Assembly (NCBI RefSeq): GCF_009742725.1
Contig: NZ_WPHG01000003.1
Location: 496,001 to 560,000, forward strand
Direction: 5' to 3'
Length of the DNA stretch: 64,000 nt
From: Nitratireductor arenosus
GTDB taxonomy: Bacteria; Pseudomonadota; Alphaproteobacteria; Rhizobiales; Rhizobiaceae
Of this stretch, positions 1 to 64,000 are shown one piece after another. Under the pieces are notes generated by a model. That model saw nothing but the letters and a program-made list of their open reading frames with translations. It was not told the origin of the DNA and searched no databases. How positions within the stretch are numbered: the stretch's first letter is position 1; each line of letters opens with the position of its first letter. Both the position numbers and the translations under genes were made by a program.

Positions 1-298
1 CACACAGCCTGTCCCAATACTCGTCCACCTCCGCCTGATCTGCGCACAGCATCTGCAAGGAGACGCTGTCATTGGGCGTGGCGCCGGGGTGGGCGCCGCC
101 GTTCAGGCAGATGACGCGATGGCCCTCGATGACGACTTCCGCCGTCAGGACCTGGCCTTCCTTCGTATAAGGCTCACCGCCGCCGGGCGCCCTGGTGATC
201 TCGCCGAGTTCCGTCGTGCGGAACACCGACGCGTAGAAGCGGGCGGCTTCCTCGGCCCGCGACTCGAACCACAGCCAGGTGCTGATCTTGCTTTCCAT
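1..298 (-). CDS. VOC (PhnB/glyoxalase-fold) family protein, 3'-truncated by window edge
   Basis: The protein begins MESKISTWLWFES and continues with an AARFYASVF segment, typical of the PhnB-like (3-demethylubiquinone-9 3-methyltransferase-like) branch of the vicinal oxygen chelate fold. About 99 residues are visible; the C-terminus lies beyond base 1. The ATG at 298 is preceded by GGGAGAG at a good distance. The next gene upstream is another VOC-fold protein on the same strand, 23 bases away, so the two are probably co-transcribed. Members of this branch often lack a known substrate, so no reaction is assigned. Confidence 0.85.
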   Translation of the reverse strand, partial: MESKISTWLWFESRAEEAARFYASVFRTTELGEITRAPGGGEPYTKEGQVLTAEVVIEGHRVICLNGGAHPGATPNDSVSLQMLCADQAEVDEYWDRLC

Positions 299-321
299 GT
301 CGCTCTCCCATTTCCGTCCGT

Positions 322-732
322 TCATGTCTGCGCGCAATTGATCATCCACGCCGTGCCGTAGCGGTCTTTCACCATGCCGAACTTTTTTGCCCAGAATGTT
401 GGTTCAAGGGGCATGGTCACCGTGCCGCCGTCGGCGAACGCGTCGAAGATTTTTTCGGCGCGCGCCTCGTCCTCGATCTGGATCGAGATCGACACGCCCT
501 GCTGCTCGGCCGGTCCGAATTCCGGCGGCGTATCCGCGCCCATCAGCTCGCCCGCCTCGGTGACGAGATGGGCGTTGAGGATCTTGTCCTGCCATCCGGC
601 CGAGACCTGGCTGCCGGCCGGCGTCTCGGCGTGGCTGATCATCGCTTCGATCCGACCGTCGAGCACCTTGGCATAGAATTCGAACGCCTCGCGGCAGCGG
701 CCGTCGAAGGAAAGGTAGGGAACGAATTTCAT
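322..732 (-). CDS. VOC family protein (PhnB-like)
   Basis: A 136-residue protein starting MKFVPYLSFDGRCREAFEFY, the usual opening of PhnB-like VOC proteins, and ending with the family's FGMVKDRYGTAWMIN block. The length is normal for a single VOC protomer made of two beta-alpha-beta-beta-beta halves. I chose the ATG at 732 because AAAGGA lies seven bases upstream and family homology begins there; an extension to 816 would add an unrelated basic leader. It sits directly upstream of a second VOC gene on the same strand. PhnB-like proteins are usually annotated from fold only; no enzymatic activity can be claimed. Confidence 0.9.
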   Translation of the reverse strand: MKFVPYLSFDGRCREAFEFYAKVLDGRIEAMISHAETPAGSQVSAGWQDKILNAHLVTEAGELMGADTPPEFGPAEQQGVSISIQIEDEARAEKIFDAFADGGTVTMPLEPTFWAKKFGMVKDRYGTAWMINCAQT

Positions 733-1001
733 TGTATGGTCCTTTTTCGTTGCTGGTCGTGGGGCGTGCCCGATTTCGTGTAAAAGCCGCGCCCGTAAGC
801 GGGCTTTCATGGTCACGACGAACGAAGCGAAGGCGTTTCGACAGGTTTCGAATATTTTTCTGCCATCGGCGCTGCCGGAGATCGGAGTTCTGCCCGATGT
901 CGGCGGATTTGTCGCTCTTGGCCGGACCGACGATCTGCCTTATCTCAAGGCGCACGACCTCGGGCCGACGGTCTCAGGCCACAGCGAACGCGAGAGATGT
1001 C

Positions 1002-2150
1002 ATGAGCGTCACAAAACAAACCGTTCTGGAGACCTTGCGCTCCATCAAGGGCCCCGATTTCGAGGGCGACATCGTTTCGCTGGGACTGGTCTCGGAGATA
1101 TTCGTCGCCGACGGCAAGGTGTTTTTTTCCATCACCGTTCCCGCCGAGCGGGCCCAGCAGCTCGAACCGTTGCGCGCTGCCGCCGAGCGCGCCGTGAAGG
1201 CGATGCCCGGTGTGACCGGAGCCGTGGTCGCGCTGACCGCCGAACGCAAGGGTGGCGGCATGGAGCGCGCGCCGGCCCCGCGCCCGGCCGCGCAGCCGCA
1301 GCGCTCCGCGCCAGCGCCGCAGGGCGCGCCAGCGGGTCGCCAGCCCGGCAAGCGCGAGGTTCCCGGCATTGGCGCCATCATCGCGGTCGCATCGGGCAAG
1401 GGCGGTGTCGGCAAGTCGACCACCGCCGTGAACCTGGCGCTCGCCCTTAAGGCGGCCGGCAAGCGTGTCGGCCTGCTCGATGCCGACATTTACGGGCCGT
1501 CCATGCCACGCCTGCTGGGCATTTCCGGTAAGCCCGAGACCATCGACGGCAAGATCCTGAAGCCGATGGAGAAATACGGCCTCAAGGTGATGTCGATCGG
1601 CTTCCTCGTCGAGGAGGAGACGCCGATGATCTGGCGCGGCCCGATGGTGGTGTCGGCACTGACCCAGATGTTGCGCGAGGTCGCCTGGGGCGAACTCGAC
1701 ATCCTGGTGGTCGACATGCCGCCTGGCACCGGTGACGCGCAGCTTACCATGGCCCAGCAGGTGCCGCTGGCCGGCGCCGTCATCGTCTCGACACCGCAGG
1801 ACCTTGCCTTGATCGACGCCCGCAAGGGGTTGAACATGTTCCGCCGGGTCGACGTTCCGGTGCTCGGCATCGTCGAGAACATGAGCTATTTCATCGCGCC
1901 CGACACCGGCAAGCGTTACGACATTTTCGGTCATGGCGGCGCCGAGGCGGAGGCCGGCCGGCTCGGCGTTCCCTTTCTTGGCGCCGTGCCGCTGGAAATG
2001 GCGATCCGCGAAACTTCCGACGCCGGCACGCCGGTGGTCGCCTCCGATCCGCAGGGCGCGCATGCCGAAAAATACCGCGCGATCGCCGAAGCCGCCCTGG
2101 CCGGCCTGAGCGCCGAAACCCCGTCGGCGCCGGATATCGTCTACGACTAG
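1002..2150 (+). CDS. mrp: Mrp/NBP35 family Fe-S cluster carrier ATPase
   Basis: A 382-residue protein of the Mrp/ApbC type, a cytosolic P-loop ATPase that binds and transfers iron-sulfur clusters. Residues 1-85 form an MIP18-like (DUF59) domain. A Pro/Ala-rich linker (about 86-120) follows, then the ATPase domain with the deviant Walker A SGKGGVGKST at 131-140 and a DADIYGPSMP switch segment. The C-terminal region reads VENMSYFIAPDTGKRYDIFG, where many homologues have a CxxC pair that bridges the cluster; both cysteines are absent here, as I recall for many alphaproteobacterial Mrp proteins. The ATG at 1002 follows GAGAG and starts the MIP18 domain exactly. It is probably monocistronic. Confidence 0.95.
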   Translation: MSVTKQTVLETLRSIKGPDFEGDIVSLGLVSEIFVADGKVFFSITVPAERAQQLEPLRAAAERAVKAMPGVTGAVVALTAERKGGGMERAPAPRPAAQPQRSAPAPQGAPAGRQPGKREVPGIGAIIAVASGKGGVGKSTTAVNLALALKAAGKRVGLLDADIYGPSMPRLLGISGKPETIDGKILKPMEKYGLKVMSIGFLVEEETPMIWRGPMVVSALTQMLREVAWGELDILVVDMPPGTGDAQLTMAQQVPLAGAVIVSTPQDLALIDARKGLNMFRRVDVPVLGIVENMSYFIAPDTGKRYDIFGHGGAEAEAGRLGVPFLGAVPLEMAIRETSDAGTPVVASDPQGAHAEKYRAIAEAALAGLSAETPSAPDIVYD

Positions 2151-2223
2151 ACGGCCCGTTTGCGCCCGCCCGGCGGTTCGGGACATCCGCGGTGGAATCG
2201 CGCAATAGGATTTGCTAATCAAA

Positions 2224-2252
2224 CACTACGTCGTCCTCTCGGACGCGTAGTG
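2224..2252. promoter_or_regulatory. Hairpin between mrp and the adenylate cyclase gene
   Basis: CACTACG (2224-2230), a bulged T, CGTCC (2232-2236), loop TCTC, GGACG (2241-2245), CGTAGTG (2246-2252): twelve paired bases. There is no run of T after it, so a classical terminator is not certain; it may be a leader structure for the cyclase gene or an mrp 3' end. Confidence 0.5.
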
Positions 2253-2374
2253 GGGCGCATATGATTGTTCGTTTTTCTGGCAGGCCGCGCACGGCGCCAC
2301 CTGCCGAACGTGAGGAGCATGCGGCGGGCGTGTCCGTCGTTTCCGACCACGCGGCCGCGATCGGGGGGGCGTGA

Positions 2375-4213
2375 GTGCCGGGCCGGCAGTTCACGCGGCA
2401 GGTGGCGACGATCGTGTCGATCGACGCGGCCGGATTTTCGCGCCTCATGGGCATGGATGACGAGGCTGCCGTTGCCACCTTCGAGGGCCATCGCGACATC
2501 ATCCGCGACTGCTGCGCGAGCCATGGCGGCCGCATGTTCGGACCCGCCGGCGACAGCATGATGGCCGAATTCGGCGCACCCGTCGACGCACTGCTTGCCG
2601 CGATCGAGTTCCAAGCTCTAATCACCCGAGCCAACCTGGATGTTCCCGAGGCTGGGCGCATGGCTTTCCGCGCCGGCATCAATACCGGCCAGGTGATTGT
2701 CCGCGACGAAAGCCTCTATGGCGACGACGTCAACATCGCCGCGCGGCTGCAGGAGATCGCGCCCGAGGGCGGCGTGGTGGTTTCGGAGACCAGCTGGCAT
2801 CATCTGCGCGGCGTGGCCGCGGCCCGCTTCACCGATCTGGGCGTGCAGGACTTTCACAATATCCTGCTTCCGGTGCGGGCCTTCCGCGTCGAGCGGCCCG
2901 GGTCCGGTGAGGCCGGCGAGACCGACCGGGGCTTGGAGACCCTTCCGGCAGCGGCGTTCTCTTTTTTTCGCGCCGACGGCAAGGGCGGTCCGCCGGCGGT
3001 TGCGGTGCTGCCGTTCCGCATCGAAGGCGCCGCCCCGGAGATCGGCTACATGGCCGAGGGCATGGCCGAGGATATCGTCGTCGGCCTGTCGAACACGCGC
3101 TGGCTGCCGGTCATTTCGATGAACTCCAGCCTGCAATTCAGGGACGAGGCGGTATCGTCCGAGGCGGCCGGCCGGGCGCTTGGCGCCCGTTACGTCGTGA
3201 CCGGAAGGATCGCGCGCGCCGGCGACATGCTGCGTGTGCGCGTCGCGCTCGACGACGCCTCGACCAATCGCACCATCTGGTCACGCGGGTATGACCGCGA
3301 GCTTGCCGACATGTTCGCCATGCAGGCCGAGATCGGCAACGAGATCGTCGCCATGCTGGAAAAGGAGGTCGACCGCGTCGAACAGGCGCGCACTTTCCGT
3401 ATTCCCTGGGAAGGGCTGGAGAGTTGGCAGCTCGTGCGCCGCGGACGATGGCACATGCAGCGCCGCACGCGCGAGGATACCGCGCTGGCGCTCGACTTCT
3501 TCGAGAAGGCGCATGAGCGCGATCAGAACGCCAGCACTGTGCTGAACGAACTCGCCTGGTGGTATTTCTGGCGCTCCTGGCTGAATTTCGGCGATGGCGG
3601 CGAGTATCGCGAGGATCTGGCCCGGGTCGAGGATTATTCGCGCAAGGCGCTCTACATGGACAGCCAGGACGCGCGCCCGCACGCCCATCTGGGCATCGTC
3701 GACATCATGCTGGCACGGCCGGCCTCCGCGCTCGAGCATCTGTCGGAGGCGCTGCGCATCAATCCCAGCTTCGCCTTCGCGCGTTCGGCCATGGGCAGCG
3801 CGCATCTGCTTCTGGGCGAACAGAAGCGCGCGATCCCGCTTTTTCTCGACGCCGATCGGTTGAGCCCGTTCGATCTTTACCGCTTTCACAATCTCGGCGA
3901 GCTTGCCGCCGCCTATTGCTTCGACGAGGATTGGCGCGCGGCTGCGACCACGGCCGAACGCTCCCTGTCGCTGGCGCCGTCCTACTGGTATGCGCGCTTC
4001 CTGAAGATCGTGGCGCTGGGCGCGCTGGGCGAACGGTCCGCCGCGACGGCGGAAAACGCGATCCTGTTTGCCCGTCATCCGCAATTTTCGACCACGCGCG
4101 TGGAATGGATTCCCTATAGCCGGCCCGAACTCAACCGGTCCCTGATCGGGGCTTACGAGCGCGCGGTCGGATCGGCCAATACAGCCGCGCGGCGGGAGAG
4201 GGTAGAGCGGTAG
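2375..4213 (+). CDS. Class III adenylate/guanylate cyclase with TolB-like and TPR regions
   Basis: A 612-residue protein. Residues about 8-170 are a class III nucleotide cyclase domain with the two metal-binding aspartates visible at D17 (in VSIDAAGFS) and D60 (in AGDSMMAEF) and a GDDVNIAARLQ segment. Residues about 205-330 resemble the TolB-N/FlgO-like module found in many alphaproteobacterial cyclases (AVLPF, then VTGRIARAGDMLRVRVALDD). The remainder is helical TPR repeats. This cyclase-TolB-TPR architecture is common in Rhizobiales, where it is thought to make cAMP from ATP in the cytoplasm. There is no transmembrane segment. The start is a GTG at 2375 behind a G-rich stretch. A Crp-family regulator with a cyclic-nucleotide-type pocket lies about 5 kb downstream. 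Confidence 0.9.
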   Translation: MPGRQFTRQVATIVSIDAAGFSRLMGMDDEAAVATFEGHRDIIRDCCASHGGRMFGPAGDSMMAEFGAPVDALLAAIEFQALITRANLDVPEAGRMAFRAGINTGQVIVRDESLYGDDVNIAARLQEIAPEGGVVVSETSWHHLRGVAAARFTDLGVQDFHNILLPVRAFRVERPGSGEAGETDRGLETLPAAAFSFFRADGKGGPPAVAVLPFRIEGAAPEIGYMAEGMAEDIVVGLSNTRWLPVISMNSSLQFRDEAVSSEAAGRALGARYVVTGRIARAGDMLRVRVALDDASTNRTIWSRGYDRELADMFAMQAEIGNEIVAMLEKEVDRVEQARTFRIPWEGLESWQLVRRGRWHMQRRTREDTALALDFFEKAHERDQNASTVLNELAWWYFWRSWLNFGDGGEYREDLARVEDYSRKALYMDSQDARPHAHLGIVDIMLARPASALEHLSEALRINPSFAFARSAMGSAHLLLGEQKRAIPLFLDADRLSPFDLYRFHNLGELAAAYCFDEDWRAAATTAERSLSLAPSYWYARFLKIVALGALGERSAATAENAILFARHPQFSTTRVEWIPYSRPELNRSLIGAYERAVGSANTAARRERVER

Positions 4214-4268
4214 ACGGCGGGCGCTGTGTGAAGCGCGTCACTTACAGGGGCGCGGCGCTATCCCACTG

Positions 4269-4500
4269 CTAGAGCGGTTCCTCTTTAACTGGAAGCGGTT
4301 TGATGGAAAATCCGTCCAAGCCGGGAGCGTCCATAGTGTTGATATCGCCCGTCAAACCGCAATCACCCGACCTTGGTCTTTCCCGTCCTGGACGGCGTCG
4401 CGCCCGGCTCACGGTGCCTGCACCGCATCGCCACGCGCTCCTGGCCGGACCGCGAAATCCCGGCGGTCAAACGATTCCAGTTAACGAGGAACGGCTCTAG
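4269..4500. repeat. MITE-like element, copy A, with 34-35 bp terminal inverted repeats
   Basis: The left end (4269-4303) begins CTAGAGCGGTTCCTC and the right end (4467-4500), read on the other strand, begins CTAGAGCCGTTCCTCGTTAA. The two ends are inverted copies with a few mismatches. The 160-base interior has no convincing coding sequence. The interior block at about 4325-4386 (core CAAACCGCAATC) recurs in a second element at 34424-34618 in the same relation to its CTAGAGC end, so this is a dispersed repeat. The right end stops 25 bases before the ATG of the P450-peroxidase gene. Confidence 0.8.
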
Positions 4501-4525
4501 AGCGCGGCAGTTTGCGGGAAACGGA

Positions 4526-7500
4526 ATGTTTCGGACAAAATATCATGACGGCGTGAGGGCGGCGCGGGCCGCACAGCGCCCGGTTTCCGAGATGCCCCCC
4601 TTCGATCCGGAGCGCTTGCGCAGCTCCGGCCTGATTGCGCGGGCGGTTTCGGCATTTCTGGAGAATCCGCGACCGGCCACCCGTTTTTTCCGCCGCTACT
4701 GGCCGATCCTTTCGCTCGGCAAGACCGTCATCGTGTTCAAGAACGCGGACGTGCGCGAGGTCCTGGAACGCCAGGAGGATTTCGAAACGCCGTTCGGCCC
4801 CGAGATGGAGGAAATGGCGGGCGGCGCCAATTTTGTCCTCGGCATGCAGGACGGCGGCGAGTACAGGCGCATCAAGTCGGCGCTTTTGTCGGCCTTTCCG
4901 CCGTCGGAGATCGAGACGGTTGTGCGCCCGATCGCGGCCCGCCATAGCGCCGGGATCATGCGCGGCGCCGTGCCCGGCTTCGATGCCGTCGACCGGATGC
5001 TGAAAACCGTGCCGGTGCGTATCTGCCGCGACTATTTCGGCATGGTGATCGAGGACGAGCTCGCTTTCGCCGACTGGGCGATCGCGTTGTCGTCGCTGTT
5101 CTTCGCCGACCCGACCGGCAACGCCAAGACCCGCGAGCTCGCCGTCGTGGCATCCGAACGCATGCTGGCGACCATCGACCGCTCGCTGGCACGCGTGCGG
5201 GCCGGCTTCGGCAAGAGCGACACGCCGCTCGCCCGGCTCGTCGCCATCCGCGCCGCCGATCCCGCAGCGCTCGGCGAAGACGAGATCCGCTCGGTGATGA
5301 TGGGCATGATCGCCGGGTTTACGCCGACCAATCTGCTTGCGGCCGGCAACGCGCTCGATGTCGTCTTGACGATGCCGGAGGCGCGCGCGGCGGTCGAGGC
5401 AGCGCTTGCCGCCGGCGATGACGCCGCGCTGACCCGCGCCATCGACGAGGCGATGCGTTTCAAGCCGATCAATCCCGGTCCGTTTCGCTACGTGCCGCGC
5501 GACACCGTACTGGCCAAGGGCACCGGGCGGCAAAAGACGCTCAAGGCGGGCACCACGGTCTGGCCCTGGACCTTGTCGGCGATGTTCGACGCCGACGACG
5601 TCAAGCAGCCGGAACGGTTCGATCCCGATCGGCCGCAGCGCAATTCGCTGGTGTTCGGGCACGGCATCCATTGGTGCGTCGGTGCGGCTCTGGCGAGGGT
5701 CCAGATCGGCGAGGCTTTCCGCGCGCTGTTTTCCAAACCGGGCCTGCGACGGGCAGCGGGCGCGCCGGGCCGGCTTGCCCGTCGCGGCGCCTTTCCCGAA
5801 AGCCTGTGCGTGGACTTCGACGTGTCTGCCGAAGTACGCGCGGTCGGGCACTCATTCGTCACCATCGCCGTACCGGTCGCCGGCACCGTCGCCCCGGCGC
5901 GGCTGCGCGCCATGGTCGAGGCGCTCGGCAATCCCGCCGATAGCGCAATTCGCGCAGCGTTTGACGCCACCGGGCTGGTGCATTTCGCCAGCCTGTCGGT
6001 GATCGGCAAGGCCGATCAGGCCACCGAGCGCCCGGACGACCCCAAACATCTGGTGTTCGAATTTTCCGCCGACGGAGACCAGAAAACCGCGATCGCGGCC
6101 GTTGCCGATGGAGCTGGTCCATGGCTGCGGCCGGTCTTCGAGGCGGCCGGCGCGCTCGACAAAGAAGGGGATTTCGCCGCCCTGCTGCACCGACATGCCC
6201 TGGCGGTCTCGCCAGCGCCCGGCGATGTCGCCGGGCTGTGCTTCACCGGTACGCCCGGCCATTCGGTGCGCCGCATCCTGGCAGAGGAAGAGCTCTGCGC
6301 GGAGGCGAACGAGATCGTCTGCGCCCAGCCCGCGGACGCCGGCGACAGCGCGCTCGACCGTCTCGACACCGTGCGGCGGGCATTGGCCGACAAGGGCGGT
6401 TACGACTGGGCCTTCCAGGCTGCGCCGAGCGGCCTCGACGCGCCGGCCGGCGATGTCTGGGACATGGTGCGCAAGACCGTGTCGGCGCCGCGCCTGCTCG
6501 CCGGTATTGCCGCCGTGTTCGGCATTCTTTCCGCCTGTATCCTGTTTTTTGCTTTCGAGGCCCCGTTCGACGGCGTTTTGCGGGGTTTCTTTTCCGTCCT
6601 AGCCGCGTTGCTTCTCGGCCTCCTGGCGCTGTGCGCGCTGGTCGGTCTGCCGGCCGCGATTGTCTATTGGCGTTTCCGCCGCCTGGAGCGGGAACCGCAG
6701 ATCGAGGCCGGGCCGCTGCCGCCCGACCGGTTCGAGGCGATAACGGCACGCGAGGACCATGGCGTGCAGAACCATCTCGCCGCGATCTCGGTGATGAAAC
6801 CCGGCCGCCTGCGCCGGCTCGCGCTGCGACTCGCCTTCTTCACCATCCTCCAGTTCGTGCGGCATGTGTTCGCGCCGGGACGGCTCGCCGATATCGGCTC
6901 GATCCACTACGCGCGCTGGGTGCTACTTCCGGGCACCGACAAGCTGCTGTTCTTCAGCAATTACGGCGGCAGCTGGGGCAGCTATCTGGAGGATTTCATC
7001 ACCAAGGCGGCGAAGGGGCTGACGGGGGTGTGGAGCAATACGGCCGGATTTCCAAAGGCAAGAAATCTGTTCTTCGACGGCGCGACCGACGGCGACCGCT
7101 TCAAACTGTGGGCGCGGGCCCAGCAGATCCCAACCCTGTTCTGGTATTCGGCCTATCCGGCGCTCAATACCGGCGCGATCCGCCGCAACGCCGCGATAAG
7201 ACGGGGTCTGGCGACGGCCCGCACCGACAGCGAGGCCGCGGCCTGGCTGGCCCTTTTCGGCTCCAAGCCGCGGACCGCCGGCGGGTTGGAGACCGAGGAT
7301 ATCCAGTCGATCCTGTTCGGCGGCATGGGGCGGCTTGCCGAAGCCCGTATGGTGGCGCTGCGCATGCCCGAGCATATGCCCCGCGCGGCGCGGCGCGATT
7401 GGCTCGACCATCTGGTGCACAGCACCGCCTTCGGCGGTATCGAGCCGACCGAGGCGGCGATGGTGAGCGCTTTCGCCCCGGGCGGCCTGGTCAAGCTCGG

Positions 7501-8713
7501 CCTGTCCGGGCTCGACGGCGGGCTGCCGGGCTCTTTCCCGACGACCTTTCGGCATGGCATGGCCGACCCGCATCAAAACCGGGTGCTGGGCGATGTCGGC
7601 GACAATGCGCCGGAGCACTGGGAATGGGGCAATGCCGACGAGCCCGTCGACGCGGTGCTGGTGCTTTATGCCGACACGCGGCAACGGTTGGAGAAAAATG
7701 TCGACGCGCTGGCGAACCTATCGGCGGCGGCCGGCATGGAGACGGTCGCCAGCCTGCCGCTCACGATCGAGCGCGACGTCAGGGGCAAGCCGATCGAGCA
7801 TTTCGGCTTCCGCGACGGCATCTCCCAGCCGGTGATCGCCGGCACGCCGCGCGCGCTGCGCGCTGCTGCCGCCCAGCACCGGATAGCGGCGGGCGAATTC
7901 GTTCTCGGCTATCCCGACGAGCTCGGCCGGCTGCCGCCATCGCCGATGCTTGGCGCGGGGCTGGACGCACGCGGCCGCCTGTCGGGTCGCGACCGCGCGG
8001 CCAGCGCCGGCGAGGATCCGCAATGGCGCGATTTCGGCCGCAACGGTTCGTTTCTCGTCATCCGCCAATTGGCCCAGAATGTCGGCGCGTTCGAGAAATT
8101 CTGCCGCGATACAGCGCGCGCGCTCGGCCGCACCGAGATCGCCGGCCGGCCGGCGCCAGAATGGGTCGGCGCGAAGATGCTCGGCCGCTGGAAGGACGGC
8201 ACCTCGCTGATCGGCCATCCGGAATGGCGCGCCGGGCAGGAGCCAGATAACGATTTTCTGTTTGCCAGCGACGACGCGCAGGGACGCCAGTGCCCGTTCG
8301 GAGCGCATATACGCCGTTCCAACCCGCGCGATTCGCTGGGCGCGAAGCCGGAAACGCAAATCCAGATTTCCAAGCGTCACCGCATCCTGCGGATCGGCCG
8401 TACTTACGCCAGACAGGCCAAAGGCGGTAAAAAAGCCGAAAAGGGCATGGTGTTCATGTGCCTCAACGCCGATATCGAGCGCCAGTTCGCCTTCGTCCAG
8501 CAGACCTGGGTAAACAATCGCGGTTTCGAGAGCCTGCGCGGGGAAGCCGATCCGCTCGTCGGCAACGTGGCTGGCGAAGGCTGTTTCACGGTCGCCGGGC
8601 CGGAAGGCCCGCTGCGGCTGAAAGGGTTGAGCGCATTCGTCACGCTACGCGGCGGCGGTTATTTCTTCGTGCCGAGCAGGCGGGCGCTGCGCTATCTGCG
8701 TTCACAGTCATAG
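4526..8713 (+). CDS. Cytochrome P450 - transmembrane - Dyp-type peroxidase fusion protein
   Basis: One uninterrupted 1395-residue frame with two heme-enzyme domains. Residues about 30-440 are a P450: ExxR at E308-R311 and the heme-ligand loop FGHGIHWCVG with Cys384. Residues about 450-650 are a poorly defined alpha/beta region; two membrane helices follow (about 657-677 and 688-715). Residues about 740-960 form a second conserved region (SIHYARWVLL, then LLFFSNYGGSWGSYL). The C-terminal part is a DyP-type peroxidase with the GFRDG motif (distal Asp1097), CPFGAH with proximal His1261, and HRILR supplying the likely distal arginine. The P450 I-helix reads AGFTPTN (263-269) and lacks the usual acid-alcohol pair of monooxygenases. 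I chose the ATG at 4526; an ATG at 4592 is also possible, and upstream in-frame sequence belongs to the repeat. The reaction is unknown; peroxide- or lipid-peroxide-driven chemistry is an inference. Confidence 0.92.
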   Translation: MFRTKYHDGVRAARAAQRPVSEMPPFDPERLRSSGLIARAVSAFLENPRPATRFFRRYWPILSLGKTVIVFKNADVREVLERQEDFETPFGPEMEEMAGGANFVLGMQDGGEYRRIKSALLSAFPPSEIETVVRPIAARHSAGIMRGAVPGFDAVDRMLKTVPVRICRDYFGMVIEDELAFADWAIALSSLFFADPTGNAKTRELAVVASERMLATIDRSLARVRAGFGKSDTPLARLVAIRAADPAALGEDEIRSVMMGMIAGFTPTNLLAAGNALDVVLTMPEARAAVEAALAAGDDAALTRAIDEAMRFKPINPGPFRYVPRDTVLAKGTGRQKTLKAGTTVWPWTLSAMFDADDVKQPERFDPDRPQRNSLVFGHGIHWCVGAALARVQIGEAFRALFSKPGLRRAAGAPGRLARRGAFPESLCVDFDVSAEVRAVGHSFVTIAVPVAGTVAPARLRAMVEALGNPADSAIRAAFDATGLVHFASLSVIGKADQATERPDDPKHLVFEFSADGDQKTAIAAVADGAGPWLRPVFEAAGALDKEGDFAALLHRHALAVSPAPGDVAGLCFTGTPGHSVRRILAEEELCAEANEIVCAQPADAGDSALDRLDTVRRALADKGGYDWAFQAAPSGLDAPAGDVWDMVRKTVSAPRLLAGIAAVFGILSACILFFAFEAPFDGVLRGFFSVLAALLLGLLALCALVGLPAAIVYWRFRRLEREPQIEAGPLPPDRFEAITAREDHGVQNHLAAISVMKPGRLRRLALRLAFFTILQFVRHVFAPGRLADIGSIHYARWVLLPGTDKLLFFSNYGGSWGSYLEDFITKAAKGLTGVWSNTAGFPKARNLFFDGATDGDRFKLWARAQQIPTLFWYSAYPALNTGAIRRNAAIRRGLATARTDSEAAAWLALFGSKPRTAGGLETEDIQSILFGGMGRLAEARMVALRMPEHMPRAARRDWLDHLVHSTAFGGIEPTEAAMVSAFAPGGLVKLGLSGLDGGLPGSFPTTFRHGMADPHQNRVLGDVGDNAPEHWEWGNADEPVDAVLVLYADTRQRLEKNVDALANLSAAAGMETVASLPLTIERDVRGKPIEHFGFRDGISQPVIAGTPRALRAAAAQHRIAAGEFVLGYPDELGRLPPSPMLGAGLDARGRLSGRDRAASAGEDPQWRDFGRNGSFLVIRQLAQNVGAFEKFCRDTARALGRTEIAGRPAPEWVGAKMLGRWKDGTSLIGHPEWRAGQEPDNDFLFASDDAQGRQCPFGAHIRRSNPRDSLGAKPETQIQISKRHRILRIGRTYARQAKGGKKAEKGMVFMCLNADIERQFAFVQQTWVNNRGFESLRGEADPLVGNVAGEGCFTVAGPEGPLRLKGLSAFVTLRGGGYFFVPSRRALRYLRSQS

Positions 8714-8784
8714 AACCGTCCACTCCGCTGCCGGGGAGCGTCAGCCGCCGGGCGCGCGCCTTGATTATGCGCCGGGGCTCCGCG

Positions 8785-9468
8785 TCAGTCGTCGGGCGCC
8801 GAGCCCAGCTTCTCCAGTACGGCGCGGTTCAGAACCTTGAGCCCGCCGCGCCGAATTTCAATCACGCCGAGGCGGCGCCAGTCGGTCAGCGTCTTGTTGA
8901 TCGATTCCCGTGTCGCGCCGAGGAATTCGGCCAGTTCCGATTGCGAGATGCCGATCCAGCCGGTCTCGTCCTGGATCAGCTCACACAGCAACAAAAGCCG
9001 TTTGGCCAGCCGCGCCTCGATCTTGAGCAGGGCCTGGTCGCCAAGCTCCGCGCTCACCCAGCGCAGCCTGGCGCACAAAACCCCGATCATAGCGCTGGCG
9101 AGCCGGGGATGCGCCTCGATGCGGTCGAACAATTGCCGCCGCGACACCGATACCAAGGTGGCTTCCGTCAGGCAGGTCGCCGTGGCCGTCCGCAAGCCGC
9201 CGTCGAGCGCGCCGATCTCGCCGATCAGGCTCTTTTCGGTTTCGATATTGGCGACAAGCTTGCGCCCGCCTTCTGAATAGATCGCGATCTCGATCGTGCC
9301 GTCGATGACGCCGTAGACCCGGTCGGCCTCGTCGTCCTGCATGAACAGGTGATGACCGGGCTTCACATGCTCTTGCGGGCAGCCGTCGAACAGAAGCCGG
9401 AACAGCGCCTCCTCCAGGCGGACCTGTTGCTGCTCGCCCGCCGACCTGTCCATCAACTCACTTGCCAT
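8785..9468 (-). CDS. Crp/Fnr family transcriptional regulator
   Basis: A 227-residue regulator. The N-terminal cyclic-nucleotide-binding beta-roll contains GEIGALDGGLRTATAT, which resembles the phosphate-binding cassette of true cAMP receptors (Gly-Glu then Arg-Thr/Ser). There is no cysteine cluster as in Fnr. The C-terminal winged helix has SQSELAEFLGATRESINKTL as its helix-turn-helix. The ATG at 9468 was preferred over a longer frame because the added residues have no family similarity. It converges on the P450-peroxidase gene and is divergent from the PaaG-like gene, so it could regulate either. Cyclic nucleotide sensing is plausible given the cyclase gene at 2375 but is inferred. Confidence 0.9.
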   Translation of the reverse strand: MASELMDRSAGEQQQVRLEEALFRLLFDGCPQEHVKPGHHLFMQDDEADRVYGVIDGTIEIAIYSEGGRKLVANIETEKSLIGEIGALDGGLRTATATCLTEATLVSVSRRQLFDRIEAHPRLASAMIGVLCARLRWVSAELGDQALLKIEARLAKRLLLLCELIQDETGWIGISQSELAEFLGATRESINKTLTDWRRLGVIEIRRGGLKVLNRAVLEKLGSAPDD

Positions 9469-9626
9469 GCCCGTACTCAACCGGTATCCGCCGTCCAGCC
9501 GGATCGTTTCCCGTTGCAACGCCTCGCCTTCCGCCACGGGCGGTCCAGGCCGAAATTGATCGCCGCCGCCGGGCATGTAAACTGGCGCGGCCCGTACCAG
9601 CCGGCGGACCCAGGAGAAACAACCCG

Positions 9627-10424
9627 ATGAGCGACGCGCCAGTATTGCATGAACAAAAAGACGGTTACAGCGTCATCACGCTCAACCGGCCGGATCGTTT
9701 GAACGCGTTTAACGAATTGCAACACCAGCAATTGCGCGCGGCCCTCGACGCCTGCGAGGCCGACGCCGGCTGCGGCGCGATCGTCCTGACGGGCGCAGGC
9801 CGCGGCTTTTGCGCCGGCCAGGACCTTTCGGACCGCGATCCGACGCTGATCGGCGAGAATCCCGACCTCGGCAAGACGCTGGAGACTTTCTACAATCCGC
9901 TGGTGCGCAAGCTCAGGGCGATGCCCAAGCCCGTCATCTGTGCCGTCAACGGCGTGGCCGCCGGCGCCGGCGCCAATATAGCGCTCGCCTGCGATATCGT
10001 CATCGCGGCCAAATCGGCCAAATTCATCCAGGCTTTTTCCAAGATCGCGCTGATCCCCGACGCGGGCGGCACCTACTGGCTGACCCGGCTGGTGGGCGAG
10101 GCGCGGGCCATGGCGCTGGCGCTGACCGCGCATCCGCTTCCGGCGCAAGACGCCGCCGATTGGGGCCTGATCTGGCGGGCCGTCGAGGACGACCAATTGA
10201 TGGAAGAGGCGACCAGGCTGGCCGAAGGCTTCGCCAGCGGACCGACCCGCGCCTATGCGCTGACCAAGCGGGCGGTCCACGCCGCCTCGACCAATTCGCT
10301 CGACGCGCAGCTCGACCTGGAGCGGCAATTGCAGCGCGAGGCGGGCCGCTCCGACGACTACAAGGAGGGGGTGAGCGCCTTCCTCGAGAAGCGCCCGGCA
10401 AATTATCGGCGCAAGGCGGGATAG
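9627..10424 (+). CDS. paaG: Enoyl-CoA hydratase/isomerase, PaaG-like
   Basis: A 265-residue crotonase-fold enzyme. The oxyanion-hole segments GAGRGFCAGQDLSDR and AAGAGANIALACDIV are intact. The segment LIPDAGGT carries the aspartate that acts in PaaG, the 2-(1,2-epoxy-1,2-dihydrophenyl)acetyl-CoA isomerase of phenylacetate breakdown. Similarity to E. coli PaaG as I recall it is high along the whole length, including FYNPLVRKLR and the C-terminal GRSDDYKEGVSAFLEKR. No other paa genes are visible nearby, so a related broad-specificity isomerase cannot be excluded. AGGAGA lies upstream of the ATG at 9627. Confidence 0.85.
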   Translation: MSDAPVLHEQKDGYSVITLNRPDRLNAFNELQHQQLRAALDACEADAGCGAIVLTGAGRGFCAGQDLSDRDPTLIGENPDLGKTLETFYNPLVRKLRAMPKPVICAVNGVAAGAGANIALACDIVIAAKSAKFIQAFSKIALIPDAGGTYWLTRLVGEARAMALALTAHPLPAQDAADWGLIWRAVEDDQLMEEATRLAEGFASGPTRAYALTKRAVHAASTNSLDAQLDLERQLQREAGRSDDYKEGVSAFLEKRPANYRRKAG

Positions 10425-10497
10425 GGCGCGCCGGCGGCCAACGCCAGCCTGTGCCGGGGCGCGGCCTCCGCATGGATATCTGGCGCCGCAAACCGAA

Positions 10498-10524
10498 ACG
10501 GCCCGCGCAGAGGCTGCGGGCCGT
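10498..10524. terminator. Bidirectional hairpin between convergent genes
   Basis: ACGGCCCGC (10498-10506), nine-base loop, GCGGGCCGT (10516-10524): a perfect nine-pair stem between the ends of the PaaG-like gene and the CoxG-like gene. The T-tract is weak, so efficiency is uncertain. Confidence 0.6.
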
Positions 10525-10548
10525 CCGGTCGTTACGGGCTCTATCGCG

Positions 10549-11001
10549 TCAGGACTTGCTGACCTGCTCGTTCAGATTGGAAAAAAACTGTCCGGCGAGC
10601 TTTTTCGACGTCGACATGATGAGGCGGCTGCCGAGCTGGGCGATCTTGCCGCCGACATCGGCGTTGACCTTGTAGGTCAACAGCGTCTCGTTCGGTCCCT
10701 TTTCGACCAGTTCGACATCGGCGCCGCCCTTGGCGAAGCCGGCGATGCCGCCCTTGCCTTCGCCCTGGATCGTGTAGGAATGCGGCGGCTTGAGGTTCTT
10801 CAACTCGACCTCGCCGGAGAACTTCGCCTTGATCGGCCCGATCTTCAGCGACACGGTCGCCGCCATCTCGGTGTCCGACTTCTTCTCCAGGCTTTCGCAT
10901 CCCGGGATGCTGGCTTTCAGCACGTCGGGATCGTTGAGCGCCTTCCACACCTCGCCAATCGGAGCCTCGATCGTCTCCTCGCCTTCCATATTCACGGCCA
11001 T
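10549..11001 (-). CDS. SRPBCC family protein, CoxG (carbon monoxide dehydrogenase subunit G)-like
   Basis: A 150-residue START/SRPBCC-fold protein beginning MAVNMEGEETIEAPIGEVW, with IPGCESLEKKSDTEM and YKVNADVGGKIAQLGSRLI, all typical of the CoxG family. CoxG is thought to tether or assist maturation of molybdenum hydroxylases at the membrane. Here the gene stands alone, about 38 kb from coxSLM at 48989, so a functional link is only suggested by family. The ATG at 11001 is preceded by GGGAGACATTC. A longer upstream frame has no similarity. Transcription converges on the PaaG-like gene. Confidence 0.88.
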   Translation of the reverse strand: MAVNMEGEETIEAPIGEVWKALNDPDVLKASIPGCESLEKKSDTEMAATVSLKIGPIKAKFSGEVELKNLKPPHSYTIQGEGKGGIAGFAKGGADVELVEKGPNETLLTYKVNADVGGKIAQLGSRLIMSTSKKLAGQFFSNLNEQVSKS

Positions 11002-11144
11002 GAATGTCTCCCTTGCTCTCGGCGTTCGACCTAACCCAGCCGCCCGCGCGTGTCCATCGGCATGTGGTCGCGGACCCGCGCGCATATCCTTGCCGCCGCC
11101 GCGCCCTTGCAATAACCATAAGCCGATCACGACGGGAGTGCGCG

Positions 11145-12962
11145 ATGACGAACAGGGCGAACGGTCACCGGCGGCAGACCACCAGGCTGCGTTCCCAGCA
11201 ATGGTTCGACAATCCGGACGATCCCGGCATGACGGCGCTCTATCTCGAGCGTTATCTCAATTACGGCCTCACCCGCGAGGAACTGCAATCGGGCAAGCCG
11301 CTGATCGGCATCGCCCAGACCGGTTCGGATCTGTCGCCCTGCAATCGGCACCATATCGAGCTGGCCAAGCGGCTGCGCGCCGGCATCGAGGCGGCCGGCG
11401 GCATCCCGCTGGAATTTCCGGTCCACCCGATTCAGGAGACGGGCAAGCGCCCGACCGCCTCGCTCGACCGCAATCTCGCCTATCTCGCCCTGGTCGAGGT
11501 GCTCTACGGCTACCCGCTCGATGCGGTGGTGCTGACGATCGGCTGCGACAAGACCACGCCGGCGTTGCTGATGGCCGCGGCGACCGTCAACATTCCAGCG
11601 ATCGCGCTGTCGGTCGGGCCGATGCTCAATGGCTGGCACAAGGGTCGGCGCACCGGTTCAGGCACCATTGTGTGGGAATCGCGCGAGCGTTTGGCGGCCG
11701 GCGAGATCGACTATGAGGAGTTCATGGAGATCGTTTCCTCCTCCGCCCCCTCGGTCGGTTATTGCAACACGATGGGAACGGCCACGACGATGAACTCTCT
11801 CGCCGAGGCGCTCGGCATGCAGCTTCCCGGCTCGGCTGCCATCCCCGCGCCCTATCGCGAACGCGGCCAGATCGCCTACCAGACCGGACGGCGCATCGTC
11901 GCCATGGTCGAGGAGGACCTGAAGCCGTCCGACATCATGACGCGCGCCGCGTTTGAAAACGCCGTCGTCGTCAATTCGGCGATCGGCGGGTCGACCAACG
12001 CGCCGATCCACCTCAACGCGATCGCCCGTCATCTCGGCGTGCCGCTCGACAATGACGACTGGCAGGCGCTCGGGCACGACATCCCGCTGCTGGTGAATTT
12101 GCAGCCGGCCGGCGAATATCTCGGCGAGGACTACCACCATGCCGGCGGCGTGCCTGCGGTGGTCGCCGAGCTTTTGAAGGCCGGCCTGCTGCCGCATCCC
12201 GACGCCGTGACCGCCAACGGCCACTCGATCGGCGACAATTGCCGGGCGGTCGAAACGCTCGACACCGACGTCATCCGGCCGGTCGCGCGGCCGCTGAAGG
12301 CGGCGGCCGGTTTCATCAACCTGAAGGGTAACCTATTCGCGTCCGCGATCATGAAGACCAGCGTGATCTCCGAGGAGTTCCGCGCGCGCTATCTGTCCAA
12401 TCCAGACGATCCCGAGGCCTTTGAGGGCAATGCAGTCGTGTTCGACGGTCCCGAGGACTACCACGCCCGCATCGAGGACCCGGCGCTCGGCGTCGACGAG
12501 CGCTCGATCCTGTTCATGCGCGGCACCGGCCCGGTCGGCTATCCGGGCGCGGCCGAAGTGGTCAACATGCAGCCGCCGGCCGCGCTTTTGAAAAGGGGCA
12601 TTCACGCCCTACCCTGCGTCGGCGACGGCCGCCAGTCGGGAACGTCGGGCAGCCCCTCGATCCTCAACGCCTCGCCGGAGGCGGCGGCAGGCGGCGGACT
12701 GGCCCTTTTGCGCGACGGCGATCGCGTGCGCATCGATCTCGGCAAAGCGACCGCCGACATCTTGATTTCCGATGACGAGTTGCAGCGCCGGCGCACCGAA
12801 CTGGTCGAGCAGGGCGGTTATGCGTTTCCCGATCACCAGACGCCGTGGCAGGAAATCCAGCGCGCGATGGTCGATCAGCTTTCCGAAGGCATGGTGCTGA
12901 AACCGGCGGTGCGCTATCGCCGGATCGCCCAAGAGATGGGCGTTCCGCGCGACAATCACTGA
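11145..12962 (+). CDS. IlvD/Edd family dehydratase (sugar-acid dehydratase-like)
   Basis: A 605-residue member of the IlvD/Edd superfamily, Fe-S dependent dehydratases acting on dihydroxy acids or aldonic acids. The three cluster-ligand cysteines are visible at C66 ([10 protein letters not shown]), C134 (TIGCDKTTP) and C207 ([11 protein letters not shown]). The last part has the swivelling domain with [13 protein letters not shown] and [15 protein letters not shown]. The length and the CDKTTP and WHKGRR segments fit the arabinonate/xylonate dehydratase group better than biosynthetic IlvD, but the exact substrate cannot be read. It starts 143 bases from the divergent CoxG-like gene and is followed by a convergent MocR gene. 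No aldonate transporter is adjacent. Confidence 0.88.
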
Positions 12963-13030
12963 GCGAAGCGCCAGGCGCCGACCCGCGAAACCGGCGCCGG
13001 GCCTGCGGGCCGATCGTGCCGGGGCGGAGA

Positions 13031-14521
13031 TCAGGCGGCGGCGCGTCGTCCGGCCGCAACGGCCAGTTCGCGGATGCCCGGCTCGATATTTTGCAGCGCG
13101 ATCGAGGAAATCCCCAGCCGGATGAAGCGGGTCGGCGCATTGATGCCGTCGAAGAAGCGGGCGCCGGGCTCGATCAGGACGCTGCGCGCGGCGGCGATCT
13201 CGGCGAGCTTGTCGGAATCGATGTCCGCAGGCCCCTGCAGCCAGATCGATGTGCCGCCGGCCGAATCCGTCACCCGCCAGTCGGGCAGGTGACAGGCGAT
13301 CGCCTGCGTGAGCCGTTCGCGGCGCTCGGCGAAGGCGCTCGACAGGCGCCGCACCAGCGCGTCGTGATGGCCGAGCGACAAAAACAGCGCCACGGCGCGC
13401 TGGTTGTTCGCCGGCGGGTGGCGCAGCATGAAGCGCCGCAATGCGCGCAGTTCGGCGATCAGTTCGGCCGAGGCGACGATGTAGCCGAGCCGCAGCCCGG
13501 GCGCGAGCGTCTTCGACATCGAGCCGACATGGACGACGCGTCCGGTCCGGTCGAGGCTTTTCAGCGCCTGCTGCGGCGCCTCGTCGATCAACTGGCTGTC
13601 ATAGCCGTCCTCGATGATGATTTGGTCGTATTTGACCGCGCGCGCCAGAAGCTCCTCGCGCCGTCCGGCGCTGAGCGGCACCATGGTCGGACAATGGTGG
13701 CTCGGCGTGACGAACACGTAGCCGCAATCGGCGGGGATGCGCTCGGTGACGATGCCGTTGCCGTCGACGGGCACAGGCACGGTTTCGGCACCCGAAAGCC
13801 GGAAGATCGAGCGCGCGTCGGGATAGCCCGGCTCCTCCATCGCCACGCGCGTGCCCTTGCCCATCAGAAGCTGGGCCAACATGTAAAGCGCGTTTTGCGC
13901 GCCCAGCGTCACGATGATCTCGTCGGGATTGGCGAAGATGCCGCGGCGCGGCAAAAGGCGCGCCTGGATCTGCTCGATCAGCAGTGGGTCGTCCTGATCG
14001 ACCATGTCGGCCGCCCAGTCGCGGATTTCCAGCACGGCCAGCGCCATGCGGTTGCACTCGCGCCATTCGGCGGTCGGAAACAGCGCCGGATCGAACTGGC
14101 CGTAGACGAACGGATAGGACGACTTGATCCAGTTCTCCATCTTCATCGGCGCCGGCATTTCGCTCGCCGGAATCTTGCGGCGTTTTTTCCAGTCGATGCC
14201 GCTGCCCGACGGCGTGCTCTTGGGCACCTGCCGCGAGGGCGTGGTCAGCACTTCCGGGTTGACGAAATGGCCGCGCCGCTCGCGCGCGATCAAAAAACCC
14301 TGGTCGACGAGCTGTTGGAAGGCGAGCACGACCGTTCCGCGCGCGACGCCGAGCTTTTCGGCCAGGATGCGGCACGACGGCAGCGGCATCGATGGCGAGA
14401 TCTGCCGGTCGAGGATCGCGGCCACGATCGCCTGGCGGATTTGAGCCTGCAGCGTCTGCCCGGAATCGGGCGAGATGGTGAACAGTCCGGACCAGATCGC
14501 GGAATCGTTTCTCGTAGCCAT
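13031..14521 (-). CDS. MocR-type regulator: GntR winged helix fused to an aminotransferase-like domain
   Basis: A 496-residue chimeric regulator. Residues about 20-85 are a GntR winged helix (LPSCRILAEKLGVARGTVV). The rest is a fold-type I aminotransferase domain, with the PLP lysine expected in HVGSMSKTLAPGLRLGY and the SPSHHCPTM, EDGYDSQL segments. Such proteins (PdxR, GabR, TauR) bind PLP and an amino compound to control transcription. The ATG at 14521 begins the winged-helix part. A TAAAC-GGGT-GTTTA inverted repeat lies 27 bases upstream and may be its operator. The divergent neighbour is pgi, which is not a usual MocR target, so the regulated gene is uncertain. Confidence 0.93.
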   Translation of the reverse strand: MATRNDSAIWSGLFTISPDSGQTLQAQIRQAIVAAILDRQISPSMPLPSCRILAEKLGVARGTVVLAFQQLVDQGFLIARERRGHFVNPEVLTTPSRQVPKSTPSGSGIDWKKRRKIPASEMPAPMKMENWIKSSYPFVYGQFDPALFPTAEWRECNRMALAVLEIRDWAADMVDQDDPLLIEQIQARLLPRRGIFANPDEIIVTLGAQNALYMLAQLLMGKGTRVAMEEPGYPDARSIFRLSGAETVPVPVDGNGIVTERIPADCGYVFVTPSHHCPTMVPLSAGRREELLARAVKYDQIIIEDGYDSQLIDEAPQQALKSLDRTGRVVHVGSMSKTLAPGLRLGYIVASAELIAELRALRRFMLRHPPANNQRAVALFLSLGHHDALVRRLSSAFAERRERLTQAIACHLPDWRVTDSAGGTSIWLQGPADIDSDKLAEIAAARSVLIEPGARFFDGINAPTRFIRLGISSIALQNIEPGIRELAVAAGRRAAA

Positions 14522-14547
14522 GGCGCAACACCCTCCACCTAGACCAT

Positions 14548-14561
14548 TAAACGGGTGTTTA
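14548..14561. promoter_or_regulatory. Inverted repeat in MocR/pgi divergent promoter
   Basis: TAAAC (14548-14552), GGGT, GTTTA (14557-14561). It lies between the MocR start (14521) and the pgi start (14734). An autoregulatory role for the MocR protein is an inference from position. Confidence 0.4.
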
Positions 14562-14733
14562 GTGCGCTTCAAGACTGGTCCAACCACCTGTGCCAGGCTT
14601 TTTTGTCACCGATGCAATTCCGCAACGAAAGGTTTGGCGGCAAACGGCCTTGCAACGGACGCGGGTGAAATCGGCCTGGCCGCTTCTTTTCGCCGATGAA
14701 ATACTCTAAGTGCGGACTGGAAAGGACGAAACC

Positions 14734-16377
14734 GTGGATCGCAACGCCTTCGACCGCGCGCTTGCCGCGCTGCGTGCCTCGCGCGAGGGGCCCGTTCCCT
14801 TCGACATAGCCGCCGCGTTTCGCTCCGATCCGGCCCGCTTCGAGGCGTTTTCGCTGCGCCTCGACGATCTCCTCATCGATTGGTCCAAGACCGCCGTCGA
14901 CCACGCTGTCATGGGCCGGCTCGCCGAACTCGCCCGCGCGGCCGGGGTCGAAGAGCGGCGCGCGGCGATGTTTGCCGGCGAGGCGATCAACACCACCGAG
15001 GGCCGGGCCGTACTGCATGTCGCCCTGCGCGCGCCGGCGGGGGCCGGCTTTCACGCCGAGGGCGAGGCCGTAATGGCCGGGGTGCACGATGTCCTCGACC
15101 GCATGGCCGCGTTTTGCGATTCGGTCAGGCAGGGCACGCTGGTCGGCGCCACAGGCCGGCCATTCACCGACATCGTCAATATCGGCATTGGCGGCTCCGA
15201 TCTCGGGCCGGCCATGGCCACGCAGGCGCTGGCGCCGTTTCACGACGGTCCGCGTTGCCATTTCGTCTCCAATGTCGACGGCGCCCATATCGCCGACACG
15301 CTGAACGGGCTGGAGCCCGCGACCACGCTGGTCATCGTCGCCTCGAAGACCTTCACCACCGTCGAGACGATGACCAACGCCGCGACGGCGCGGACCTGGA
15401 TCGAACGCGCGCTCGGCCGCGAGGCTGTCGGCGCGCATTTCGCCGCCGTCTCCACGGCGCTCGACAAGGTGGCTGCGTTCGGTATCGGCGGTGAGCGGGT
15501 GTTCGGCTTCTGGGACTGGGTCGGCGGCCGCTACTCGTTATGGTCGGCCATCGGCCTGCCGATCATGCTGGCGATCGGCCCGGCCCGCTTCCGCGAGTTT
15601 CTGGCCGGCGCGCATACTATGGACGAGCATTTTCGGGCCGCGCCGCTTTTGGAGAACCTGCCGGTCGTGCTCGGCCTGATCGGCTTCTGGCACCGGGTCG
15701 TGTGCCGCTATCCGGCACGCGCGATCATCCCCTACGACCAGCGCCTGGCGCGCCTGCCCGCCTATCTGCAACAGCTCGACATGGAATCGAACGGCAAGTC
15801 CGTTCTGGTCGACGGCGCGCCGGCCGCCACCGCCACCGGGCCGCTGGTGTGGGGGGAGCCCGGCACCAACGGCCAGCATGCCTTCTTCCAGCTTCTGCAC
15901 CAGGGCACCGATGTGATCCCGGTCGAGTTCATCGCCGCCGCGCGCGGCCACGAGCCGGAGCTGGAAACCCACCACGCCCTGCTGCTGGCAAACTGCCTAG
16001 CCCAGTCCGAGGCGCTGATGAAGGGGCGCACGCTTGAAGAGGCGCGCGCCCAGCTGCGGGCCCGCGACCTAGCTGACGCCGCCGTCGAGGCGCTGGCGCC
16101 GCACCGCGTCTTCGCCGGCAACCGCCCCTCGATCACCATCCTCCACAAATCGCTCGATCCCTATGCGCTTGGCCGGCTGATCGCGCTCTACGAGCATCGG
16201 GTTTTCGTCGAAGCACAGCTTTTCGGCATCAACGCCTTCGACCAGTGGGGTGTCGAGCTCGGCAAGGAACTGGCGACCGCGCTGCTGCCCGTCGTCCAGG
16301 GAAAACGCGGCGCCGACGACAAGGACGCATCCACCGCCGGACTGGTGCGCTATCTGCGCACAAGCGCGCGGACCTGA
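14734..16377 (+). CDS. pgi: Glucose-6-phosphate isomerase
   Basis: A 547-residue phosphoglucose isomerase that interconverts glucose 6-phosphate and fructose 6-phosphate. Conserved blocks are complete: DWSKTAVD near the N-terminus, [68 protein letters not shown] and the C-terminal [11 protein letters not shown]. The length is that of the long bacterial form. The GTG at 14734 is preferred because GGAAAGGA lies ten bases upstream; a GTG at 14710 would add eight residues. A HAD phosphatase gene starts five bases after its stop, indicating an operon. Confidence 0.97.
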
Positions 16378-16381
16378 CGGG

Positions 16382-17083
16382 ATGGCGATCCGGGGCATCC
16401 TGTTCGACAAGGACGGCACCCTGGTCGACTTCCACGCGACCTGGTCGGCAGTCGCCGAGGCGCTGGCCCACGAGGCCGCCGGGGGGGATCGCGTCCGCGC
16501 CGCGACACTGCTTGCTGCGGTCGGCTATGATGCTGAGGCTGGGGTTTTTCAGGCCGATTCGGTACTGGCCGCTGGCACCAATGCCGACGTGGTGGCGCTC
16601 TGGTATCCGGCGCTCGCGGCGCAGGCACGCCAGCAGATGATCGTCCGTTTCGACCGGCTGACAGCGAGCCAGGGCGCGGCCGCCGCCGTCGCAGTGCCGG
16701 GCTGCGCCCAGGCGATCGAGGCCTTGCACGCGGCCGGATTCCGGCTCGGCGTGGCGACCAACGATTCCACCGGCGGGGCGGAACGGACCCTGGTGAGCCT
16801 CGGTATCGCCCAAATGTTCGACGCCGCTTACGGTTACGACGCCGTCGCAGCGCCGAAGCCGGCGCCGGACACGGTCTACGCGTTCTGCGACCTGACCGGG
16901 CTGAAACCGTCCGAGATCGCGATGGTCGGTGACAACCGCCACGATCTCGACATGGCGCGCGCGGCCGGCGCGGGCCTCGCCATCGGGGTCTTGTCGGGGA
17001 CCGGCACGCGCCAATCCCTGGCCGGCGCCGACGTCATCCTGGACTCCATCGCCGCTCTGCCGGACTGGCTGGCGCGGCGCTGA
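16382..17083 (+). CDS. HAD family hydrolase (phosphoglycolate phosphatase-like)
   Basis: A 233-residue HAD-superfamily phosphatase. Motif I is ILFDKDGTLVD with the nucleophilic aspartate. Motif II lies around VATNDSTGG, and motif IV is MVGDNRHDLDMARAAGA. A helical cap between motifs I and II makes it subclass I, like Gph phosphoglycolate phosphatases. It follows pgi by four bases and is surely co-transcribed. If it does act on 2-phosphoglycolate it would yield glycolate, a precursor of the glyoxylate used by the bhc pathway in this window, but HAD specificity cannot be read from sequence. Confidence 0.9.
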   Translation: MAIRGILFDKDGTLVDFHATWSAVAEALAHEAAGGDRVRAATLLAAVGYDAEAGVFQADSVLAAGTNADVVALWYPALAAQARQQMIVRFDRLTASQGAAAAVAVPGCAQAIEALHAAGFRLGVATNDSTGGAERTLVSLGIAQMFDAAYGYDAVAAPKPAPDTVYAFCDLTGLKPSEIAMVGDNRHDLDMARAAGAGLAIGVLSGTGTRQSLAGADVILDSIAALPDWLARR

Positions 17084-17141
17084 GAGCCCCGCCACCAGAT
17101 GAAGACGTGCACCGGTTCCGTGCGTTCGCTTGCGCGGCGCG

Positions 17142-18839
17142 TCAGTTCCGCAACTCTCGTCGCAGGATCTTGCCGACATTGGTTTTCGGCAATTCGTCGC
17201 GGAACTCGATCTGCTTCGGCCGCTTGTATCCGGTAAGCTTGTCCTTACAGTAATCGTAGATGTCCTGCTCGCTCAGCGCGGGGTCCTTCTTGACGATGAA
17301 GAGCTTCGGCACCTCGCCGGATTTCTCGTCCGGTACGCCGACCGCGGCGACTTCCAGAACGCCGGGATGGCCCGCCACCACCTCTTCGATCTCGTTGGGA
17401 TAGACGTTGAAGCCGGATACAAGGATCATGTCCTTCTTGCGGTCGACGATCTTGACGAAACCGTTCTCGTCCATGAAGCCCATGTCGCCGGACTTGAAGA
17501 AGCCGTCGGCGGTGAAGACATTGGCGGTCTCGTCGGGACGGTTCCAGTAGCCGGCCATCACCTGAGGACCGCGAATGCAGATCTCGCCGACTTCGCCGAG
17601 CGAAAGATCCTTGCCATCCTCGTCGCGGATGGCGATTTCGGTCGACGGGATCGGCAGGCCGATCGTGCCGGTGAACGTGTCGCTGTCGAAGCGGTTCGCG
17701 GTCGCCACCGGCGCGGTCTCCGACAGGCCGTAACCTTCGGCAATCACGATGCCGGTTAGCTTCTGCCAACGCTCGGCGACGCCGCGCTGCACGGCCATGC
17801 CGCCGCCGAACGTCAAAAGCAGCGGCTTGAAGTCGATCTTATGGAACTCCTCATTGTTCAACAGCGCGTTGAACAGCGTGTTGAGGCCGGGAAAGACGTT
17901 GATGGAGTATTTGGCGAATTCCTTGACCAGCGCGGGGATGTCGCGCGGATTGGGAATCAGGATGTTTTCGGCACCTTGCTGCATGCCCATAACCGCGTTC
18001 ACCGTCAGCGCGTAGATGTGATAGAGCGGCAGCGCGCACAGATAGACCGCGCGGTCCGGGCGCGGCTTTTTCGCATAGGCGCTTTCGATCCAGATCGCGT
18101 TCTGCGCCACATTGGCGAGGATGTTGCTGTGCAGTAGCGTCGCGCCCTTGGACACGCCGGTCGTGCCACCGGTATATTGCAGGAAGGCGACGTCGTCGGG
18201 GGCCAGTTCGACCGGCTTCAGCCCGGCCGTCGCGCCGGCGGCGAGTGCGTCGTTGAAGGGAATGTGGCCGGGCAGAGACCAGGCCGGAACCATCTTCTTC
18301 ACGTGCCGCACAACCAGGTTGACGATCAGCCCCTTGAACCCGAGCAGGTCGCCCATCGTCGCCACCACCACATGCTTGACCTTGGTGCGCGCGATCACCG
18401 CCTGAAGCGTGGCGGCGAAATTTTCCAGGATCACGATCGCCTCGGCGCCGGAATCGTTGAGCTGATGTTCCAGTTCGCGCGGCGTATAGAGCGGGTTGAC
18501 GTTGACCACCGTGAAGCCGGCGCGCAGCGTGCCCATCATGGCGAGCGGATATTGCAGCACGTTCGGCATCATGATGGCGACGCGCGCGCCTTTGGCGAGC
18601 CCCTTCGACTGGAGGAACGCGCCGAACTCGTCCGACTTCTTTCCGACCTCGGCATAGGTCAGCGATTTGCCCATGCAGGTGAAGGCCGGCCTGTCGGCAT
18701 ATGTCTTGCAGGCGTCGGAAAGCAGCGCGCCGATCGAGGTGGCGGGCAGGGGGCCGATTTCGGCCGGCATGCCTTCCGGATAGGTCTTCAGCCACGGGCG
18801 CTCGGCGGTAGCGGGCTTGTTTGCGTTGGTCTTGTTCAC
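17142..18839 (-). CDS. fadD: Long-chain fatty acid-CoA ligase
   Basis: A 565-residue ANL-superfamily acyl-CoA synthetase that activates fatty acids with ATP and CoA. The AMP-binding signature is YTGGTTGVSKGATLLHSN; GYGLSETAPV and the hinge DRKKDMILVSGFNVYPNEIE are intact, and the C-terminal catalytic lysine is expected in LPKTNVGKILRRELR. The N-terminal WLKTYPEG..IG opening is typical of FadD. I chose the GTG at 18839, five bases after GGGAGG; an in-frame GTG at 18845 overlaps that site and is less likely. A palindromic TTTACG-TAAA-CGTAAA motif lies about 140 bases upstream and recurs before the nitronate monooxygenase gene. Confidence 0.95.
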   Translation of the reverse strand: MNKTNANKPATAERPWLKTYPEGMPAEIGPLPATSIGALLSDACKTYADRPAFTCMGKSLTYAEVGKKSDEFGAFLQSKGLAKGARVAIMMPNVLQYPLAMMGTLRAGFTVVNVNPLYTPRELEHQLNDSGAEAIVILENFAATLQAVIARTKVKHVVVATMGDLLGFKGLIVNLVVRHVKKMVPAWSLPGHIPFNDALAAGATAGLKPVELAPDDVAFLQYTGGTTGVSKGATLLHSNILANVAQNAIWIESAYAKKPRPDRAVYLCALPLYHIYALTVNAVMGMQQGAENILIPNPRDIPALVKEFAKYSINVFPGLNTLFNALLNNEEFHKIDFKPLLLTFGGGMAVQRGVAERWQKLTGIVIAEGYGLSETAPVATANRFDSDTFTGTIGLPIPSTEIAIRDEDGKDLSLGEVGEICIRGPQVMAGYWNRPDETANVFTADGFFKSGDMGFMDENGFVKIVDRKKDMILVSGFNVYPNEIEEVVAGHPGVLEVAAVGVPDEKSGEVPKLFIVKKDPALSEQDIYDYCKDKLTGYKRPKQIEFRDELPKTNVGKILRRELRN

Positions 18840-18979
18840 TGTCACCTCCCTTGCGCCGTTGAGCGCATTTCGACACCGGCGCGTCTGCGTCGCGTAGTGT
18901 CGGCCACGCGCGCCTTCGATGCAATCGCCGGCTTGTCTTCCTGTTCGTATCTAGGCCTAACTCGCCAATCCGCACAATA

Positions 18980-18995
18980 TTTACGTAAACGTAAA
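18980..18995. promoter_or_regulatory. Candidate operator upstream of fadD
   Basis: TTTACGTAAACGTAAA is an inverted repeat (TTTACG / CGTAAA). Thirteen bases of it match, with one difference, TTTCCGTAAACGT at 60214-60226 in front of the nitronate monooxygenase gene. The shape resembles what I recall of MerR-family LiuR operators that control acyl-CoA and branched-chain amino acid breakdown. The regulator itself is not in this window. Confidence 0.55.
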
Positions 18996-19038
18996 AGTAA
19001 TCAAGCGGTCGCGCCGGTCCGCCGCCTTTGCCGCGCGC

Positions 19039-19602
19039 CTACTGGCCGTAGCCGTCATGGCCTTTCAGGAAGTCGATCTCGTCGTTCGTACTGGTCCGGC
19101 CGAGCGCGCGGTTGCGGTGCGGGAAGCGCCCGAAGCGGGCCACGATGTCGCGATGCTCGATAGCGAATTTGAGACTGTTTTCGTTGCCCAGGTCGCGGAA
19201 CATCTTCACCGAAAGCTCTTGGTCGGCGAGTACTTCCGAATGCATCAGCGGCATGTAGAGAAACTGCTTTTCGGCCGGTGTCATGGCATTGTCGTAGCCG
19301 CGCTCGATCGCGCCGTGCGCGATCAAAAGGGCGACGGGATCGCCGGCGAACGCGTTCGGGGTACGGCGATGGATGTTGCGCGTGAACTGGTCGAGCACGA
19401 TGGTTGCGGCCAGTGCCGTGCGTGCATCGCCGAGAAAATTCTCCGGCGGCGATGCCAGGGCGGCCTCGCAGGTCTCGGCGAATCGCGTCTTGATCCGTTC
19501 GTCGACCTGCGGGTCGCCGGAATACCACTCCTTGGGGTCGAGTTCCTCGAACCAGAACCGAAGGACGGCGTCGGCGTCGAAACTATGCGGTGTGGCGTTC
19601 AT
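19039..19602 (-). CDS. DUF924 family protein
   Basis: A 187-residue soluble protein of the DUF924 family. The family hallmarks are present: LRFWFEELDPKEWY near the start, TIVLDQFTRNIHR, MPLMHSE and FGRFPHRNRALGR. The fold is TPR-like and helical, and no biochemical function is established. The ATG at 19602 follows GGAGGGTCC. It lies downstream of nothing on its strand and upstream of fadD's promoter region, so it may be expressed alone. Confidence 0.9.
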   Translation of the reverse strand: MNATPHSFDADAVLRFWFEELDPKEWYSGDPQVDERIKTRFAETCEAALASPPENFLGDARTALAATIVLDQFTRNIHRRTPNAFAGDPVALLIAHGAIERGYDNAMTPAEKQFLYMPLMHSEVLADQELSVKMFRDLGNENSLKFAIEHRDIVARFGRFPHRNRALGRTSTNDEIDFLKGHDGYGQ

Positions 19603-19783
19603 GGACCCTCCGATCCTCCAGTTAGGCGACACGCGATAAAATTGCAAAGCGATGAGTGCACGAACGTCAGCCGCGAGGAAAAATCTTTCCCGCGTTTTAC
19701 GAGGTCGGGGATGAAACTTCTCCTAGCGTGACGTTGGGAGGTGTTTCCATGCTGAAAAATCGGTGCTTATATGCCGGCTTCAC

Positions 19784-19802
19784 GGACCGGACAAAACGGT
19801 CC
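19784..19802 (+). promoter_or_regulatory. Leader hairpin before the ABC binding-protein gene
   Basis: GGACCG, loop GACAAAA, CGGTCC: a six-pair stem ending 26 bases before the ATG at 19829. It lies in the probable 5' untranslated leader and may stabilise the message; the role is not shown by sequence. Confidence 0.35.
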
Positions 19803-19828
19803 CGTATAGGGAATGGGAGTAGATTCAC

Positions 19829-21421
19829 ATGAAACGGTATAGCTTCGCGGCCGCCCTTCTGGCTGCGACGATGTTCGGTGGCGTGGCCAACGCCAAGACG
19901 CTGGTCTATTGCTCCGAGGGATCGCCCGAAGGGTTCGATCCCGCGCCGTACACGGCGGGCACGACCTTTGATGCCTCGGCCAAGCCGATCTACAGCCAGT
20001 TGGTCGAATTCGACCGTGGCACGACGAAAGTCATTCCGGGGCTCGCCGAAAGCTGGGACGTTTCCGACGATGGCCTTGAATACACCTTCAAACTACGCCC
20101 CGGCGTGAAATTTCACACGACCGATTTTTTCACGCCGACACGCGACTTCAACGCCGACGACGTGCTTTTTACCTTCGAGCGCCAGCTTAAGAAGGATCAT
20201 CCCTGGAACGAGTACACCGCCGGTATTTCCTGGGAATATTTCAATGCCATGTCGATGCCCGATCTCATCAAGGAGATGGTCAAGGTCGACGACATGACGG
20301 TGAAATTCGTCCTGACGCGGCCCGAGGCACCGATGGTGGCGAACCTGGCCATGGATTTCGCCTCGATCATGTCGAAGGAATATGCCGACAAGCTCGAAGC
20401 CGACGGCAAGAAGGACATGCTGAACCAACAGCCGGTCGGCACCGGCCCGTTCCAGTTCGTCGCCTACCAGAAGGATGCCGTGATCCGCTACAAGGCCCAT
20501 CCCGACTATTGGGACGGCAAGCAGGCGATCGACGATCTGGTGTTCGCCATCACCACCGACGCCTCGGTGCGCCAGCAGAAGCTGATGGCCGGCGAGTGCC
20601 ATGTCGCGGCTTATCCCAATCCGGCCGATCTGGACGCCCTGAAGGCCGCGCCCGGCCTTGAGGTCATGGAGCAGGAAGGCCTGAATGTCGGCTATCTGGC
20701 CTACAACACCCAGATGGCGCCCTTCGACAATCCCAAGGTGCGCAAGGCGCTCAACATGGCCATCAACAAGCAGGCCATTCTCGACGCCGTCTTCCAGGGC
20801 GCCGGCCAGGCCGCCAAGAACCCGATCCCGCCGACGATGTGGTCGTATAACGACGCGGTCGAGGACGATCCCTACGATCCCGAAGCCGCCAAGAAGATGC
20901 TCGAGGAAGCCGGCGTTGCCGATCTGTCGATGAAGGTATGGGCGATGCCGGTGCAGCGTCCTTACAACCCGAACGCCCGGCGCATGGCCGAGCTGATCCA
21001 GGAGGACTTCTCCAAGGTCGGCGTGACGGTGGAAATCGTCTCCTACGAGTGGGGCGAATATCTGGAGCGTTCCAAGGCCACCGACCGCGACGGCGCCGTG
21101 CTGCTCGGCTGGACCGGCGACAACGGCGACCCGGACAACTTCCTCGCCGTTCTGCTCGGCTGTGACGGCGTCGGCGGGGCGAACCGCGCGCAATGGTGCC
21201 ACAAGCCGTTCGACGACATGATCCAGAAGGCCAAAATCGTCAGCGACCAGGCCGAGCGCACCAAGCTCTATGAAGACGCGCAGATGGTGTTCAAGGAGCA
21301 GGCCCCGTGGGCGACGATCGCCCATTCGGTCGTCTTCATGCCGATGTCGACCAAGGTCACCGGCTACAAGATGGACCCGCTCGGCTCGCATCGCTTCGAC
21401 GGCGTCGATCTGGCCGAATAA
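19829..21421 (+). CDS. Dipeptide-type ABC transporter, periplasmic substrate-binding protein
   Basis: A 530-residue family 5 extracellular solute-binding protein. It starts with a Sec signal peptide (MKRYSFAAALLAATM, cleavage near VANA-KT). The body has LVYCSEGSPEGFDPA and the NQQPVGTGPFQFVAYQKD segment typical of DppA. It delivers peptides or similar small compounds to the permeases encoded downstream. GGGAG precedes the ATG at 19829. It heads an operon with two permeases and two ATPases, all on the plus strand. A 13-pair hairpin follows its stop and could keep binding-protein message more abundant than the rest. The substrate is not predictable. Confidence 0.95.
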   Translation: MKRYSFAAALLAATMFGGVANAKTLVYCSEGSPEGFDPAPYTAGTTFDASAKPIYSQLVEFDRGTTKVIPGLAESWDVSDDGLEYTFKLRPGVKFHTTDFFTPTRDFNADDVLFTFERQLKKDHPWNEYTAGISWEYFNAMSMPDLIKEMVKVDDMTVKFVLTRPEAPMVANLAMDFASIMSKEYADKLEADGKKDMLNQQPVGTGPFQFVAYQKDAVIRYKAHPDYWDGKQAIDDLVFAITTDASVRQQKLMAGECHVAAYPNPADLDALKAAPGLEVMEQEGLNVGYLAYNTQMAPFDNPKVRKALNMAINKQAILDAVFQGAGQAAKNPIPPTMWSYNDAVEDDPYDPEAAKKMLEEAGVADLSMKVWAMPVQRPYNPNARRMAELIQEDFSKVGVTVEIVSYEWGEYLERSKATDRDGAVLLGWTGDNGDPDNFLAVLLGCDGVGGANRAQWCHKPFDDMIQKAKIVSDQAERTKLYEDAQMVFKEQAPWATIAHSVVFMPMSTKVTGYKMDPLGSHRFDGVDLAE

Positions 21422-21455
21422 GCGCTTCTGGCGCATATAAGGCGCCGCAATCGTC

Positions 21456-21486
21456 TCCCTCCCGCGCCTCTCGGGCGCGGGAGGGA
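21456..21486 (+). terminator. Strong hairpin (attenuator) between binding protein and permease genes
   Basis: TCCCTCCCGCGCC (21456-21468), loop TCTCG, GGCGCGGGAGGGA (21474-21486): a perfect 13-pair stem, followed by ATTTGC. Position directly after the binding-protein stop fits a partial terminator or an RNA-stabilising stem, as known for binding-protein operons. Confidence 0.75.
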
Positions 21487-21506
21487 ATTTGCAAAGTCTG
21501 AGAGAA

Positions 21507-22511
21507 ATGCTCCGTTTTCTCCTGTATCGGATCGGCCTGCTTGTTCCGACCTTTATCGGCGTGACCATCGCTGCCTTCGGGTTCATTCGCATCCTGCCGG
21601 GCGATCCGGTTCTGCTGATGGCCGGCGAGCGCGGCGTCAGTCCGGAACGGTATGAACAACTGATGCACCAGTTCGGCTACGACCGGCCTTTGTGGGAACA
21701 ATATTTCGACTTCCTCGGCGGCATCGCGTCCGGCGATCTCGGCAATTCGCTGGTGACCAAGAAGCCGATTTTCGACGAGTTTTTCACGCTTTTTCCCGCG
21801 ACCCTGGAACTGTCGATCTGCGCCATCATCTTCGCCACGCTGCTGGGCATTCCGGCCGGCGTGCTGGCGGCCACGCGGCGCGGTTCATGGCTCGACCAGA
21901 CGGTGATGGGCACCGCGCTGGTCGGCTATTCGATGCCGATCTTCTGGTGGGGGCTTCTGCTGATCATTCTTTTTTCCGGCATCCTGCAGTGGACGCCGGT
22001 ATCCGGCCGCATCTCGCTGCTTTATTTTTTCCCGCCCGTCACCGGCTTCATGCTGATCGACAGCCTGCTTTCGGGTCAGAAGGGCGCGTTCACCTCCGCC
22101 CTGTCGCACCTGATCTTGCCCACCATCGTGCTCGGTACGATTCCGCTCGCTGTCATCGCCCGCCAGACCCGTTCGGCCATGCTCGATGTTCTGGGCGAGG
22201 ATTATGTCCGCACCGCGCACGCCAAGGGCCTGGCGCCGGCGCGCGTCATCGGCCTGCACGCGCTGCGCAACGCGCTGATCCCGGTGATCACCACGATCGG
22301 CCTGCAGGTCGGCGTCCTGCTGGGCGGCGCGATCCTCACCGAGACCATCTTTTCCTGGCCGGGCATCGGTAAGTGGATGTTGGATTCGATTTTCAGGCGC
22401 GACTATCCGGCCGTCCAGGGCGGGCTGTTGATGATCGCGGTCGTCGTCATGATCGTGAACCTCGTCGTCGATCTGCTCTACGGGCTGATCAACCCCAAGA
22501 TCAGGCATTAA
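21507..22511 (+). CDS. Dipeptide-type ABC transporter permease (DppB-like)
   Basis: A 334-residue inner-membrane permease with about six helices. It has the DppB-type N-terminus (LLVPTFIGVTIAAFGFIRI), RILPGDPV, and the cytoplasmic EAA loop around DYVRTAHAKGLAPARVIG. The final helices contain TIGLQVGVLLGGAILTE. I chose the ATG at 21507, preceded by GAGAGAA; a TTG at 21489 is in frame but its apparent ribosome site is locked in the hairpin described above. The DppC-like gene begins four bases after its stop. Confidence 0.95.
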   Translation: MLRFLLYRIGLLVPTFIGVTIAAFGFIRILPGDPVLLMAGERGVSPERYEQLMHQFGYDRPLWEQYFDFLGGIASGDLGNSLVTKKPIFDEFFTLFPATLELSICAIIFATLLGIPAGVLAATRRGSWLDQTVMGTALVGYSMPIFWWGLLLIILFSGILQWTPVSGRISLLYFFPPVTGFMLIDSLLSGQKGAFTSALSHLILPTIVLGTIPLAVIARQTRSAMLDVLGEDYVRTAHAKGLAPARVIGLHALRNALIPVITTIGLQVGVLLGGAILTETIFSWPGIGKWMLDSIFRRDYPAVQGGLLMIAVVVMIVNLVVDLLYGLINPKIRH

Positions 22512-22515
22512 CGTC

Positions 22516-23427
22516 ATGGCCGACACATCCACGACCGCAGCCGCCGCCAAGCCGGTCGATCCGCGCCTCGCCGTCCTGCGCGAGTTCTGGTTCTATTTCA
22601 GCGAAAATCGCGGCGCGGTAATCGGGCTGTGGGTGTTCCTGTTCGTCGTCGCCATCGCGGTCTTCGCCGACCTGATCGCGCCCTACGGCGCGATCGACCA
22701 GTATCGCGACGCGCTTTTGAAGCCGCCTTTCTGGCAGGAGGGAGCTGACCCGCGCTTTCTTCTGGGCACCGACGCGGTCGGCCGCGATATGCTGTCGCGG
22801 CTGATTTATGGCAGCCGCTTCTCGCTGTTCGTCGGCTGCATCGTCGTTTCCGGCGCGCTTGTCGTCGGCGTCGTCGTCGGGCTGATCGCGGGTTATGCCG
22901 GCGGTCGCATTGACACGCTGATCATGCGGTTGATGGACATCATCCTGGCCTTTCCGAGCCTGCTTCTGGCGCTCGCCCTCGTGGCCGTGCTCGGCCCGAG
23001 CCTGGTCAACGCAATGATTGCCATCGCCATCGTCCAGCAGCCGCATTACGTGCGTCTTACCCGCGCGGCGGTGCTGTCGGAAAAGACCAAGGATTACGTC
23101 GTGGCCGCCCGGGTCGCCGGCGCCCGCCCGCTCAGGCTGATGTTCGTCACCATCCTGCCCAACTGCCTGTCGCCGCTGATTGTCCAGGCCGCGCTATCCT
23201 TTTCGACCGCGATCCTGGATGCCGCGGCGCTCGGCTTCCTCGGCATGGGCGCCCAGCCGCCGACGCCCGAATGGGGCACGATGCTGGCCGAGGCGCGCGA
23301 ATTCATCCTGCGCGCCTGGTGGGTCGTGACCTTTCCGGGGCTGGCGATCCTGATCACCGTGCTGGCGATCAACCTGATGGGTGACGGCCTGCGCGACGCG
23401 CTCGACCCGAAGCTGAAGAGGTCGTGA
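22516..23427 (+). CDS. Dipeptide-type ABC transporter permease (DppC-like)
   Basis: A 303-residue inner-membrane permease that pairs with the DppB-like protein. Family features are [20 protein letters not shown], the EAA loop around [16 protein letters not shown], and [19 protein letters not shown] before the last helix. The N-terminus is a short cytoplasmic tail with one helix before the main domain, as in DppC/OppC. It starts four bases after the upstream stop and its own stop lies two bases before the ATPase ATG, so translation is probably coupled. Confidence 0.95.
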
Positions 23428-23429
23428 GC

Positions 23430-24281
23430 ATGCATCTTCTGGAGATCGAGAACCTGGTCGTCGAGTTCGAGACCGCCGCGGGCCCATTCCGGGCCGTCGA
23501 CGGGGTGTCGCTGCATGTCGACGAGGGCGAGGTGCTGGCTATCGTCGGCGAATCCGGCTCGGGCAAATCCGTGTCGATGCTGGCGGTGATGGGGCTTCTG
23601 CCGTGGACGGCGAAGGTGACCGCCGACACGATGCGCTTTGCCGGCCGCGATCTTCTGTCCCTGTCCGCCGGCCAGCGGCGCAAGATCATCGGCAAGGACA
23701 TTGCCATGATCTTCCAGGAGCCGGTCGCCAGCCTCAATCCGTGCTTTACAGTCGGATTTCAGATCGAGGAGGTTCTGCGCGTCCATATGGGCCTCGACGG
23801 CAAGGCCCGCCGCGCCCGCGCGATCGAGCTGCTGAACGATGTCGGCATTCCCGATCCCGAACAGCGTCTCGGCGCGTTTCCCCATCAAATGTCCGGCGGG
23901 CAGTGCCAGCGCGTGATGATCGCGATCGCCATCGCCTGCAATCCCAAGCTGCTGATCGCCGACGAGCCGACCACCGCCCTCGACGTGACCATCCAGAAAC
24001 AGATCCTCGACCTGTTGATGAACCTGCAGGCCGAAACCGGCATGGGCATGATCATGATCACCCACAATATGGGCGTGGTCGCCGAAACCGCCGACCGCGT
24101 CGTTGTGCAGTACAAGGGGCGCAAGATGGAAGAGGCCGACGTGCTGTCGCTGTTCGAGGCGCCCAGGCACAATTACACCAAGGCGCTGCTTGCCGCCCTG
24201 CCGGACAGGGCCACCGGCGACAGGCTGCCGACGATCTCCAGCATCTTCAACGAAGACATCGACGGCGGAGCGCCGGCATGA
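23430..24281 (+). CDS. Dipeptide-type ABC transporter ATP-binding protein (DppD-like)
   Basis: A 283-residue ATPase of the oligopeptide group. Walker A is [11 protein letters not shown], the signature is MSGGQCQRV (slightly unusual at the fifth and sixth positions), and Walker B is [12 protein letters not shown]. The Q-loop [11 protein letters not shown] is intact. It is shorter than classical DppD (about 330 residues) and appears to lack the C-terminal cysteine-rich extension. The ATG at 23430 has AAGAGG eight bases upstream; a GTG at 23424 overlapping the preceding stop is less well placed. The next ATPase overlaps its end by ATGA. Confidence 0.93.
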
Positions 24282-25105
24282 GCGAGATCGTCCTGGAAGG
24301 CCGCAACCTGGTGCGCGATTATCATATCGGCGGCGGGCTGTTCTCGTCCGGCCGCGTCATTCACGCGGTCAAAGACGTGTCGTTCAAGGTCGAGAAGGGC
24401 AAGACGCTGGCGATCGTCGGCGAGTCCGGTTGCGGCAAGTCCACGCTGGCGCGCATCATCACCATGATCGACGCGCCCACCGCCGGCGAACTCCTGATCG
24501 ACGGCGACAAGGTCGACCTCGTCAAGGACGGACTGACGCCGGAGATGCGCCGCAAGGTGCAGATCGTGTTCCAGAACCCCTACGGTTCGCTCAATCCGCG
24601 CCAGAAGATCGGCGACGTGCTCGGCGAGCCGCTGCTCGTCAACACGGCGATGCCGACGGCCGAGCGCCGCGACCGCGCCATGCAGATGCTGCTCAAGGTC
24701 GGCCTCGGCCCGGAGCACTTCAGTCGCTATCCGCACATGTTTTCCGGCGGCCAGCGCCAGCGTATCGCGATCGCGCGCGCGCTGATGCTCAACCCGCGTC
24801 TGCTGGTGCTCGACGAGCCGGTGTCGGCCCTCGACCTGTCGGTGCAGGCCCAGGTGCTGAACCTGCTTGCCGATCTGCAGGACGAGTTCGACCTGACCTA
24901 TGTCTTCATCAGCCACGACCTGTCGGTGGTGCGCTATATTGCCGACGACGTGATGGTGATGTATTTCGGCGAGGCGGTCGAATATGGCGGCCGCGACCGG
25001 GTGTTTTCCGACCCGCAGCACGACTACACCAAGACGCTGTTTGCCGCGACGCCGCGCGCCGATGTGGAAAGTATCAGGGCGCGTCTCGCCCGCCGCGCGG
25101 CGTAG
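24278..25105 (+). CDS. Dipeptide-type ABC transporter ATP-binding protein (DppF-like)
   Basis: A 275-residue second ATPase of the operon. Walker A is [12 protein letters not shown], the signature [15 protein letters not shown], Walker [13 protein letters not shown] and the switch histidine lies in [12 protein letters not shown]. The N-terminal [15 protein letters not shown] is standard. Like its partner it lacks the long C-terminal tail of DppF. Its ATG at 24278 overlaps the upstream stop (ATGA). Its stop abuts the stop of bhcR on the other strand with no gap, so the two operons converge directly. Confidence 0.93.
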
Positions 25106-25945
25106 TCAGTCGTCAGCCGGCCTCGGCGGGCGTCCGCCGACCGCATCGGTGATGCGCGCGGCGGCATCGCGCACCAGCGCGCCGTGCCAGGCGTCCTTGT
25201 CGGGCGCCACCCGCACCGACGGTCCCGAGATCGAAATGCCGGCCACCGCCTCGCCGTAGGCGTTGAAGACGGGGGCGGCGATGCAGCGCATGCCGGCCGT
25301 GCGTTCCTCGTCGTCGACGGCCCAGCCGCGCGCGCGGATCGCGGCAATCTCGTGTCCGAGCCGGGCCGGCTCGGCGATGGTCTTGTCGGTGAAGGCGGTC
25401 AGGCCGTTGTCGCGGATAATGCGCTCGACCCTCGCGCGCGGCAGGAAGGCAAGCAGCGCCTTGCCGATGCCGGAGGCGTGCACCGGTCCGCGCGTGCCCG
25501 GCCGGAAAAAGGCGCGGATCGGCTCGTGGGTCTCGACCTGGCTGACGAAGATCACCTCGCCGCCGTCGATGATGGCGAGATTGGCGGTTTCGCCGGTCGC
25601 CGCCATCAGCTCCTGCATTACCGGCCGGCTCTGCTCGACCATGCTGGTGCGGCCCAGAAAGGTGCTGCCGATGCGAAACGCCTCCAGCCCGACGAACCAG
25701 AGCTGGGTGTCCTGCTCGAACTCCACGATGCCGTGTTTTTGCAGCGTGATCAGCACCCGGTAGACCGTCGAGGGAGCCTGTCCCATCGCCGAGGCGATTT
25801 CCGACAGCGAAAGCCCGTCGGCGTCGGCGACACGCTTGAGGATCGCAACCGCCCTGTCGAGCGACTGCACCGAGCCGCCTTGCTGCGCGCGGTTGAACGC
25901 CCGCGGCCGGCCACGCGAGCGTTTGACGCGATTGTCGTTTTCCAT
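25106..25945 (-). CDS. bhcR: IclR family regulator of the beta-hydroxyaspartate cycle
   Basis: A 279-residue IclR-type regulator. The N-terminal winged helix (residues about 25-90) includes SLSEIASAMGQAPSTVYRVL; the C-terminal GAF-like effector domain has FFRPGTRGPVHASGIGKALL and AAPVFNAYGEAVAGISISG. It is transcribed divergently from bhcABCD, the arrangement of BhcR in Paracoccus denitrificans, where BhcR senses glyoxylate and controls the cluster. The ATG at 25945 starts just before the basic segment RVKRSRGRPRAF. The AT-rich region between it and bhcA holds several inverted repeats that may be its operators. Assignment rests on context and family similarity. Confidence 0.9.
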   Translation of the reverse strand: MENDNRVKRSRGRPRAFNRAQQGGSVQSLDRAVAILKRVADADGLSLSEIASAMGQAPSTVYRVLITLQKHGIVEFEQDTQLWFVGLEAFRIGSTFLGRTSMVEQSRPVMQELMAATGETANLAIIDGGEVIFVSQVETHEPIRAFFRPGTRGPVHASGIGKALLAFLPRARVERIIRDNGLTAFTDKTIAEPARLGHEIAAIRARGWAVDDEERTAGMRCIAAPVFNAYGEAVAGISISGPSVRVAPDKDAWHGALVRDAAARITDAVGGRPPRPADD

Positions 25946-26035
25946 CGCTGTCACTCCAGTCCACTGAAAGAGCAAAAAAGTTTTCTGCTTATTGAAAAAA
26001 ATAAAAGCATAGAGAAAACAGTAGGTAAAGCGGAA

Positions 26036-26068
26036 TTTTCGTGAAAACGAAAAAGTTTTTCAGAAAAA
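26036..26068. promoter_or_regulatory. Candidate BhcR operator region
   Basis: Two inverted repeats lie in the AT-rich bhcR/bhcA spacer: TTTTCGT-GAAA-ACGAAAA at 26036-26053 and TTTTTCAGAAAAA at 26056-26068. A looser pair, GTTTTCT near 25979 and AGAGAAAAC near 26011, flanks them. This spacer is much richer in A and T than its surroundings. IclR proteins typically bind palindromes of this size; direct evidence is absent. Confidence 0.5.
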
Positions 26069-26169
26069 TTGCGCCCTGCCGCCCCGCAGCCTATCGTGAG
26101 GGGAGTTTGAAACAGTCATCGCCGGCGTGCCGACGCCGCGCGACAAGGCCGCGCGATGGAGGATGATTC

Positions 26170-27369
26170 ATGTCGACCCAGAACCCGGTTTTCATACCCG
26201 GTCCCACCAATATTCCCGACCGCCTGCGGCGTGCCATCGACGTGCCGACGATCGATCATCGCTCGAGCCTGTTCGCCGAGGCGTTCAGGCCGGCCGTGGA
26301 CGGCGTCAAGCGTATTTTGAAGACCCGTACCGGCGAGGTGATCATCTTTCCGGCCACCGGAACCGGCGGCTGGGAGGCCGCAATCACCAACACGCTGTCG
26401 CCGGGCGACAAGGTCCTGGCCGCGCGTCACGGCATGTTTTCCCATCGCTGGATCGATTTGTGCACGCGCCACGGGCTCGACGTCGAGGTGATCGAGGCCG
26501 ACTGGGGCGAGGGCCTGCCGGCGGACCGTTTCGAGGCGGCGCTGACCGCCGACACCGGCCATCGCATCAAGGCGGTGCTGGCCACCCACAACGAGACAGC
26601 GACCGGTGTGCGCTCCGATATCGCGGCCGTGCGCAAGGCGCTCGACGCGGCGCGCCATCCCGCGCTGCTTTATGTCGACGGCGTCAGCTCGATCGCCTCG
26701 ATGGATTTCCGCATGGACGAGTGGGGCGTCGACCTGGCCGTCACCGGTTCGCAGAAGGGTTTCATGCTCCCGGCCGGTCTCGCCATTATCGGGATCAGCC
26801 CCAAGGCGCAGGCGGCGATGGAAAAGGCGCGCTGCGCGCGCTGCTTCTTCGATTTCCGCGACATGCTGTCGTCCTATCAGCGTGGCGGTTATCCCTACAC
26901 CCCGCCGATCAACCTGATCTTCGGCCTGGTCGAATCGGTCAAGATGTTGGAGCAGGAGGGGCTGCCGAACGTCTTCGCGCGCCACTTCCGCATCGCCGAG
27001 GGCATCCGAAAGGCGGTCGAGGCCTGGGGGCTGACCCTGTGCGCGCGTGATCCGCGGCTTTACTCCAACACCGTCAGCGCCATCGTGGTTCCGTCGGGCC
27101 TGGACGGCACAAAGGTCGTGACCCACGCCGCCGAAAAATTCGGCGTCGCCTTCGGCGTCGGCCTCGGCGAGGTCGCCGGCAAGGTCTTCCGCATCGGCCA
27201 TCTCGGCTCGATGACCGATGTCATGGCGTTGTCGGGCATCGCGACCGCGGAGATGGTCATGGCCGATCTCGACTTTCCCGTCCCGCTCGGCTCCGGCGTG
27301 CGCGCCGCCCAGGACTATTACCGAGCCACCAACGGCGTCGCGCATCGCGTCACCAGCAAGGCGGCCTGA
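26170..27369 (+). CDS. bhcA: L-aspartate-glyoxylate aminotransferase
   Basis: A 399-residue fold-type I PLP enzyme of the serine-glyoxylate aminotransferase group. In the beta-hydroxyaspartate cycle it transfers the amino group of aspartate to glyoxylate, giving glycine and oxaloacetate. The PLP lysine is in TGSQKGFMLPAG; FIPGPTNIPDRLR and DHRSSLFAEAF at the start and LYVDGVSSIASMDFRMDEWG are typical. GGAGG lies seven bases upstream of the ATG. It is the first of four plus-strand genes in the order bhcA-bhcB-bhcC-bhcD, with bhcB two bases downstream. The order and divergence from bhcR match the described Paracoccus cluster. Confidence 0.93.
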   Translation: MSTQNPVFIPGPTNIPDRLRRAIDVPTIDHRSSLFAEAFRPAVDGVKRILKTRTGEVIIFPATGTGGWEAAITNTLSPGDKVLAARHGMFSHRWIDLCTRHGLDVEVIEADWGEGLPADRFEAALTADTGHRIKAVLATHNETATGVRSDIAAVRKALDAARHPALLYVDGVSSIASMDFRMDEWGVDLAVTGSQKGFMLPAGLAIIGISPKAQAAMEKARCARCFFDFRDMLSSYQRGGYPYTPPINLIFGLVESVKMLEQEGLPNVFARHFRIAEGIRKAVEAWGLTLCARDPRLYSNTVSAIVVPSGLDGTKVVTHAAEKFGVAFGVGLGEVAGKVFRIGHLGSMTDVMALSGIATAEMVMADLDFPVPLGSGVRAAQDYYRATNGVAHRVTSKAA

Positions 27370-27371
27370 CA

Positions 27372-28346
27372 ATGGATACGGCGACGAGCATGTATATCCC
27401 CACCTACAATGACGTCTGCGCCGCGCATGAGCGTATTGCGCCTTATATCCACCGCACGCCGGTGCTCACCAGCTCCTATCTGAACGGGCTGTCTGGCGCC
27501 GAGCTGTTCTTCAAGTGCGAGAACTTCCAGAAAGCCGGCGCCTTCAAGGTGCGCGGCGCCTGCAACGCGGTCTTCGGCCTGTCCGAGGCAGACGCCAGGC
27601 GCGGCGTGGCCACCCATTCCTCCGGCAACCACGCTTTGTCGCTCACCTACGCGGCCGGTCGACGCGGCATCAAGGCGACCGTCGTCATGCCGGAGACCGC
27701 CCCGAAAGCGAAGATGGACGCCGTGTGCGGTTATGGCGGCGAAGTGATCACCTGCGCGCCGAGCACGGAAGCGCGCGAGCGCACGCTGGAGGCGCTGGTC
27801 GAACGCACCGGGGCGGAATTCGTCCACCCCTATAACGACCACCGCGTTATCGCCGGGCAGGGCACCTGCGCGCGCGAACTGCTCGACGAGGCGGGCGAGC
27901 TCGATGCCGTGGTCGCGCCGATCGGCGGCGGCGGCATGATCTCCGGCACCTGTCTGACGCTCGCCAGCCTCGCGCCGACGACCAAAATTTTCGCCGCCGA
28001 ACCCAAGAACGCCGACGATGCGTTCCGCTCCTTCAAGGCCGGCCGCATCATCGAGGACGACGCTCCGCAGACCGTCGCCGACGGGCTCAAAGTGTCACTG
28101 CGAGAGCGCACCTTCCACTTCGTGTCGACCTATGTCTCCGACATCCTGCTGGTCAGCGAGGAGGAGATCGTCGCCGCCATGCGCCTGGTCTGGCAGCGCA
28201 TGAAGATCGTCATCGAGCCGTCGAGTGCGGTTGCGGTGGCGGCCGTCCTGAAAAATCCCGGCCTGTTCGCCGGCCGGCGCGTCGGCGTCATCCTGACCGG
28301 CGGCAATGTCGATCTCGACAAGCTGCCCTGGATCGCGCGCGCCTGA
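27372..28346 (+). CDS. bhcB: beta-Hydroxyaspartate dehydratase
   Basis: A 324-residue fold-type II PLP enzyme of the serine/threonine dehydratase family. In the cycle it dehydrates (2R,3S)-beta-hydroxyaspartate to iminosuccinate. The PLP lysine is in GAFKVRGACNAVFG, the asparagine loop in SSGNHALSLTYAA, and the phosphate-binding glycine loop in GGGGMISG. The frame opens at an ATG at 27372, but MYIPTYNDV beginning at 27390 is where family similarity starts; neither has a strong ribosome site, so the first six residues are uncertain. Stop and start spacing with bhcA is two bases, which points to translational coupling. Confidence 0.93.
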   Translation: MDTATSMYIPTYNDVCAAHERIAPYIHRTPVLTSSYLNGLSGAELFFKCENFQKAGAFKVRGACNAVFGLSEADARRGVATHSSGNHALSLTYAAGRRGIKATVVMPETAPKAKMDAVCGYGGEVITCAPSTEARERTLEALVERTGAEFVHPYNDHRVIAGQGTCARELLDEAGELDAVVAPIGGGGMISGTCLTLASLAPTTKIFAAEPKNADDAFRSFKAGRIIEDDAPQTVADGLKVSLRERTFHFVSTYVSDILLVSEEEIVAAMRLVWQRMKIVIEPSSAVAVAAVLKNPGLFAGRRVGVILTGGNVDLDKLPWIARA

Positions 28347-28376
28347 CCCTGCTTTTTTGTTTTCGAGGAGACTTTG

Positions 28377-29498
28377 ATGACCATTAATATTCCCGCGTCG
28401 GTCGGCATGCCGGTCGAGGAGGTCGACACGCCGTGCCTGCTGGTCGATCTCGACGCCTTCGACCGCAACATCGACACCATGGCCGGTTTCATGAAGAAGC
28501 ACGGTCTGCGCCACCGCGCCCACGCCAAGACGCATAAATCCTCCGACATCGCCATCATCCAGGTCGAGCGCGGCGGAGCCGTCGGCGTGTGCTGCCAGAA
28601 GGTGAGCGAGGCCGAGGCGCTGGTCTCGGCCGGCGTGCGCGACGTGCTGGTGTCGAACCAGGTCGTGACGCCGAAGAAGATCGAGCGGCTGGCCGCCCTG
28701 GCGACCAGGGCGCGGGTGCTGGTCTGCGTCGACGATCTCGGCAATGTCGACGATCTGTCGGCGGCGGCGCAAAAATACGGCGTCACCATCGAATGCCTGG
28801 TCGAGATGGATGTCGGCGCCGGCCGCTGCGGTGTTCGCCCGGGCGCCGATGCCGTCGCGCTTGCCAGGAAGATCGACGCCGCGCCGGGGCTCAAATTCGC
28901 CGGCCTGCAGGCTTATCAGGGCAAGGCCCAGCATGTGCACGATTTCGAGGATCGCAGGGGGCTGATCGACAAGGCGGTCGGCATGGTGCGCGACACGGTC
29001 GAACTGCTCAAGGCCGAGGGGCTCACCTGCGATATCATCGCGGGTGCGGGCACCGGCAGCTATTATTTCGAGGGTGACAGCGGCGTCTACAACGAGCTGC
29101 AATGCGGCTCCTACATCTTCATGGACGCCGATTACCAGCGCGTGAAGGACGACAAGGGCGGCTTCATCGGCGAGTTCGACAACGCTTTGTTCATCTACAC
29201 GACCGTGATGTCGAAGACCAAGACCGACCGCGCCATCTGCGACGCCGGCCTGAAGGCGCAGAGCGTCGACAGCGGCCTGCCGGTGATCTTCGGCCGCGAC
29301 GACGTCACCTATATCGGCGCCTCCGATGAACACGGGGTGATCTCCGATCCCGACAACAAGCTCCGCCTTGGCGACAAGCTGAAGCTCGTTCCCGGACATT
29401 GCGATCCCACCGTCAATGTCCACGACTGGTATGTCGGCATTCGCAACGGCCGCGTGGAAGCGCTTTGGCCGGTCACGGCGCGCGGCATGTGCCTGTAG
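28377..29498 (+). CDS. bhcC: beta-Hydroxyaspartate aldolase
   Basis: A 373-residue PLP enzyme of the D-threonine aldolase-like (alanine racemase N-terminal fold) family. In the cycle it joins glycine and glyoxylate to form beta-hydroxyaspartate. The PLP lysine is expected in RAHAKTHKSSDI; EMDVGAGRCGV and the C-terminal LVPGHCDPTVNVHDW supply the metal and domain features of this family. GAGGAG lies upstream of the ATG at 28377; a TTG immediately before is in frame and less likely. It is 30 bases after bhcB and is part of the same operon. Confidence 0.93.
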   Translation: MTINIPASVGMPVEEVDTPCLLVDLDAFDRNIDTMAGFMKKHGLRHRAHAKTHKSSDIAIIQVERGGAVGVCCQKVSEAEALVSAGVRDVLVSNQVVTPKKIERLAALATRARVLVCVDDLGNVDDLSAAAQKYGVTIECLVEMDVGAGRCGVRPGADAVALARKIDAAPGLKFAGLQAYQGKAQHVHDFEDRRGLIDKAVGMVRDTVELLKAEGLTCDIIAGAGTGSYYFEGDSGVYNELQCGSYIFMDADYQRVKDDKGGFIGEFDNALFIYTTVMSKTKTDRAICDAGLKAQSVDSGLPVIFGRDDVTYIGASDEHGVISDPDNKLRLGDKLKLVPGHCDPTVNVHDWYVGIRNGRVEALWPVTARGMCL

Positions 29499-29593
29499 CC
29501 GCCGCGATGAGCATCGCGAATGCCTTCGCCCGGCGCGCGCAAGGGGACGCGCGCCGGGCGGATTTTTCCCTGGACAGGAGAGTGGACCCGCCC

Positions 29594-30559
29594 ATGATCG
29601 TCATTCCCGAGCACCTGGTCGAAAAACTGTTCACGGCCGAGGCCGCGTTCGAGGCGGTGGAAGCCGTGTTCGCCGCCATGAGCCGGCGCGAGGCGGTCAA
29701 TTTTCCCGTCGTGCGCGACATGATCGGCCATGCCGACGCCGTCTACGGCATCAAGTCGGGCTTCGACCGGGCCGGTCTCGCGCTCGGCCTCAAGGCGGGC
29801 GGCTATTGGCCCGGCAATGCGCAAAAGGGCCTCACCAACCACCAGTCGGCGGTGTTGTTGTTCGATGCCGACACCGGCCGGCCGACAGCGATCGTGTCGG
29901 GCAATCACCTGACGGCGATGCGCACCGCCGCCGCCAGCGCGATCTCGATCCGCCATCTGGCGCGCCCCGACGCGCGGGTGCTCGGCATGGTCGGCGCCGG
30001 CCACCAGGCCGGTTTCCAGATGCGCGCCGCGCTCGCCCAGCGCGATTTCGAAAGAATCGTCGCCTGGAACCTGCATCCCGAAATGCTCGATCGGCTCGCC
30101 GGGGTGGCCGCGGAAGAAGGCGTGCCGTTCGAGGCCGTCGAACTCGACCGCCTCGGGGCGGAGGCCGACGTCATCGTTACCATTACGTCCAGCTTTGCGC
30201 CGATCCTGAAGCGCTGCCATGTGCGGCCGGGCACGCATATCGCGGCAATGGGTACCGACACCAAGGGCAAGCAGGAGCTCGATCCGGCGCTGGTCGCCGC
30301 CGCGCGCGTGTTCACCGACGAGGTCGCGCAGTCGGCCTCGATCGGCGAATGCCAGCATGCGGTCGCCGCCGGCCTGATCTCGCGCGAGGATATCGGCGAG
30401 ATCGGCGCGGTCGTTACCGGCACGCGCCCGGGCCGCCAGTCCGCTGACGACATCACGCTGTTCGACGGCACCGGCGTCGCGCTGCAGGATCTCGCCGGCG
30501 CGGCCAGGGTGGTCGAGCTTGCCCGTGGTGCAGGGCCGTTGGTGACGGTCGATCTCTAG
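29594..30559 (+). CDS. bhcD: Iminosuccinate reductase
   Basis: A 321-residue member of the ornithine cyclodeaminase/mu-crystallin family. In the beta-hydroxyaspartate cycle this enzyme reduces iminosuccinate to aspartate with a nicotinamide cofactor, closing the cycle. The N-terminal catalytic lysine is in YGIKSGFDRAG, followed by LKAGGYWPGN; the Rossmann segment is LGMVGAGHQAGFQMRAAL. AGGAGAG precedes the ATG at 29594. A 95-base spacer separates it from bhcC, longer than the other gaps in the operon, with no terminator-like stem with a T-tract that I can see. Confidence 0.93.
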   Translation: MIVIPEHLVEKLFTAEAAFEAVEAVFAAMSRREAVNFPVVRDMIGHADAVYGIKSGFDRAGLALGLKAGGYWPGNAQKGLTNHQSAVLLFDADTGRPTAIVSGNHLTAMRTAAASAISIRHLARPDARVLGMVGAGHQAGFQMRAALAQRDFERIVAWNLHPEMLDRLAGVAAEEGVPFEAVELDRLGAEADVIVTITSSFAPILKRCHVRPGTHIAAMGTDTKGKQELDPALVAAARVFTDEVAQSASIGECQHAVAAGLISREDIGEIGAVVTGTRPGRQSADDITLFDGTGVALQDLAGAARVVELARGAGPLVTVDL

Positions 30560-30588
30560 CCGGGAGTCTTTCCTGTCATGAGGGGCGG

Positions 30589-31515
30589 CTACCGGCCTTC
30601 CTTCAGGAATTGCTCGACCTTTGCGGAATCGAGTTCGGCGCAGGCGGCGATCCGCCGCGCCAGTTCGGCCGCTGCCGGACGCGGCTCGCCAACCGGGCGG
30701 TCCATCCAGTAGGAAACCGGGTTCAACACGGTGCGCGCATCGATCTGGGCGATGCGCCCGCTCGTGATCACGGGTCCGGCGAGCGGTGGCCGGGCGAGCG
30801 CGATGCCGAGCCCGTAGGCGGCGGCGGCGAGTACCAGATTGTAGTCCTCGAAGCGGCGGTCGTGGGCGCGCGGCCGGTAGTCGATACCGTGCATCGCCAG
30901 CCAGGCGCGCCAGCCGGATGCATCGGAATCGTGGATCAACGGATATTGCAGCAGCCGTTCCGGGTCGCCCGACCCGAGTTCAGCGGCGATGTCGGGCCGA
31001 GCGATCGGAAAGATACGCTCCTCGAACAGCTTGACTGACACGCGACCGGGAATGCCGCCGCGGCCACAGCGCACCGACAGGTCGATGCCTTCGTCCTCCA
31101 GATCGGTCTGGCGGATGTCGACCTCGAGCAGGATGCGCAGCGGCGGCGGCCCGCTCTCCAGTTCTTTCAACCGCGGGATCAGCCACAGGCTAGAAAGCGA
31201 CGGGATCGAGGCAAGCCGCACCACCATCGCGCCGCGCGGTTCCGTCCAGCGGTCGGTGTTGTCGGCGATCAGCGCGAAGGCTTCCGACGTACGCAGGAAA
31301 AGCCGCTGGCCCTCCAGCGTCAGTTCGACGCCGCGCGCGCCACGTTCGAACACCTTCAGCCCAAGCCAGTCCTCCAGCTTGGCGATCTGGCGGCTGATCG
31401 CGCCATGGGTGATGTTGAGCGCTTCCGCTGCTCCGGAGAAGCTGCCAGTGCGCGCCGCAGCCTCGAAGGCGCGCAGGGTATCGAGCGGTGGGAGGTCTCG
31501 CGAGCTGTGACCCAT
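30589..31515 (-). CDS. LysR family transcriptional regulator (GcvA-like group)
   Basis: A 308-residue LysR regulator. The N-terminal helix-turn-helix (LDTLRAFEAAARTGSFSGAA, then LNITHGAISRQIAKLE) is of the GcvA/AmpR type. The effector domain contains LSVRCGRGGIPGRV and PLIHDSDASGWRAWL. The ATG at 31515 starts the recognised domain; an in-frame extension upstream has no similarity. It is divergent from an EamA transporter gene 91 bases away, the common LysR-target layout, and its end is close to that of bhcD on the other strand. A 12-base palindrome lies in the shared promoter. Confidence 0.93.
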   Translation of the reverse strand: MGHSSRDLPPLDTLRAFEAAARTGSFSGAAEALNITHGAISRQIAKLEDWLGLKVFERGARGVELTLEGQRLFLRTSEAFALIADNTDRWTEPRGAMVVRLASIPSLSSLWLIPRLKELESGPPPLRILLEVDIRQTDLEDEGIDLSVRCGRGGIPGRVSVKLFEERIFPIARPDIAAELGSGDPERLLQYPLIHDSDASGWRAWLAMHGIDYRPRAHDRRFEDYNLVLAAAAYGLGIALARPPLAGPVITSGRIAQIDARTVLNPVSYWMDRPVGEPRPAAAELARRIAACAELDSAKVEQFLKEGR

Positions 31516-31548
31516 GCTCACAGCTGACCCTCGATCCTTTCGTTTGTC

Positions 31549-31560
31549 AACGAGCTCGTT
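31549..31560. promoter_or_regulatory. Palindrome in the LysR/EamA divergent promoter
   Basis: AACGAGCTCGTT is a perfect 12-base palindrome, 34 bases from the LysR start and 46 from the EamA start. A LysR binding site is plausible from position only. Confidence 0.4.
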
Positions 31561-31606
31561 CAATCCTTTATTGGCTCCAACGCCTCGACGCGACGGAGAC
31601 AAAGCC

Positions 31607-32503
31607 ATGACAACCGCAATCGACTTTTCACAGGATCGGACTCGACTGGATATGGGCGCGCTGATCGCCGTCGGCGTGACCATCATCGGCTGGGCCTCGG
31701 CCTTTCCGGCGATCCGCGCCGGCCTGCAGGGCTTCGGGCCGGCCGAACTCGGTGCGCTCCGCTTCGCCATCGCCGCGGTTCCGGCCGCGCTCTATCTGCT
31801 GATCATGCGCCCGCCCGCGCCGGCGCGCGGCGAGGGCTGGCGTTTCGCCTATGGCGGCATCGTGTTTGTCGGCCTCTATACGCTGTTTTTGAACGTCGGC
31901 GAAATGACCGTGTCGGCCGGCGCGGCGAGTTTCATCATCAATGTCAGCCCGATCATCACCGCCGCCTTCGCCGTCTTCGTGCTCGGCGAGCGGTTTCCGA
32001 TCGTGGCCTGGATTGGCACAGCCGTCTCCTTTGCCGGCATCGGCTTGATCGCATTCGGTGAGGGCGAGGGCCTGCGGCTTGATACCGGCGCGCTGCTGAT
32101 CCTCGGCGCGGCCTTTGCCGCGGCCACGACCACGATCGTGCAGAAGCCGCTTTTTTCGACCCATCGCCCGCTCACTGTCGCCGCCTGGAACATGGTGATC
32201 GGCGCCCTGGTGCTCGCGCCCTTCCTGCCAAACGCCATCGGCCAAGCCGGCGACGCCACGACGCAAAGCCTGGCCGCGGCGGTCTATCTCGGGCTGGTGC
32301 CGAGCCTGGTCGCCTATGCGAGTTGGGCGGTCGCATTGTCGCGCCTGCCGGCCGCGCGCGCCTCGAACTATCTCTACACGGTGCCGGCGGTGGCCACCGT
32401 CATGGGGTATGTATGGCTGGGAGAACTGCCGTCCGCGGCCGGTATGGCCGGTGGATTGCTGGCGCTGGGCGGCGTCGTCCTGGTCAATCTGAGCCGGCGC
32501 TGA
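31607..32503 (+). CDS. EamA family (DMT superfamily) transporter
   Basis: A 298-residue inner-membrane protein with about ten helices arranged as two EamA repeats. Typical segments are TIIGWASAFPAIRAGL in the first helix and YLGLVPSLVAYASWAVALSRL in the second repeat. Such proteins usually export amino acids, metabolites or drugs by proton antiport. Its start at 31607 sits behind GGAGAC. The divergent LysR gene probably controls it. The substrate is unknown. Confidence 0.92.
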   Translation: MTTAIDFSQDRTRLDMGALIAVGVTIIGWASAFPAIRAGLQGFGPAELGALRFAIAAVPAALYLLIMRPPAPARGEGWRFAYGGIVFVGLYTLFLNVGEMTVSAGAASFIINVSPIITAAFAVFVLGERFPIVAWIGTAVSFAGIGLIAFGEGEGLRLDTGALLILGAAFAAATTTIVQKPLFSTHRPLTVAAWNMVIGALVLAPFLPNAIGQAGDATTQSLAAAVYLGLVPSLVAYASWAVALSRLPAARASNYLYTVPAVATVMGYVWLGELPSAAGMAGGLLALGGVVLVNLSRR

Positions 32504-32512
32504 TCGGCCTTG

Positions 32513-32890
32513 GCGCCGTCCCGCGGGTTTCGGTCCCAAGCCTGCAGCCCGGCATAGTTGCCGGGCGAGCCGCCGCAACGACCCTTAAAGGACCGGTTGA
32601 AACTGGAAATGTCGTCGAAGCCGGAGCGCAGCGCCACGTCGGTGACGGTCATCGGCCGGGCGGCGGTGCGGGAATGACAGGGCGTGCGGCCGCCATCGCC
32701 AGCCGCTTTTCGCGCAGAAGCTGAATGAAACCGGTGCCGCGGCCGAGAAAATTGCGCTGCGATTGCCGTTCGGAAATGCCGATCGCGCGCGTCAGTCAGG
32801 ACAACGACAGGTCGGGCCACGCCAGGTTGCGCACCATCGCCGACACCGCGAGCTCGAAGCAGTTTTCCCGCGATGACAGGCGGCGACATC
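32513..32890 (-). pseudogene. AraC family regulator remnant
   Basis: Minus-strand fragments of an AraC/XylS DNA-binding domain lie in two frames. The upstream part has FELAVSAMVRNLAWPDLSLS, an in-frame stop, then ISERQSQRNFLGRGTGF and LLREKRLAMA. The downstream part, after a frameshift near 32680, has VTDVALRSGFDDISSFNRSF ending in SPGNYA. The sensor domain is missing and the normal C-terminus is lost. It abuts the transposase remnants, suggesting decay after insertion. Confidence 0.8.
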
Positions 32891-32972
32891 CATCTTGATG
32901 GCATCCGCAAGAACCTCGCGCTCTTTCGGATTTCGTGATTCACTTTGCCTGTCGTGATGTGGAGGCAGGGCG

Positions 32973-33308
32973 GTGGAGCAGCGGTCTCGTTTTGGTCTGT
33001 CCGAGCACCTGGAGCGTTTGAGCAAGACCGGCGATCCGCTGGAGACGTTTGAAGCGACGGTGGATTTCGAGTATTTCCGTAGCTGGCTGGTTGAGGGGCT
33101 CGGCTATGGCCACGGTTCCAAAGGCGGTCGGCCGCCGTTCGACCCGGTGTCGATGTTCAAGGCGCTGATTCTGCAGACGCAGCACAATCTCAGTGACGCG
33201 CACATGGAGTTCATGATCAGCGACCAGCTCTCCTGGATGCGGTTCCTCGGTTTCGATCTCGGCGCGCCGACGCCCGACGAGAACACGATCCGGCACTTTC
33301 GCAACAGG
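32973..33308 (+). pseudogene. IS5-family transposase, N-terminal fragment
   Basis: About 112 residues from a GTG at 32973 match the N-terminal domain of IS5-type transposases: FGLSEHLERLSKTGDPLE, FDPVSMFKALILQTQHNLSD and PDENTIRHFRN. Similarity stops at about 33308, where the sequence switches to an unrelated frame leading into an IS3-type tail. The DDE catalytic region is absent, so it cannot be active. Confidence 0.85.
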
Positions 33309-33349
33309 CCTCAAGCACAAAATATCCGACAGTCTCGCGAACCCCAAAA

Positions 33350-33535
33350 TACGAGTGCGTCTACCTCAACGCCTGGGAGACAGGATCGGAGACGAAGGCG
33401 GCCATCCGGAAATGGATGACCTTTTACAACGACGAGCGCCCTCACGCAGCCCTGGGCGGCAAGCCACCGGCGTTGGTCTATTGGCAGAGAAATGATTTCA
33501 ACCAACCCGATCAGCAGGTGCAACGAGTAGCTTAA
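33350..33535 (+). pseudogene. IS3-family transposase (OrfB), C-terminal fragment
   Basis: About 61 residues (YECVYLNAWETGSETKAAI and FYNDERPHAALGGKPPALVY) are the C-terminus of an IS3-type OrfB integrase, ending at TAA 33533-33535. The fragment includes the final part of the DDE domain (YNDERPH) but no upstream catalytic residues. The IS5-type fragment ends about 40 bases earlier. The short sequence after the stop may be an IS3 end. Confidence 0.85.
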
Positions 33536-33594
33536 ATATCGCCAGATCCTGTCCAACGATCGGGGAATAGCTCAGTTTCCCATCAGCGCCTGTG

Positions 33595-34389
33595 TCACCC
33601 GATGATCTGTGGCGGCGCGACACGCGTTTCCTGACCGTGCAAATGCTTCAGGAAGGCGACGGTGTAGTCGAGCATGCGCGAGAACAGCTCGGCGCCGCGC
33701 TCCTTCGAGGCGCCGGTAGAATTGCCCCATCCCGAGGTCGGCGAAACCTCCTCGAGCTGCAGGAACATATCCACCTCGCTCCCGCCGAAAACACCGCTGT
33801 TGGGCGTGCTAACCGGCAGGCCGAGCACGGTCCCCTTGGCCGGATCGCTCGGGCCGCCATCCGAGACGGAGCCTGGGTGCAGGTGCATCATCAGCGACGC
33901 GCTGGGCTCCGAGCCGTGTCCGAACTCTTCCGGGCGGAACAGATCGCCGCCGAGGTCGCGGGCGATCCGGGCGGGGTTGATCGAGGTAATGAGCCGCCCG
34001 GTCCGGCGACGAAAGTTGCGCCCGGCGATCTCTGCCGGTGCCTGGTTCGGTCCATGATAAGTAATCAGCAGGATCTTGCCGAAGCCGGACCGCTCTAACC
34101 CATCGAGAATGCCCTCGATCTGCTGCGCCAGGAATGCCGGCGAAACGCTGATCGTACCGGGGAAAGCGTCGATAGCTTCCGACACGCCGTAGAAGACGGG
34201 CGGCAGCCAGACGTCGTTGGTCCGTTCCGCCGCCTCCCTGGCCAGCGCCTCCGAGACCAGCGCGTCGTAGCCGAGCGGCAATTGTGGGCCATTCGCCTCG
34301 ACCGTGCCGATCGGCACGATGGCCACGGCGTCGTTGGCGGCGAAGTCCCTGGCTTGGCGCCAGTTCATGAGCGGCAGGTAGTTGCCCAT
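33595..34389 (-). CDS. Creatininase family protein with altered metal-site histidine
   Basis: A 264-residue protein of the creatininase superfamily (metal-dependent amidohydrolases that open cyclic amides and act in riboflavin/F420 and mycofactocin pathways). The metal motif normally ExHGPHLPLxTD reads VEANGPQLPLGYD here: the glutamate and aspartate are kept, the histidine is asparagine. The second site, usually HAGExETS, reads HGSEPSASLMMH. GGAGG lies seven bases before the ATG at 34389. It lies downstream of an ABC operon on the same strand, separated by a repeat element of about 200 bases. The substrate and whether both metals are bound are unknown. Confidence 0.85.
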   Translation of the reverse strand: MGNYLPLMNWRQARDFAANDAVAIVPIGTVEANGPQLPLGYDALVSEALAREAAERTNDVWLPPVFYGVSEAIDAFPGTISVSPAFLAQQIEGILDGLERSGFGKILLITYHGPNQAPAEIAGRNFRRRTGRLITSINPARIARDLGGDLFRPEEFGHGSEPSASLMMHLHPGSVSDGGPSDPAKGTVLGLPVSTPNSGVFGGSEVDMFLQLEEVSPTSGWGNSTGASKERGAELFSRMLDYTVAFLKHLHGQETRVAPPQIIG

Positions 34390-34423
34390 ATTCTATCCTC
34401 CGGATGTGGGAAAAAGTCGCGCG

Positions 34424-34618
34424 AAAAACCAAGGTCGGGCGATTGCGGTTTGATCGGCGACGTCAAAAGCACGTAGTTCTACCGGCTTGTACGGCTTTTC
34501 TGCCCCGGCCCATGTTGAAGCCCTTGCCCGATAGTCACATCGCGCCGCGGGCTTCTCCTTGCCGGAACGAAAATTCCATTCCATCAAATCGCTTCCATTT
34601 AAAGATGAACGGCTCTAG
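34424..34618. repeat. MITE-like element, copy B (one end recognisable)
   Basis: Read on the minus strand from 34618 this begins CTAGAGCCGTTCATC, then GGAAGCGATTTGATGGAA, matching the left end of copy A at 4269. The interior block with CAAACCGCAATC and CGACCTTGGT (34426-34470 region) also matches copy A in the same orientation relative to that end. The opposite inverted end is not visible and the middle is longer and diverged. The CTAG end lies over the stop codon of the ABC permease at 34615-34617. Confidence 0.75.
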
Positions 34619-35520
34619 CCGGGGCGGCCGCGCGAACGCGGGTCGTGGATGTCGCGCAGCCAGTTGCCGATCGCGTTGATCGAGATGATCGTCAGCGACA
34701 CGATGACGCCCGGCATGACCACCAGCCACCATTTGCCAAGCTGCAGGTAGCGCTGGCCTTCCGATATCATCGCGCCCAGCGTCGGCGCTGGCGGTGGCAC
34801 GCCAAGGCCGAGATAACCGAGCGCGGCCTCGGCGATCATCACATGCGCGAATTCGAGCGTGGTGATGACCCAGATCGAGCCGGCTATGTTGGGCAGCACA
34901 TGGTAGAGCAGGATACGGGCATTTGAGCAGCCGGTCGCGCGCGCAGCCATGACTAGATCGGTCTCGCGCAGCGACAGCACCTGCGCACGCGCCACGCGCG
35001 CGTAGATGACCCAGACGATGAGCGAGAGCACGCAGATCGTGGTGCCGACTCCCGGCCGCAGCACCGCCGCCAGCGTCAGCACGAGCAGCACGCCCGGCAC
35101 GGCGAGCTGGATGTCGACTATACGCATCAGGAGATTGTCGACCCGCCCGCCGAGATAACCGCTGGCCAGCCCGATCGCCGTCCCCACGAGCCCGCCGACC
35201 AAGACGGCGGAAAAGGTGATGACGAAGGAGGTACGCATGCCGCTGACCAGTCGCGCGAGCAGGTCGCGGCCGAGCTGGTCGGTGCCAAGCAAGTAAGTTC
35301 CGGCGCTGCCGGTAGCAAATGGGGGTCGTAAAACCGCCAGCAGGTCCTGCGCCGTCGGATCGCGCGTCAACAGCGGTCCGAGCGCGGCGACCAGCACGAC
35401 GAGGGCTACCGCCGCGAATGCTGCGCGGACCGAAGGCGGGGATTTCGCGAGCGCGCGGCGCAGCCTAGCCGATTGCTCGGTCGCGGGTGCTTCTGCGCGG
35501 GGGTCGGACACGCTTATCAT
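34615..35520 (-). CDS. Dipeptide-type ABC transporter permease (DppC-like), second system
   Basis: A 301-residue inner-membrane permease of the DppC/OppC type. It has YLLGTDQLGRDLLARLVSGM, the EAA loop around DLVMAARATGCSNARILLYH and LGYLGLGVPPPAPTLGAM. The ATG at 35520 has GAGGA five bases upstream; a GTG at 35532 that overlaps the upstream stop is also in frame. Its TAG stop is formed by the CTAG end of repeat copy B, so the last few residues (after about WLRDIHDPR) may differ from the ancestral protein. It is the last transporter gene of the minus-strand operon 39296-34615. Confidence 0.93.
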   Translation of the reverse strand: MISVSDPRAEAPATEQSARLRRALAKSPPSVRAAFAAVALVVLVAALGPLLTRDPTAQDLLAVLRPPFATGSAGTYLLGTDQLGRDLLARLVSGMRTSFVITFSAVLVGGLVGTAIGLASGYLGGRVDNLLMRIVDIQLAVPGVLLVLTLAAVLRPGVGTTICVLSLIVWVIYARVARAQVLSLRETDLVMAARATGCSNARILLYHVLPNIAGSIWVITTLEFAHVMIAEAALGYLGLGVPPPAPTLGAMISEGQRYLQLGKWWLVVMPGVIVSLTIISINAIGNWLRDIHDPRSRGRPG

Positions 35521-35528
35521 CGTTGTCC

Positions 35529-36449
35529 TCACTTCAGCCGGATGCGCGGATCGACCAGCGCGTAGACGATGTCGACAACAAGGTTGATCGTTACCACCGC
35601 TGCCGCTACGAAAATGATGATTGTCTGGGCAAGCGGGAAGTCGCTGGCCAATAGCGTGTCGCGCGCGAAGCTCCCGAGTCCCGGCCAGCTGAAGATCGAT
35701 TCCACCACGATCGTGCCGCCGATCATGGCAATTATCTGCAGCGCGATCACGGTCAGCACAGGCAGCAGCGCGTTGCGCGCCATGTGGCGCAGGACGATCA
35801 CCGGTTTCGACAAGCCCTTAGACTCGGCGGTCAGCACGTAGTCCTGTTCGATCGTCTCCAGCATGCTCGCCCGCAATACGCGGGATACCAGCGCCAGCGG
35901 GTAGAGCGCCAGCGTCAGCGCCGGCAGGATGATCGACGACGATGACGCGCCGCCGGAGACGGGCAGCCATCCCAGCAGCACAGCAAAGAACAGGATGAGC
36001 AGAGGGCCGACGACGAAGTGCGGCACCGATTGGGCGAGGCCCGTCGCGGCGGAGAAGACCCGGTCGAACCAGCCGCCCCTGAACAAGGCCGCCAAAATGC
36101 CGATCGGCAAGCCGAGGACGACCACGATGGCGATCGCCGTGCCACCCAGAATCAGCGTATATGGCAACCTCTCCATCACCATGTCGATTGACGGCTGGCC
36201 GTAGCGGATCGATACCCCGAAATCGCCATGCGCAACGGACCAGATGAACTCGCCGTAGCGCACGATGATTGGTCGGTCGTAGCCGAGTTCCACCTTCAGA
36301 GCGGCGATTTCCTCCTGCGAGGCGCCGGTGCCCTGCAGCACGGCCGTGACGGGATCACCCGTAAGGTTGAGGACAAAGAAGGTCGCGGATGCGACGACGA
36401 ACAGGACGACGAAGGCAGCGGCAATGCGGAGGGCAATGAAGCGGATCAT
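35529..36449 (-). CDS. Dipeptide-type ABC transporter permease (DppB-like), second system
   Basis: A 306-residue inner-membrane permease of the DppB type with about six helices. FFVLNLTGDPV replaces the usual RLxPGDP motif with NLTGDP. The EAA loop is around DYVLTAESKGLSKPVIVLRH and the end has MIGGTIVVESIFSWPGLG. Its ATG overlaps the upstream ATPase stop (ATGA). It belongs to the minus-strand operon aldolase-DppD-DppF-DppB-DppC; the likely binding protein is encoded on the plus strand at 41576. Confidence 0.93.
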   Translation of the reverse strand: MIRFIALRIAAAFVVLFVVASATFFVLNLTGDPVTAVLQGTGASQEEIAALKVELGYDRPIIVRYGEFIWSVAHGDFGVSIRYGQPSIDMVMERLPYTLILGGTAIAIVVVLGLPIGILAALFRGGWFDRVFSAATGLAQSVPHFVVGPLLILFFAVLLGWLPVSGGASSSSIILPALTLALYPLALVSRVLRASMLETIEQDYVLTAESKGLSKPVIVLRHMARNALLPVLTVIALQIIAMIGGTIVVESIFSWPGLGSFARDTLLASDFPLAQTIIIFVAAAVVTINLVVDIVYALVDPRIRLK

Positions 36450-37489
36450 GCGGCCGTTCCCTGCGCAAGCGAACGCCAGCGGTGACAGGCAACGGAGTGA
36501 CTTGCCTCGACCTCATCGAGCGTCGGCGTTACGGAGCGGCACCGCGCCTCGGCGTGGGCGCATCGCATTTGGTAGTAACATCCGTCGGGCTGCAGCAGCG
36601 GAAGCTCCAAGGCCTCGGCCGGGGCGATATCGAGCGTTCGCGCCCGGCGTTGGATCGCGCTGGCCGGGTCACGCACTGCCGAAAGCAGCGTTCGCGTGTA
36701 GGGATGCCGGGCGGCCGGAGCGATGTCTTCACTCGGCAGGATTTCAGCTACGCGACCGAAATACATGATCATGACGCGGTGGGCGAGGTGACGTACGATT
36801 GCCAAATCATGCGAGATGAAGATGTAGGTCAGGCCGAACCGCTCCTGTAACTCCGAAAGCAGGTTGACGACCTGCGCCTGCACGGACACGTCGAGACTGG
36901 CGGTCGGCTCGTCGCAAACGACGAGTTCCGGCTTGACCACCAAGGCGCGGGCGATCGCGATGCGCTGGAGCTGACCGCCCGAGAACTCGTGTGGATAGCG
37001 TGTTCCGGCCGAGCTTGGCAGAGCTACCGCTTCCAGCATCTCGTCGACGAGCCGGTCTGCCTCCCGGCCCGAAGCAATGCCGTGCACGGCGAGCGGCTCG
37101 CGCAGAGTCTTGCCTACCGACCAGCGCGGGTCGAGGCTGGAGCGCGGATCCTGGAAGATCATCTGCATCTGGTGGCGCATCCGGCGCAACTCGCGTCCGC
37201 CAAGGCGCGTCAACTCGCGCCCTTTGAAGAGCACCGACCCACCGGCCGGCCGTAGTAGCTGCAGCACCGCGCGAACCAGGGTGCTCTTGCCGCAGCCTGA
37301 CTCCCCGATGACGCCGAGCGTCTCACCGCGCATCAGCTCGAACGAGACCCCGTCCACCGCGCGGAAGGCTCGCCGTCCGCCACCGAACTCGACGCTGAGA
37401 TCGCTGACGCTGACCAGCGGGGATGCATCCGTCATTGACCGACCGGCCTGGGACCGCGATTGGTAGCGCGTAATACCGCCCGATATCAT
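36446..37489 (-). CDS. Dipeptide-type ABC transporter ATP-binding protein (DppF-like), second system
   Basis: A 347-residue ATPase. Walker A is [15 protein letters not shown], the signature [15 protein letters not shown], Walker B LVVCDEPTASLD. A C-terminal oligopeptide-transporter domain with cysteines (DGCYYQMRCAHAEARC) is present, unlike in the first system. The ATG at 37489 overlaps the upstream stop (ATGA), but similarity starts near an ATG at 37435, so the first 18 residues are uncertain. It lies in a tightly packed operon with four-base overlaps. Confidence 0.93.
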   Translation of the reverse strand: MISGGITRYQSRSQAGRSMTDASPLVSVSDLSVEFGGGRRAFRAVDGVSFELMRGETLGVIGESGCGKSTLVRAVLQLLRPAGGSVLFKGRELTRLGGRELRRMRHQMQMIFQDPRSSLDPRWSVGKTLREPLAVHGIASGREADRLVDEMLEAVALPSSAGTRYPHEFSGGQLQRIAIARALVVKPELVVCDEPTASLDVSVQAQVVNLLSELQERFGLTYIFISHDLAIVRHLAHRVMIMYFGRVAEILPSEDIAPAARHPYTRTLLSAVRDPASAIQRRARTLDIAPAEALELPLLQPDGCYYQMRCAHAEARCRSVTPTLDEVEASHSVACHRWRSLAQGTAA

Positions 37490-38511
37490 GTCGCCAGGCC
37501 CCGCGCAGCGGCGTCAGGCCTCCAGTCTTCGGTCGCCAGCCAGCAGCGCGACGCCCGGCCGTCGCCGATGTCGGCCAGCGGCGGCGCCTCTGCATCGCAG
37601 CCCGTCACCGCGAAGCGGCAGCGGGGATGGAACGAGCAACCCGCAGCTTCCGCCGATCCGGCGGAGACGTTGCCGGGGATCGCCTGCAGCCGCGCGAGTT
37701 TTGCCCCGTCAACACTTGGCACCGAATTGAGCAGACCGGATGTGTAAGGATGGGCGGGATCGAGCAGCAGCGCCGTCGCTTGGCCCTGCTCGACGATGCG
37801 GCCCGCATACATCACCGCAACGCGGTCGGCCACGCTTGCCACAGCCGCCATATCGTGGCTGATGAACAATATCGCCATCGACAGTTTTTCCTGCAGCGCC
37901 GCCAGCAGGTCGAGGATTTGCGTCTGCACCGTTACGTCTAGCGCGGTGGTGGGTTCGTCGGCGATCAGTAGCTTCGGGTCGCAGCTGACGGCCATCGCGA
38001 TCATTGCCCGCTGCCGCATACCGCCGGAGAGCTGGTGGGGATAATCGTGGACGCGGTCGACTGGTCGGCCAATTCCGACGAGATGAAGAAGCTCGACGGC
38101 GCGCGCCGTCGCCGCGCGGCCGCGCAGGCCGGTGTGAGTCTCTAGGGCCTCGGTGATCTGCCGACCAATGGTAAGCACCGGGTTTAGCGCCGACATCGGG
38201 TTCTGGAAGATCATGGCGACGGAGCCACCGCGCAAACGCCGGATCTCTCGATCGTCCATAGCGCGCACGTCGCGGCCGAGCAGCCGGATTTCCCCATCGA
38301 CAGCCGCGTTCGATGGCAAAAGCCGCATCACGGCGCGGCCGAGCGTGGACTTGCCACAGCCCGATTCGCCCACCAGACCGAGCGTCTCGCCCCGGCGAAT
38401 CGACAGCGACACGTGGGCGAGCACAGTACTGGTCCCGCCGTGGACGAACCCGACGGAGAGATCCTCCAGCGCGAGCACTTCGTCCCGGTCGATGCCGTAC
38501 GGCTGTTTCAC
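37486..38511 (-). CDS. Dipeptide-type ABC transporter ATP-binding protein (DppD-like), second system
   Basis: A 341-residue ATPase. Walker A is [15 protein letters not shown], the signature LSGGMRQRAMIAMAV, Walker [13 protein letters not shown] and switch FISHDMAAVASVADR. The C-terminal domain has the cysteine-bearing AAGCSFHPRCRFAVTGC of full-length DppD. Its ATG overlaps the stop of the aldolase gene by ATGA. Full length and intact motifs indicate a working importer. Confidence 0.94.
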   Translation of the reverse strand: MKQPYGIDRDEVLALEDLSVGFVHGGTSTVLAHVSLSIRRGETLGLVGESGCGKSTLGRAVMRLLPSNAAVDGEIRLLGRDVRAMDDREIRRLRGGSVAMIFQNPMSALNPVLTIGRQITEALETHTGLRGRAATARAVELLHLVGIGRPVDRVHDYPHQLSGGMRQRAMIAMAVSCDPKLLIADEPTTALDVTVQTQILDLLAALQEKLSMAILFISHDMAAVASVADRVAVMYAGRIVEQGQATALLLDPAHPYTSGLLNSVPSVDGAKLARLQAIPGNVSAGSAEAAGCSFHPRCRFAVTGCDAEAPPLADIGDGRASRCWLATEDWRPDAAARGLAT

Positions 38512-39296
38512 GGATACTTCGCCTTGCCTACGTCCGCGACCGTCTCGATGAAGGACTGTCCCGCCTGGCCGATCAGGCTCTGCACCGAGCCCATCAACAT
38601 GCGCGAGCCGAGCCGGACAGCGCGCTCGATCGACGCCCGGTCCCCGACCGCCTCGTTGAGAACCTTGCCGTGCCGCTGTGCCACGTCGGCCGCCTTGTGA
38701 AGGCGTGACTGCACGGCTTCGTGGCCGAGGTCGCCCGGCACGCCGGCGGAGATCGACAGGTCCATCTTGCCGAGGCAGAACACGTCCAGGCCCTCGACCT
38801 GGCCGGTCGCCTCAAGGTCGCCGTCGTAGGCCTCGATATCTTCCAACAGCGCCATTGCCACAGGATGCGTCTCGACCGCGCCGAAATAATCGCGCGGGCT
38901 TTGGGTGATGCCGAAATTGGCGGCGCGCGAGCCGGCTGAGGCCCCGCGGACGCCGAGCGGCGCGAAGCGGAGCGCGGCGACGAGGGCCCGCGCATCGGCC
39001 GCGTCGCGCACGTGCGGTCCGATCACACCGTCCACTCCGCTATCGGCATAGGCCAGGATCGTCTCCGCGCTGATGTCGGGCACGCGCACGATCGAGGCGA
39101 TGCCGGCGGCGTCGGCCGCGCGCACGAGGTTGTAGCATGTCTCGACGCTGATCCCGACATGTTCAGCGTCGATGAGAATCCAATCGAAACCGACCCATGC
39201 CGTGAACTCCACCAGATCGGCGGACGGGAAGTCCATGAAGGCTCCCACCGTGATATGCTTCTCGGCCAGCACTTTGCGCAACTTGTTCTCGCGCAT
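38508..39296 (-). CDS. HpcH/HpaI family aldolase
   Basis: A 262-residue class II pyruvate aldolase of the HpcH/HpaI (2,4-dihydroxyhept-2-ene-1,7-dioate aldolase) family. DAEHVGIS holds the catalytic Asp/His pair, LLEDIEAYD the metal-binding glutamate and LGKMDLSISAG the second metal residue. These enzymes cleave or form bonds between pyruvate-like keto acids and aldehydes. I chose the ATG at 39296 (MRENKLRKVLA, matching family N-termini); an ATG at 39335 would add 13 residues. It heads the second ABC operon. An RraA-like protein, another family with keto-acid aldolases, is encoded nearby at 43120, suggesting that the locus breaks down a compound to a hydroxy-keto acid. Confidence 0.9.
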   Translation of the reverse strand: MRENKLRKVLAEKHITVGAFMDFPSADLVEFTAWVGFDWILIDAEHVGISVETCYNLVRAADAAGIASIVRVPDISAETILAYADSGVDGVIGPHVRDAADARALVAALRFAPLGVRGASAGSRAANFGITQSPRDYFGAVETHPVAMALLEDIEAYDGDLEATGQVEGLDVFCLGKMDLSISAGVPGDLGHEAVQSRLHKAADVAQRHGKVLNEAVGDRASIERAVRLGSRMLMGSVQSLIGQAGQSFIETVADVGKAKYP

Positions 39297-39512
39297 CGGA
39301 AATTTACTTCTTAGGTTCACGATATTGCCATCCATGCATTCTGCATTGACCCGCGTCGGAACTTGTCGAAAGCCTTCGGCGCGGCGCGTTGTGTCGTGTC
39401 CGCGCACGGTACAGGCGACGGTTCATCCTGTGCAGGATAGCGGCGATCGCCAACGTTCCGTCATATATAAACGGTATAGCTCCCATTGCTGGACGCGTTG
39501 GCCCTGCGAACC

Positions 39513-40442
39513 TTAGTACCGCAGGAAGCCGCTGCCTGCGGCGATCGAGCGGGCGATTTCGTCCTTGAAAGCGTTAATTACGATATTGCGGACGGCGCTC
39601 TCTGCCTTTGAGAAGGTGCGCCGCTCCCGGTAGATCAGCCGGAGCTCGGTCGACACCACCGGGTTGACGATCCGCCGGGCAACGAACCGGCCCTCCTGCA
39701 TTTTCAGCCGCGCCGCCATATAGGGTAGGATCGTGTAGCCGAAGGAGCGCTCCACGAGCTCGTTGACGAGCGGCTGCGATCGCACCTGCAGCGGTACATG
39801 GAGTGAGACGGCGTTGCGCAATGCCGCGTCGTGCAGCAGCCTGCGCAAGCTGTTCTCCTTGCCTGGCAGGATAAGCGGGTACTTCACCATTTCGTCGAAT
39901 GAGATGTCGCTCGTATTGTTTCCCATCATGCCGGGCGCGCCGACGAACAGGAAGTCCTCGCGAAGCAGGCGCTCGCCGCCCATGTCGCGCGGAATCGAAT
40001 CGACGTAGGCGCAGGCCATGTCGAGCCGTCCGTCCTCAATCCATTCGACGAGAAAGGAAGAGAACTCCTCCACGATCGTTAGTGATATTTCCGGATATTG
40101 CGCCGTGCAACGCTCGATCAACTCTATCGGAACGGAATGCACGATGGGTGGCAGGCCGAGTGAAACGTGGCCGCGTGGCGGGCCCTTATAGTCGTTGATC
40201 TTGTTCTTGATCGCGTCCGCATTGGCTAACAGCGTCTTGGCTTGCTCAAACAGCAGTGCGCCAACGTCGGTGGGCTCGACTCCGCGCGAATGGCGTGTAA
40301 GCAGCGGCGCGCCGAACTCCACTTCCAGCTTCTTGATCTGGACGCCGAGCGCGGGTTGCGCAACACGCAGGACCGTCGCTGCGCGCGTTAGGCTGCCTAG
40401 TTCCACGACCCTCACGAAATATCCAAGCTGCCTGAGATCCAT
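39513..40442 (-). CDS. LysR family transcriptional regulator
   Basis: A 309-residue LysR regulator. The helix-turn-helix is MDLRQLGYFVRVVELGSLTR, then LRVAQPALGVQIKKLE, of the type seen in Nac-like and aromatic-degradation regulators. The effector domain has GHVSLGLPPIVHSVP and LILPGKENSLRRLL. The ATG at 40442 begins the domain; upstream in-frame residues are unrelated. It lies between the aldolase-transporter operon (same strand, downstream) and plus-strand genes for a membrane protein, binding protein, RraA-like protein and amidase, so it is the natural candidate regulator of the whole catabolic locus. Confidence 0.93.
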   Translation of the reverse strand: MDLRQLGYFVRVVELGSLTRAATVLRVAQPALGVQIKKLEVEFGAPLLTRHSRGVEPTDVGALLFEQAKTLLANADAIKNKINDYKGPPRGHVSLGLPPIVHSVPIELIERCTAQYPEISLTIVEEFSSFLVEWIEDGRLDMACAYVDSIPRDMGGERLLREDFLFVGAPGMMGNNTSDISFDEMVKYPLILPGKENSLRRLLHDAALRNAVSLHVPLQVRSQPLVNELVERSFGYTILPYMAARLKMQEGRFVARRIVNPVVSTELRLIYRERRTFSKAESAVRNIVINAFKDEIARSIAAGSGFLRY

Positions 40443-40597
40443 CCTACCTGCCCCGCGCCGAACCAAACGATGCTCGCCACGGCAACTGGCAGCCGGGGCG
40501 CATCTCGAAGATAGCAGCGAAATGGCGTAGAGACGCAACGCCGAAACGGGGCGCATTGATTCGCTGTCCGCTCCTTCCGCCTTCATAGAGGACAGTT

Positions 40598-41398
40598 GTG
40601 CAGGAACTCGCCGCGCTTTCCCTGTTTGAGCTCGCCTTTCGCGTCGTCGCCACGGCGGCGGTCGTGATTGCCGTCACCTGGGCGGTCAATCGCTTCGGCC
40701 CGCTCGTCGGCGGATCGCTGTCCGGCCTGCCGGTGGTAATCGGTCCTGGCTTCTATTTCCTCTCGCTGCACGCAACGCCCGCCTTCGTCGGCAATGCGGC
40801 GGCCCATTCGCTCTGGTCACTCTGCGGCACGCAGGTCTTCATCCTCACATACATGATCAGTGCTCGAAGATTCGGTGTAATGCCGTCATTGACTTGCGCC
40901 AGCATCGCGTGGACGACCGTAGCGGTCTCAGTCAGCCGTTTGCCGCCGGCGCCGGTGGCCGGCTTTCTGGTGTTCTGCCTCGTGACTGCGGTCGCTATCC
41001 ACATCGGCTCGCGCCTTACCATTGGTACCGCGCCGGCCAGGCCGTCGCTCGGCTGGTCCGCCTTGCTGCTGCGCGGTGGGGTCGCGGGCCTGCTGGTCGC
41101 GGTGGTCACGACAGCGTCGAGCCGAATCGGGCCGGAATTCTCGGGAATTTTCCTCGCCTTTCCGATCGGCTTTGGCGTGCTTGCCGTCACGCTTCACGAG
41201 AAACTCGGCGCCGCCAACGCCATTGGCACGCTCAATGCGGCGCTCAAGGGAGCATCGGGTTTGGCGGTGTTCTCGGCTGGTTTCGCGCTTTTGCTGCCTG
41301 CCTTTAGCTATGGCTGGAGCCTGGCGCTCGCCACAGCGATTTCATGCTCGCTGACAACTGCGCTCGTGATGGTCTCGCGCCTGCAACGCGGCCGCTAA
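40598..41398 (+). CDS. Integral membrane protein of unknown function
   Basis: A 266-residue hydrophobic protein with about eight or nine membrane helices, for example FELAFRVVATAAVVIAVTWA near the start and SLALATAISCSLTTALVMVS at the end. The segment GPLVGGSLSGLPVVIGPGF and its later partner FSGIFLAFPIGFGVLAVTL look like two halves of an internal repeat. I do not recognise a characterised family. The GTG at 40598 follows GAGGACAG. It is divergent from the LysR gene and 178 bases upstream of the binding-protein gene. A role in export or transport within the catabolic locus is possible. Confidence 0.75.
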   Translation: MQELAALSLFELAFRVVATAAVVIAVTWAVNRFGPLVGGSLSGLPVVIGPGFYFLSLHATPAFVGNAAAHSLWSLCGTQVFILTYMISARRFGVMPSLTCASIAWTTVAVSVSRLPPAPVAGFLVFCLVTAVAIHIGSRLTIGTAPARPSLGWSALLLRGGVAGLLVAVVTTASSRIGPEFSGIFLAFPIGFGVLAVTLHEKLGAANAIGTLNAALKGASGLAVFSAGFALLLPAFSYGWSLALATAISCSLTTALVMVSRLQRGR

Positions 41399-41575
41399 TG
41401 TTACCCAGCACCGGATGCAGACTGTTTTTGATATAACTGCCAGCTTGAATTCATATGAAGGAAATCGGATCGACCTCCGTATCATCACCTCGGACAAGCG
41501 AATTTCAGACAAAAGCCGTCTGAGCTGAGACCCACAGACAGCTACGCTCGTAACTTCGCCGGGGAGGTTGAATCT

Positions 41576-43114
41576 ATGCGCAGAAAATCATTTCTCTTAG
41601 CTCTAGCCGTAACGGTATCCGCTTCTTTCTTGTCGGTAGCAATCTCGACCGACGATGTACTTGCCCAAGATGATCGAACACTGAACGTCGTTCAAGCGGC
41701 GGTCGTCAATATGCTCGAGCCTGACTTCGAGTCAGTGCGTCCGTCGCTGCGCATCAGCTCGGAGATCGTCGAGTCGATCACTAAATATGTGTGGGACGGT
41801 AAGGACTACAAGTTGCAGCCGAGCCTCGCCGAAAAGTGGGAGCAGGTCGACGAGCACACTTGGCGCTTCCACCTGCGTGCGGGCGTGAAGTTCACCAATG
41901 GCGAGCCACTGACGGCGGAAGCCGTGCGGTTCACCAAAGACGTTTACATGGAGAACAAACGTTCCGGCCCGCCGCTCGTCGGCGACTTGGAGATCAAGGT
42001 CGTGGACGACCTTACCTTCGATGTCGTCACCAAGGTGCCCAATCTGCCGACCGTGCCGGCGCAGCTCTCCTTCCTCTACGTCTACCCGCCTGCATATTTC
42101 ACGCAGGTCAAGACGCAGGGTTTCGGCAACGCGCCGATCGGTACCGGCCCCTACGTGCTGGATAGCTGGCAGAAGGGGGTCGCGATCACCCTGAAAGCCA
42201 ATCCGGACTACTGGGGCGACAAGCCGAAAGTTCAAAAAATCGTCTACCGCAGCATCCCCGACGACGTGACGCGCGTGGCCGAACTGCAGGCCGGCAGCGC
42301 CGACGTCGTGGCCGACCTGTCGCCTTCGCTCACCCCGCTCGTCGAGGCGCTGCCCGACGCGGAGGTGAAGCGTATCCCCAGCCAGCGGCGCGTCTTCTTC
42401 TTCGTCAGCGCGAAGCACAAGCCGACCGACGACGTCAGGGTACGGCAGGCCATCGCGCATGCAATCGACCGAGGCGCCATCGTGGACTCACTGCTCGGTC
42501 AAGACGCTGTGCCGCTAAAGGGCATCTACCTGCCTGGCGAGATCGGCTACGAAGCTTCCTTCGAAGGCATTCCCCACGATCCCGAGAAGGCTAAGGCGCT
42601 GCTCGCCGAGGCCGGCTTCGCCGACGGCATTACTATAGACCTGCACTTCACGCAGGACGGCACCGTGATGGAGCCCTATGTTGCGCAGGCGGTGCAGGCC
42701 CAACTTGCCGCCGTCGGCATCACCGCCAATCTGGACGGCGCGGCCCAGAGCATCATGGCGCAGAAATATGGCGCCGGCGACTCGGCCGGCATGAATCTGC
42801 AGAATTATGCGCCGATGTATGCAGATTCCAGCTTCCTGGTGTCGCGCGCCTACTTCTCGTCGATGGCACGCTACGGCGGGTACCTGAGTATCGGCGACAC
42901 GCAGCTCGACGAACTCGGCGTCGCCGCGAACCTGACCACCGACGAGGCTTTCCGGCAGAAAACCTATGCCGAGATCGAGAAGCACGTTATCGTCGACAAG
43001 GCCTATTGGGTACCTCTCTACCAGCTTGTCGACAGCTACGGCGTGTCCAGGAAGATCGACTGGAACCCACGCCCCGACCAAAATTTCGATTTCGGCACAG
43101 CGAAGGTTCGGTGA
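41576..43114 (+). CDS. Dipeptide-type ABC transporter, periplasmic substrate-binding protein, second system
   Basis: A 512-residue family 5 extracellular solute-binding protein. The N-terminus (MRRKSFLLALAVTVSASFL) is a signal peptide with likely cleavage after VLAQ or nearby. Typical parts are SLAEKWEQVDEHTWRFHLR, GNAPIGTGPYVLDSWQKG and DVRVRQAIAHAIDR. GGGGAGG lies seven bases before the ATG. Its cognate permeases and ATPases are on the opposite strand across the LysR gene. The RraA-like gene starts five bases after its stop. Confidence 0.94.
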   Translation: MRRKSFLLALAVTVSASFLSVAISTDDVLAQDDRTLNVVQAAVVNMLEPDFESVRPSLRISSEIVESITKYVWDGKDYKLQPSLAEKWEQVDEHTWRFHLRAGVKFTNGEPLTAEAVRFTKDVYMENKRSGPPLVGDLEIKVVDDLTFDVVTKVPNLPTVPAQLSFLYVYPPAYFTQVKTQGFGNAPIGTGPYVLDSWQKGVAITLKANPDYWGDKPKVQKIVYRSIPDDVTRVAELQAGSADVVADLSPSLTPLVEALPDAEVKRIPSQRRVFFFVSAKHKPTDDVRVRQAIAHAIDRGAIVDSLLGQDAVPLKGIYLPGEIGYEASFEGIPHDPEKAKALLAEAGFADGITIDLHFTQDGTVMEPYVAQAVQAQLAAVGITANLDGAAQSIMAQKYGAGDSAGMNLQNYAPMYADSSFLVSRAYFSSMARYGGYLSIGDTQLDELGVAANLTTDEAFRQKTYAEIEKHVIVDKAYWVPLYQLVDSYGVSRKIDWNPRPDQNFDFGTAKVR

Positions 43115-43119
43115 ACGGC

Positions 43120-43800
43120 ATGAGTATCGGTTTCAGGGTCTACGAGAACATCGAGCGAGCGCCTGCCGCTCTGGTGAACAGGCTCGGCGAATGCGACACC
43201 GCCGACATCGCCGACGTCACCCGCCAGGCGGCGACGATGCGGGGTCTCCACCGCATCGGCAATATGCCGGGCCGCGTCGCCGGTACGGCCGTCACCGTCT
43301 CGCTGCCGCTCGGGGGTGTGAACATGCTGAAGATGGCAATGGCGCAGCTTCGCGAGGGCGACGTGCTTGTCGTCTCGACCCGCGGCAGTTCTGACTTCGC
43401 CATGTTCGGCGGGCTGCTCGCCCAAGGCATGAACAAGCGCGGCGTCGTGGCGATGGTGGTCGACGGCTACGTTCGCGACGCCGATGAGATCGCCCAGTCG
43501 GGTTTCCCCATATTCGCACGTGGGGTGGTGCCGAACGCCTGCCTGGCGGATGCGCCGGGTGAGGTGAACGTACCGATCGCCTGCGGTGGAGTGGTGGTGT
43601 TCCCCGGCAGCATCGTCGTTGCCGACACCAATGGCGTCGCCTGCGTGCAGGCGGCCGATGCGGCCTGCGTTGCCGGCAGGGTGACCGAGTTGCACGGCAA
43701 ACATGTCGAATGGGGTCCTCTCCTGACCAAGGGCGAGTTCCCCGGCATGGACAGCGCGAGGAAGGCGGTCACCGACCAGGGCTGCGCCTTTATCGGTTAG
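43120..43800 (+). CDS. RraA/HMG-aldolase family protein
   Basis: A 226-residue member of the RraA-like family, which includes 4-hydroxy-4-methyl-2-oxoglutarate/4-carboxy-4-hydroxy-2-oxoadipate aldolases. The signature VVDGYVRDADEI carries the arginine and aspartate that bind substrate and metal, and GFPIFARG follows. A family-typical start CDTADIADV is visible. The ATG at 43120 is five bases after the binding-protein stop. Whether it is an aldolase or only a structural relative cannot be told, but pairing with an HpcH/HpaI aldolase supports a catabolic enzyme. Confidence 0.88.
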   Translation: MSIGFRVYENIERAPAALVNRLGECDTADIADVTRQAATMRGLHRIGNMPGRVAGTAVTVSLPLGGVNMLKMAMAQLREGDVLVVSTRGSSDFAMFGGLLAQGMNKRGVVAMVVDGYVRDADEIAQSGFPIFARGVVPNACLADAPGEVNVPIACGGVVVFPGSIVVADTNGVACVQAADAACVAGRVTELHGKHVEWGPLLTKGEFPGMDSARKAVTDQGCAFIG

Positions 43801-43851
43801 CCTGCGAATTGGGACGGGTCGCAAGAGGGCTTCCACAGCTTTGACCCGTCC

Positions 43852-43879
43852 GAGCCGGCCCGTCCTCCCGGGCCGGCTC
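43852..43879. terminator. Hairpin between RraA-like gene and amidase gene
   Basis: GAGCCGGCCCG (43852-43862), loop TCCTCC, CGGGCCGGCTC (43869-43879): eleven perfect pairs. An outer pair GACGGGTC / GACCCGTC (about 43813 and 43843) lies just before it. No clear T-tract follows, so read-through into the amidase gene is possible. Confidence 0.55.
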
Positions 43880-43949
43880 CCGCGACCCGCGCGGGTTCGA
43901 CTGCCGGCATGCACCGGCGTCGCCAACTCATCGACATGGAGTTCTCGAC

Positions 43950-45434
43950 ATGGACATCGAGCAGATCCTTGCCAGCGGATCCGTGGGCGAGCTGACACGA
44001 GCCTACCGTCAGAAGCACTTGTCGGCACGCGAGGCGGTTGAATGGTATCTTGCGCGCATCGCGACGAGAAACGGTGGCGAAGATGGCCTCAATGCGGTTC
44101 GCGAGCTCGCACCGCGTGCGCTCGAAGAGGCAGACGCGGTTGACCGGCGTATTGCGTCGGGCAACACGGATGGTCTGCTTCTACTCGGCGTGCCGGTTCT
44201 GCTGAAGGATAACGTGACGACCGCCGACGGCATGGCTGCCACCATAGGCGCCAGGGCGCTGGCGGACTTCGTGCCGCGCCGCGAGGCCACGGTCGTCGCC
44301 CGGCTGAAGCATGCCGGTGCTGTCGTGCTCGGCAAGACCAACATGACCGAGTTCGCCGACTATACGTCCGAGGTCATGCCGTCCGAGTTCAGCGGCGCCG
44401 GCGGCGTCGTGCGCAACCCGCGCGGCCCCCGTTTTGGCCGCGGCCAAGGGTCGAGCATCGGCTCAGCCGCGTCGGTGGCAGCCGCTTTCGCGCCCGTCGC
44501 CATTGGCGGCGAATCGCAGAATTCCATCCAGACGCCGGCCTCCGTCGCTGGAATCGTCGGCTACAAGCCGACCGTCGGGCTCGTCAGCCGCGCCGGCGTC
44601 GCGCCACTGGTGCCGAGCCAGGACACAATTGGTCCGTTCGCCCGTACGGTGGAGGACGCCATCCTCGTCGCCGCCATGATGTCGGGACCGGACGCGCGCG
44701 ACAGCGTCACCTTTATACGCGGCCTGCCCGCGCTGGAGATGCCCGACGCGGCCGACCTGCGCCATGTCACGATCGGCGTTCCGCGCGTCGCCATGGCCGA
44801 CACGATCGGGGACGCCCCGATGCAGCGCCTGTTCGAAGAAGTGCTGCGTACTCTGGCGAAGACGGGCGCCCGCATCGTCGATCCCTGCGACATTCCAAGC
44901 GCGCGCGAGCTGGCCTCCATGCGCTCGTCGGTCTTTCGCACCGAATTCAAGCTGGCGATCGGCGAATTCCTGCGCGAACATGGCGATCCCTGCGGCATGG
45001 CCTCGCTCGCCGACATCATCGCCTGGAATGAGGCGCATCCGGACGCGATCCCTTATGGGCAGTCGCTGCTGCTCGCCGCCGAGGCAACCGCCGGCCTCGA
45101 GGATCCCGTCTACCGCGCCGACAGGCTGACTGACATTCGGCTGACGACGACTGAAGGGATCGACGCCGCGCTTGCCGCGGCAGGCGCCGACGTGCTGGTC
45201 GCGCCGATGGGCGTGGCGGCCAAACTGACGGGCAAGGCCGGCGCCCCAGCCCTGTCCCTGCAGGTTGCTGCGCTCGCCGATGGCTCCCGCTTCGGCATTA
45301 CGCTTTACACGAGTGTCGGACAGGATAAGCGGCTGCTTTCAATCGGGCGCTCGGTCGAACGCGTTTTCGATGTAAGCTTCGAAGCATCCGGACACCCACA
45401 ATTACCCCTTGATCTAGGCCGTATGAGAACGTGA
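43950..45434 (+). CDS. Amidase signature family enzyme
   Basis: A 494-residue amidase of the Ser-cisSer-Lys family, which hydrolyses carboxylic amides. The catalytic lysine is in VPVLLKDNVTTADG, the cis-serine in QGSSIGSAASVAAAF, and the nucleophilic serine in GGESQNSIQTPASVAG. The last motif is usually TDTGGSIR or TDGSIV, so ESQNSIQ is unusual and points to a distinct subgroup. The ATG at 43950 has GGAG eight bases before it. It follows the RraA-like gene after a 149-base gap with a hairpin. It probably works with the adjacent transporter and with the amidohydrolase whose remnant follows. Confidence 0.9.
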   Translation: MDIEQILASGSVGELTRAYRQKHLSAREAVEWYLARIATRNGGEDGLNAVRELAPRALEEADAVDRRIASGNTDGLLLLGVPVLLKDNVTTADGMAATIGARALADFVPRREATVVARLKHAGAVVLGKTNMTEFADYTSEVMPSEFSGAGGVVRNPRGPRFGRGQGSSIGSAASVAAAFAPVAIGGESQNSIQTPASVAGIVGYKPTVGLVSRAGVAPLVPSQDTIGPFARTVEDAILVAAMMSGPDARDSVTFIRGLPALEMPDAADLRHVTIGVPRVAMADTIGDAPMQRLFEEVLRTLAKTGARIVDPCDIPSARELASMRSSVFRTEFKLAIGEFLREHGDPCGMASLADIIAWNEAHPDAIPYGQSLLLAAEATAGLEDPVYRADRLTDIRLTTTEGIDAALAAAGADVLVAPMGVAAKLTGKAGAPALSLQVAALADGSRFGITLYTSVGQDKRLLSIGRSVERVFDVSFEASGHPQLPLDLGRMRT

Positions 45435-45554
45435 ACGCCGCGATCGAACACATCATTCGCTATGATTTTTCGTGGAACAAGGACCTCGTTTGAGGGGTAA
45501 TTTTCATCCAAAAGGGTCCCCTGAGACACCGGGCTGATCCTCCCACATCCCGAC

Positions 45555-46422
45555 GATATCGTGCTCGACGACGACTACGGTTTCCACTTCATTGGCCCGT
45601 TGTGTCCGGCGTCAGCACTGATGGAACCAAAGCGGCTTAACTGCGAACGCAGGAACTTCCGGTCGCATCGATGCCAGCCGCGCGACAACGGCAAGTCCCG
45701 CTGCAGACACACGCCGCGCAAAGCGTGAACGAGTTCATGGAGATACTGCGCCGAACCGGCAAGATGCTCATCGGTTGGCTGGAGCGGCTGGGCTGCTTGG
45801 CCCATCGACCGTCATCGGGCAGGCCGTCTTCCTGGACCACCGTTTATGGCTGCATTGGTCGTCCATGGATGATCTTACCAGGCTCGAGCACAGCAAGGCC
45901 CCGTAGCGCATTGCCCGACGGCTTTTTTCCCGGCGCGGCATTACCTTGCAGAATACCGGGAGAGTGGCGTCAACGTTACGTTCGGAACGGACATATTTCC
46001 GCACAGTTTCCTGGAAGAGATGCGTACCGCGTCAATCCTGGCGCGAGGTAGCGGCCAGGGGTGCGAGCGCGGCGCCCGCGCGCAATTTGTTCGACGCCGC
46101 GACCACCAGCGGCGCGCGAGCCCTCGGGTGGGATGACATTAAGGCCGACTTTGCCCCGGTGGACCTGGCTGAACCATTGATGCAGCCGTTGAGTGATCAC
46201 TGGCGCTCGCTGCTCTTCTCGGCGGCCGACCGGGCGATTAGAGACGTGTTCATCGACGGCCGGCAGGTCGTCAAGGATCGCCGAGTGCTGACGCTGGACC
46301 ATCTGGGCGCGCTCGATCGCATCTTCGCGGGGCAGGCCAGAAGGGAAGACAGCGTCTCCGCCAAGGATCGCGCATCTCGAACGTCTCTCCAGATCTCCCC
46401 ATTGTCGTTGCCAATTCGGTGA
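45555..46422 (+). pseudogene. Amidohydrolase (cytosine deaminase/AtzF-like group) remnant
   Basis: Pieces of one amidohydrolase occur in order but in different frames: PLQTHAAQSVNEFMEILRR, then STVIGQAVFLDHRLWLHW in another frame, then YRESGVNVTFGTDIFPHSF and LEEMRTASILAR, and finally ATTSGARALGW with FSAADRAIRDVFIDGRQVV. The conserved histidine (TLHTHAAQ-type) and the GTD metal aspartate regions are still readable. The N-terminal third and its HxH site are missing. At least three frameshifts and an internal TAG near 45905 show that it is dead. Confidence 0.82.
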
Positions 46423-46660
46423 GCCATCCGCTGGAACCGAGCGGCAGGCCCTGGAACGTCAGCTTGTGAGGACACCCATTATGGACATGCTGTGCGGTTC
46501 CCCCGAATTCATGGACTGAATAGCCTCACCGCCTCAAGCTTGTACTTGCGGCTGAATTACCGCCTCAGCCCTCACAAATTCCGGATTCGTCAACAACACC
46601 TTATCTCTGTGTCCACGAAACCGGCAGCAAGCCAGAAGGCGTGATTAACTTGCAACGTGG
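46423..46660. other. Intergenic stretch without recognisable gene
   Basis: Between the amidohydrolase remnant and the CRISPR-like repeat I find no credible coding sequence, RNA gene or repeat. The composition is lower in GC than the flanks, consistent with decayed or foreign DNA. Confidence 0.5.
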
Positions 46661-46689
46661 GGTCGATCCCCGCGGTGCGAGGGAGCCTC
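46661..46689 (-). repeat. Solo type I-E CRISPR-like repeat
   Basis: A 29-base unit lying 31 bases downstream of the cas2e stop. On the minus strand it begins GAGGCTCCCTCGC and ends ACCGCGGGGATCGACC; the 3' half matches the shape of type I-E repeats (GCGGGGAT-AACC-type end) and a CCCTCGC...GCGGGG stem can form. Orientation relative to cas2 is that expected for a leader-proximal repeat. No second unit occurs at the expected 61-base step. Confidence 0.55.
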
Positions 46690-46720
46690 TGACAGTTAAC
46701 TATCTGACTTTATTCAATTG

Positions 46721-47059
46721 TCAAAGAGCCGGATCGTCGTCATCCGCAGTTTTTCCAGTCGCGGACAGGGCGCGCCGAACCAGAAGCACGCCTTCATGCT
46801 CGACCACCGTCTTCGGCGGCTCGCCGAGGGTCCGCAGCCCCATCGCTCCGGCTGCTGCCGTATCGGCAAAGCACATGACCAGCGAGCCTCGCGCGAGTTG
46901 GCTATGCCAGTCTTGAAGCACGGACCATAACCGGTCCCGGACGCCCGCGCTCATCCGCGGGTGGGCGTATACACCGGAGGCCAGTTCCAGCATCGCGGAA
47001 CCAAGAAATCCGCGATAACGCGCTTCCACGTTCCTGGTGACGACGACGCACAGCGGCAC
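46721..47059 (-). CDS. cas2: Type I-E CRISPR-associated Cas2e, orphan
   Basis: A 112-residue protein that matches the type I-E Cas2 family from end to end: PLCVVVTRNVEARYRGFLGS, LELASGVYAHPRMSAGVRD, RGSLVMCFAD, RTLGEPPKTVVEHEGVLLV. Cas2e forms the scaffold of the Cas1-Cas2 integrase that inserts spacers. The GTG at 47059 is preceded by AGGAGA eight bases away. No cas1, cas3 or Cascade genes are near; the upstream region holds hairpins and a small membrane protein gene. The C-terminus has a short acidic tail (ADDDDPAL). The frame is undamaged, which is notable for a lone gene. Confidence 0.88.
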   Translation of the reverse strand: MPLCVVVTRNVEARYRGFLGSAMLELASGVYAHPRMSAGVRDRLWSVLQDWHSQLARGSLVMCFADTAAAGAMGLRTLGEPPKTVVEHEGVLLVRRALSATGKTADDDDPAL

Positions 47060-47206
47060 TTCAAGGTTCTCCTGCGTCCGATTTCTCACCGGCTGTCTCA
47101 CTCGCGTTAGGGATGTCAGCGCCGCCGCACGCGCGGAGCGGACTGATCGCGGATCGCCCTTCTGAAGCCGGGTCGTGCGGCCTACCCGCCTGAACAGGGT
47201 TTGGAT

Positions 47207-47249
47207 GGGTTTGCCGGGTTTGCGGCCACCGCGCGTGCCCGGCAAACCC
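47207..47249. repeat. Long inverted repeat upstream of cas2e
   Basis: GGGTTTGCCGGG (47207-47218) and CCCGGCAAACCC (47238-47249) form a perfect 12-pair stem with a 19-base loop. It lies between the cas2e start and the terminator of the small membrane protein gene. No function is evident; a cloverleaf RNA or a mobile-element end are possibilities. Confidence 0.5.
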
Positions 47250-47270
47250 GCATAACCCGTCAAAACCAAT

Positions 47271-47301
47271 AAGCCCGGCGGGCACGGCACCCGCCGGGCT
47301 T
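47271..47301. terminator. Bidirectional rho-independent terminator
   Basis: AAGCCCGGCGGG (47271-47282), loop CACGGCA, CCCGCCGGGCTT (47290-47301): twelve perfect pairs, with T-rich sequence on both strands (TTTTG on the plus strand, GGTTTTG on the minus strand). It lies 11 bases past the stop of the minus-strand small membrane protein gene and separates it from cas2e. Confidence 0.85.
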
Positions 47302-47311
47302 TTGCAGGCCC

Positions 47312-47653
47312 TCAGAACCGTCTCAGACGTCCGAGGAGCGTGGTTTGGCAATGGCGGCGGCTTTTGGGGAGGGGCAGGGGCAAAACGGCCATGTCCGACC
47401 GCGCAGTGGCCAGCGCTTCCGCGCCGTCGTGGGTGTAGATTCGCAGTCCTCCGTTCTCATCGGCGAAGACGGTATAGGCAAGGTTCCCGGTCTCTGTGTC
47501 GGCGGCTCGTTTGCCGGCTAGACGATAGCGCATGGCCAGTGCCACGAACCCGAGCAGAAAGGCGGGTGGCACGACCAACCATGCGAATTTCAACCAGTCC
47601 GAGAGCGACTGGTATGTGTCGAAGAAATCCTGCCAGAAGTTGTAGTGGTCCAC
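47312..47653 (-). CDS. Small membrane protein of unknown function
   Basis: A 113-residue protein from a GTG at 47653 with GGGGA nine bases upstream. One membrane helix is clear (residues about 23-42, FAWLVVPPAFLLGFVALAM). The C-terminal half, about 70 residues, has TGNLAYTVFADENGGLRIYT and a basic tail. I do not recognise the family. It is divergent from an XRE regulator gene and ends in a strong terminator, so it is a real transcription unit. A toxin-like role has no direct support. Confidence 0.7.
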   Translation of the reverse strand: MDHYNFWQDFFDTYQSLSDWLKFAWLVVPPAFLLGFVALAMRYRLAGKRAADTETGNLAYTVFADENGGLRIYTHDGAEALATARSDMAVLPLPLPKSRRHCQTTLLGRLRRF

Positions 47654-47691
47654 GGTTGATCATCCCCGCTAACTCAGCAGAACTCTAATAA

Positions 47692-47722
47692 CCCATAATG
47701 GGATAATCCGAAACTAGGATTA
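47692..47722. promoter_or_regulatory. Operator-like palindromes between small membrane protein and XRE genes
   Basis: CCCATAATGGG (47692-47702) is a perfect 11-base palindrome, and TAATCC (47704-47709) with GGATTA (47717-47722) is an inverted repeat with a seven-base gap. Both lie in the shared promoter of the divergent genes. Binding by the XRE protein is an inference. Confidence 0.55.
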
Positions 47723-47749
47723 CCAGTCACGCTCCCAAAGGCGGGAGCC

Positions 47750-48001
47750 ATGACCCGAAGTCTTCACACGCCCGAGTACGCTGCATTCGTTCGCATCCTC
47801 GTCGAGGCGCGAAAGAATTGCGGACTCACACAGCAGGACTTGGCGGAGAGGCTCGGCAAGCCGCAGTCATATGTCGCGAAAGTCGAAGGCGGTGAGCGGC
47901 GGCTGGATGTAGTGGAGTTTGCAGCACTTGCGCGTGCACTCGATGTCGATCCGTCGGCCTTATTTGGTCGAGCCATGGAAGCCATCGCAGACGCCCAATA
48001 G
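47750..48001 (+). CDS. XRE family helix-turn-helix regulator
   Basis: An 83-residue Cro/CI-type DNA-binding protein. The helix-turn-helix is LVEARKNCGLTQQDLAERLG with KPQSYVAKVEGGERRLDVVE. It has no other domain, as in phage-like or toxin-antitoxin regulators. The ATG at 47750 has GGCGGGAG-like sequence upstream. It is divergent from the small membrane protein gene and has palindromes in its own promoter, pointing to autoregulation. Confidence 0.92.
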   Translation: MTRSLHTPEYAAFVRILVEARKNCGLTQQDLAERLGKPQSYVAKVEGGERRLDVVEFAALARALDVDPSALFGRAMEAIADAQ

Positions 48002-48069
48002 GGCCGACTCCACATTAGCAGCGAATCGTACGATGTTCATGATACGTTCCGAGTTGTGGAGACGAGCCA

Positions 48070-48318
48070 ATGACCAAAGACAGAGATCGCATGGTGTATC
48101 GCCGCAATGACGGAAACTGGGCGAACAAGCGGAATGACGCGGACCGAGCGTCCAGCGTCCACCGAACGCAACGTGAGGCGGAAGACGCCGCGCGTGACAT
48201 GCTCAAGAATCAAGGTGGCGGTGAACTGACGACCAAAGGCGTCGATGGAAGAATTCGTAGCAAAGACACCATCGCGCCGGGTAACGACCCTAATCCACCG
48301 CGCGATACGGAGCACTGA
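48070..48318 (+). CDS. DUF2188 family protein
   Basis: An 82-residue protein with the DUF2188 layout: short beta strands with YRRNDGNWANKRNDADRASS, then THRTQREAEDAARDML-like helix and GGGELTTKGVDGRIRSKDTI. Known DUF2188 proteins are small, often on islands, with no established function. The ATG at 48070 follows GAGACGAGCC. The next ORF, interrupted by a TGA, starts six bases after its stop. Confidence 0.85.
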   Translation: MTKDRDRMVYRRNDGNWANKRNDADRASSVHRTQREAEDAARDMLKNQGGGELTTKGVDGRIRSKDTIAPGNDPNPPRDTEH

Positions 48319-48323
48319 CAAAT

Positions 48324-48572
48324 ATGACAGTGACTCGTAGCGATTTGATGCCGTGGATTTTGAGCGCGCTGAACGACCTCGGAGGTGACGCGAAGATTGT
48401 CCAGATCGCCAGCCATATATGAGATTATCACGAGAAAGACCTGCGGTCATCCGGTGATCTGTTCTTCACATGGCAGTACGACATGCGCTGGGCGGCGATG
48501 AAACTCAGGCAGGTAGGCAAACTGGCCGCCCCAGAGGCTACCGAACGGGGCCGCTGGGCTCTCAAGGAATAG
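48324..48572 (+). pseudogene. Winged-helix-like small ORF interrupted by an in-frame TGA
   Basis: From the ATG at 48324 the frame reads MTVTRSDLMPWILSALNDLG, continues to IASHI, meets TGA at 48420-48422 (codon 33), then continues YHEKDLRSSGDLFFTWQYDM and RWAAMKLRQVGKL to a TAG at 48570-48572. The two halves together look like one 82-residue protein resembling the Mrr N-terminal winged-helix fold, where I would expect an aromatic residue at the TGA. Best read as a pseudogene by nonsense mutation. Confidence 0.65.
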
Positions 48573-48600
48573 AGGAAGGGAACTTTCTCAGAACGTGGGG

Positions 48601-48676
48601 TGGTGCCGCTTGCGTGACTCGAACACGCGACCCCATCATTACGAATGATGTGCTCTACCAACTGAGCTAAAGCGGC
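48601..48676 (-). tRNA. tRNA-Thr (anticodon CGU)
   Basis: A 76-base cloverleaf on the minus strand including encoded CCA. The acceptor stem is GCCGCTT paired with AAGCGGC; the D arm contains AGCTCAGTTGGTAGAGC; the anticodon loop is TTCGTAA in the stem CATCA/TGATG; the T arm is GTTCGAGTC. The anticodon CGT reads ACG threonine codons. It lies at the edge of the accessory region, with its 3' end toward that region, a frequent integration point for genomic islands. Confidence 0.95.
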
Positions 48677-48988
48677 CCGTGCCGGCACCTGGTGGAGCCG
48701 ACGGTTCAGTGTGCGGGTGATATCGGCAATGAAGGCCGATTTCAAGCGTTCTGTGGCGACAAATCCGATCTGGGCCATGGTGCGCGCGCCATGGGGTGTT
48801 GCCGGTGGCGGGCCGACGTCGCGCGCCGTTGCCGCCCGTGGACCCATGCGACCAAATTCCGATGGCGCGCACCGGAAAAACAAGGCTGTGCCAATGGACT
48901 CTCGATGCCGCTGCGTTAATCTCCGCATCAGCCTGTCTGCATTTCAGATCGCGCGGATTTCAAAACGAAGCGCATTGGAGGAGGATCG
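48677..48988. other. Intergenic region upstream of coxS
   Basis: These 312 bases contain no coding sequence I can support. They should hold the tRNA-Thr promoter (minus strand) and the coxS promoter; GGAGGAGG at 48977-48984 is the coxS ribosome site. No strong inverted repeat stands out. Confidence 0.5.
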
Positions 48989-49489
48989 ATGTCTGACGTT
49001 TCGATGAGTGTGAACGGTCGCGAGGTGTCCGCGACGGTCGAGGGCCGAACGCTGCTGGTCCATTTCCTGCGCGAGCATCTCGGCCTGACGGGCACGCATG
49101 TCGGCTGCGATACCTCGCAGTGCGGCGCCTGCGTGGTCCATGTCGACGGCAAGGCCGTCAAGAGCTGCTCGATGCTGGCCGCCCAGGCGGCCGGCAGCCG
49201 GATCACCACGATCGAGGGGCTGGCCGAAGGCAACGATCTGCACCCGGTACAGGCGGCTTTCCGCGAGCATCACGGGCTCCAGTGCGGGTTCTGCACGCCC
49301 GGCATGATCATGGCCGCGACCGACATGATCGCCCGCCACGGCCCCGGCAATCTCGACGAGGCCACGGTGCGCGCCGAACTCGAGGGCAATATCTGCCGGT
49401 GCACCGGCTACCACAATATCGTCAAGGCGATCCTGGCCGCGTCGAAGACGATGGCCAAGGGCAAGGGCAAGGCGAAGAAGGCGGCATGA
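48989..49489 (+). CDS. coxS: Molybdenum hydroxylase [2Fe-2S] subunit (CoxS-like)
   Basis: A 166-residue small subunit of the xanthine oxidase/CO dehydrogenase family. It binds two [2Fe-2S] clusters: the plant-type motif [16 protein letters not shown] with a following cysteine (KSCSML), and the second at CGFCTPGM and CRCTGYHNI. It passes electrons from the molybdenum site of CoxL to FAD on CoxM. A lysine-rich C-terminal tail ends the protein. GGAGGAGG precedes the ATG. It is the first gene of coxS-coxL-coxM. The order SLM differs from the MSL order of well known CO-oxidiser operons. Confidence 0.95.
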
Positions 49490-49620
49490 GCCGTGGCCGC
49501 TTGGCTGGTACGTGGCGGCCACGCCGTAGGCGGGTCGCAGTCTCGGGCGGATGCGCCCCGGCCGTGCCGGCAAGCGGGATCAACGCGGTGTGAGCCCCAG
49601 ATTTCCGGGAGGATGTGAAG

Positions 49621-51969
49621 ATGGGTGTTGAAGGTATCGGCGCGCGGGTGGCGCGCAAGGAAGACAAGAGATTCATCACCGGCGGCGGCCGTTATGTCGA
49701 CGACATGGTGGTGCCGGGCATGAAGCATGCCGCGTTCGTGCGCTCGCCGCACGCGCATGCCGACATCAAGAAGATCGACGTCAAGGCCGCCAAGAAGATG
49801 CCGGGCGTGATCGACGTGCTGGTCGGCAAGGAACTCAAGACCGACGGCATCGGCAATCTGATCTGCGGCTGGATGGTCCATTCCAAGGACGGCTCGCCGA
49901 TGAACATGGGCGCCTGGTCGCCGCTTGCCGTCGACCGCGTGCGTTACGTCGGCGACGCGGTGGCGATCGTCGTTGCCGAAACCAAGGGCCAGGCGCGCGA
50001 CGCCGCCGAGGCCGTCGAGGTCACCTACAAGGAAAAGAAGGCGGTCACCGACGCCGTTTCGGCGCTGAAAAAGGGCGCGCCGCAGCTGCACCCCGAGGCG
50101 CCCGGCAATCTGATCTACGACTGGGAGATCGGCGAGGCCGAGGCGACCGACAAGGCGATCGCCACCGCCGCCCATGTCACCACCATGCAGATCGTCAACA
50201 ACCGGCTGGTGCCGAACGCGATGGAGCCGCGCGCCGCGCTCGGCCATTACGACAAGGCGGAGGATCATTACACCTGCTGGACGACGTCTCAGAACCCGCA
50301 TGTCGCCCGGCTGGTGATGAGCGCCTTCTACAATGTCGCGCCGGAAAACAAGCTCCGGGTGATCGCGCCCGACGTCGGCGGCGGTTTCGGCTCCAAGATC
50401 TTCATCTATCCCGAGGAGATCGTGTGCCTGTGGGCATCCAAGCGCACCGGCGTGCCGGTCAAATGGGTGGCCGACCGCACGGAGAGCTTCCTGACCGACG
50501 CGCATGGCCGCGACCATGTCACCGAGGTCAAGCTCGCCTTCGACGCCAACAACAAGATGACGGCGATGAAGGTCGACACGATCGCCAATTTCGGCGCCTA
50601 TATGTCGTTGTTTTCGTCCTCGGTGCCGACCTATCTCTACGCCACCTTGCTGTCGGGCCAGTACAATATCCCGGCTATCCACTGCAACGTGCGGGCCGTC
50701 TACACCAACACCGCGCCGGTCGACGCCTATCGCGGCGCCGGCCGTCCCGAGGCGACCTACGTGGTGGAGCGCGTCGTCGAAACGGCGGCGCGCGAACTGG
50801 GTATCAGCCCGCCCGAATTGCGGCGCAAGAATTTCATCACCGAGTTCCCCCACCAGACCCCGGTGATCATGAATTACGACGCCGGCGACTACGCCACCTC
50901 GCTCGACGCGGCGATGAAGGCGGCCGACTATGCCGGCTTCGAAAAGCGCCGTGACAAGGCGAAGAAGGCGGGCAAGCTGCGTGGCATCGGCATGAGCTGC
51001 TACATCGAGGCCTGCGGCATCGCGCCGTCGGCCGCGGTCGGTTCGCTCGGCGCTGGCGTTGGATTGTGGGAATCGGCCGAGGTGCGCGTCAACGGCGTCG
51101 GCACCATCGAGGTGCTGACCGGTTCGCACTCGCACGGCCAGGGCCACGAGACGACGTTCTCCCAGCTTGTTTCCGATCGTTTCGGCGTGCCGCTCGATTC
51201 CGTCTCGATCGTGCATGGCGACACCGACAAGGTGCAGATGGGCATGGGCACCTACGGCTCGCGCTCCGGCGCGGTCGGCATGTCGGCGATCGTCAAGGCG
51301 CTCGACAAGGTCGAGGCCAAAGCCAAGAAGATCGCCGCCCATCTGATGGAGGCCGACGAGGGTGACATCGTCATCGAAAACGGCGAACTGAAAGTGGCCG
51401 GAACCGACAAGACGGTACCCTGGTTCCAGATGGCGCTCGCCGCCTATACGGCCCACAACCTGCCCGAGGGCATGGAGCCGGGCCTCAAGGAGGGCGCTTT
51501 CTACGATCCGGCCAACTTCACCTTCCCGGCCGGCTGCTACATCTGCGAGGTCGAGGTCGATCCGGAGACCGGTGACACCGATATCGTGCAGTTCGTGGCG
51601 GCCGACGATTTCGGCAACATCATCAACCCGATGATCGTCGAAGGCCAGGTCCATGGCGGGATTGCGCAAGGCGTCGGCCAGGCGTTGCTGGAAGGATGTC
51701 ACTACGACGATACCGGCCAGCTCATCACCGCCAGCTACATGGACTATTGCATGCCGCGGGCCGACGATCTGCCCTCGTTCCAGATCTCGACCTCGAACAC
51801 GCCGTGCCCGTCCAACCCGCTCGGCATCAAGGGCTGCGGCGAAGCCGGTGCGATCGGATCGCCGCCGGCCGTCATCAACGCCATCACCGACGCGATCGGC
51901 AACAACGATCTGACCATGCCGGCGACGGCGCAGAAAGTGTGGTCGATGCTGAACGCGGCCAAACATTGA
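49621..51969 (+). CDS. coxL: Molybdenum hydroxylase large subunit, form II CoxL-like
   Basis: A 782-residue molybdopterin-cytosine-dinucleotide enzyme subunit. The active-site loop reads AYRGAGR (residues 369-375), which defines form II (BMS) enzymes; true CO dehydrogenases (form I) have AYXCSFR. The catalytic base Glu741 is in [15 protein letters not shown], and [11 protein letters not shown] and [13 protein letters not shown] are typical cofactor segments. Its physiological substrate is probably not CO, but no substrate can be named. The ATG at 49621 has GGAGG eight bases before it; a GTG at 49615 is in frame. It follows coxS by 131 bases. Confidence 0.95.
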
Positions 51970-52105
51970 GGACGAAACCCGTGCGGAGATGCCTGCAAGC
52001 CAGGCCAAGCCAGGGAGCGGCAAAGACCCGTCGGGCGCTGCCCGCGTCTCCGCAAAGGGCCGGCGCGCAGGCGCGCACAAGGTCCGCAAGCGAAAGGAAT
52101 TCCAG

Positions 52106-52906
52106 ATGTATTCGGTAAACTATCACCGTGCCTCGTCCGTGGCCGATGCGGTCAAGCTTCTGAAAAAGGCCGAGGACGGACAGGTCGTCTCGGGCGGCAT
52201 GACGCTGATCCCGGCGATGAAGACCAGGCTTGCCGCCCCGTCCGATCTCGTTGATCTGCGCCATGTCGACGAGCTCAGGGGCATCAAGGTTTCCGGCAAG
52301 ACCGTCACCATCGGGGCGGCGACCACCCATGCCGACGTTGCCGCCAGCGACAAGCTCGCCAAGGTCTGCCCGGCGATCTGTCATCTCGCCGCCCATATCG
52401 GCGATCCGCATGTGCGCCACATGGGCACGATCGGCGGGTCGCTCGCCAACAACGATCCCGCCGCCGACTACCCGGCGGCGATGCTGGCGCTCGACGCCAC
52501 CATCGTCACCAACAAGCGCGAGATCGCGGCCGCGAAATTCTTCAAGGGCCTGTTCGAGACCACGCTCAAGGATGGCGAGATCGTCACCGCGGTTGTTTTC
52601 ACCGCGCCCCCCAAATGCGGCTACGCCAAATTTCCCAACCCGGCCTCGCGCTACGCCATGACCGGCGTGTTCGTCGCCAAGGGCAAGGACGGCGTGCGCG
52701 CCGCGGTCACCGGCGCCGGCGATGACGGCGTGTTCCGCTCCAAGGAAATCGAGGCGGCGCTGGCCAAGAAGTTCGATGCCGCGGCGCTCGAGGGGGTCGC
52801 TGTGCCGTCGCGCGACCTGATGAGCGACATTCACGCCTCGGCCGAATACCGCGCCAATCTCGTCGTGGTGATGGCCAAGCGCGCGGTCGCCGCCGCCAAC
52901 GCCTGA
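52106..52906 (+). CDS. coxM: Molybdenum hydroxylase FAD subunit (CoxM-like)
   Basis: A 266-residue FAD-binding subunit of the vanillyl-alcohol-oxidase fold. The two FAD motifs are VSGGMTLIPAMK (normally AGGHSLIP-like) and HMGTIGGSLANNDPAADYPA. The C-terminal CO dehydrogenase flavoprotein domain is complete. It transfers electrons to the quinone pool or another acceptor. The ATG at 52106 follows AAAGGA. It ends the coxSLM operon and is followed by a strong terminator. Confidence 0.95.
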   Translation: MYSVNYHRASSVADAVKLLKKAEDGQVVSGGMTLIPAMKTRLAAPSDLVDLRHVDELRGIKVSGKTVTIGAATTHADVAASDKLAKVCPAICHLAAHIGDPHVRHMGTIGGSLANNDPAADYPAAMLALDATIVTNKREIAAAKFFKGLFETTLKDGEIVTAVVFTAPPKCGYAKFPNPASRYAMTGVFVAKGKDGVRAAVTGAGDDGVFRSKEIEAALAKKFDAAALEGVAVPSRDLMSDIHASAEYRANLVVVMAKRAVAAANA

Positions 52907-52939
52907 ACGGGCATCGCGACGGGGGGATCACCCATATCG

Positions 52940-52969
52940 ATACCCCCGCCGCGTGCGGGGGTATTTTTT
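52940..52969 (+). terminator. Rho-independent terminator after coxM
   Basis: ATACCCCCGC (52940-52949), loop CGCGT, GCGGGGGTAT (52955-52964), followed by TTTTT to 52969: a ten-pair perfect stem and a clear T-tract, 34 bases after the coxM stop. The strongest terminator in the window. Confidence 0.93.
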
Positions 52970-53092
52970 GCCCGTTCGCCGCGGGGTAACGGATTGGCAG
53001 GCATGAATAGCGGCCGCCGGTGGACAGGGTTCCGCAAAACTGCGTAATTCGGCCGATCGCCCGATTTCCGATCAGCAAACCGGAGCAAACCC

Positions 53093-54244
53093 ATGTTTCG
53101 CCTCTGCCGGCAGCTTGCCGTTACCCTTATTGCCGTCTCGGCTGCCGGACTTGCTGCCACTCCGGCCACGGCCGATCCGCTTCTCGAGGAGACGGTTTCG
53201 TTCGCCGCCGAGATATTCTTTCTCGACGTCGACGTGCCCGGCGTGGTCGTCGCTGCCGTCAAGGATGGCGAGACGACGGTGGTCGGGCTGGGCGAAACCC
53301 GCAAGGGCAACGGTGTTGCGCCGACCGGCGACACGGTCTTGCGCATCGGCTCCATCACCAAGACCTTCACAGGCGCGATGCTTGCCCATGCGGTCGCCGC
53401 GGGCGAAGCCGGCTTCACCGATCCGGTCGCGCCGCTTCTGCCCGGTGCGCTCGGCGCGGCGGCGGCCAAGCGCGCACCGATCGGACTGATCGACCTCGCC
53501 ACCCATGCCGGCGGCCTGCCGCGCGAGGTGCCGCGCAAGCCCGGCCCGGACAGCGATCCGTTTTCCACGATCACCGACGACGCCTTCGCGACCTGGCTCG
53601 ACGGCAACGAATTGCTGTTCCGGCCGGGCAGTGCGGTGCTCTACTCCAATTTCGGCTTCGACCTTTTGTCGGCGGCGCTGGCCACGGCAGGCAAAAAACC
53701 CTATCCGCAACTGCTCGCCGAGCGCGTCACCGACCCGCTCGACATGGCCGACACGCGCTTCGAGCTCGCAGGCGACATGGCCGACCGGCTGATGAGCGGT
53801 CATGGCTTCGACGGCGCACCGCTGCCCGATGTGCCTTCGGGCGACGTGATCACCGGCTCGGGCGGCCTGCGCAGCACGGCCAACGACATGCTGCGCTGGC
53901 TGCAATGGCATCTCGACGACGCCGCCGACGGGCCGGCCCGCGAGGTGCGGTTCCTCGACCACGGCGTCTATGTTCAACGCGACGGCCTGGAAACCGTTGT
54001 CGGAATGGACGAATCCGGTCGCATGGACGGCATGGGGCTGGCCTGGGTGGCGATGAACGCGACCACAGATCGCCCGTTTGTGCTGCAAAAGGCCGGCGCG
54101 CTGCAGGGGCAGATGTCCTACCTCGCCTTTGCGCCGGACAAGGGTGTCGGTATCTTCATGAGTATGAACAAGTTCGATTTTTCCGCTGCCTATGCGATGG
54201 CCGACTTCGGCAACCAGCTCCTGGTCGAGCTGGCCGGCCATTGA
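53093..54244 (+). CDS. Serine hydrolase, beta-lactamase (class C)/AmpH-like family
   Basis: A 383-residue protein with a signal peptide (MFRLCRQLAVTLIAVSAAG, cleavage near TATA or AD). The nucleophile motif SxxK is in RIGSITKTFTGAM, and the second motif YxN is YSN in VLYSNFGFDLLS. A third-motif equivalent near the C-terminus is less obvious. Such periplasmic proteins are penicillin-binding-protein-like peptidases, esterases or lipoprotein hydrolases rather than true beta-lactamases in most cases. It follows the coxM terminator and is followed by a hairpin, so it is a single transcription unit. Confidence 0.88.
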   Translation: MFRLCRQLAVTLIAVSAAGLAATPATADPLLEETVSFAAEIFFLDVDVPGVVVAAVKDGETTVVGLGETRKGNGVAPTGDTVLRIGSITKTFTGAMLAHAVAAGEAGFTDPVAPLLPGALGAAAAKRAPIGLIDLATHAGGLPREVPRKPGPDSDPFSTITDDAFATWLDGNELLFRPGSAVLYSNFGFDLLSAALATAGKKPYPQLLAERVTDPLDMADTRFELAGDMADRLMSGHGFDGAPLPDVPSGDVITGSGGLRSTANDMLRWLQWHLDDAADGPAREVRFLDHGVYVQRDGLETVVGMDESGRMDGMGLAWVAMNATTDRPFVLQKAGALQGQMSYLAFAPDKGVGIFMSMNKFDFSAAYAMADFGNQLLVELAGH

Positions 54245-54247
54245 AGC

Positions 54248-54269
54248 GGGCGTCCGCGCTCGGACGCCC
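54248..54269. terminator. Hairpin after the serine hydrolase gene
   Basis: GGGCGTCCG (54248-54256), loop CGCT, CGGACGCCC (54261-54269): nine perfect pairs starting four bases after the stop codon. There is no T-tract. Confidence 0.6.
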
Positions 54270-54353
54270 GGCGAGGCGGGCAGGGGCGCTGGCCGCGCCG
54301 CTTGCCGGCGTTGGCCCATTTTGCCGGACAGGTCGCGTGTCTAACCTCAAACG

Positions 54354-55277
54354 ATGACCAACGACCGCCCCCTTCTCGGCATCGCGCTGATGACCGGCTT
54401 CTGCGCGCTGGCGCCGCTGGGCGATTCGATCGCCAAGATCCTCGGCGACACGGTTCCGCTCGTCCAACTCCTGCTCGTGCGCTTCGCCTTCCAGGGCGTG
54501 CTGTTGCTGCCCTGGGTCGGCTGGCGGACGATCGGGTTGGCGCTGTCGCGCCGCTTCCTGTGGCTGACCGGGCTGCGCACGCTGTTCCACATGATCGGCA
54601 TCGGCGCGATGTTCGCCTCGCTGCGCTATTTGCCGCTGGCCGACGCGGTGGCGATCGCCTTCGTCATGCCTTTCATAATGCTGCTGCTCGGCAAGCTGGT
54701 GCTTAAGGAAGAGGTGGGGCCGCGCCGGCTCGCCGCCTGCGCCGTCGGCTTCGCGGGTACGCTTCTGGTCATCCAGCCCAGTTTTCAGAATGTCGGCTGG
54801 CCGGCCTTGCTGCCGCTTGTCGTCGCCGTCGCGTTTTCCTTCTTCATGCTGGTGACCCGCCAACTCGCCCGCGAAAGCGACCCGATCGCGCTGCAGGCGG
54901 TCAGCGGCCTGATGGCGAGCGTCGTGCTGGTGGTCGCGGTCGGTATCGGCTGGCGGTTCGCGGTTCCTCACCTGACGGTGATCGCTCCCGATGCGACCGA
55001 GATCGCGCTTTTGGCCACGATCGGCGTTTTGGGCACGTTCGCCCACCTGCTGATGACCTGGTCGCTGCGTTTCGCGCCCGCCTCGACGCTGGCGCCGATG
55101 CAATATCTCGAAATCCCGTTTGCCACGGTCATCGGCTGGGCGATCTTCCGCGACCTGCCAAACGGGCTCGCCGCGCTGGGGATCGCGATCACCATCGCCG
55201 CCGGGCTCTACATCGTGGTGCGGGAGCGCAGCCTGGCGCGCGCGCAAAAAACCGTGGCGCCGGCGGCGGCGGAATAG
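54354..55277 (+). CDS. EamA family (DMT superfamily) transporter
   Basis: A 307-residue inner-membrane protein of the RhaT/EamA type with about ten helices. LLGIALMTGFCALAPLGDSI is the first helix; RFAFQGVLLLPWVGW and LRYLPLADAVAIAFVMPFIM are typical of the S-adenosylmethionine-transporter-like branch. The second EamA repeat ends with FATVIGWAIFRDLPNGLAAL. The substrate is unknown. A short space separates its stop from the convergent DUF1611 gene. Confidence 0.92.
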   Translation: MTNDRPLLGIALMTGFCALAPLGDSIAKILGDTVPLVQLLLVRFAFQGVLLLPWVGWRTIGLALSRRFLWLTGLRTLFHMIGIGAMFASLRYLPLADAVAIAFVMPFIMLLLGKLVLKEEVGPRRLAACAVGFAGTLLVIQPSFQNVGWPALLPLVVAVAFSFFMLVTRQLARESDPIALQAVSGLMASVVLVVAVGIGWRFAVPHLTVIAPDATEIALLATIGVLGTFAHLLMTWSLRFAPASTLAPMQYLEIPFATVIGWAIFRDLPNGLAALGIAITIAAGLYIVVRERSLARAQKTVAPAAAE

Positions 55278-55301
55278 AAGGGCTGGGCTCGGGAGACTGC
55301 T

Positions 55302-56300
55302 CTACGCCTCCAGCGCGTCGACCAGCCGCTCGGCGCCGTCGCGGAACGGATCGACAGTCGGCAGCCCCATCCGGCTTTCGATCGCCGACAGGCATTCGGC
55401 TGCCTCTTCCGGGCTCAAGGCGGCGGTGTTAACCGAAATTCCGGTCACGCGGACCTCGGGATTGACGATCCGGGCAACCGCCAGGGAAAGGTCGCGCAAC
55501 TCTTCCAGCGACGGCAGCCCGTAATGCGGCAAGCCGCGCATATGGGTGCGGGTCGGTTCGTGGCACAGCACCAGCGCGTCGGGCTGGCCGCCGTGGATCA
55601 GCGCCATCGTCACGCCGGAAAAGGACGGGTGAAACAGGCTGCCCTGGCCTTCGATCAGGTCCCAATGGTCGCCGTCATTGTCCGGGGTCAGCCATTCGAC
55701 CGCGCCGGCCATGAAGTCGGCCACCACCGCGTCAAGCGGGATGCCGGAGCCGGTGATCAGGATGCCGGTCTGACCGGTGGCGCGAAACGTCGCTTTCATC
55801 GCCCGTTCGCGCATGGTCTTTTCCATGGCAAGTGCTGTGTACATCTTGCCGACCGAACAATCCGTGCCGACCGCCAGGCAACGCTTGCCGGCGCGCTTCT
55901 TGCCGTCGGCGATCGGATAGGTGTCCTGCGGTACGCGCACGTCGAAGAGCCGGGTGCCGGCGTCGCGCGCGGCCGCCACGAGCTCGGCGATGTCGCCGAG
56001 CTGATTGTGCAGGCCCGAGGCGACGTCCATGCCGGCGCGACAGGCCTCGATCAGGCTGGCGCGCCAGTTCTGGGCGATGACCCCGCCGCGATTGGCCGCG
56101 CCGACGATCATCGTTTGCGCGCCGGCCGCGCGGGCCTCGGCGATGCTCATCTCAGGCAGGCCGAGATCGGCCTTGCAGCCGTGAAGCCGGTGCTGAGCGA
56201 GGGCGAATTCGGGCCGCCAGTCCTTGACGCCTTGGGCCACCTTGGCCGCGAGCGGGTCCGGCGCGTCGCCGAGAAAAAGCAAATAGGGTGTCTTGAGCAT
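55302..56300 (-). CDS. DUF1611 family protein (DgcN-like)
   Basis: A 332-residue protein of the DUF1611 family. It has a P-loop-like GTDCSVGKMYTALAME and an N-terminal Rossmann-like part (PYLLFLGDAPDPLAAKVAQG). Conserved features are NRGGVIAQNW, SGLHNQLGDI, EGQGSLFHPSFSG and LCHEPTRTHMRGLP. As I recall, DgcN, an N-acetyltransferase in D-glutamate breakdown, belongs here, normally next to the epimerase DgcA; no such partner is adjacent. The ATG at 56300 was preferred over a TTG at 56315. Function is therefore tentative. Confidence 0.82.
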   Translation of the reverse strand: MLKTPYLLFLGDAPDPLAAKVAQGVKDWRPEFALAQHRLHGCKADLGLPEMSIAEARAAGAQTMIVGAANRGGVIAQNWRASLIEACRAGMDVASGLHNQLGDIAELVAAARDAGTRLFDVRVPQDTYPIADGKKRAGKRCLAVGTDCSVGKMYTALAMEKTMRERAMKATFRATGQTGILITGSGIPLDAVVADFMAGAVEWLTPDNDGDHWDLIEGQGSLFHPSFSGVTMALIHGGQPDALVLCHEPTRTHMRGLPHYGLPSLEELRDLSLAVARIVNPEVRVTGISVNTAALSPEEAAECLSAIESRMGLPTVDPFRDGAERLVDALEA

Positions 56301-56388
56301 GGGCGTCGGTCGCAACGTTTTTGGAAATCAGTGCCGGGACGGCCCGCGATAGAGGCGCAAGCCGGTCAATAATGTCAAGCGGCGCGTT

Positions 56389-56667
56389 TTATCCGCCGCT
56401 GATCGCGGTGAGGATATGCACCCGGGCGCCCGGCTCGAGCGCTGCTTCGAGCGTACGGCGCTCGCCGTTTACGAACACGTTCATGTGCCGGCGTATCGCC
56501 GGCCGCGTGTCGCAGATCCGGTCGCGCATGCCCGGCCAGCGCCGGTCGAGCGCGTCGATCAGGCCGCGCACGCTGTCGGCCTCTACCTCCACGCGTCGCG
56601 GCGCGCCCGGAAACAGATCGGCCAGAACGCCGGCCAGCGTCACCTCCACTGGCTTTGATCCCATCAT
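56389..56667 (-). CDS. MoaD/ThiS-family ubiquitin-like protein
   Basis: A 92-residue beta-grasp protein. The N-terminal VEVTLAGVLADLFPGAPR, the middle NVFVNGERR and the C-terminal GARVHILTAISGG are typical of MoaD/ThiS sulfur carriers, with the terminal di-glycine that is adenylated and thiocarboxylated. GAAGGGA lies eight bases before the ATG at 56667; an ATG three bases further in is also possible. No moaE, thiG or moeB is near. It is encoded 47 bases after a BNR-repeat propeller protein on the same strand, an arrangement I recall from other bacteria. Confidence 0.85.
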   Translation of the reverse strand: MMGSKPVEVTLAGVLADLFPGAPRRVEVEADSVRGLIDALDRRWPGMRDRICDTRPAIRRHMNVFVNGERRTLEAALEPGARVHILTAISGG

Positions 56668-56714
56668 CGACAAAGTCCCTTCAGGCAGGCGAGGCGGATG
56701 AACCGGTTTCGACC

Positions 56715-57797
56715 CTAATTGTCGAGTACCATCGTTTCCACCGACAGGATCGCCGGCAGATGTTGGGCGATCGGCTGCCAGCTATCGCCTTCGTCGGCGC
56801 TGGCAAACAGCGCCCCGCCGCTGGTGCCGAAATAGACCCCGGCCGGATCGAGGCGGTCGCTCGCCATCGCCTGTCGTAGGACGCCGAAATAGGCGTTTTC
56901 CTGCGGCAGTCCCCGGCGCAGATCCTGCCAGTTTTCGCCGCCGTCGCGGGTGCGCCAGACCGCGGCCTTGGCGTCGGGCACGTAGCGGCCGGTCGAATCG
57001 CCGTTGAGCGGCAACAAAAACAGCGTGTCGGGTTGTCGGGGATGCGCGGCGGCGGGAAAACCGAACGAGGAGGGCAGGCCGTCTTCGATACTGTGCCAGT
57101 TTCGCCCGCCATCGTCGCTGCGATACATGCCGCAATGGTTCTGCTGGTAGAGCCTGTCCGGCTTGCCGGGCGCCATCACCAGGCAGTGCACGCATTGACC
57201 GAATTCGGGATAGTTCTGTCCCTCGGGCAGGAAATCGGCGCGCGTGCCGAGGTTGCGCGGCTCCCAGTTTTCGCCGCCATTGGCGCTGTAAAACACGCCG
57301 GCGGCCGAAATGCCGACCCAGATGCGTTTGTCGTCGGTCGGGTCGAGCACCAGCGAGTGCAGGATGAGGCCGGCGCCGCCCGGGTTCCACTCCGGCCGGG
57401 TCGGATGTTTTTGCAGCCCGTCCAGATGGCGCCAGCTTGCGCCGTCGTCTTCGCTCTTGAACAGCCCGGCCGGCTGCACCCCGGCATAAAGCCCGTCCGG
57501 CGCCAGCGCCAGGCTCCAGCCGGCCGCCACCGGCTCCTTGCCCTCTTCATAGGCAAGCCCGTCGCTGGAATGGGTCCAGCTTGCGCCGAGGTCCCGCGAT
57601 TTCCAGACCGCCGGACCGAACCACTCATTGCCGCCAGTGCCGTAGATCGTGCCGGTCGCCGGATCGCCGATGACATGGTTCATCGGCCACGTCTCGCAAT
57701 ACGGGCCGCGCAACATCCAGCCCTGGCGGGTTTTGTCGCTTTCGGCGATGAAGACACCCTTTTTGGTTCCGATCAGGACAAGTACCGTTGCGGACAT
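56715..57797 (-). CDS. BNR/Asp-box beta-propeller protein (exo-alpha-sialidase-like)
   Basis: A 360-residue protein with six Asp-box (SxDxGxxW) repeats: KSRDLGASW, KSEDDGASW, YSANGGENW, RSDDGGRNW, RTRDGGENW and ASADEGDSW. It is a beta-propeller of the sialidase/VPS10 type without a signal peptide, so probably cytoplasmic. The catalytic arginines and tyrosine of sialidases are not evident and hydrolase activity is doubtful. GAGGAGG lies before the ATG at 57797. It is co-oriented with a MoaD/ThiS-like gene downstream and divergent from a marR gene. The partner gene suggests a role in sulfur-carrier or modification chemistry, unproven. Confidence 0.88.
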   Translation of the reverse strand: MSATVLVLIGTKKGVFIAESDKTRQGWMLRGPYCETWPMNHVIGDPATGTIYGTGGNEWFGPAVWKSRDLGASWTHSSDGLAYEEGKEPVAAGWSLALAPDGLYAGVQPAGLFKSEDDGASWRHLDGLQKHPTRPEWNPGGAGLILHSLVLDPTDDKRIWVGISAAGVFYSANGGENWEPRNLGTRADFLPEGQNYPEFGQCVHCLVMAPGKPDRLYQQNHCGMYRSDDGGRNWHSIEDGLPSSFGFPAAAHPRQPDTLFLLPLNGDSTGRYVPDAKAAVWRTRDGGENWQDLRRGLPQENAYFGVLRQAMASDRLDPAGVYFGTSGGALFASADEGDSWQPIAQHLPAILSVETMVLDN

Positions 57798-57843
57798 TGC
57801 GTTCCTCCTCGTGCCGCCGTCGCCCAGCGGCGCTGGACAATTC

Positions 57844-57855
57844 GTTGATATCAAC
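57844..57855. promoter_or_regulatory. Perfect palindrome, candidate MarR operator
   Basis: GTTGATATCAAC is a perfect 12-base palindrome placed between the divergent propeller gene (start 57797) and the marR gene (start 57870). This is where an autoregulatory MarR site would lie. Confidence 0.65.
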
Positions 57856-57869
57856 ATAATAGATTGGCC

Positions 57870-58364
57870 ATGTCAAAACCCGAACTGCTGACCTTTGCCA
57901 CGACGCTTGAAGTTCGCGATGCCTGCCTGTGTCTGCACGTCCAGCGGGCGGCGCGCGCGCTGGCGCGCCATTTCGACGAGGTGCTGCGTCCATACGGCCT
58001 GTCGAACGGTCAGTTCTCCCTGCTGATGGCGCTGAACCGGCCCGAGCCGCCGCGCATCAAGGATGTCGCGGCTACGCTCGCCATGGACCGCACCACACTG
58101 ACCGCCGCGCTCAAGCCCCTGGAAAGGCGCGGCCTGGCCTCGTCCGCTGTCGACCCGGCCGACCGGCGCAACCGCGTCCTTCGTCTAACCGAGAGCGGTC
58201 GCGCCACGCTGGCCGCGGCCGTGCCGGCCTGGCGCGCCAGCCATGCCGAGATCGAACGCAGGGTTCCGCGCGGCGACGCCGACGGCTTGCGCGGTGCCCT
58301 CGCGGCGTTGTCGTGGGCAGACTCAGATCCCGCGACTGGATCGGGCTCGGCCTCAGCCGCGTAG
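57870..58364 (+). CDS. MarR family transcriptional regulator
   Basis: A 164-residue winged-helix regulator. Core segments are LSNGQFSLLMALNRPEPP, IKDVAATLAMDRTTLTAALK and the wing VDPADRRNRVLRLTESGR. MarR dimers usually bind a palindrome and release it on binding a small ligand. The ATG at 57870 is favoured; a TTG at 57864 is in frame. A perfect palindrome lies 15 bases upstream. The likely target is the divergent propeller/MoaD-like pair. Its last 12 bases overlap the end of the convergent EamA gene. Confidence 0.95.
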   Translation: MSKPELLTFATTLEVRDACLCLHVQRAARALARHFDEVLRPYGLSNGQFSLLMALNRPEPPRIKDVAATLAMDRTTLTAALKPLERRGLASSAVDPADRRNRVLRLTESGRATLAAAVPAWRASHAEIERRVPRGDADGLRGALAALSWADSDPATGSGSASAA

Positions 58365-59234
58365 CCGTTCCCGCCAGGCGATGACGATCGCGCCTGTTAT
58401 GATCAGCGCCGAGCCGGCCAGGCTGTAGATGCCGGGCTTTTCGCCGAAAACGATGAAATCATAGAGGCCGGCGAAGACGAGCGTGGTGTAAAACAGCGGC
58501 ACAACGAAGCTGGCGTCACCGCGCCTCAGCACCTCGAGGAAAAGCGCCTGGGCGGCGACCATCGCGACGCCGATCGCGGCAAGCAGCGCCCACTGCACCA
58601 TGCTCGGCTGTTGCCACACAAAACTCGCCGCCGTGACCGACAGGGCGGCGCCGAGGAAATTGCCGATCGCCAGGATGCGCAGCGTCGGTTCGCCGTTGGT
58701 CAGCTTTTTCACCAACACGACCTCGAGCCCGATAAAGAACGCCGCGCTCAGCGCGATCAGCGCCGCCGGCCGGAAGGCGTCGCTGCCTGGATTGGTCAGC
58801 ACGAGCGCGCCAACGAGCGCGATTGCCGCCGCCCCCCAACGCCAGCGGCCGACGGTCTCGCCGAGGAGCGGGATCGCCAGCACCATCGCCACGATCGGGT
58901 TAAGGAAGCTGATCGCCGTTGCGTCGGCAAGCCGCATCACCGCCGACGCGGCGAACAGACAGGTGACGCCCGTCCACCCGGCCGCCACCCGCGCCAGATG
59001 GTTGCCCCATGCGGTATCGGCAAAGCTCGGGCGATGCCATACAAGCACCGGCGCTAGGGCGAGGAAGGCAAAGAAATAGCGCCCGGCCGAAACCTGAAGC
59101 GGGTGGATCGACGGGCCGTCGACCGCACGGCCGAGCATCTTGGCAAACAGCGTCGTGCTGGCGACCAGCGCGCAGGCGAGCGCCATCATGCCGACGGCGA
59201 CGGCGACGTCTCCCGCGCGCCGCGATCGGTTCAC
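58353..59234 (-). CDS. EamA family (DMT superfamily) transporter
   Basis: A 293-residue inner-membrane protein with about ten helices and two EamA repeats. Segments include LACALVASTTLFAKMLGRAV in the first helix, RLADATAISFLNPIVAMVLA and FVVPLFYTTLVFAGLYDFIVF. The GTG at 59234 overlaps the stop of the upstream nitronate monooxygenase gene (GTGA), so the two are translationally coupled. Its end overlaps marR by 12 bases. The substrate is unknown. Confidence 0.9.
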   Translation of the reverse strand: MNRSRRAGDVAVAVGMMALACALVASTTLFAKMLGRAVDGPSIHPLQVSAGRYFFAFLALAPVLVWHRPSFADTAWGNHLARVAAGWTGVTCLFAASAVMRLADATAISFLNPIVAMVLAIPLLGETVGRWRWGAAAIALVGALVLTNPGSDAFRPAALIALSAAFFIGLEVVLVKKLTNGEPTLRILAIGNFLGAALSVTAASFVWQQPSMVQWALLAAIGVAMVAAQALFLEVLRRGDASFVVPLFYTTLVFAGLYDFIVFGEKPGIYSLAGSALIITGAIVIAWRERLRG

Positions 59235-60184
59235 GCGGCCAGTCGGGTCTTGGCGACCTGGTATTCGTCTGCGAGACGGTCGACGAGTTCGGCCGCGCCG
59301 ACGATTTCGTCGACGGCGCCGATGCCCTGGCCGCAGCCCCAGATCTGCTTCCAGGCCTTGGTTTCGCGGCTGTCGAAATTCATCTGCGACGGATCGGAGA
59401 CCGGCAGGTTGGCCGGGTCGAGCCCCTGGGCCTCGATCGAGCCCTTGAGGTAGTTGCCGTGCACGCCGGTGAACAGGTTCGAGTAGACGATGTCGGCCGC
59501 CTTGGAGTCCACGATCATCTGCTTGTAGCCCTCGACAGCCCGCGCCTCGTGCGTGGCGATGAAGGGGGAGCCGATATAGGCCATGTCGGCACCCATCGCC
59601 TCGGCTGCCAGGATCGCGCCGCCATTGGCGATTGCTCCCGACAAAAGCAGCGGCCCGTCGAACCATTGCCGGATTTCCTGGATCAGCGCGAAGGGCGACA
59701 GCGTGCCGGCGTGGCCGCCGGCACCCGCCGCCACGGCGATCAGCCCGTCGGCGCCCTTTTCGATCGCCTTGCGCGCATGCCGGTCATGGATGATGTCGTG
59801 CAGCACGATGCCGCCATAGGAGTGCACGGCCTGGTTGACCTCCTCTACCGCGCCGAGCGAGGTGATGACGATCGGCACCTTGTGTTCGACACAGGCGCGC
59901 AAATCGTGATCGAGGCGCGAATTGGACTTGTGCACGATCTGGTTGACCGCGAACGGGGCTGCCGGACGATCGGGATTCTTGGCGTCGTGGTCGGCAAGCG
60001 CCTCGGTGATCTCGGCCAGCCAGTCGTGAAGCTGGGCCTCGGGACGCGCGTTGAGGGCGGGAAAGGCGCCGACGATGCCGGCCTTGCATTGCGCCAGCAC
60101 GAGCGGCGGGTGCGAAATGATGAACAGTGGCGACCCGACCACCGGAATCCTGAGATTTTTTTTCAAAATATCCGGCAGCGCCAT
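59231..60184 (-). CDS. Nitronate monooxygenase family (2-nitropropane dioxygenase-like) flavoprotein
   Basis: A 317-residue TIM-barrel FMN enzyme of the nitronate monooxygenase/enoyl-reductase II group. Family features are IPVVGSPLFIISHPPLVLAQ, AVAAGAGGHAGTLSPFALI-like phosphate loop, and LSGAIANGGAILAAEAMGAD. Such enzymes oxidise alkyl nitronates or act on quinones. The ATG at 60184 lies five bases after GGGAGG; a GTG at 60190 overlaps that site. A palindromic GACGTTTCCGTAAACGTC lies 26 bases upstream and recurs in part before fadD. An EamA gene is translationally coupled downstream. Confidence 0.92.
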   Translation of the reverse strand: MALPDILKKNLRIPVVGSPLFIISHPPLVLAQCKAGIVGAFPALNARPEAQLHDWLAEITEALADHDAKNPDRPAAPFAVNQIVHKSNSRLDHDLRACVEHKVPIVITSLGAVEEVNQAVHSYGGIVLHDIIHDRHARKAIEKGADGLIAVAAGAGGHAGTLSPFALIQEIRQWFDGPLLLSGAIANGGAILAAEAMGADMAYIGSPFIATHEARAVEGYKQMIVDSKAADIVYSNLFTGVHGNYLKGSIEAQGLDPANLPVSDPSQMNFDSRETKAWKQIWGCGQGIGAVDEIVGAAELVDRLADEYQVAKTRLAA

Positions 60185-60209
60185 GCGCACCTCCCGCCTC
60201 GGCTTGATT

Positions 60210-60227
60210 GACGTTTCCGTAAACGTC
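60210..60227. promoter_or_regulatory. Candidate operator upstream of the nitronate monooxygenase gene
   Basis: GACGTTTCCGTAAACGTC is an imperfect 18-base palindrome. Its inner TTTCCGTAAACGT (60214-60226) matches the fadD upstream motif TTTACGTAAACGT (18980-18992) at 12 of 13 bases. Placement near the start of the gene suggests a promoter-proximal repressor site. Confidence 0.55.
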
Positions 60228-60446
60228 GCTTTTCTAGCAGATGCCGTCGGACAGGCAACCGGGAATCTCGTCCGGTCCCGCTGCGGGGGAGTGGCGGCCG
60301 GCGCGGGGCATCTTGGGGGCGGACTGTTGCCGAACGGGCATCATCCCCGGAATTGTCGCCCTTGCCATGCCCGTGCGGGCTCGGTCTTGTTGATCGAAGG
60401 CGATGCTGCCGCTAACGGTTACAAAAGGCGCAATGGGAATGGTGCA

Positions 60447-61637
60447 TTGAACCCGATTGAAAAGGCGATCAGGAACGCCCTCGACAAGGGCGATGCCGGC
60501 GACCGCGCTTTTCGCGAAAAGGTCTACCGATCAGTTCACGCGGCGCTCGAAAGAACGCTGCAGGCAAATCCCGACGTCACGCCGGACATTCTGCGCCAGC
60601 GCCGCCAGACGCTGAAGACGGCGATCAGCGCCATCGAAACCGAATTCATCCCGGCTGTCGCGACGCCGGTCCGCGAGGCGAGCGAAGACCCGGCCGGCGC
60701 TGCTGTGGCCGCGCCGACGGTGGATGTCGGCCCGCGGGAACCGAACGCCGGCGACGCGCCGAGCGTTGAACTTGGCGGGCAACGAGAAGATGCGCCGGCG
60801 ATACCTTCGGTGGAGATGGAAACGCCGCAGCGTGCCGTGCCGGCCGATCCGCCGCCTGCCGCGCCGCAGCAACGCGTCCGCTCGCCTGAACGGCGCGAGC
60901 CCGCTTTCACAAACGACGGTGTGGAACTGGCCGACACAAATCGCGACGACGGCGGCGATTTGCGCGCCGATACTCGGGTCAAACCGCGTCGCCGGCGCGG
61001 ACGCCTGTTTGCCGGGTTGTTTCTGGCCGCGACGGTGGTGGCGGCGGTCGGCATCGGCGTGTGGTGGGTGGCCGACCGGGGCCTGCTTCTGTCGATCGAG
61101 GAGCGCGACACCTCCGTACCCAACCCGCCCAAGACGCTCGAGGAAGAGGAATTCGAACCCGCCGACCCGCCGCGACTTGGCAGCGAGCCGAGCGAAGAGC
61201 AGAACTGGATCACGATCTTCTCGCCGGACAATCCCGGTGCGGTGGTCACGCCGGCCGGCTCGAGCGCGGAGGTCGTGGACGCCGATGGCGAGCCGGCATT
61301 GCGTATTCGCGGCGAGGGCGCTGACACGCCGATCCTGTTCGATGTCGGCCAGGGCGTGTTGCAGCAGATTGCCGGCCGGCGGGCGCTGTTCGACATTGTC
61401 GCGCGGGCCGAGGAGGGCCAGGAAACCCAGGTCTCTGTCACCTGCAATTTCGGCGAGCTAGGCGATTGCGGCCGCAACCGCTACAGCGTCGTCCCGACGC
61501 GGTCGGATTATCTGTTCGATCTCGCCATGCCGGACGCAGCACCAGGGGCCGCTGGCACGATCGCTATCGTGCCCGACGTCGACGCCGGCGCCAAGGCGAT
61601 CGACATTTTCGAGATCCGCGTGTCGATTTCGCAGTAA
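60447..61637 (+). CDS. Single-pass membrane protein of unknown function
   Basis: A protein of about 396 residues from a TTG at 60447 (weak ribosome site; the start is uncertain). Residues 1-70 are charged and helical (NPIEKAIRNALDKGDAGDRA, then RQRRQTLKTAISAIE). A Pro/Ala/Glu-rich stretch follows to about residue 180. A basic RRRRGRLF leads into one membrane helix (about 188-210). The C-terminal 180 residues, probably periplasmic, contain ITIFSPDNPGAVVTP and two cysteines (CNFGELGDC). I recall similar proteins in other Rhizobiales without a known function. It converges on the ligase gene with five bases between stops. Confidence 0.75.
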   Translation: MNPIEKAIRNALDKGDAGDRAFREKVYRSVHAALERTLQANPDVTPDILRQRRQTLKTAISAIETEFIPAVATPVREASEDPAGAAVAAPTVDVGPREPNAGDAPSVELGGQREDAPAIPSVEMETPQRAVPADPPPAAPQQRVRSPERREPAFTNDGVELADTNRDDGGDLRADTRVKPRRRRGRLFAGLFLAATVVAAVGIGVWWVADRGLLLSIEERDTSVPNPPKTLEEEEFEPADPPRLGSEPSEEQNWITIFSPDNPGAVVTPAGSSAEVVDADGEPALRIRGEGADTPILFDVGQGVLQQIAGRRALFDIVARAEEGQETQVSVTCNFGELGDCGRNRYSVVPTRSDYLFDLAMPDAAPGAAGTIAIVPDVDAGAKAIDIFEIRVSISQ

Positions 61638-61642
61638 CCGTT

Positions 61643-63244
61643 CTAACGGTCGAGCAGCGCCTGCAGATTTTCGAGCCTGTCGGCTTCGGCGGCCGGCTTG
61701 TCCCAGCGCAGGCGCGAAATGCGAGGAAAGCGCATAGCGAGACCCGAACGATGCCGCTTCGAGCGGTTGAGGCCCTCGAAGGCGATTTCCAGCACCAGCC
61801 CGTGTCCGGGCTCGGCGCGCACCGCCCTGACCGGGCCGTAGCGCTCGACCGTGTTGTCGCGCACGAACTTGTCGATCTGCATCAATTCCTCGTCGGTGAA
61901 GCCGAAATAGGCCTTACCGACCGGCACGAGCTCGGGCGCCTCCGGCGTGCCGGTCCAGACGCCGAATGTATAGTCCGAATAATAGCTCGACCGCTTGCCG
62001 TGTCCGCGCTGGGCGTACATCAGCACCGTGTCGACGGTGAAGGGATCGCGCTTCCACTTGAACCAGGGACCTTTCGGCCGGCCGGCGACATAGGCCGCGT
62101 CCCAGCGCTTGAGCATGACGCCTTCGATCACCGGGTGCGGCGGCGCGCGCCGCAGGTCGTCAAGCGCGCTCCAATTGTCGAACCGGACCAGAGGCGACAG
62201 GTCGAATTTCGGCGAGGCGAGCCCACCGACAAAACTTTCGAGCCTTTTGCGCCGTTCGCGAAAGGGCTTGTCGCGCAGCGACTCGCCCTCGATCCGCAAC
62301 AAATCGTAGCAGCGGATGAAGGCCGGATGAGTCTCCATCGTGCGGGCCGAAACCGTCTTGCGGTTGAGCCGCTGCTGCAGGTCGGAAAAGCTGCCGGTCT
62401 CGCCGTCGGGTCGGCCGACCAGCAACTCGCCGTCGAGCGTGGCCTCGAAGTCGAGATGATCGATTATGTCGGGAAAGGCGGCGGAGATGTCGTCCCCGGT
62501 GCGTGAATAGAGCCGGGCACGGCCCTGTTCCGACGCCGCCTGCACGCGGATGCCGTCCCATTTCCATTCGGCCGCGTAGTCGCCCGGCTCAAGCGTCTCC
62601 AGGTCGCGCGCGCCGACGGGATTGGCGAGCATCACGGGCTTGAACAGTGCCGGCGCGGTTGCCGGCGGTCGCTCCGCGCGCCCTTCGAGCCAAGCGAACA
62701 GGCCGAGATAAGGCGGCGCCAGCCCGTGCCACAATTCCTCGATCTCGGCGATGTCGACGCCGCCCATCGCGGCAAGCGCCTGTTTTGCGCTGCGCGCCGA
62801 CACGCCGATCCTGAGGCCGCCGGTGGCGAGCTTGATCAGCGCGAACCGGGCCGAGGCGTCGAGCCGGTCGAGCAGGCCGGCGAAGACGGTCGCACCGCGC
62901 ACGCGTCCGGCCGCCATCAACGCCTCGACCGCCTCGTTAAGCCGGGGCGACGCGCCGTCGGGCGGCTCGTCCGGCGCCGGCCACACCAGCGAGACGGTTT
63001 CGGCGAGATCGCCGACATAATCGTAGGAATAGGCAAACAGCACCGGGTCCATGCGTTCGCCGATAAGGCCGCGCAGCATGGCCGGCTTGACGCCGGGAAT
63101 GTCGAGATCGCCTGTCAGTGCCGCCAGCGCCAGGCCGCGGTCGGGATCGGGCGTCGTTGAGAAATAATCGACCAGCAGCCTGAGCTTGGCGTTGCGCGAC
63201 GGCGTCAGCACGAGCCGGTCGAGCAGTTCGGCGAAGCGGTCCAT
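61643..63244 (-). CDS. ATP-dependent DNA ligase (cisplatin-damage-response type)
   Basis: A 533-residue ATP-dependent ligase that seals nicks in DNA repair. An N-terminal alpha-helical DNA-binding domain (1-200) precedes the nucleotidyltransferase domain with adenylated Lys228 in EWKWDGIRVQ (KxDG motif I); EGVMLKRWDAAY and WFKWKRD are motifs IV and V; an OB-fold domain ends the protein. Order and length fit the bacterial ligase family called cisplatin damage response. Its ATG shares a base with the stop of the upstream exonuclease gene (TGATG), so the two are coupled. The helicase gene often found downstream is not here. Confidence 0.93.
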   Translation of the reverse strand: MDRFAELLDRLVLTPSRNAKLRLLVDYFSTTPDPDRGLALAALTGDLDIPGVKPAMLRGLIGERMDPVLFAYSYDYVGDLAETVSLVWPAPDEPPDGASPRLNEAVEALMAAGRVRGATVFAGLLDRLDASARFALIKLATGGLRIGVSARSAKQALAAMGGVDIAEIEELWHGLAPPYLGLFAWLEGRAERPPATAPALFKPVMLANPVGARDLETLEPGDYAAEWKWDGIRVQAASEQGRARLYSRTGDDISAAFPDIIDHLDFEATLDGELLVGRPDGETGSFSDLQQRLNRKTVSARTMETHPAFIRCYDLLRIEGESLRDKPFRERRKRLESFVGGLASPKFDLSPLVRFDNWSALDDLRRAPPHPVIEGVMLKRWDAAYVAGRPKGPWFKWKRDPFTVDTVLMYAQRGHGKRSSYYSDYTFGVWTGTPEAPELVPVGKAYFGFTDEELMQIDKFVRDNTVERYGPVRAVRAEPGHGLVLEIAFEGLNRSKRHRSGLAMRFPRISRLRWDKPAAEADRLENLQALLDR

Positions 63245-64000
63245 CAGTCGCCCTCGTCTTCGTAACCGACAAGGTGGAGCGGCCGGGCCTTGATGCCGTT
63301 GAGTTCGCACCAGCGCACCAGCGCTTCCTCGCGGCCATGCGTGACCCACACCTCGCTAGCGCCGGTCTCGCCGATCGTGTCGATCAATTCGTCCCAGTCG
63401 GCATGGTCCGACAAAATCAGAGGCAACTCGACGCCGCGCTGTTTTGCGCGCTGGCGAATCCGCATCCAGCCGGACGCGAAGGCCGATACGGGGTCGGGAA
63501 AGCGCCGCGCCCAGCGCTCGGCGAAGGCGGCCGGCGGGCCGATCACGATCTTGCCGGCGAAACGGCCGGGGTCGCCGTCGTCGACGGTCGCCGGCGCGAG
63601 CGGACCGAGCGCGATGCCGCGGCTTTCGTAATAGGCGCACAGTTTTTCCAGCGCGCCGTGGATGTGGATGGGGCCGTCATGACCGGCGGCGCGCAAAAGG
63701 GCAATCACGCGCTGCGCCTTGCCGAGCGAATAGGCACCGACCAGATGGGCGCGTTCGGGGAATTGAGCCACCGATTTGATCAGGCGAACGATCTCGCCCC
63801 GGTCGTCGGGATGGCGGAAGACCGGCAGGGCGAAAGTGGCTTCGGTAATGAAGACGTCGCAGGCGACCGGCTCGAAGGCCCGGCAGGTCGGGTCGCGCCG
63901 GCGCTTGTAGTCGCCGGAGGCAACGATGCGCAGCCCGTTCTTTTCGACCGCGATCTGGGCCGAGCCCAGCACATGGCCGGCGGGATGAAACGAGACCCGT
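63244..64000 (-). CDS. Ligase-associated MBL-fold exonuclease, 5'-truncated by window edge
   Basis: About 252 C-terminal residues are visible of a beta-CASP metallo-beta-lactamase nuclease of the SNM1/CPSF type, known as ligase-associated DNA damage response exonuclease. FHPAGHVLGSAQI at the very start is the metal-binding HxxGH motif; ITEATFALPVFRH, LVGAYSLGKAQRVI and ILSDHADWDELI (with the last metal histidine) follow. The N-terminal HxHxDH motif lies beyond base 64000. Its stop overlaps the start of the ligase gene, forming a repair operon. Confidence 0.92.
   Translation of the reverse strand, partial: RVSFHPAGHVLGSAQIAVEKNGLRIVASGDYKRRRDPTCRAFEPVACDVFITEATFALPVFRHPDDRGEIVRLIKSVAQFPERAHLVGAYSLGKAQRVIALLRAAGHDGPIHIHGALEKLCAYYESRGIALGPLAPATVDDGDPGRFAGKIVIGPPAAFAERWARRFPDPVSAFASGWMRIRQRAKQRGVELPLILSDHADWDELIDTIGETGASEVWVTHGREEALVRWCELNGIKARPLHLVGYEDEGD

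Follow-up and report, generated by a model that had tools for sequence, protein, structure and literature searches.

The locus analyzed here raises a simple question: what could a cytochrome P450 and a DyP-type peroxidase do together in one membrane-linked polypeptide? The gene lies in a 64,000-nucleotide stretch of DNA (the window, from whose first letter all positions are counted) from a bacterium of the Nitratireductor-Mesorhizobium group, and the natural roles of DyP enzymes are mostly unclear. An earlier note, made from the sequence alone, had suggested that the two hemes share a peroxide or radical intermediate and had likened the protein to fungal diol synthases. The direction of this interpretation is supported by gene context and by features of the P450 half, which favor both the coupling and the fungal analogy; as chemistry it stays a hypothesis.

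Architecture of the fusion protein

The fusion is encoded by a single open frame of 1395 codons (4526–8713, + strand), and the 1395-residue product keeps its full length in relatives. As the earlier note had claimed, the frame is open throughout, and the stop or frameshift that it had envisaged between the P450 and DyP domains did not appear, there being no stop between them. We took the ATG at 4526 as the start instead of an alternative in-frame TTG at 4373, because the alignments of relatives begin at this ATG. Eight relatives with 37–87% identity also keep the whole frame open, which could not arise by chance; together with the fusion in relatives, these open frames ruled out a chance or frameshift artefact as its origin. 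A scan around the gene found no promoter-like sites (0.7 in shuffled sequences) and six terminator-like sites (5.2 in shuffled sequences).

The chain is arranged as P450, first ferredoxin-like domain (FD1), membrane hairpin, second ferredoxin-like domain (FD2) and DyP peroxidase, with heme motifs intact in both the P450 and DyP halves. The P450 domain (residues ∼40–425, 4643–5800, + strand) matched PF00067 with 40.4 bits against a Pfam cut-off of 22.8, and its AF2 model (pLDDT 89.1) matched bacterial P450s (Foldseek E 7.2e-16 to CalO2); among solved structures, it came nearest in both fold and sequence to conventional bacterial P450s (EryK, Vdh and CalO2 among them). Motif search located the ExxR motif EAMR (residues 308–311, 5447–5458, + strand) and, with the alignment of relatives, the heme-thiolate motif FGHGIHWCVG (residues 377–386, 5654–5683, + strand) with ligand Cys384. 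Thus, the FxxGxxxCxG Cys-ligand loop, ExxR and the P450 fold are all present. ExxR was found in 38 of 39 aligned P450s of this kind (module P450s), the exception (L093) having DxxR.

The DyP domain (residues ∼921–1395, 7286–8710, + strand) fell just below two family cut-offs (TIGR01413, E 2e-28, 99.7 bits versus 100.5; PF20628, 19.7 bits versus 20). Searches of PDB sequences matched it to a putative peroxidase, the Deinococcus DyP, at E 7e-43, and the fold match was strong, with 8re2 and 8re3 as top Foldseek hits. Motif search placed the catalytic Asp1097 in GFRDG (residues 1094–1098, 7805–7819, + strand) and the heme ligand His1261 (8306–8308, + strand) in PFGAHIRR (residues 1257–1264). The Asp, the axial His and three Arg columns were conserved in all 61 module DyPs, the distal Arg being taken as one of these three invariant columns. 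All motif positions given in the earlier note for both halves were recovered as stated.

Two strongly hydrophobic stretches (hydropathy, residues ∼652–685 and ∼681–717) agreed with the two membrane helices previously proposed, which together with the model helices we placed at residues ∼655–721 (6488–6688, + strand). Such a hairpin would put the P450 and DyP halves on the same side of the membrane. Beyond what had been noted before, two ferredoxin-like domains lie between P450 and DyP: FD1 (residues ∼436–600, 5831–6325, + strand) was delimited by the secondary structure of models, and FD2 (residues ∼741–920, 6746–7285, + strand) by alignment, with searches of Pfam and of PDB sequences as further evidence; FD2 matched no Pfam family. 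FD appears to be a new domain family, one that Pfam lacks. The junction of P450 and FD1 is near residue 440, and at one locus (L011) a separate gene starts at the point matching FD1.

Conservation of the fusion and its second heme partner

Among the top 80 relatives from named genomes, 77 likewise had the P450 and DyP in one chain, and the possibility that homologs are always separate proteins, considered earlier, did not hold. Among near genomes the fusion occurred in 10 of 61, with adjacent separate genes in two more. The module was found across Proteobacteria and also in at least one assembly filed as acidobacterial (L093). An independent fusion in the reversed order, DyP-P450, was observed at L122. 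The C-terminal part of another reversed frame (L121) is P450-like solely by 24% identity to L122 and matched no solved structure, and was tallied apart from P450 partners. No FD domain was detected at L121, and L124 has only an FD-type relative.

At loci across Proteobacteria, the module DyP has a second heme protein as its neighbor or forms one chain with it, in one order or the other. A second heme-type partner occurred at 41 of 51 loci: 29 had a P450, one the degenerate P450-like part and 11 a catalase-like heme protein in place of the P450, whereas 10 had neither and none had both. The top solved match of the catalase-like partner was the coral allene oxide synthase-lipoxygenase (E 1.1e-4), and Asn occupied the catalase distal His position in five of the nine (out of 11) that were aligned. 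Further searches of five genomes with partnerless loci revealed a module-type P450 elsewhere in one (G872), a catalase-like protein elsewhere in another (G686) and P450s of whatever class in two more (G312 and G442); the genome search of G390 found neither P450 nor catalase-like protein. Because the fusion exists in both orders, separate genes are adjacent and a catalase-like protein can take the place of the P450, functional coupling of the P450 and DyP hemes is strongly supported.

Loss of the I-helix acid

The I-helix motif of the window P450, GFTPT (residues 264–268, 5315–5329, + strand), has Pro and no acid at the usual acid-alcohol pair. Although alignments differed by one residue in register here, the acid of the pair, which in O2-activating P450s usually serves in proton relay, was absent in both. 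At the acid position, module P450s had Pro in 33 of 39 cases and an acid in four, so that 35 lacked the acid; the threonine was retained in 35 of 39 (one register). By comparison, 14 of 15 non-module P450s had the acid, these being a small set that leans to P450s resembling the module (25 candidate loci, of which seven lacked a match to the module profile and three were dropped as short). It should be noted that some P450s without the I-helix acid still act as monooxygenases. The trees were quick ones with SH-aLRT support only and long branches on some rows.

Two known P450 types were rejected. No reductase-domain match to Pfam or NCBIfam was found in the fusion up to E 0.1, which excludes a self-sufficient P450 of CYP102/CYP116 type, and GFTPT lacks the Arg-Pro motif of CYP152 peroxygenases. 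In five of 15 genomes, selected because a P450 or P450-like part adjoins or is fused to the module, this part was the sole P450 detected at E ⩽ 0.001; G583 and G571, which are among these five, belong to one genus and are incomplete.

Gene neighborhood

According to Pfam, the window gene is flanked upstream by an adenylate/guanylate cyclase with TPR repeats (2375–4213, + strand) and downstream by a Crp/Fnr-type regulator with a cNMP-binding domain (8785–9576, − strand). Among the 80 best relatives, the fusion gene mostly lies between these two, relatives of which occurred at 73 and 74 loci, respectively. Lipid genes were observed near non-fused relatives: a patatin and a FadL-type porin (L169, and by similarity L170 of the same genus), a patatin (L123), an LCAT-like gene (L120), an esterase (L162), an adjoining Tle1-like phospholipase (L176), a GDSL-lipase match below cut-off within the same frame (L179), and annotated oleate hydratase and thioesterase genes (L103). 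This link comes from hand-picked neighbors, with patatin as the one family whose base rate was counted (1–12 per genome in 10 genomes). No lipase neighbor was seen at the scanned fused loci, including that of the window.

The lipoxygenase search of 15 genomes gave no matches, and its control was equally silent. An_peroxidase scored above cut-off in three of these 15 genomes (G434, G502 and G003), where a conventional dioxygenase may therefore operate.

Proposed function and alternatives

We tentatively favor, at somewhat under an even chance, a membrane-anchored two-heme enzyme that would process lipid (hydro)peroxides, similar in logic to fungal diol synthases and built from other families. 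In such an enzyme, DyP with its ferredoxin-like companions would act in tandem with the second heme protein on a shared substrate, presumably a fatty acid with double bonds or a lipid of the membrane. A peroxide species (lipid hydroperoxide or radical) may be formed or activated by the DyP half, the P450 half would rearrange or reduce the hydroperoxide independently of any NAD(P)H redox partner, and the product might feed, or be governed by, cyclic-nucleotide signaling via the cyclase and Crp genes. The fungal analogy is favored both by the lipid genes seen next to several of the non-fused relatives and by the missing I-helix acid. We know of no DyP enzyme that makes fatty-acid hydroperoxides. 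A broader and more doubtful possibility is an undescribed bacterial oxylipin pathway, in which DyP and FD would replace lipoxygenase or cyclooxygenase, phospholipases would feed substrate, the hydroperoxide would be turned over by the acid-less P450 or the allene-oxide-synthase-like catalase relative, and the cyclase-Crp pair would link it to cyclic-nucleotide signaling.

The same gene set could serve the opposite purpose, namely detoxification or repair, with phospholipases releasing oxidized acyl chains that DyP and the P450 or catalase-like protein reduce or degrade under cyclic-nucleotide-sensed stress. A GST-type gene at L171 and the Crp-type regulator adjoining the window copy would suit this role; however, a non-systematic scan of neighbors found no thiol peroxidase genes, and two specialized hemes per chain seem costly for mere removal, an argument and not data. 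We consider it rather unlikely.

Two further explanations concern the P450 half. It might be driven by H2O2 as a peroxygenase, with DyP metering or limiting H2O2 or oxidizing some other compound (a phenol, for example), and no lipids involved. The missing I-helix acid, a position at which CYP152 has Arg-Pro (PMC5818669, in excerpt), and the lack of any redox-partner family among 10 genes scanned near the window copy would fit; yet Arg-Pro is also missing, lipid genes recur at unrelated loci, and a catalase-like substitute that has often lost its distal His ill fits H2O2 metering. We regard this explanation as improbable. Alternatively, the P450 could be a conventional monooxygenase using the ferredoxin shared by the cell, the fusion only co-localizing two steps of a secondary-metabolite pathway. 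Its resemblance to EryK, Vdh and CalO2 and the retained threonine favor this idea, whereas the same absence of a redox partner and the loss of the acid in most module P450s oppose it, and we likewise give it little credence.

If the lipid-peroxide reading is correct, DyP enzymes would gain a concrete physiological job, a two-step peroxide logic would have been invented again, in bacteria and from DyP, and possible lipid signals would be added to rhizobia and other Proteobacteria. The oxylipin pathway, if real, would give bacteria a counterpart of the chemistry of eicosanoids and jasmonates, and in the window a single membrane protein would make up its entire chemical core. The P450 clade of the module is open to direct bench work.

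Comparison with known systems

In agreement with the earlier statement that the chemistry is undescribed, no description of a P450-DyP protein was found in text searches of an open-access library, in which few subscription journals are represented, nor in passages of PMC5818669, PMC13049297 and PMC11719350. The module DyP shares its fold and active-site Asp, His and Arg with 7anv (ancestral D-type), Deinococcus DyP 8re2 and AnaPX 5c2i, which we take to be D-type DyP peroxidases. Unlike the window protein, these are chains of 442–488 amino acids, with no room for a P450, hairpin or FD. CYP152 peroxygenases (P450 BS-beta, SP-alpha and OleT) have Arg-Pro instead of the acid-alcohol pair, and the available part of the source mentions no peroxidase fusion (PMC5818669); the window P450 resembles them in lacking the acid and differs in lacking Arg-Pro and in being fused to a peroxidase.

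In the coral allene oxide synthase-lipoxygenase, a catalase-related heme protein that converts hydroperoxides is fused to a fatty-acid oxygenase (PMC5617202, in excerpt). Among solved structures it ranks first for the catalase-like partner, but it has a lipoxygenase where the module has DyP, and the partner in the window itself is a P450. Lipoxygenase-catalase fusions are known chiefly from corals.

The fungal dioxygenase-P450 fusions (linoleate diol synthase, Ppo and DOX-AOS) carry a peroxidase-type and a P450-type domain, two hemes in one chain (PMC13049297, in excerpt). The window chain is likewise predicted to carry two hemes and has a peroxidase-type domain joined to a P450, and the comparison drawn in the earlier note is a good analogy. 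To our knowledge, fusions of a peroxidase-type dioxygenase and a P450 occur only in fungi, where the dioxygenase comes first and the CYP second. Membership of the DOX-P450/Ppo family was rejected, as PF03098 was found neither in the fusion protein nor in genome G000, and the families and their order differ as originally noted: the window protein has DyP instead of a dioxygenase of the peroxidase-cyclooxygenase superfamily, begins with the P450, and adds a membrane hairpin and FD domains.

Fusion protein and its predicted fold

The earlier note had claimed that a P450 and a DyP-type peroxidase are joined in a single chain, and this was borne out: 1395 codons are open in one frame at window positions 4526-8713 (+), and the motifs that it had located (Cys384 and ExxR 308-311 in the P450; GFRDG with Asp1097, and His1261, in the DyP) were all confirmed at these places. 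The P450 family was matched by Pfam (40.4 bits) and the DyP by NCBIfam at 99.7 bits, marginally under the cut-off of 100.5. The C-terminal third was also similar to a putative peroxidase in PDB (sequence search, E 7e-43). AlphaFold2 modeled the P450 and first small domain with a mean pLDDT of 89.1 (29 sequences) and the remainder with a mean pLDDT of 80.4 and a pTM of 0.52 (32 sequences). With these structure predictions, a check proposed in the same note, Foldseek placed the P450 half with bacterial P450s (best 3buj; EryK and Vdh too) and the C-terminal half with DyPs (best 8re2 and 8re3 from Deinococcus, then AnaPX).

On the basis of secondary structure in the models, two ferredoxin-like domains (FD1 and FD2) flank a membrane hairpin between the P450 and the DyP; such a hairpin would leave the two heme-bearing halves facing one side of the membrane. 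No convincing Pfam family was found for FD2-type domains in the 15 members scanned (best E 0.011, an oligogalacturonate lyase family), and no convincing solved-structure relative by sequence (best E 0.0034). The FD domains (window 5831-6325 and 6746-7285; loci L120, L122, L103, L104 and others) constitute a family for which Pfam has no entry and which occurs fused, as stand-alone small proteins and in tandem next to DyP genes.

Conservation of the fusion

The one-frame fusion was present in 10 of 61 near genomes (own included). Adjacent separate P450 and DyP genes occurred in two others: G051 (L011), where the P450 gene stops at 2743-2745 and a second gene starts from 2791, equivalent to residue ~440 of the window protein, and G059, where the DyP precedes the P450. 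Among the other 49, 17 had no match and the rest matched the P450 part only, except G019 (a short DyP stretch). G035 had two fusion copies, one of them 53% identical; the second (contig C2, 703934-708361) appeared full-length, its single frame aligning as two segments of 37% and 58% identity.

Among named genomes, 366 relatives were detected; the 80 that matched best, from Nitratireductor, Mesorhizobium, Aquamicrobium, Chelativorans, Rhizobium and other genera, were retained. Conservation of the fusion in homologues, another proposed check, was evident in 77 of these 80, which carried all four domains in one frame, a count that is biased to the fused form since these are the closest relatives and that includes L028, in which the P450 portion is interrupted close to the beginning of the contig. 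The exceptions were L090 and L093, with a P450 gene directly upstream, and L096, at which no P450 was found.

Neighboring genes

A gene for a cyclase with TPR repeats (2375-4213) lies upstream of the fusion gene, and a Crp/Fnr regulator gene (8785-9576) downstream on the opposite strand. Relatives of these were found at 73 and 74, respectively, of the best 80 loci out of 366, some of the misses being at contig ends, and the trio was also present on a Pararhizobium plasmid. A cyclase gene also adjoins a reversed frame at L121 (Pfam Guanylate_cyc) and, by similarity, the separate-gene forms L164 and L172 and the catalase-type form L177; at L099, L100 and L160, only TPR repeats were detected in the upstream gene (Pfam). 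No P450 redox partner was found in 10 other genes near the window copy, and the enoyl-CoA hydratase beside it recurs at just 6 of the best 80 loci out of 366. Between the cyclase and fusion genes is a 232-bp element (4269-4500) whose 32-nt terminal inverted repeats are 88% complementary; with 58 matching segments in its own genome, it looks like a dispersed MITE-like repeat; related segments also occur within 34423-34618.

Lipid-related neighbors at module loci came from hand-picked genes and therefore do not represent rates. A patatin and a FadL-type porin lie in a row with the DyP and P450 at L169 (likewise, by similarity, at L170 of the same genus), a patatin at L123, an LCAT-like gene at L120, an adjoining Tle1-like phospholipase at L176, and a DUF676 esterase and GMC oxidoreductase at L162. 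Annotated neighbors of L103 include an oleate hydratase, a thioesterase and a 3-hydroxyacyl-CoA dehydrogenase. The other neighbors scanned showed no connection to lipids (they include transporters, a TonB receptor, histidine kinase, glycosyltransferases, DNA methylase and response regulator), and no lipid genes were found among the neighbors scanned at fused loci.

Wider module and its second heme protein

The FD2 profile matched 27 of 398 proteobacterial genomes, own included. For 22 of the 26 others, the FD-DyP pair had a second heme protein adjoining it or in the same chain, a P450 in 15 cases and a catalase-like protein in 7; none was near it in G442 (two loci, one near a contig end), G312, G686 and G390. 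In the class to which G434 belongs, 369 genomes gave five matches; of the four new ones, one is a P450 fusion, two have a catalase-like partner and one has no partner. The window's own class (289 genomes) gave seven matches at 1e-40, own included. Of these, G067, G208, G324 and G246 have a P450 partner, G151 carries a P450-like part that is degenerate, another G208 locus has a catalase-like protein instead, and G312 once more has no adjoining partner. Whole-genome search of five genomes lacking a nearby partner revealed fragments of a module-type P450 on a different contig (G872), a catalase-like protein elsewhere (G686), P450s, module-type or not, elsewhere (G312 and G442), and neither protein in G390.

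Over 51 loci, related loci included, 29 had a P450, one a P450-like part (L121), 11 a catalase-like protein, 10 neither and none both; FD domains were matched at 49 (none at L121, an FD-type relative only at L124). Fusions were of the types P450-FD-DyP, DyP-P450 (L122, 1015 aa, P450 part confirmed), DyP-catalase-like (L163) and FD-DyP-GDSL (L179). The L163 frame (7655-10387) has 911 residues, the L179 frame (356-5152) has 1599, with a GDSL-lipase match of 27.0 bits (under the cut-off of 32.9), and L121 (5688-9623) is a reversed DyP-P450 frame with a degenerate heme loop in its P450 part. The P450/catalase label must change at least three times on a quick tree of 61 DyP rows; thus, if the tree is right, heme partners were swapped more than once. 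No other P450 was found in 5 of 15 genomes picked for a P450 or P450-like partner (G434, G671, G167, and G583 and G571, which are of one genus and both incomplete). Forms without P450 include L098, L102 and L119. An endonuclease/exonuclease/phosphatase-family gene adjoins L098 and L119, DNA/RNA non-specific endonuclease genes are near L098 and L102 (Rhizobium plasmids), and a CHAT-domain protein is near L098.

Active sites

A single branch (SH-aLRT 100, quick tree) split 39 module P450s from 15 other P450s. At the I-helix acid position, module P450s had Pro in 33, Asp in 4 and other residues in 2, compared with an acid in 14 of the 15 others; the threonine was retained in 35 of 39. The I-helix register could be shifted by one residue, as pairwise and profile alignments would set Thr against the acid and Pro against the Thr, and the acid is absent from the window P450 in either register. 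The missing acid suggests that the P450 may handle O2 differently from usual. In all 61 module DyPs, the Asp, the axial His and three Arg positions were conserved.

No Pfam family was detected in the catalase-like members scanned. One member matched catalases at E 8.7e-6, and a profile of 9 of the 11 members retrieved coral allene oxide synthase-lipoxygenase (1u5u) at E 1.1e-4 and a catalase (4cab) at E 1.5e-4 as its two matches among solved sequences. In the nine aligned, the distal His of catalases was Asn in five, and an Arg and a Tyr fitting the proximal motif were invariant.

Proposed function and comparison with known systems

No description of a P450-DyP protein was found in the open-access literature searched. 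Relatives are labeled in databases as cytochrome P450, Dyp-type peroxidase domain-containing protein or hypothetical protein, and therefore the chain as such is already in public records.

The architecture, motifs and conserved associations are observed. Most likely, binding of a lipid substrate at the membrane would fall to the DyP and its FD domains, which would also generate or activate a peroxide species; the second heme, the P450 in the window protein, would convert the hydroperoxide. Alternative hydroperoxide converters, either a P450 or a catalase relative, are known in plants and corals. In coral, a catalase-related allene oxide synthase is fused to a lipoxygenase (PMC5617202). CYP152 peroxygenases have Arg-Pro in place of the acid-alcohol pair (PMC5818669), and so the module P450s would show a similar loss of the I-helix acid by a different change. 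Fungal dioxygenase-P450 fusions follow the same two-step logic with a peroxidase family other than DyP (PMC13049297); one of them, 10R-DOX-1, is described there with a fused partner lacking the heme-thiolate ligand, and L121, whose partner apparently lacks this ligand, seems to resemble it.
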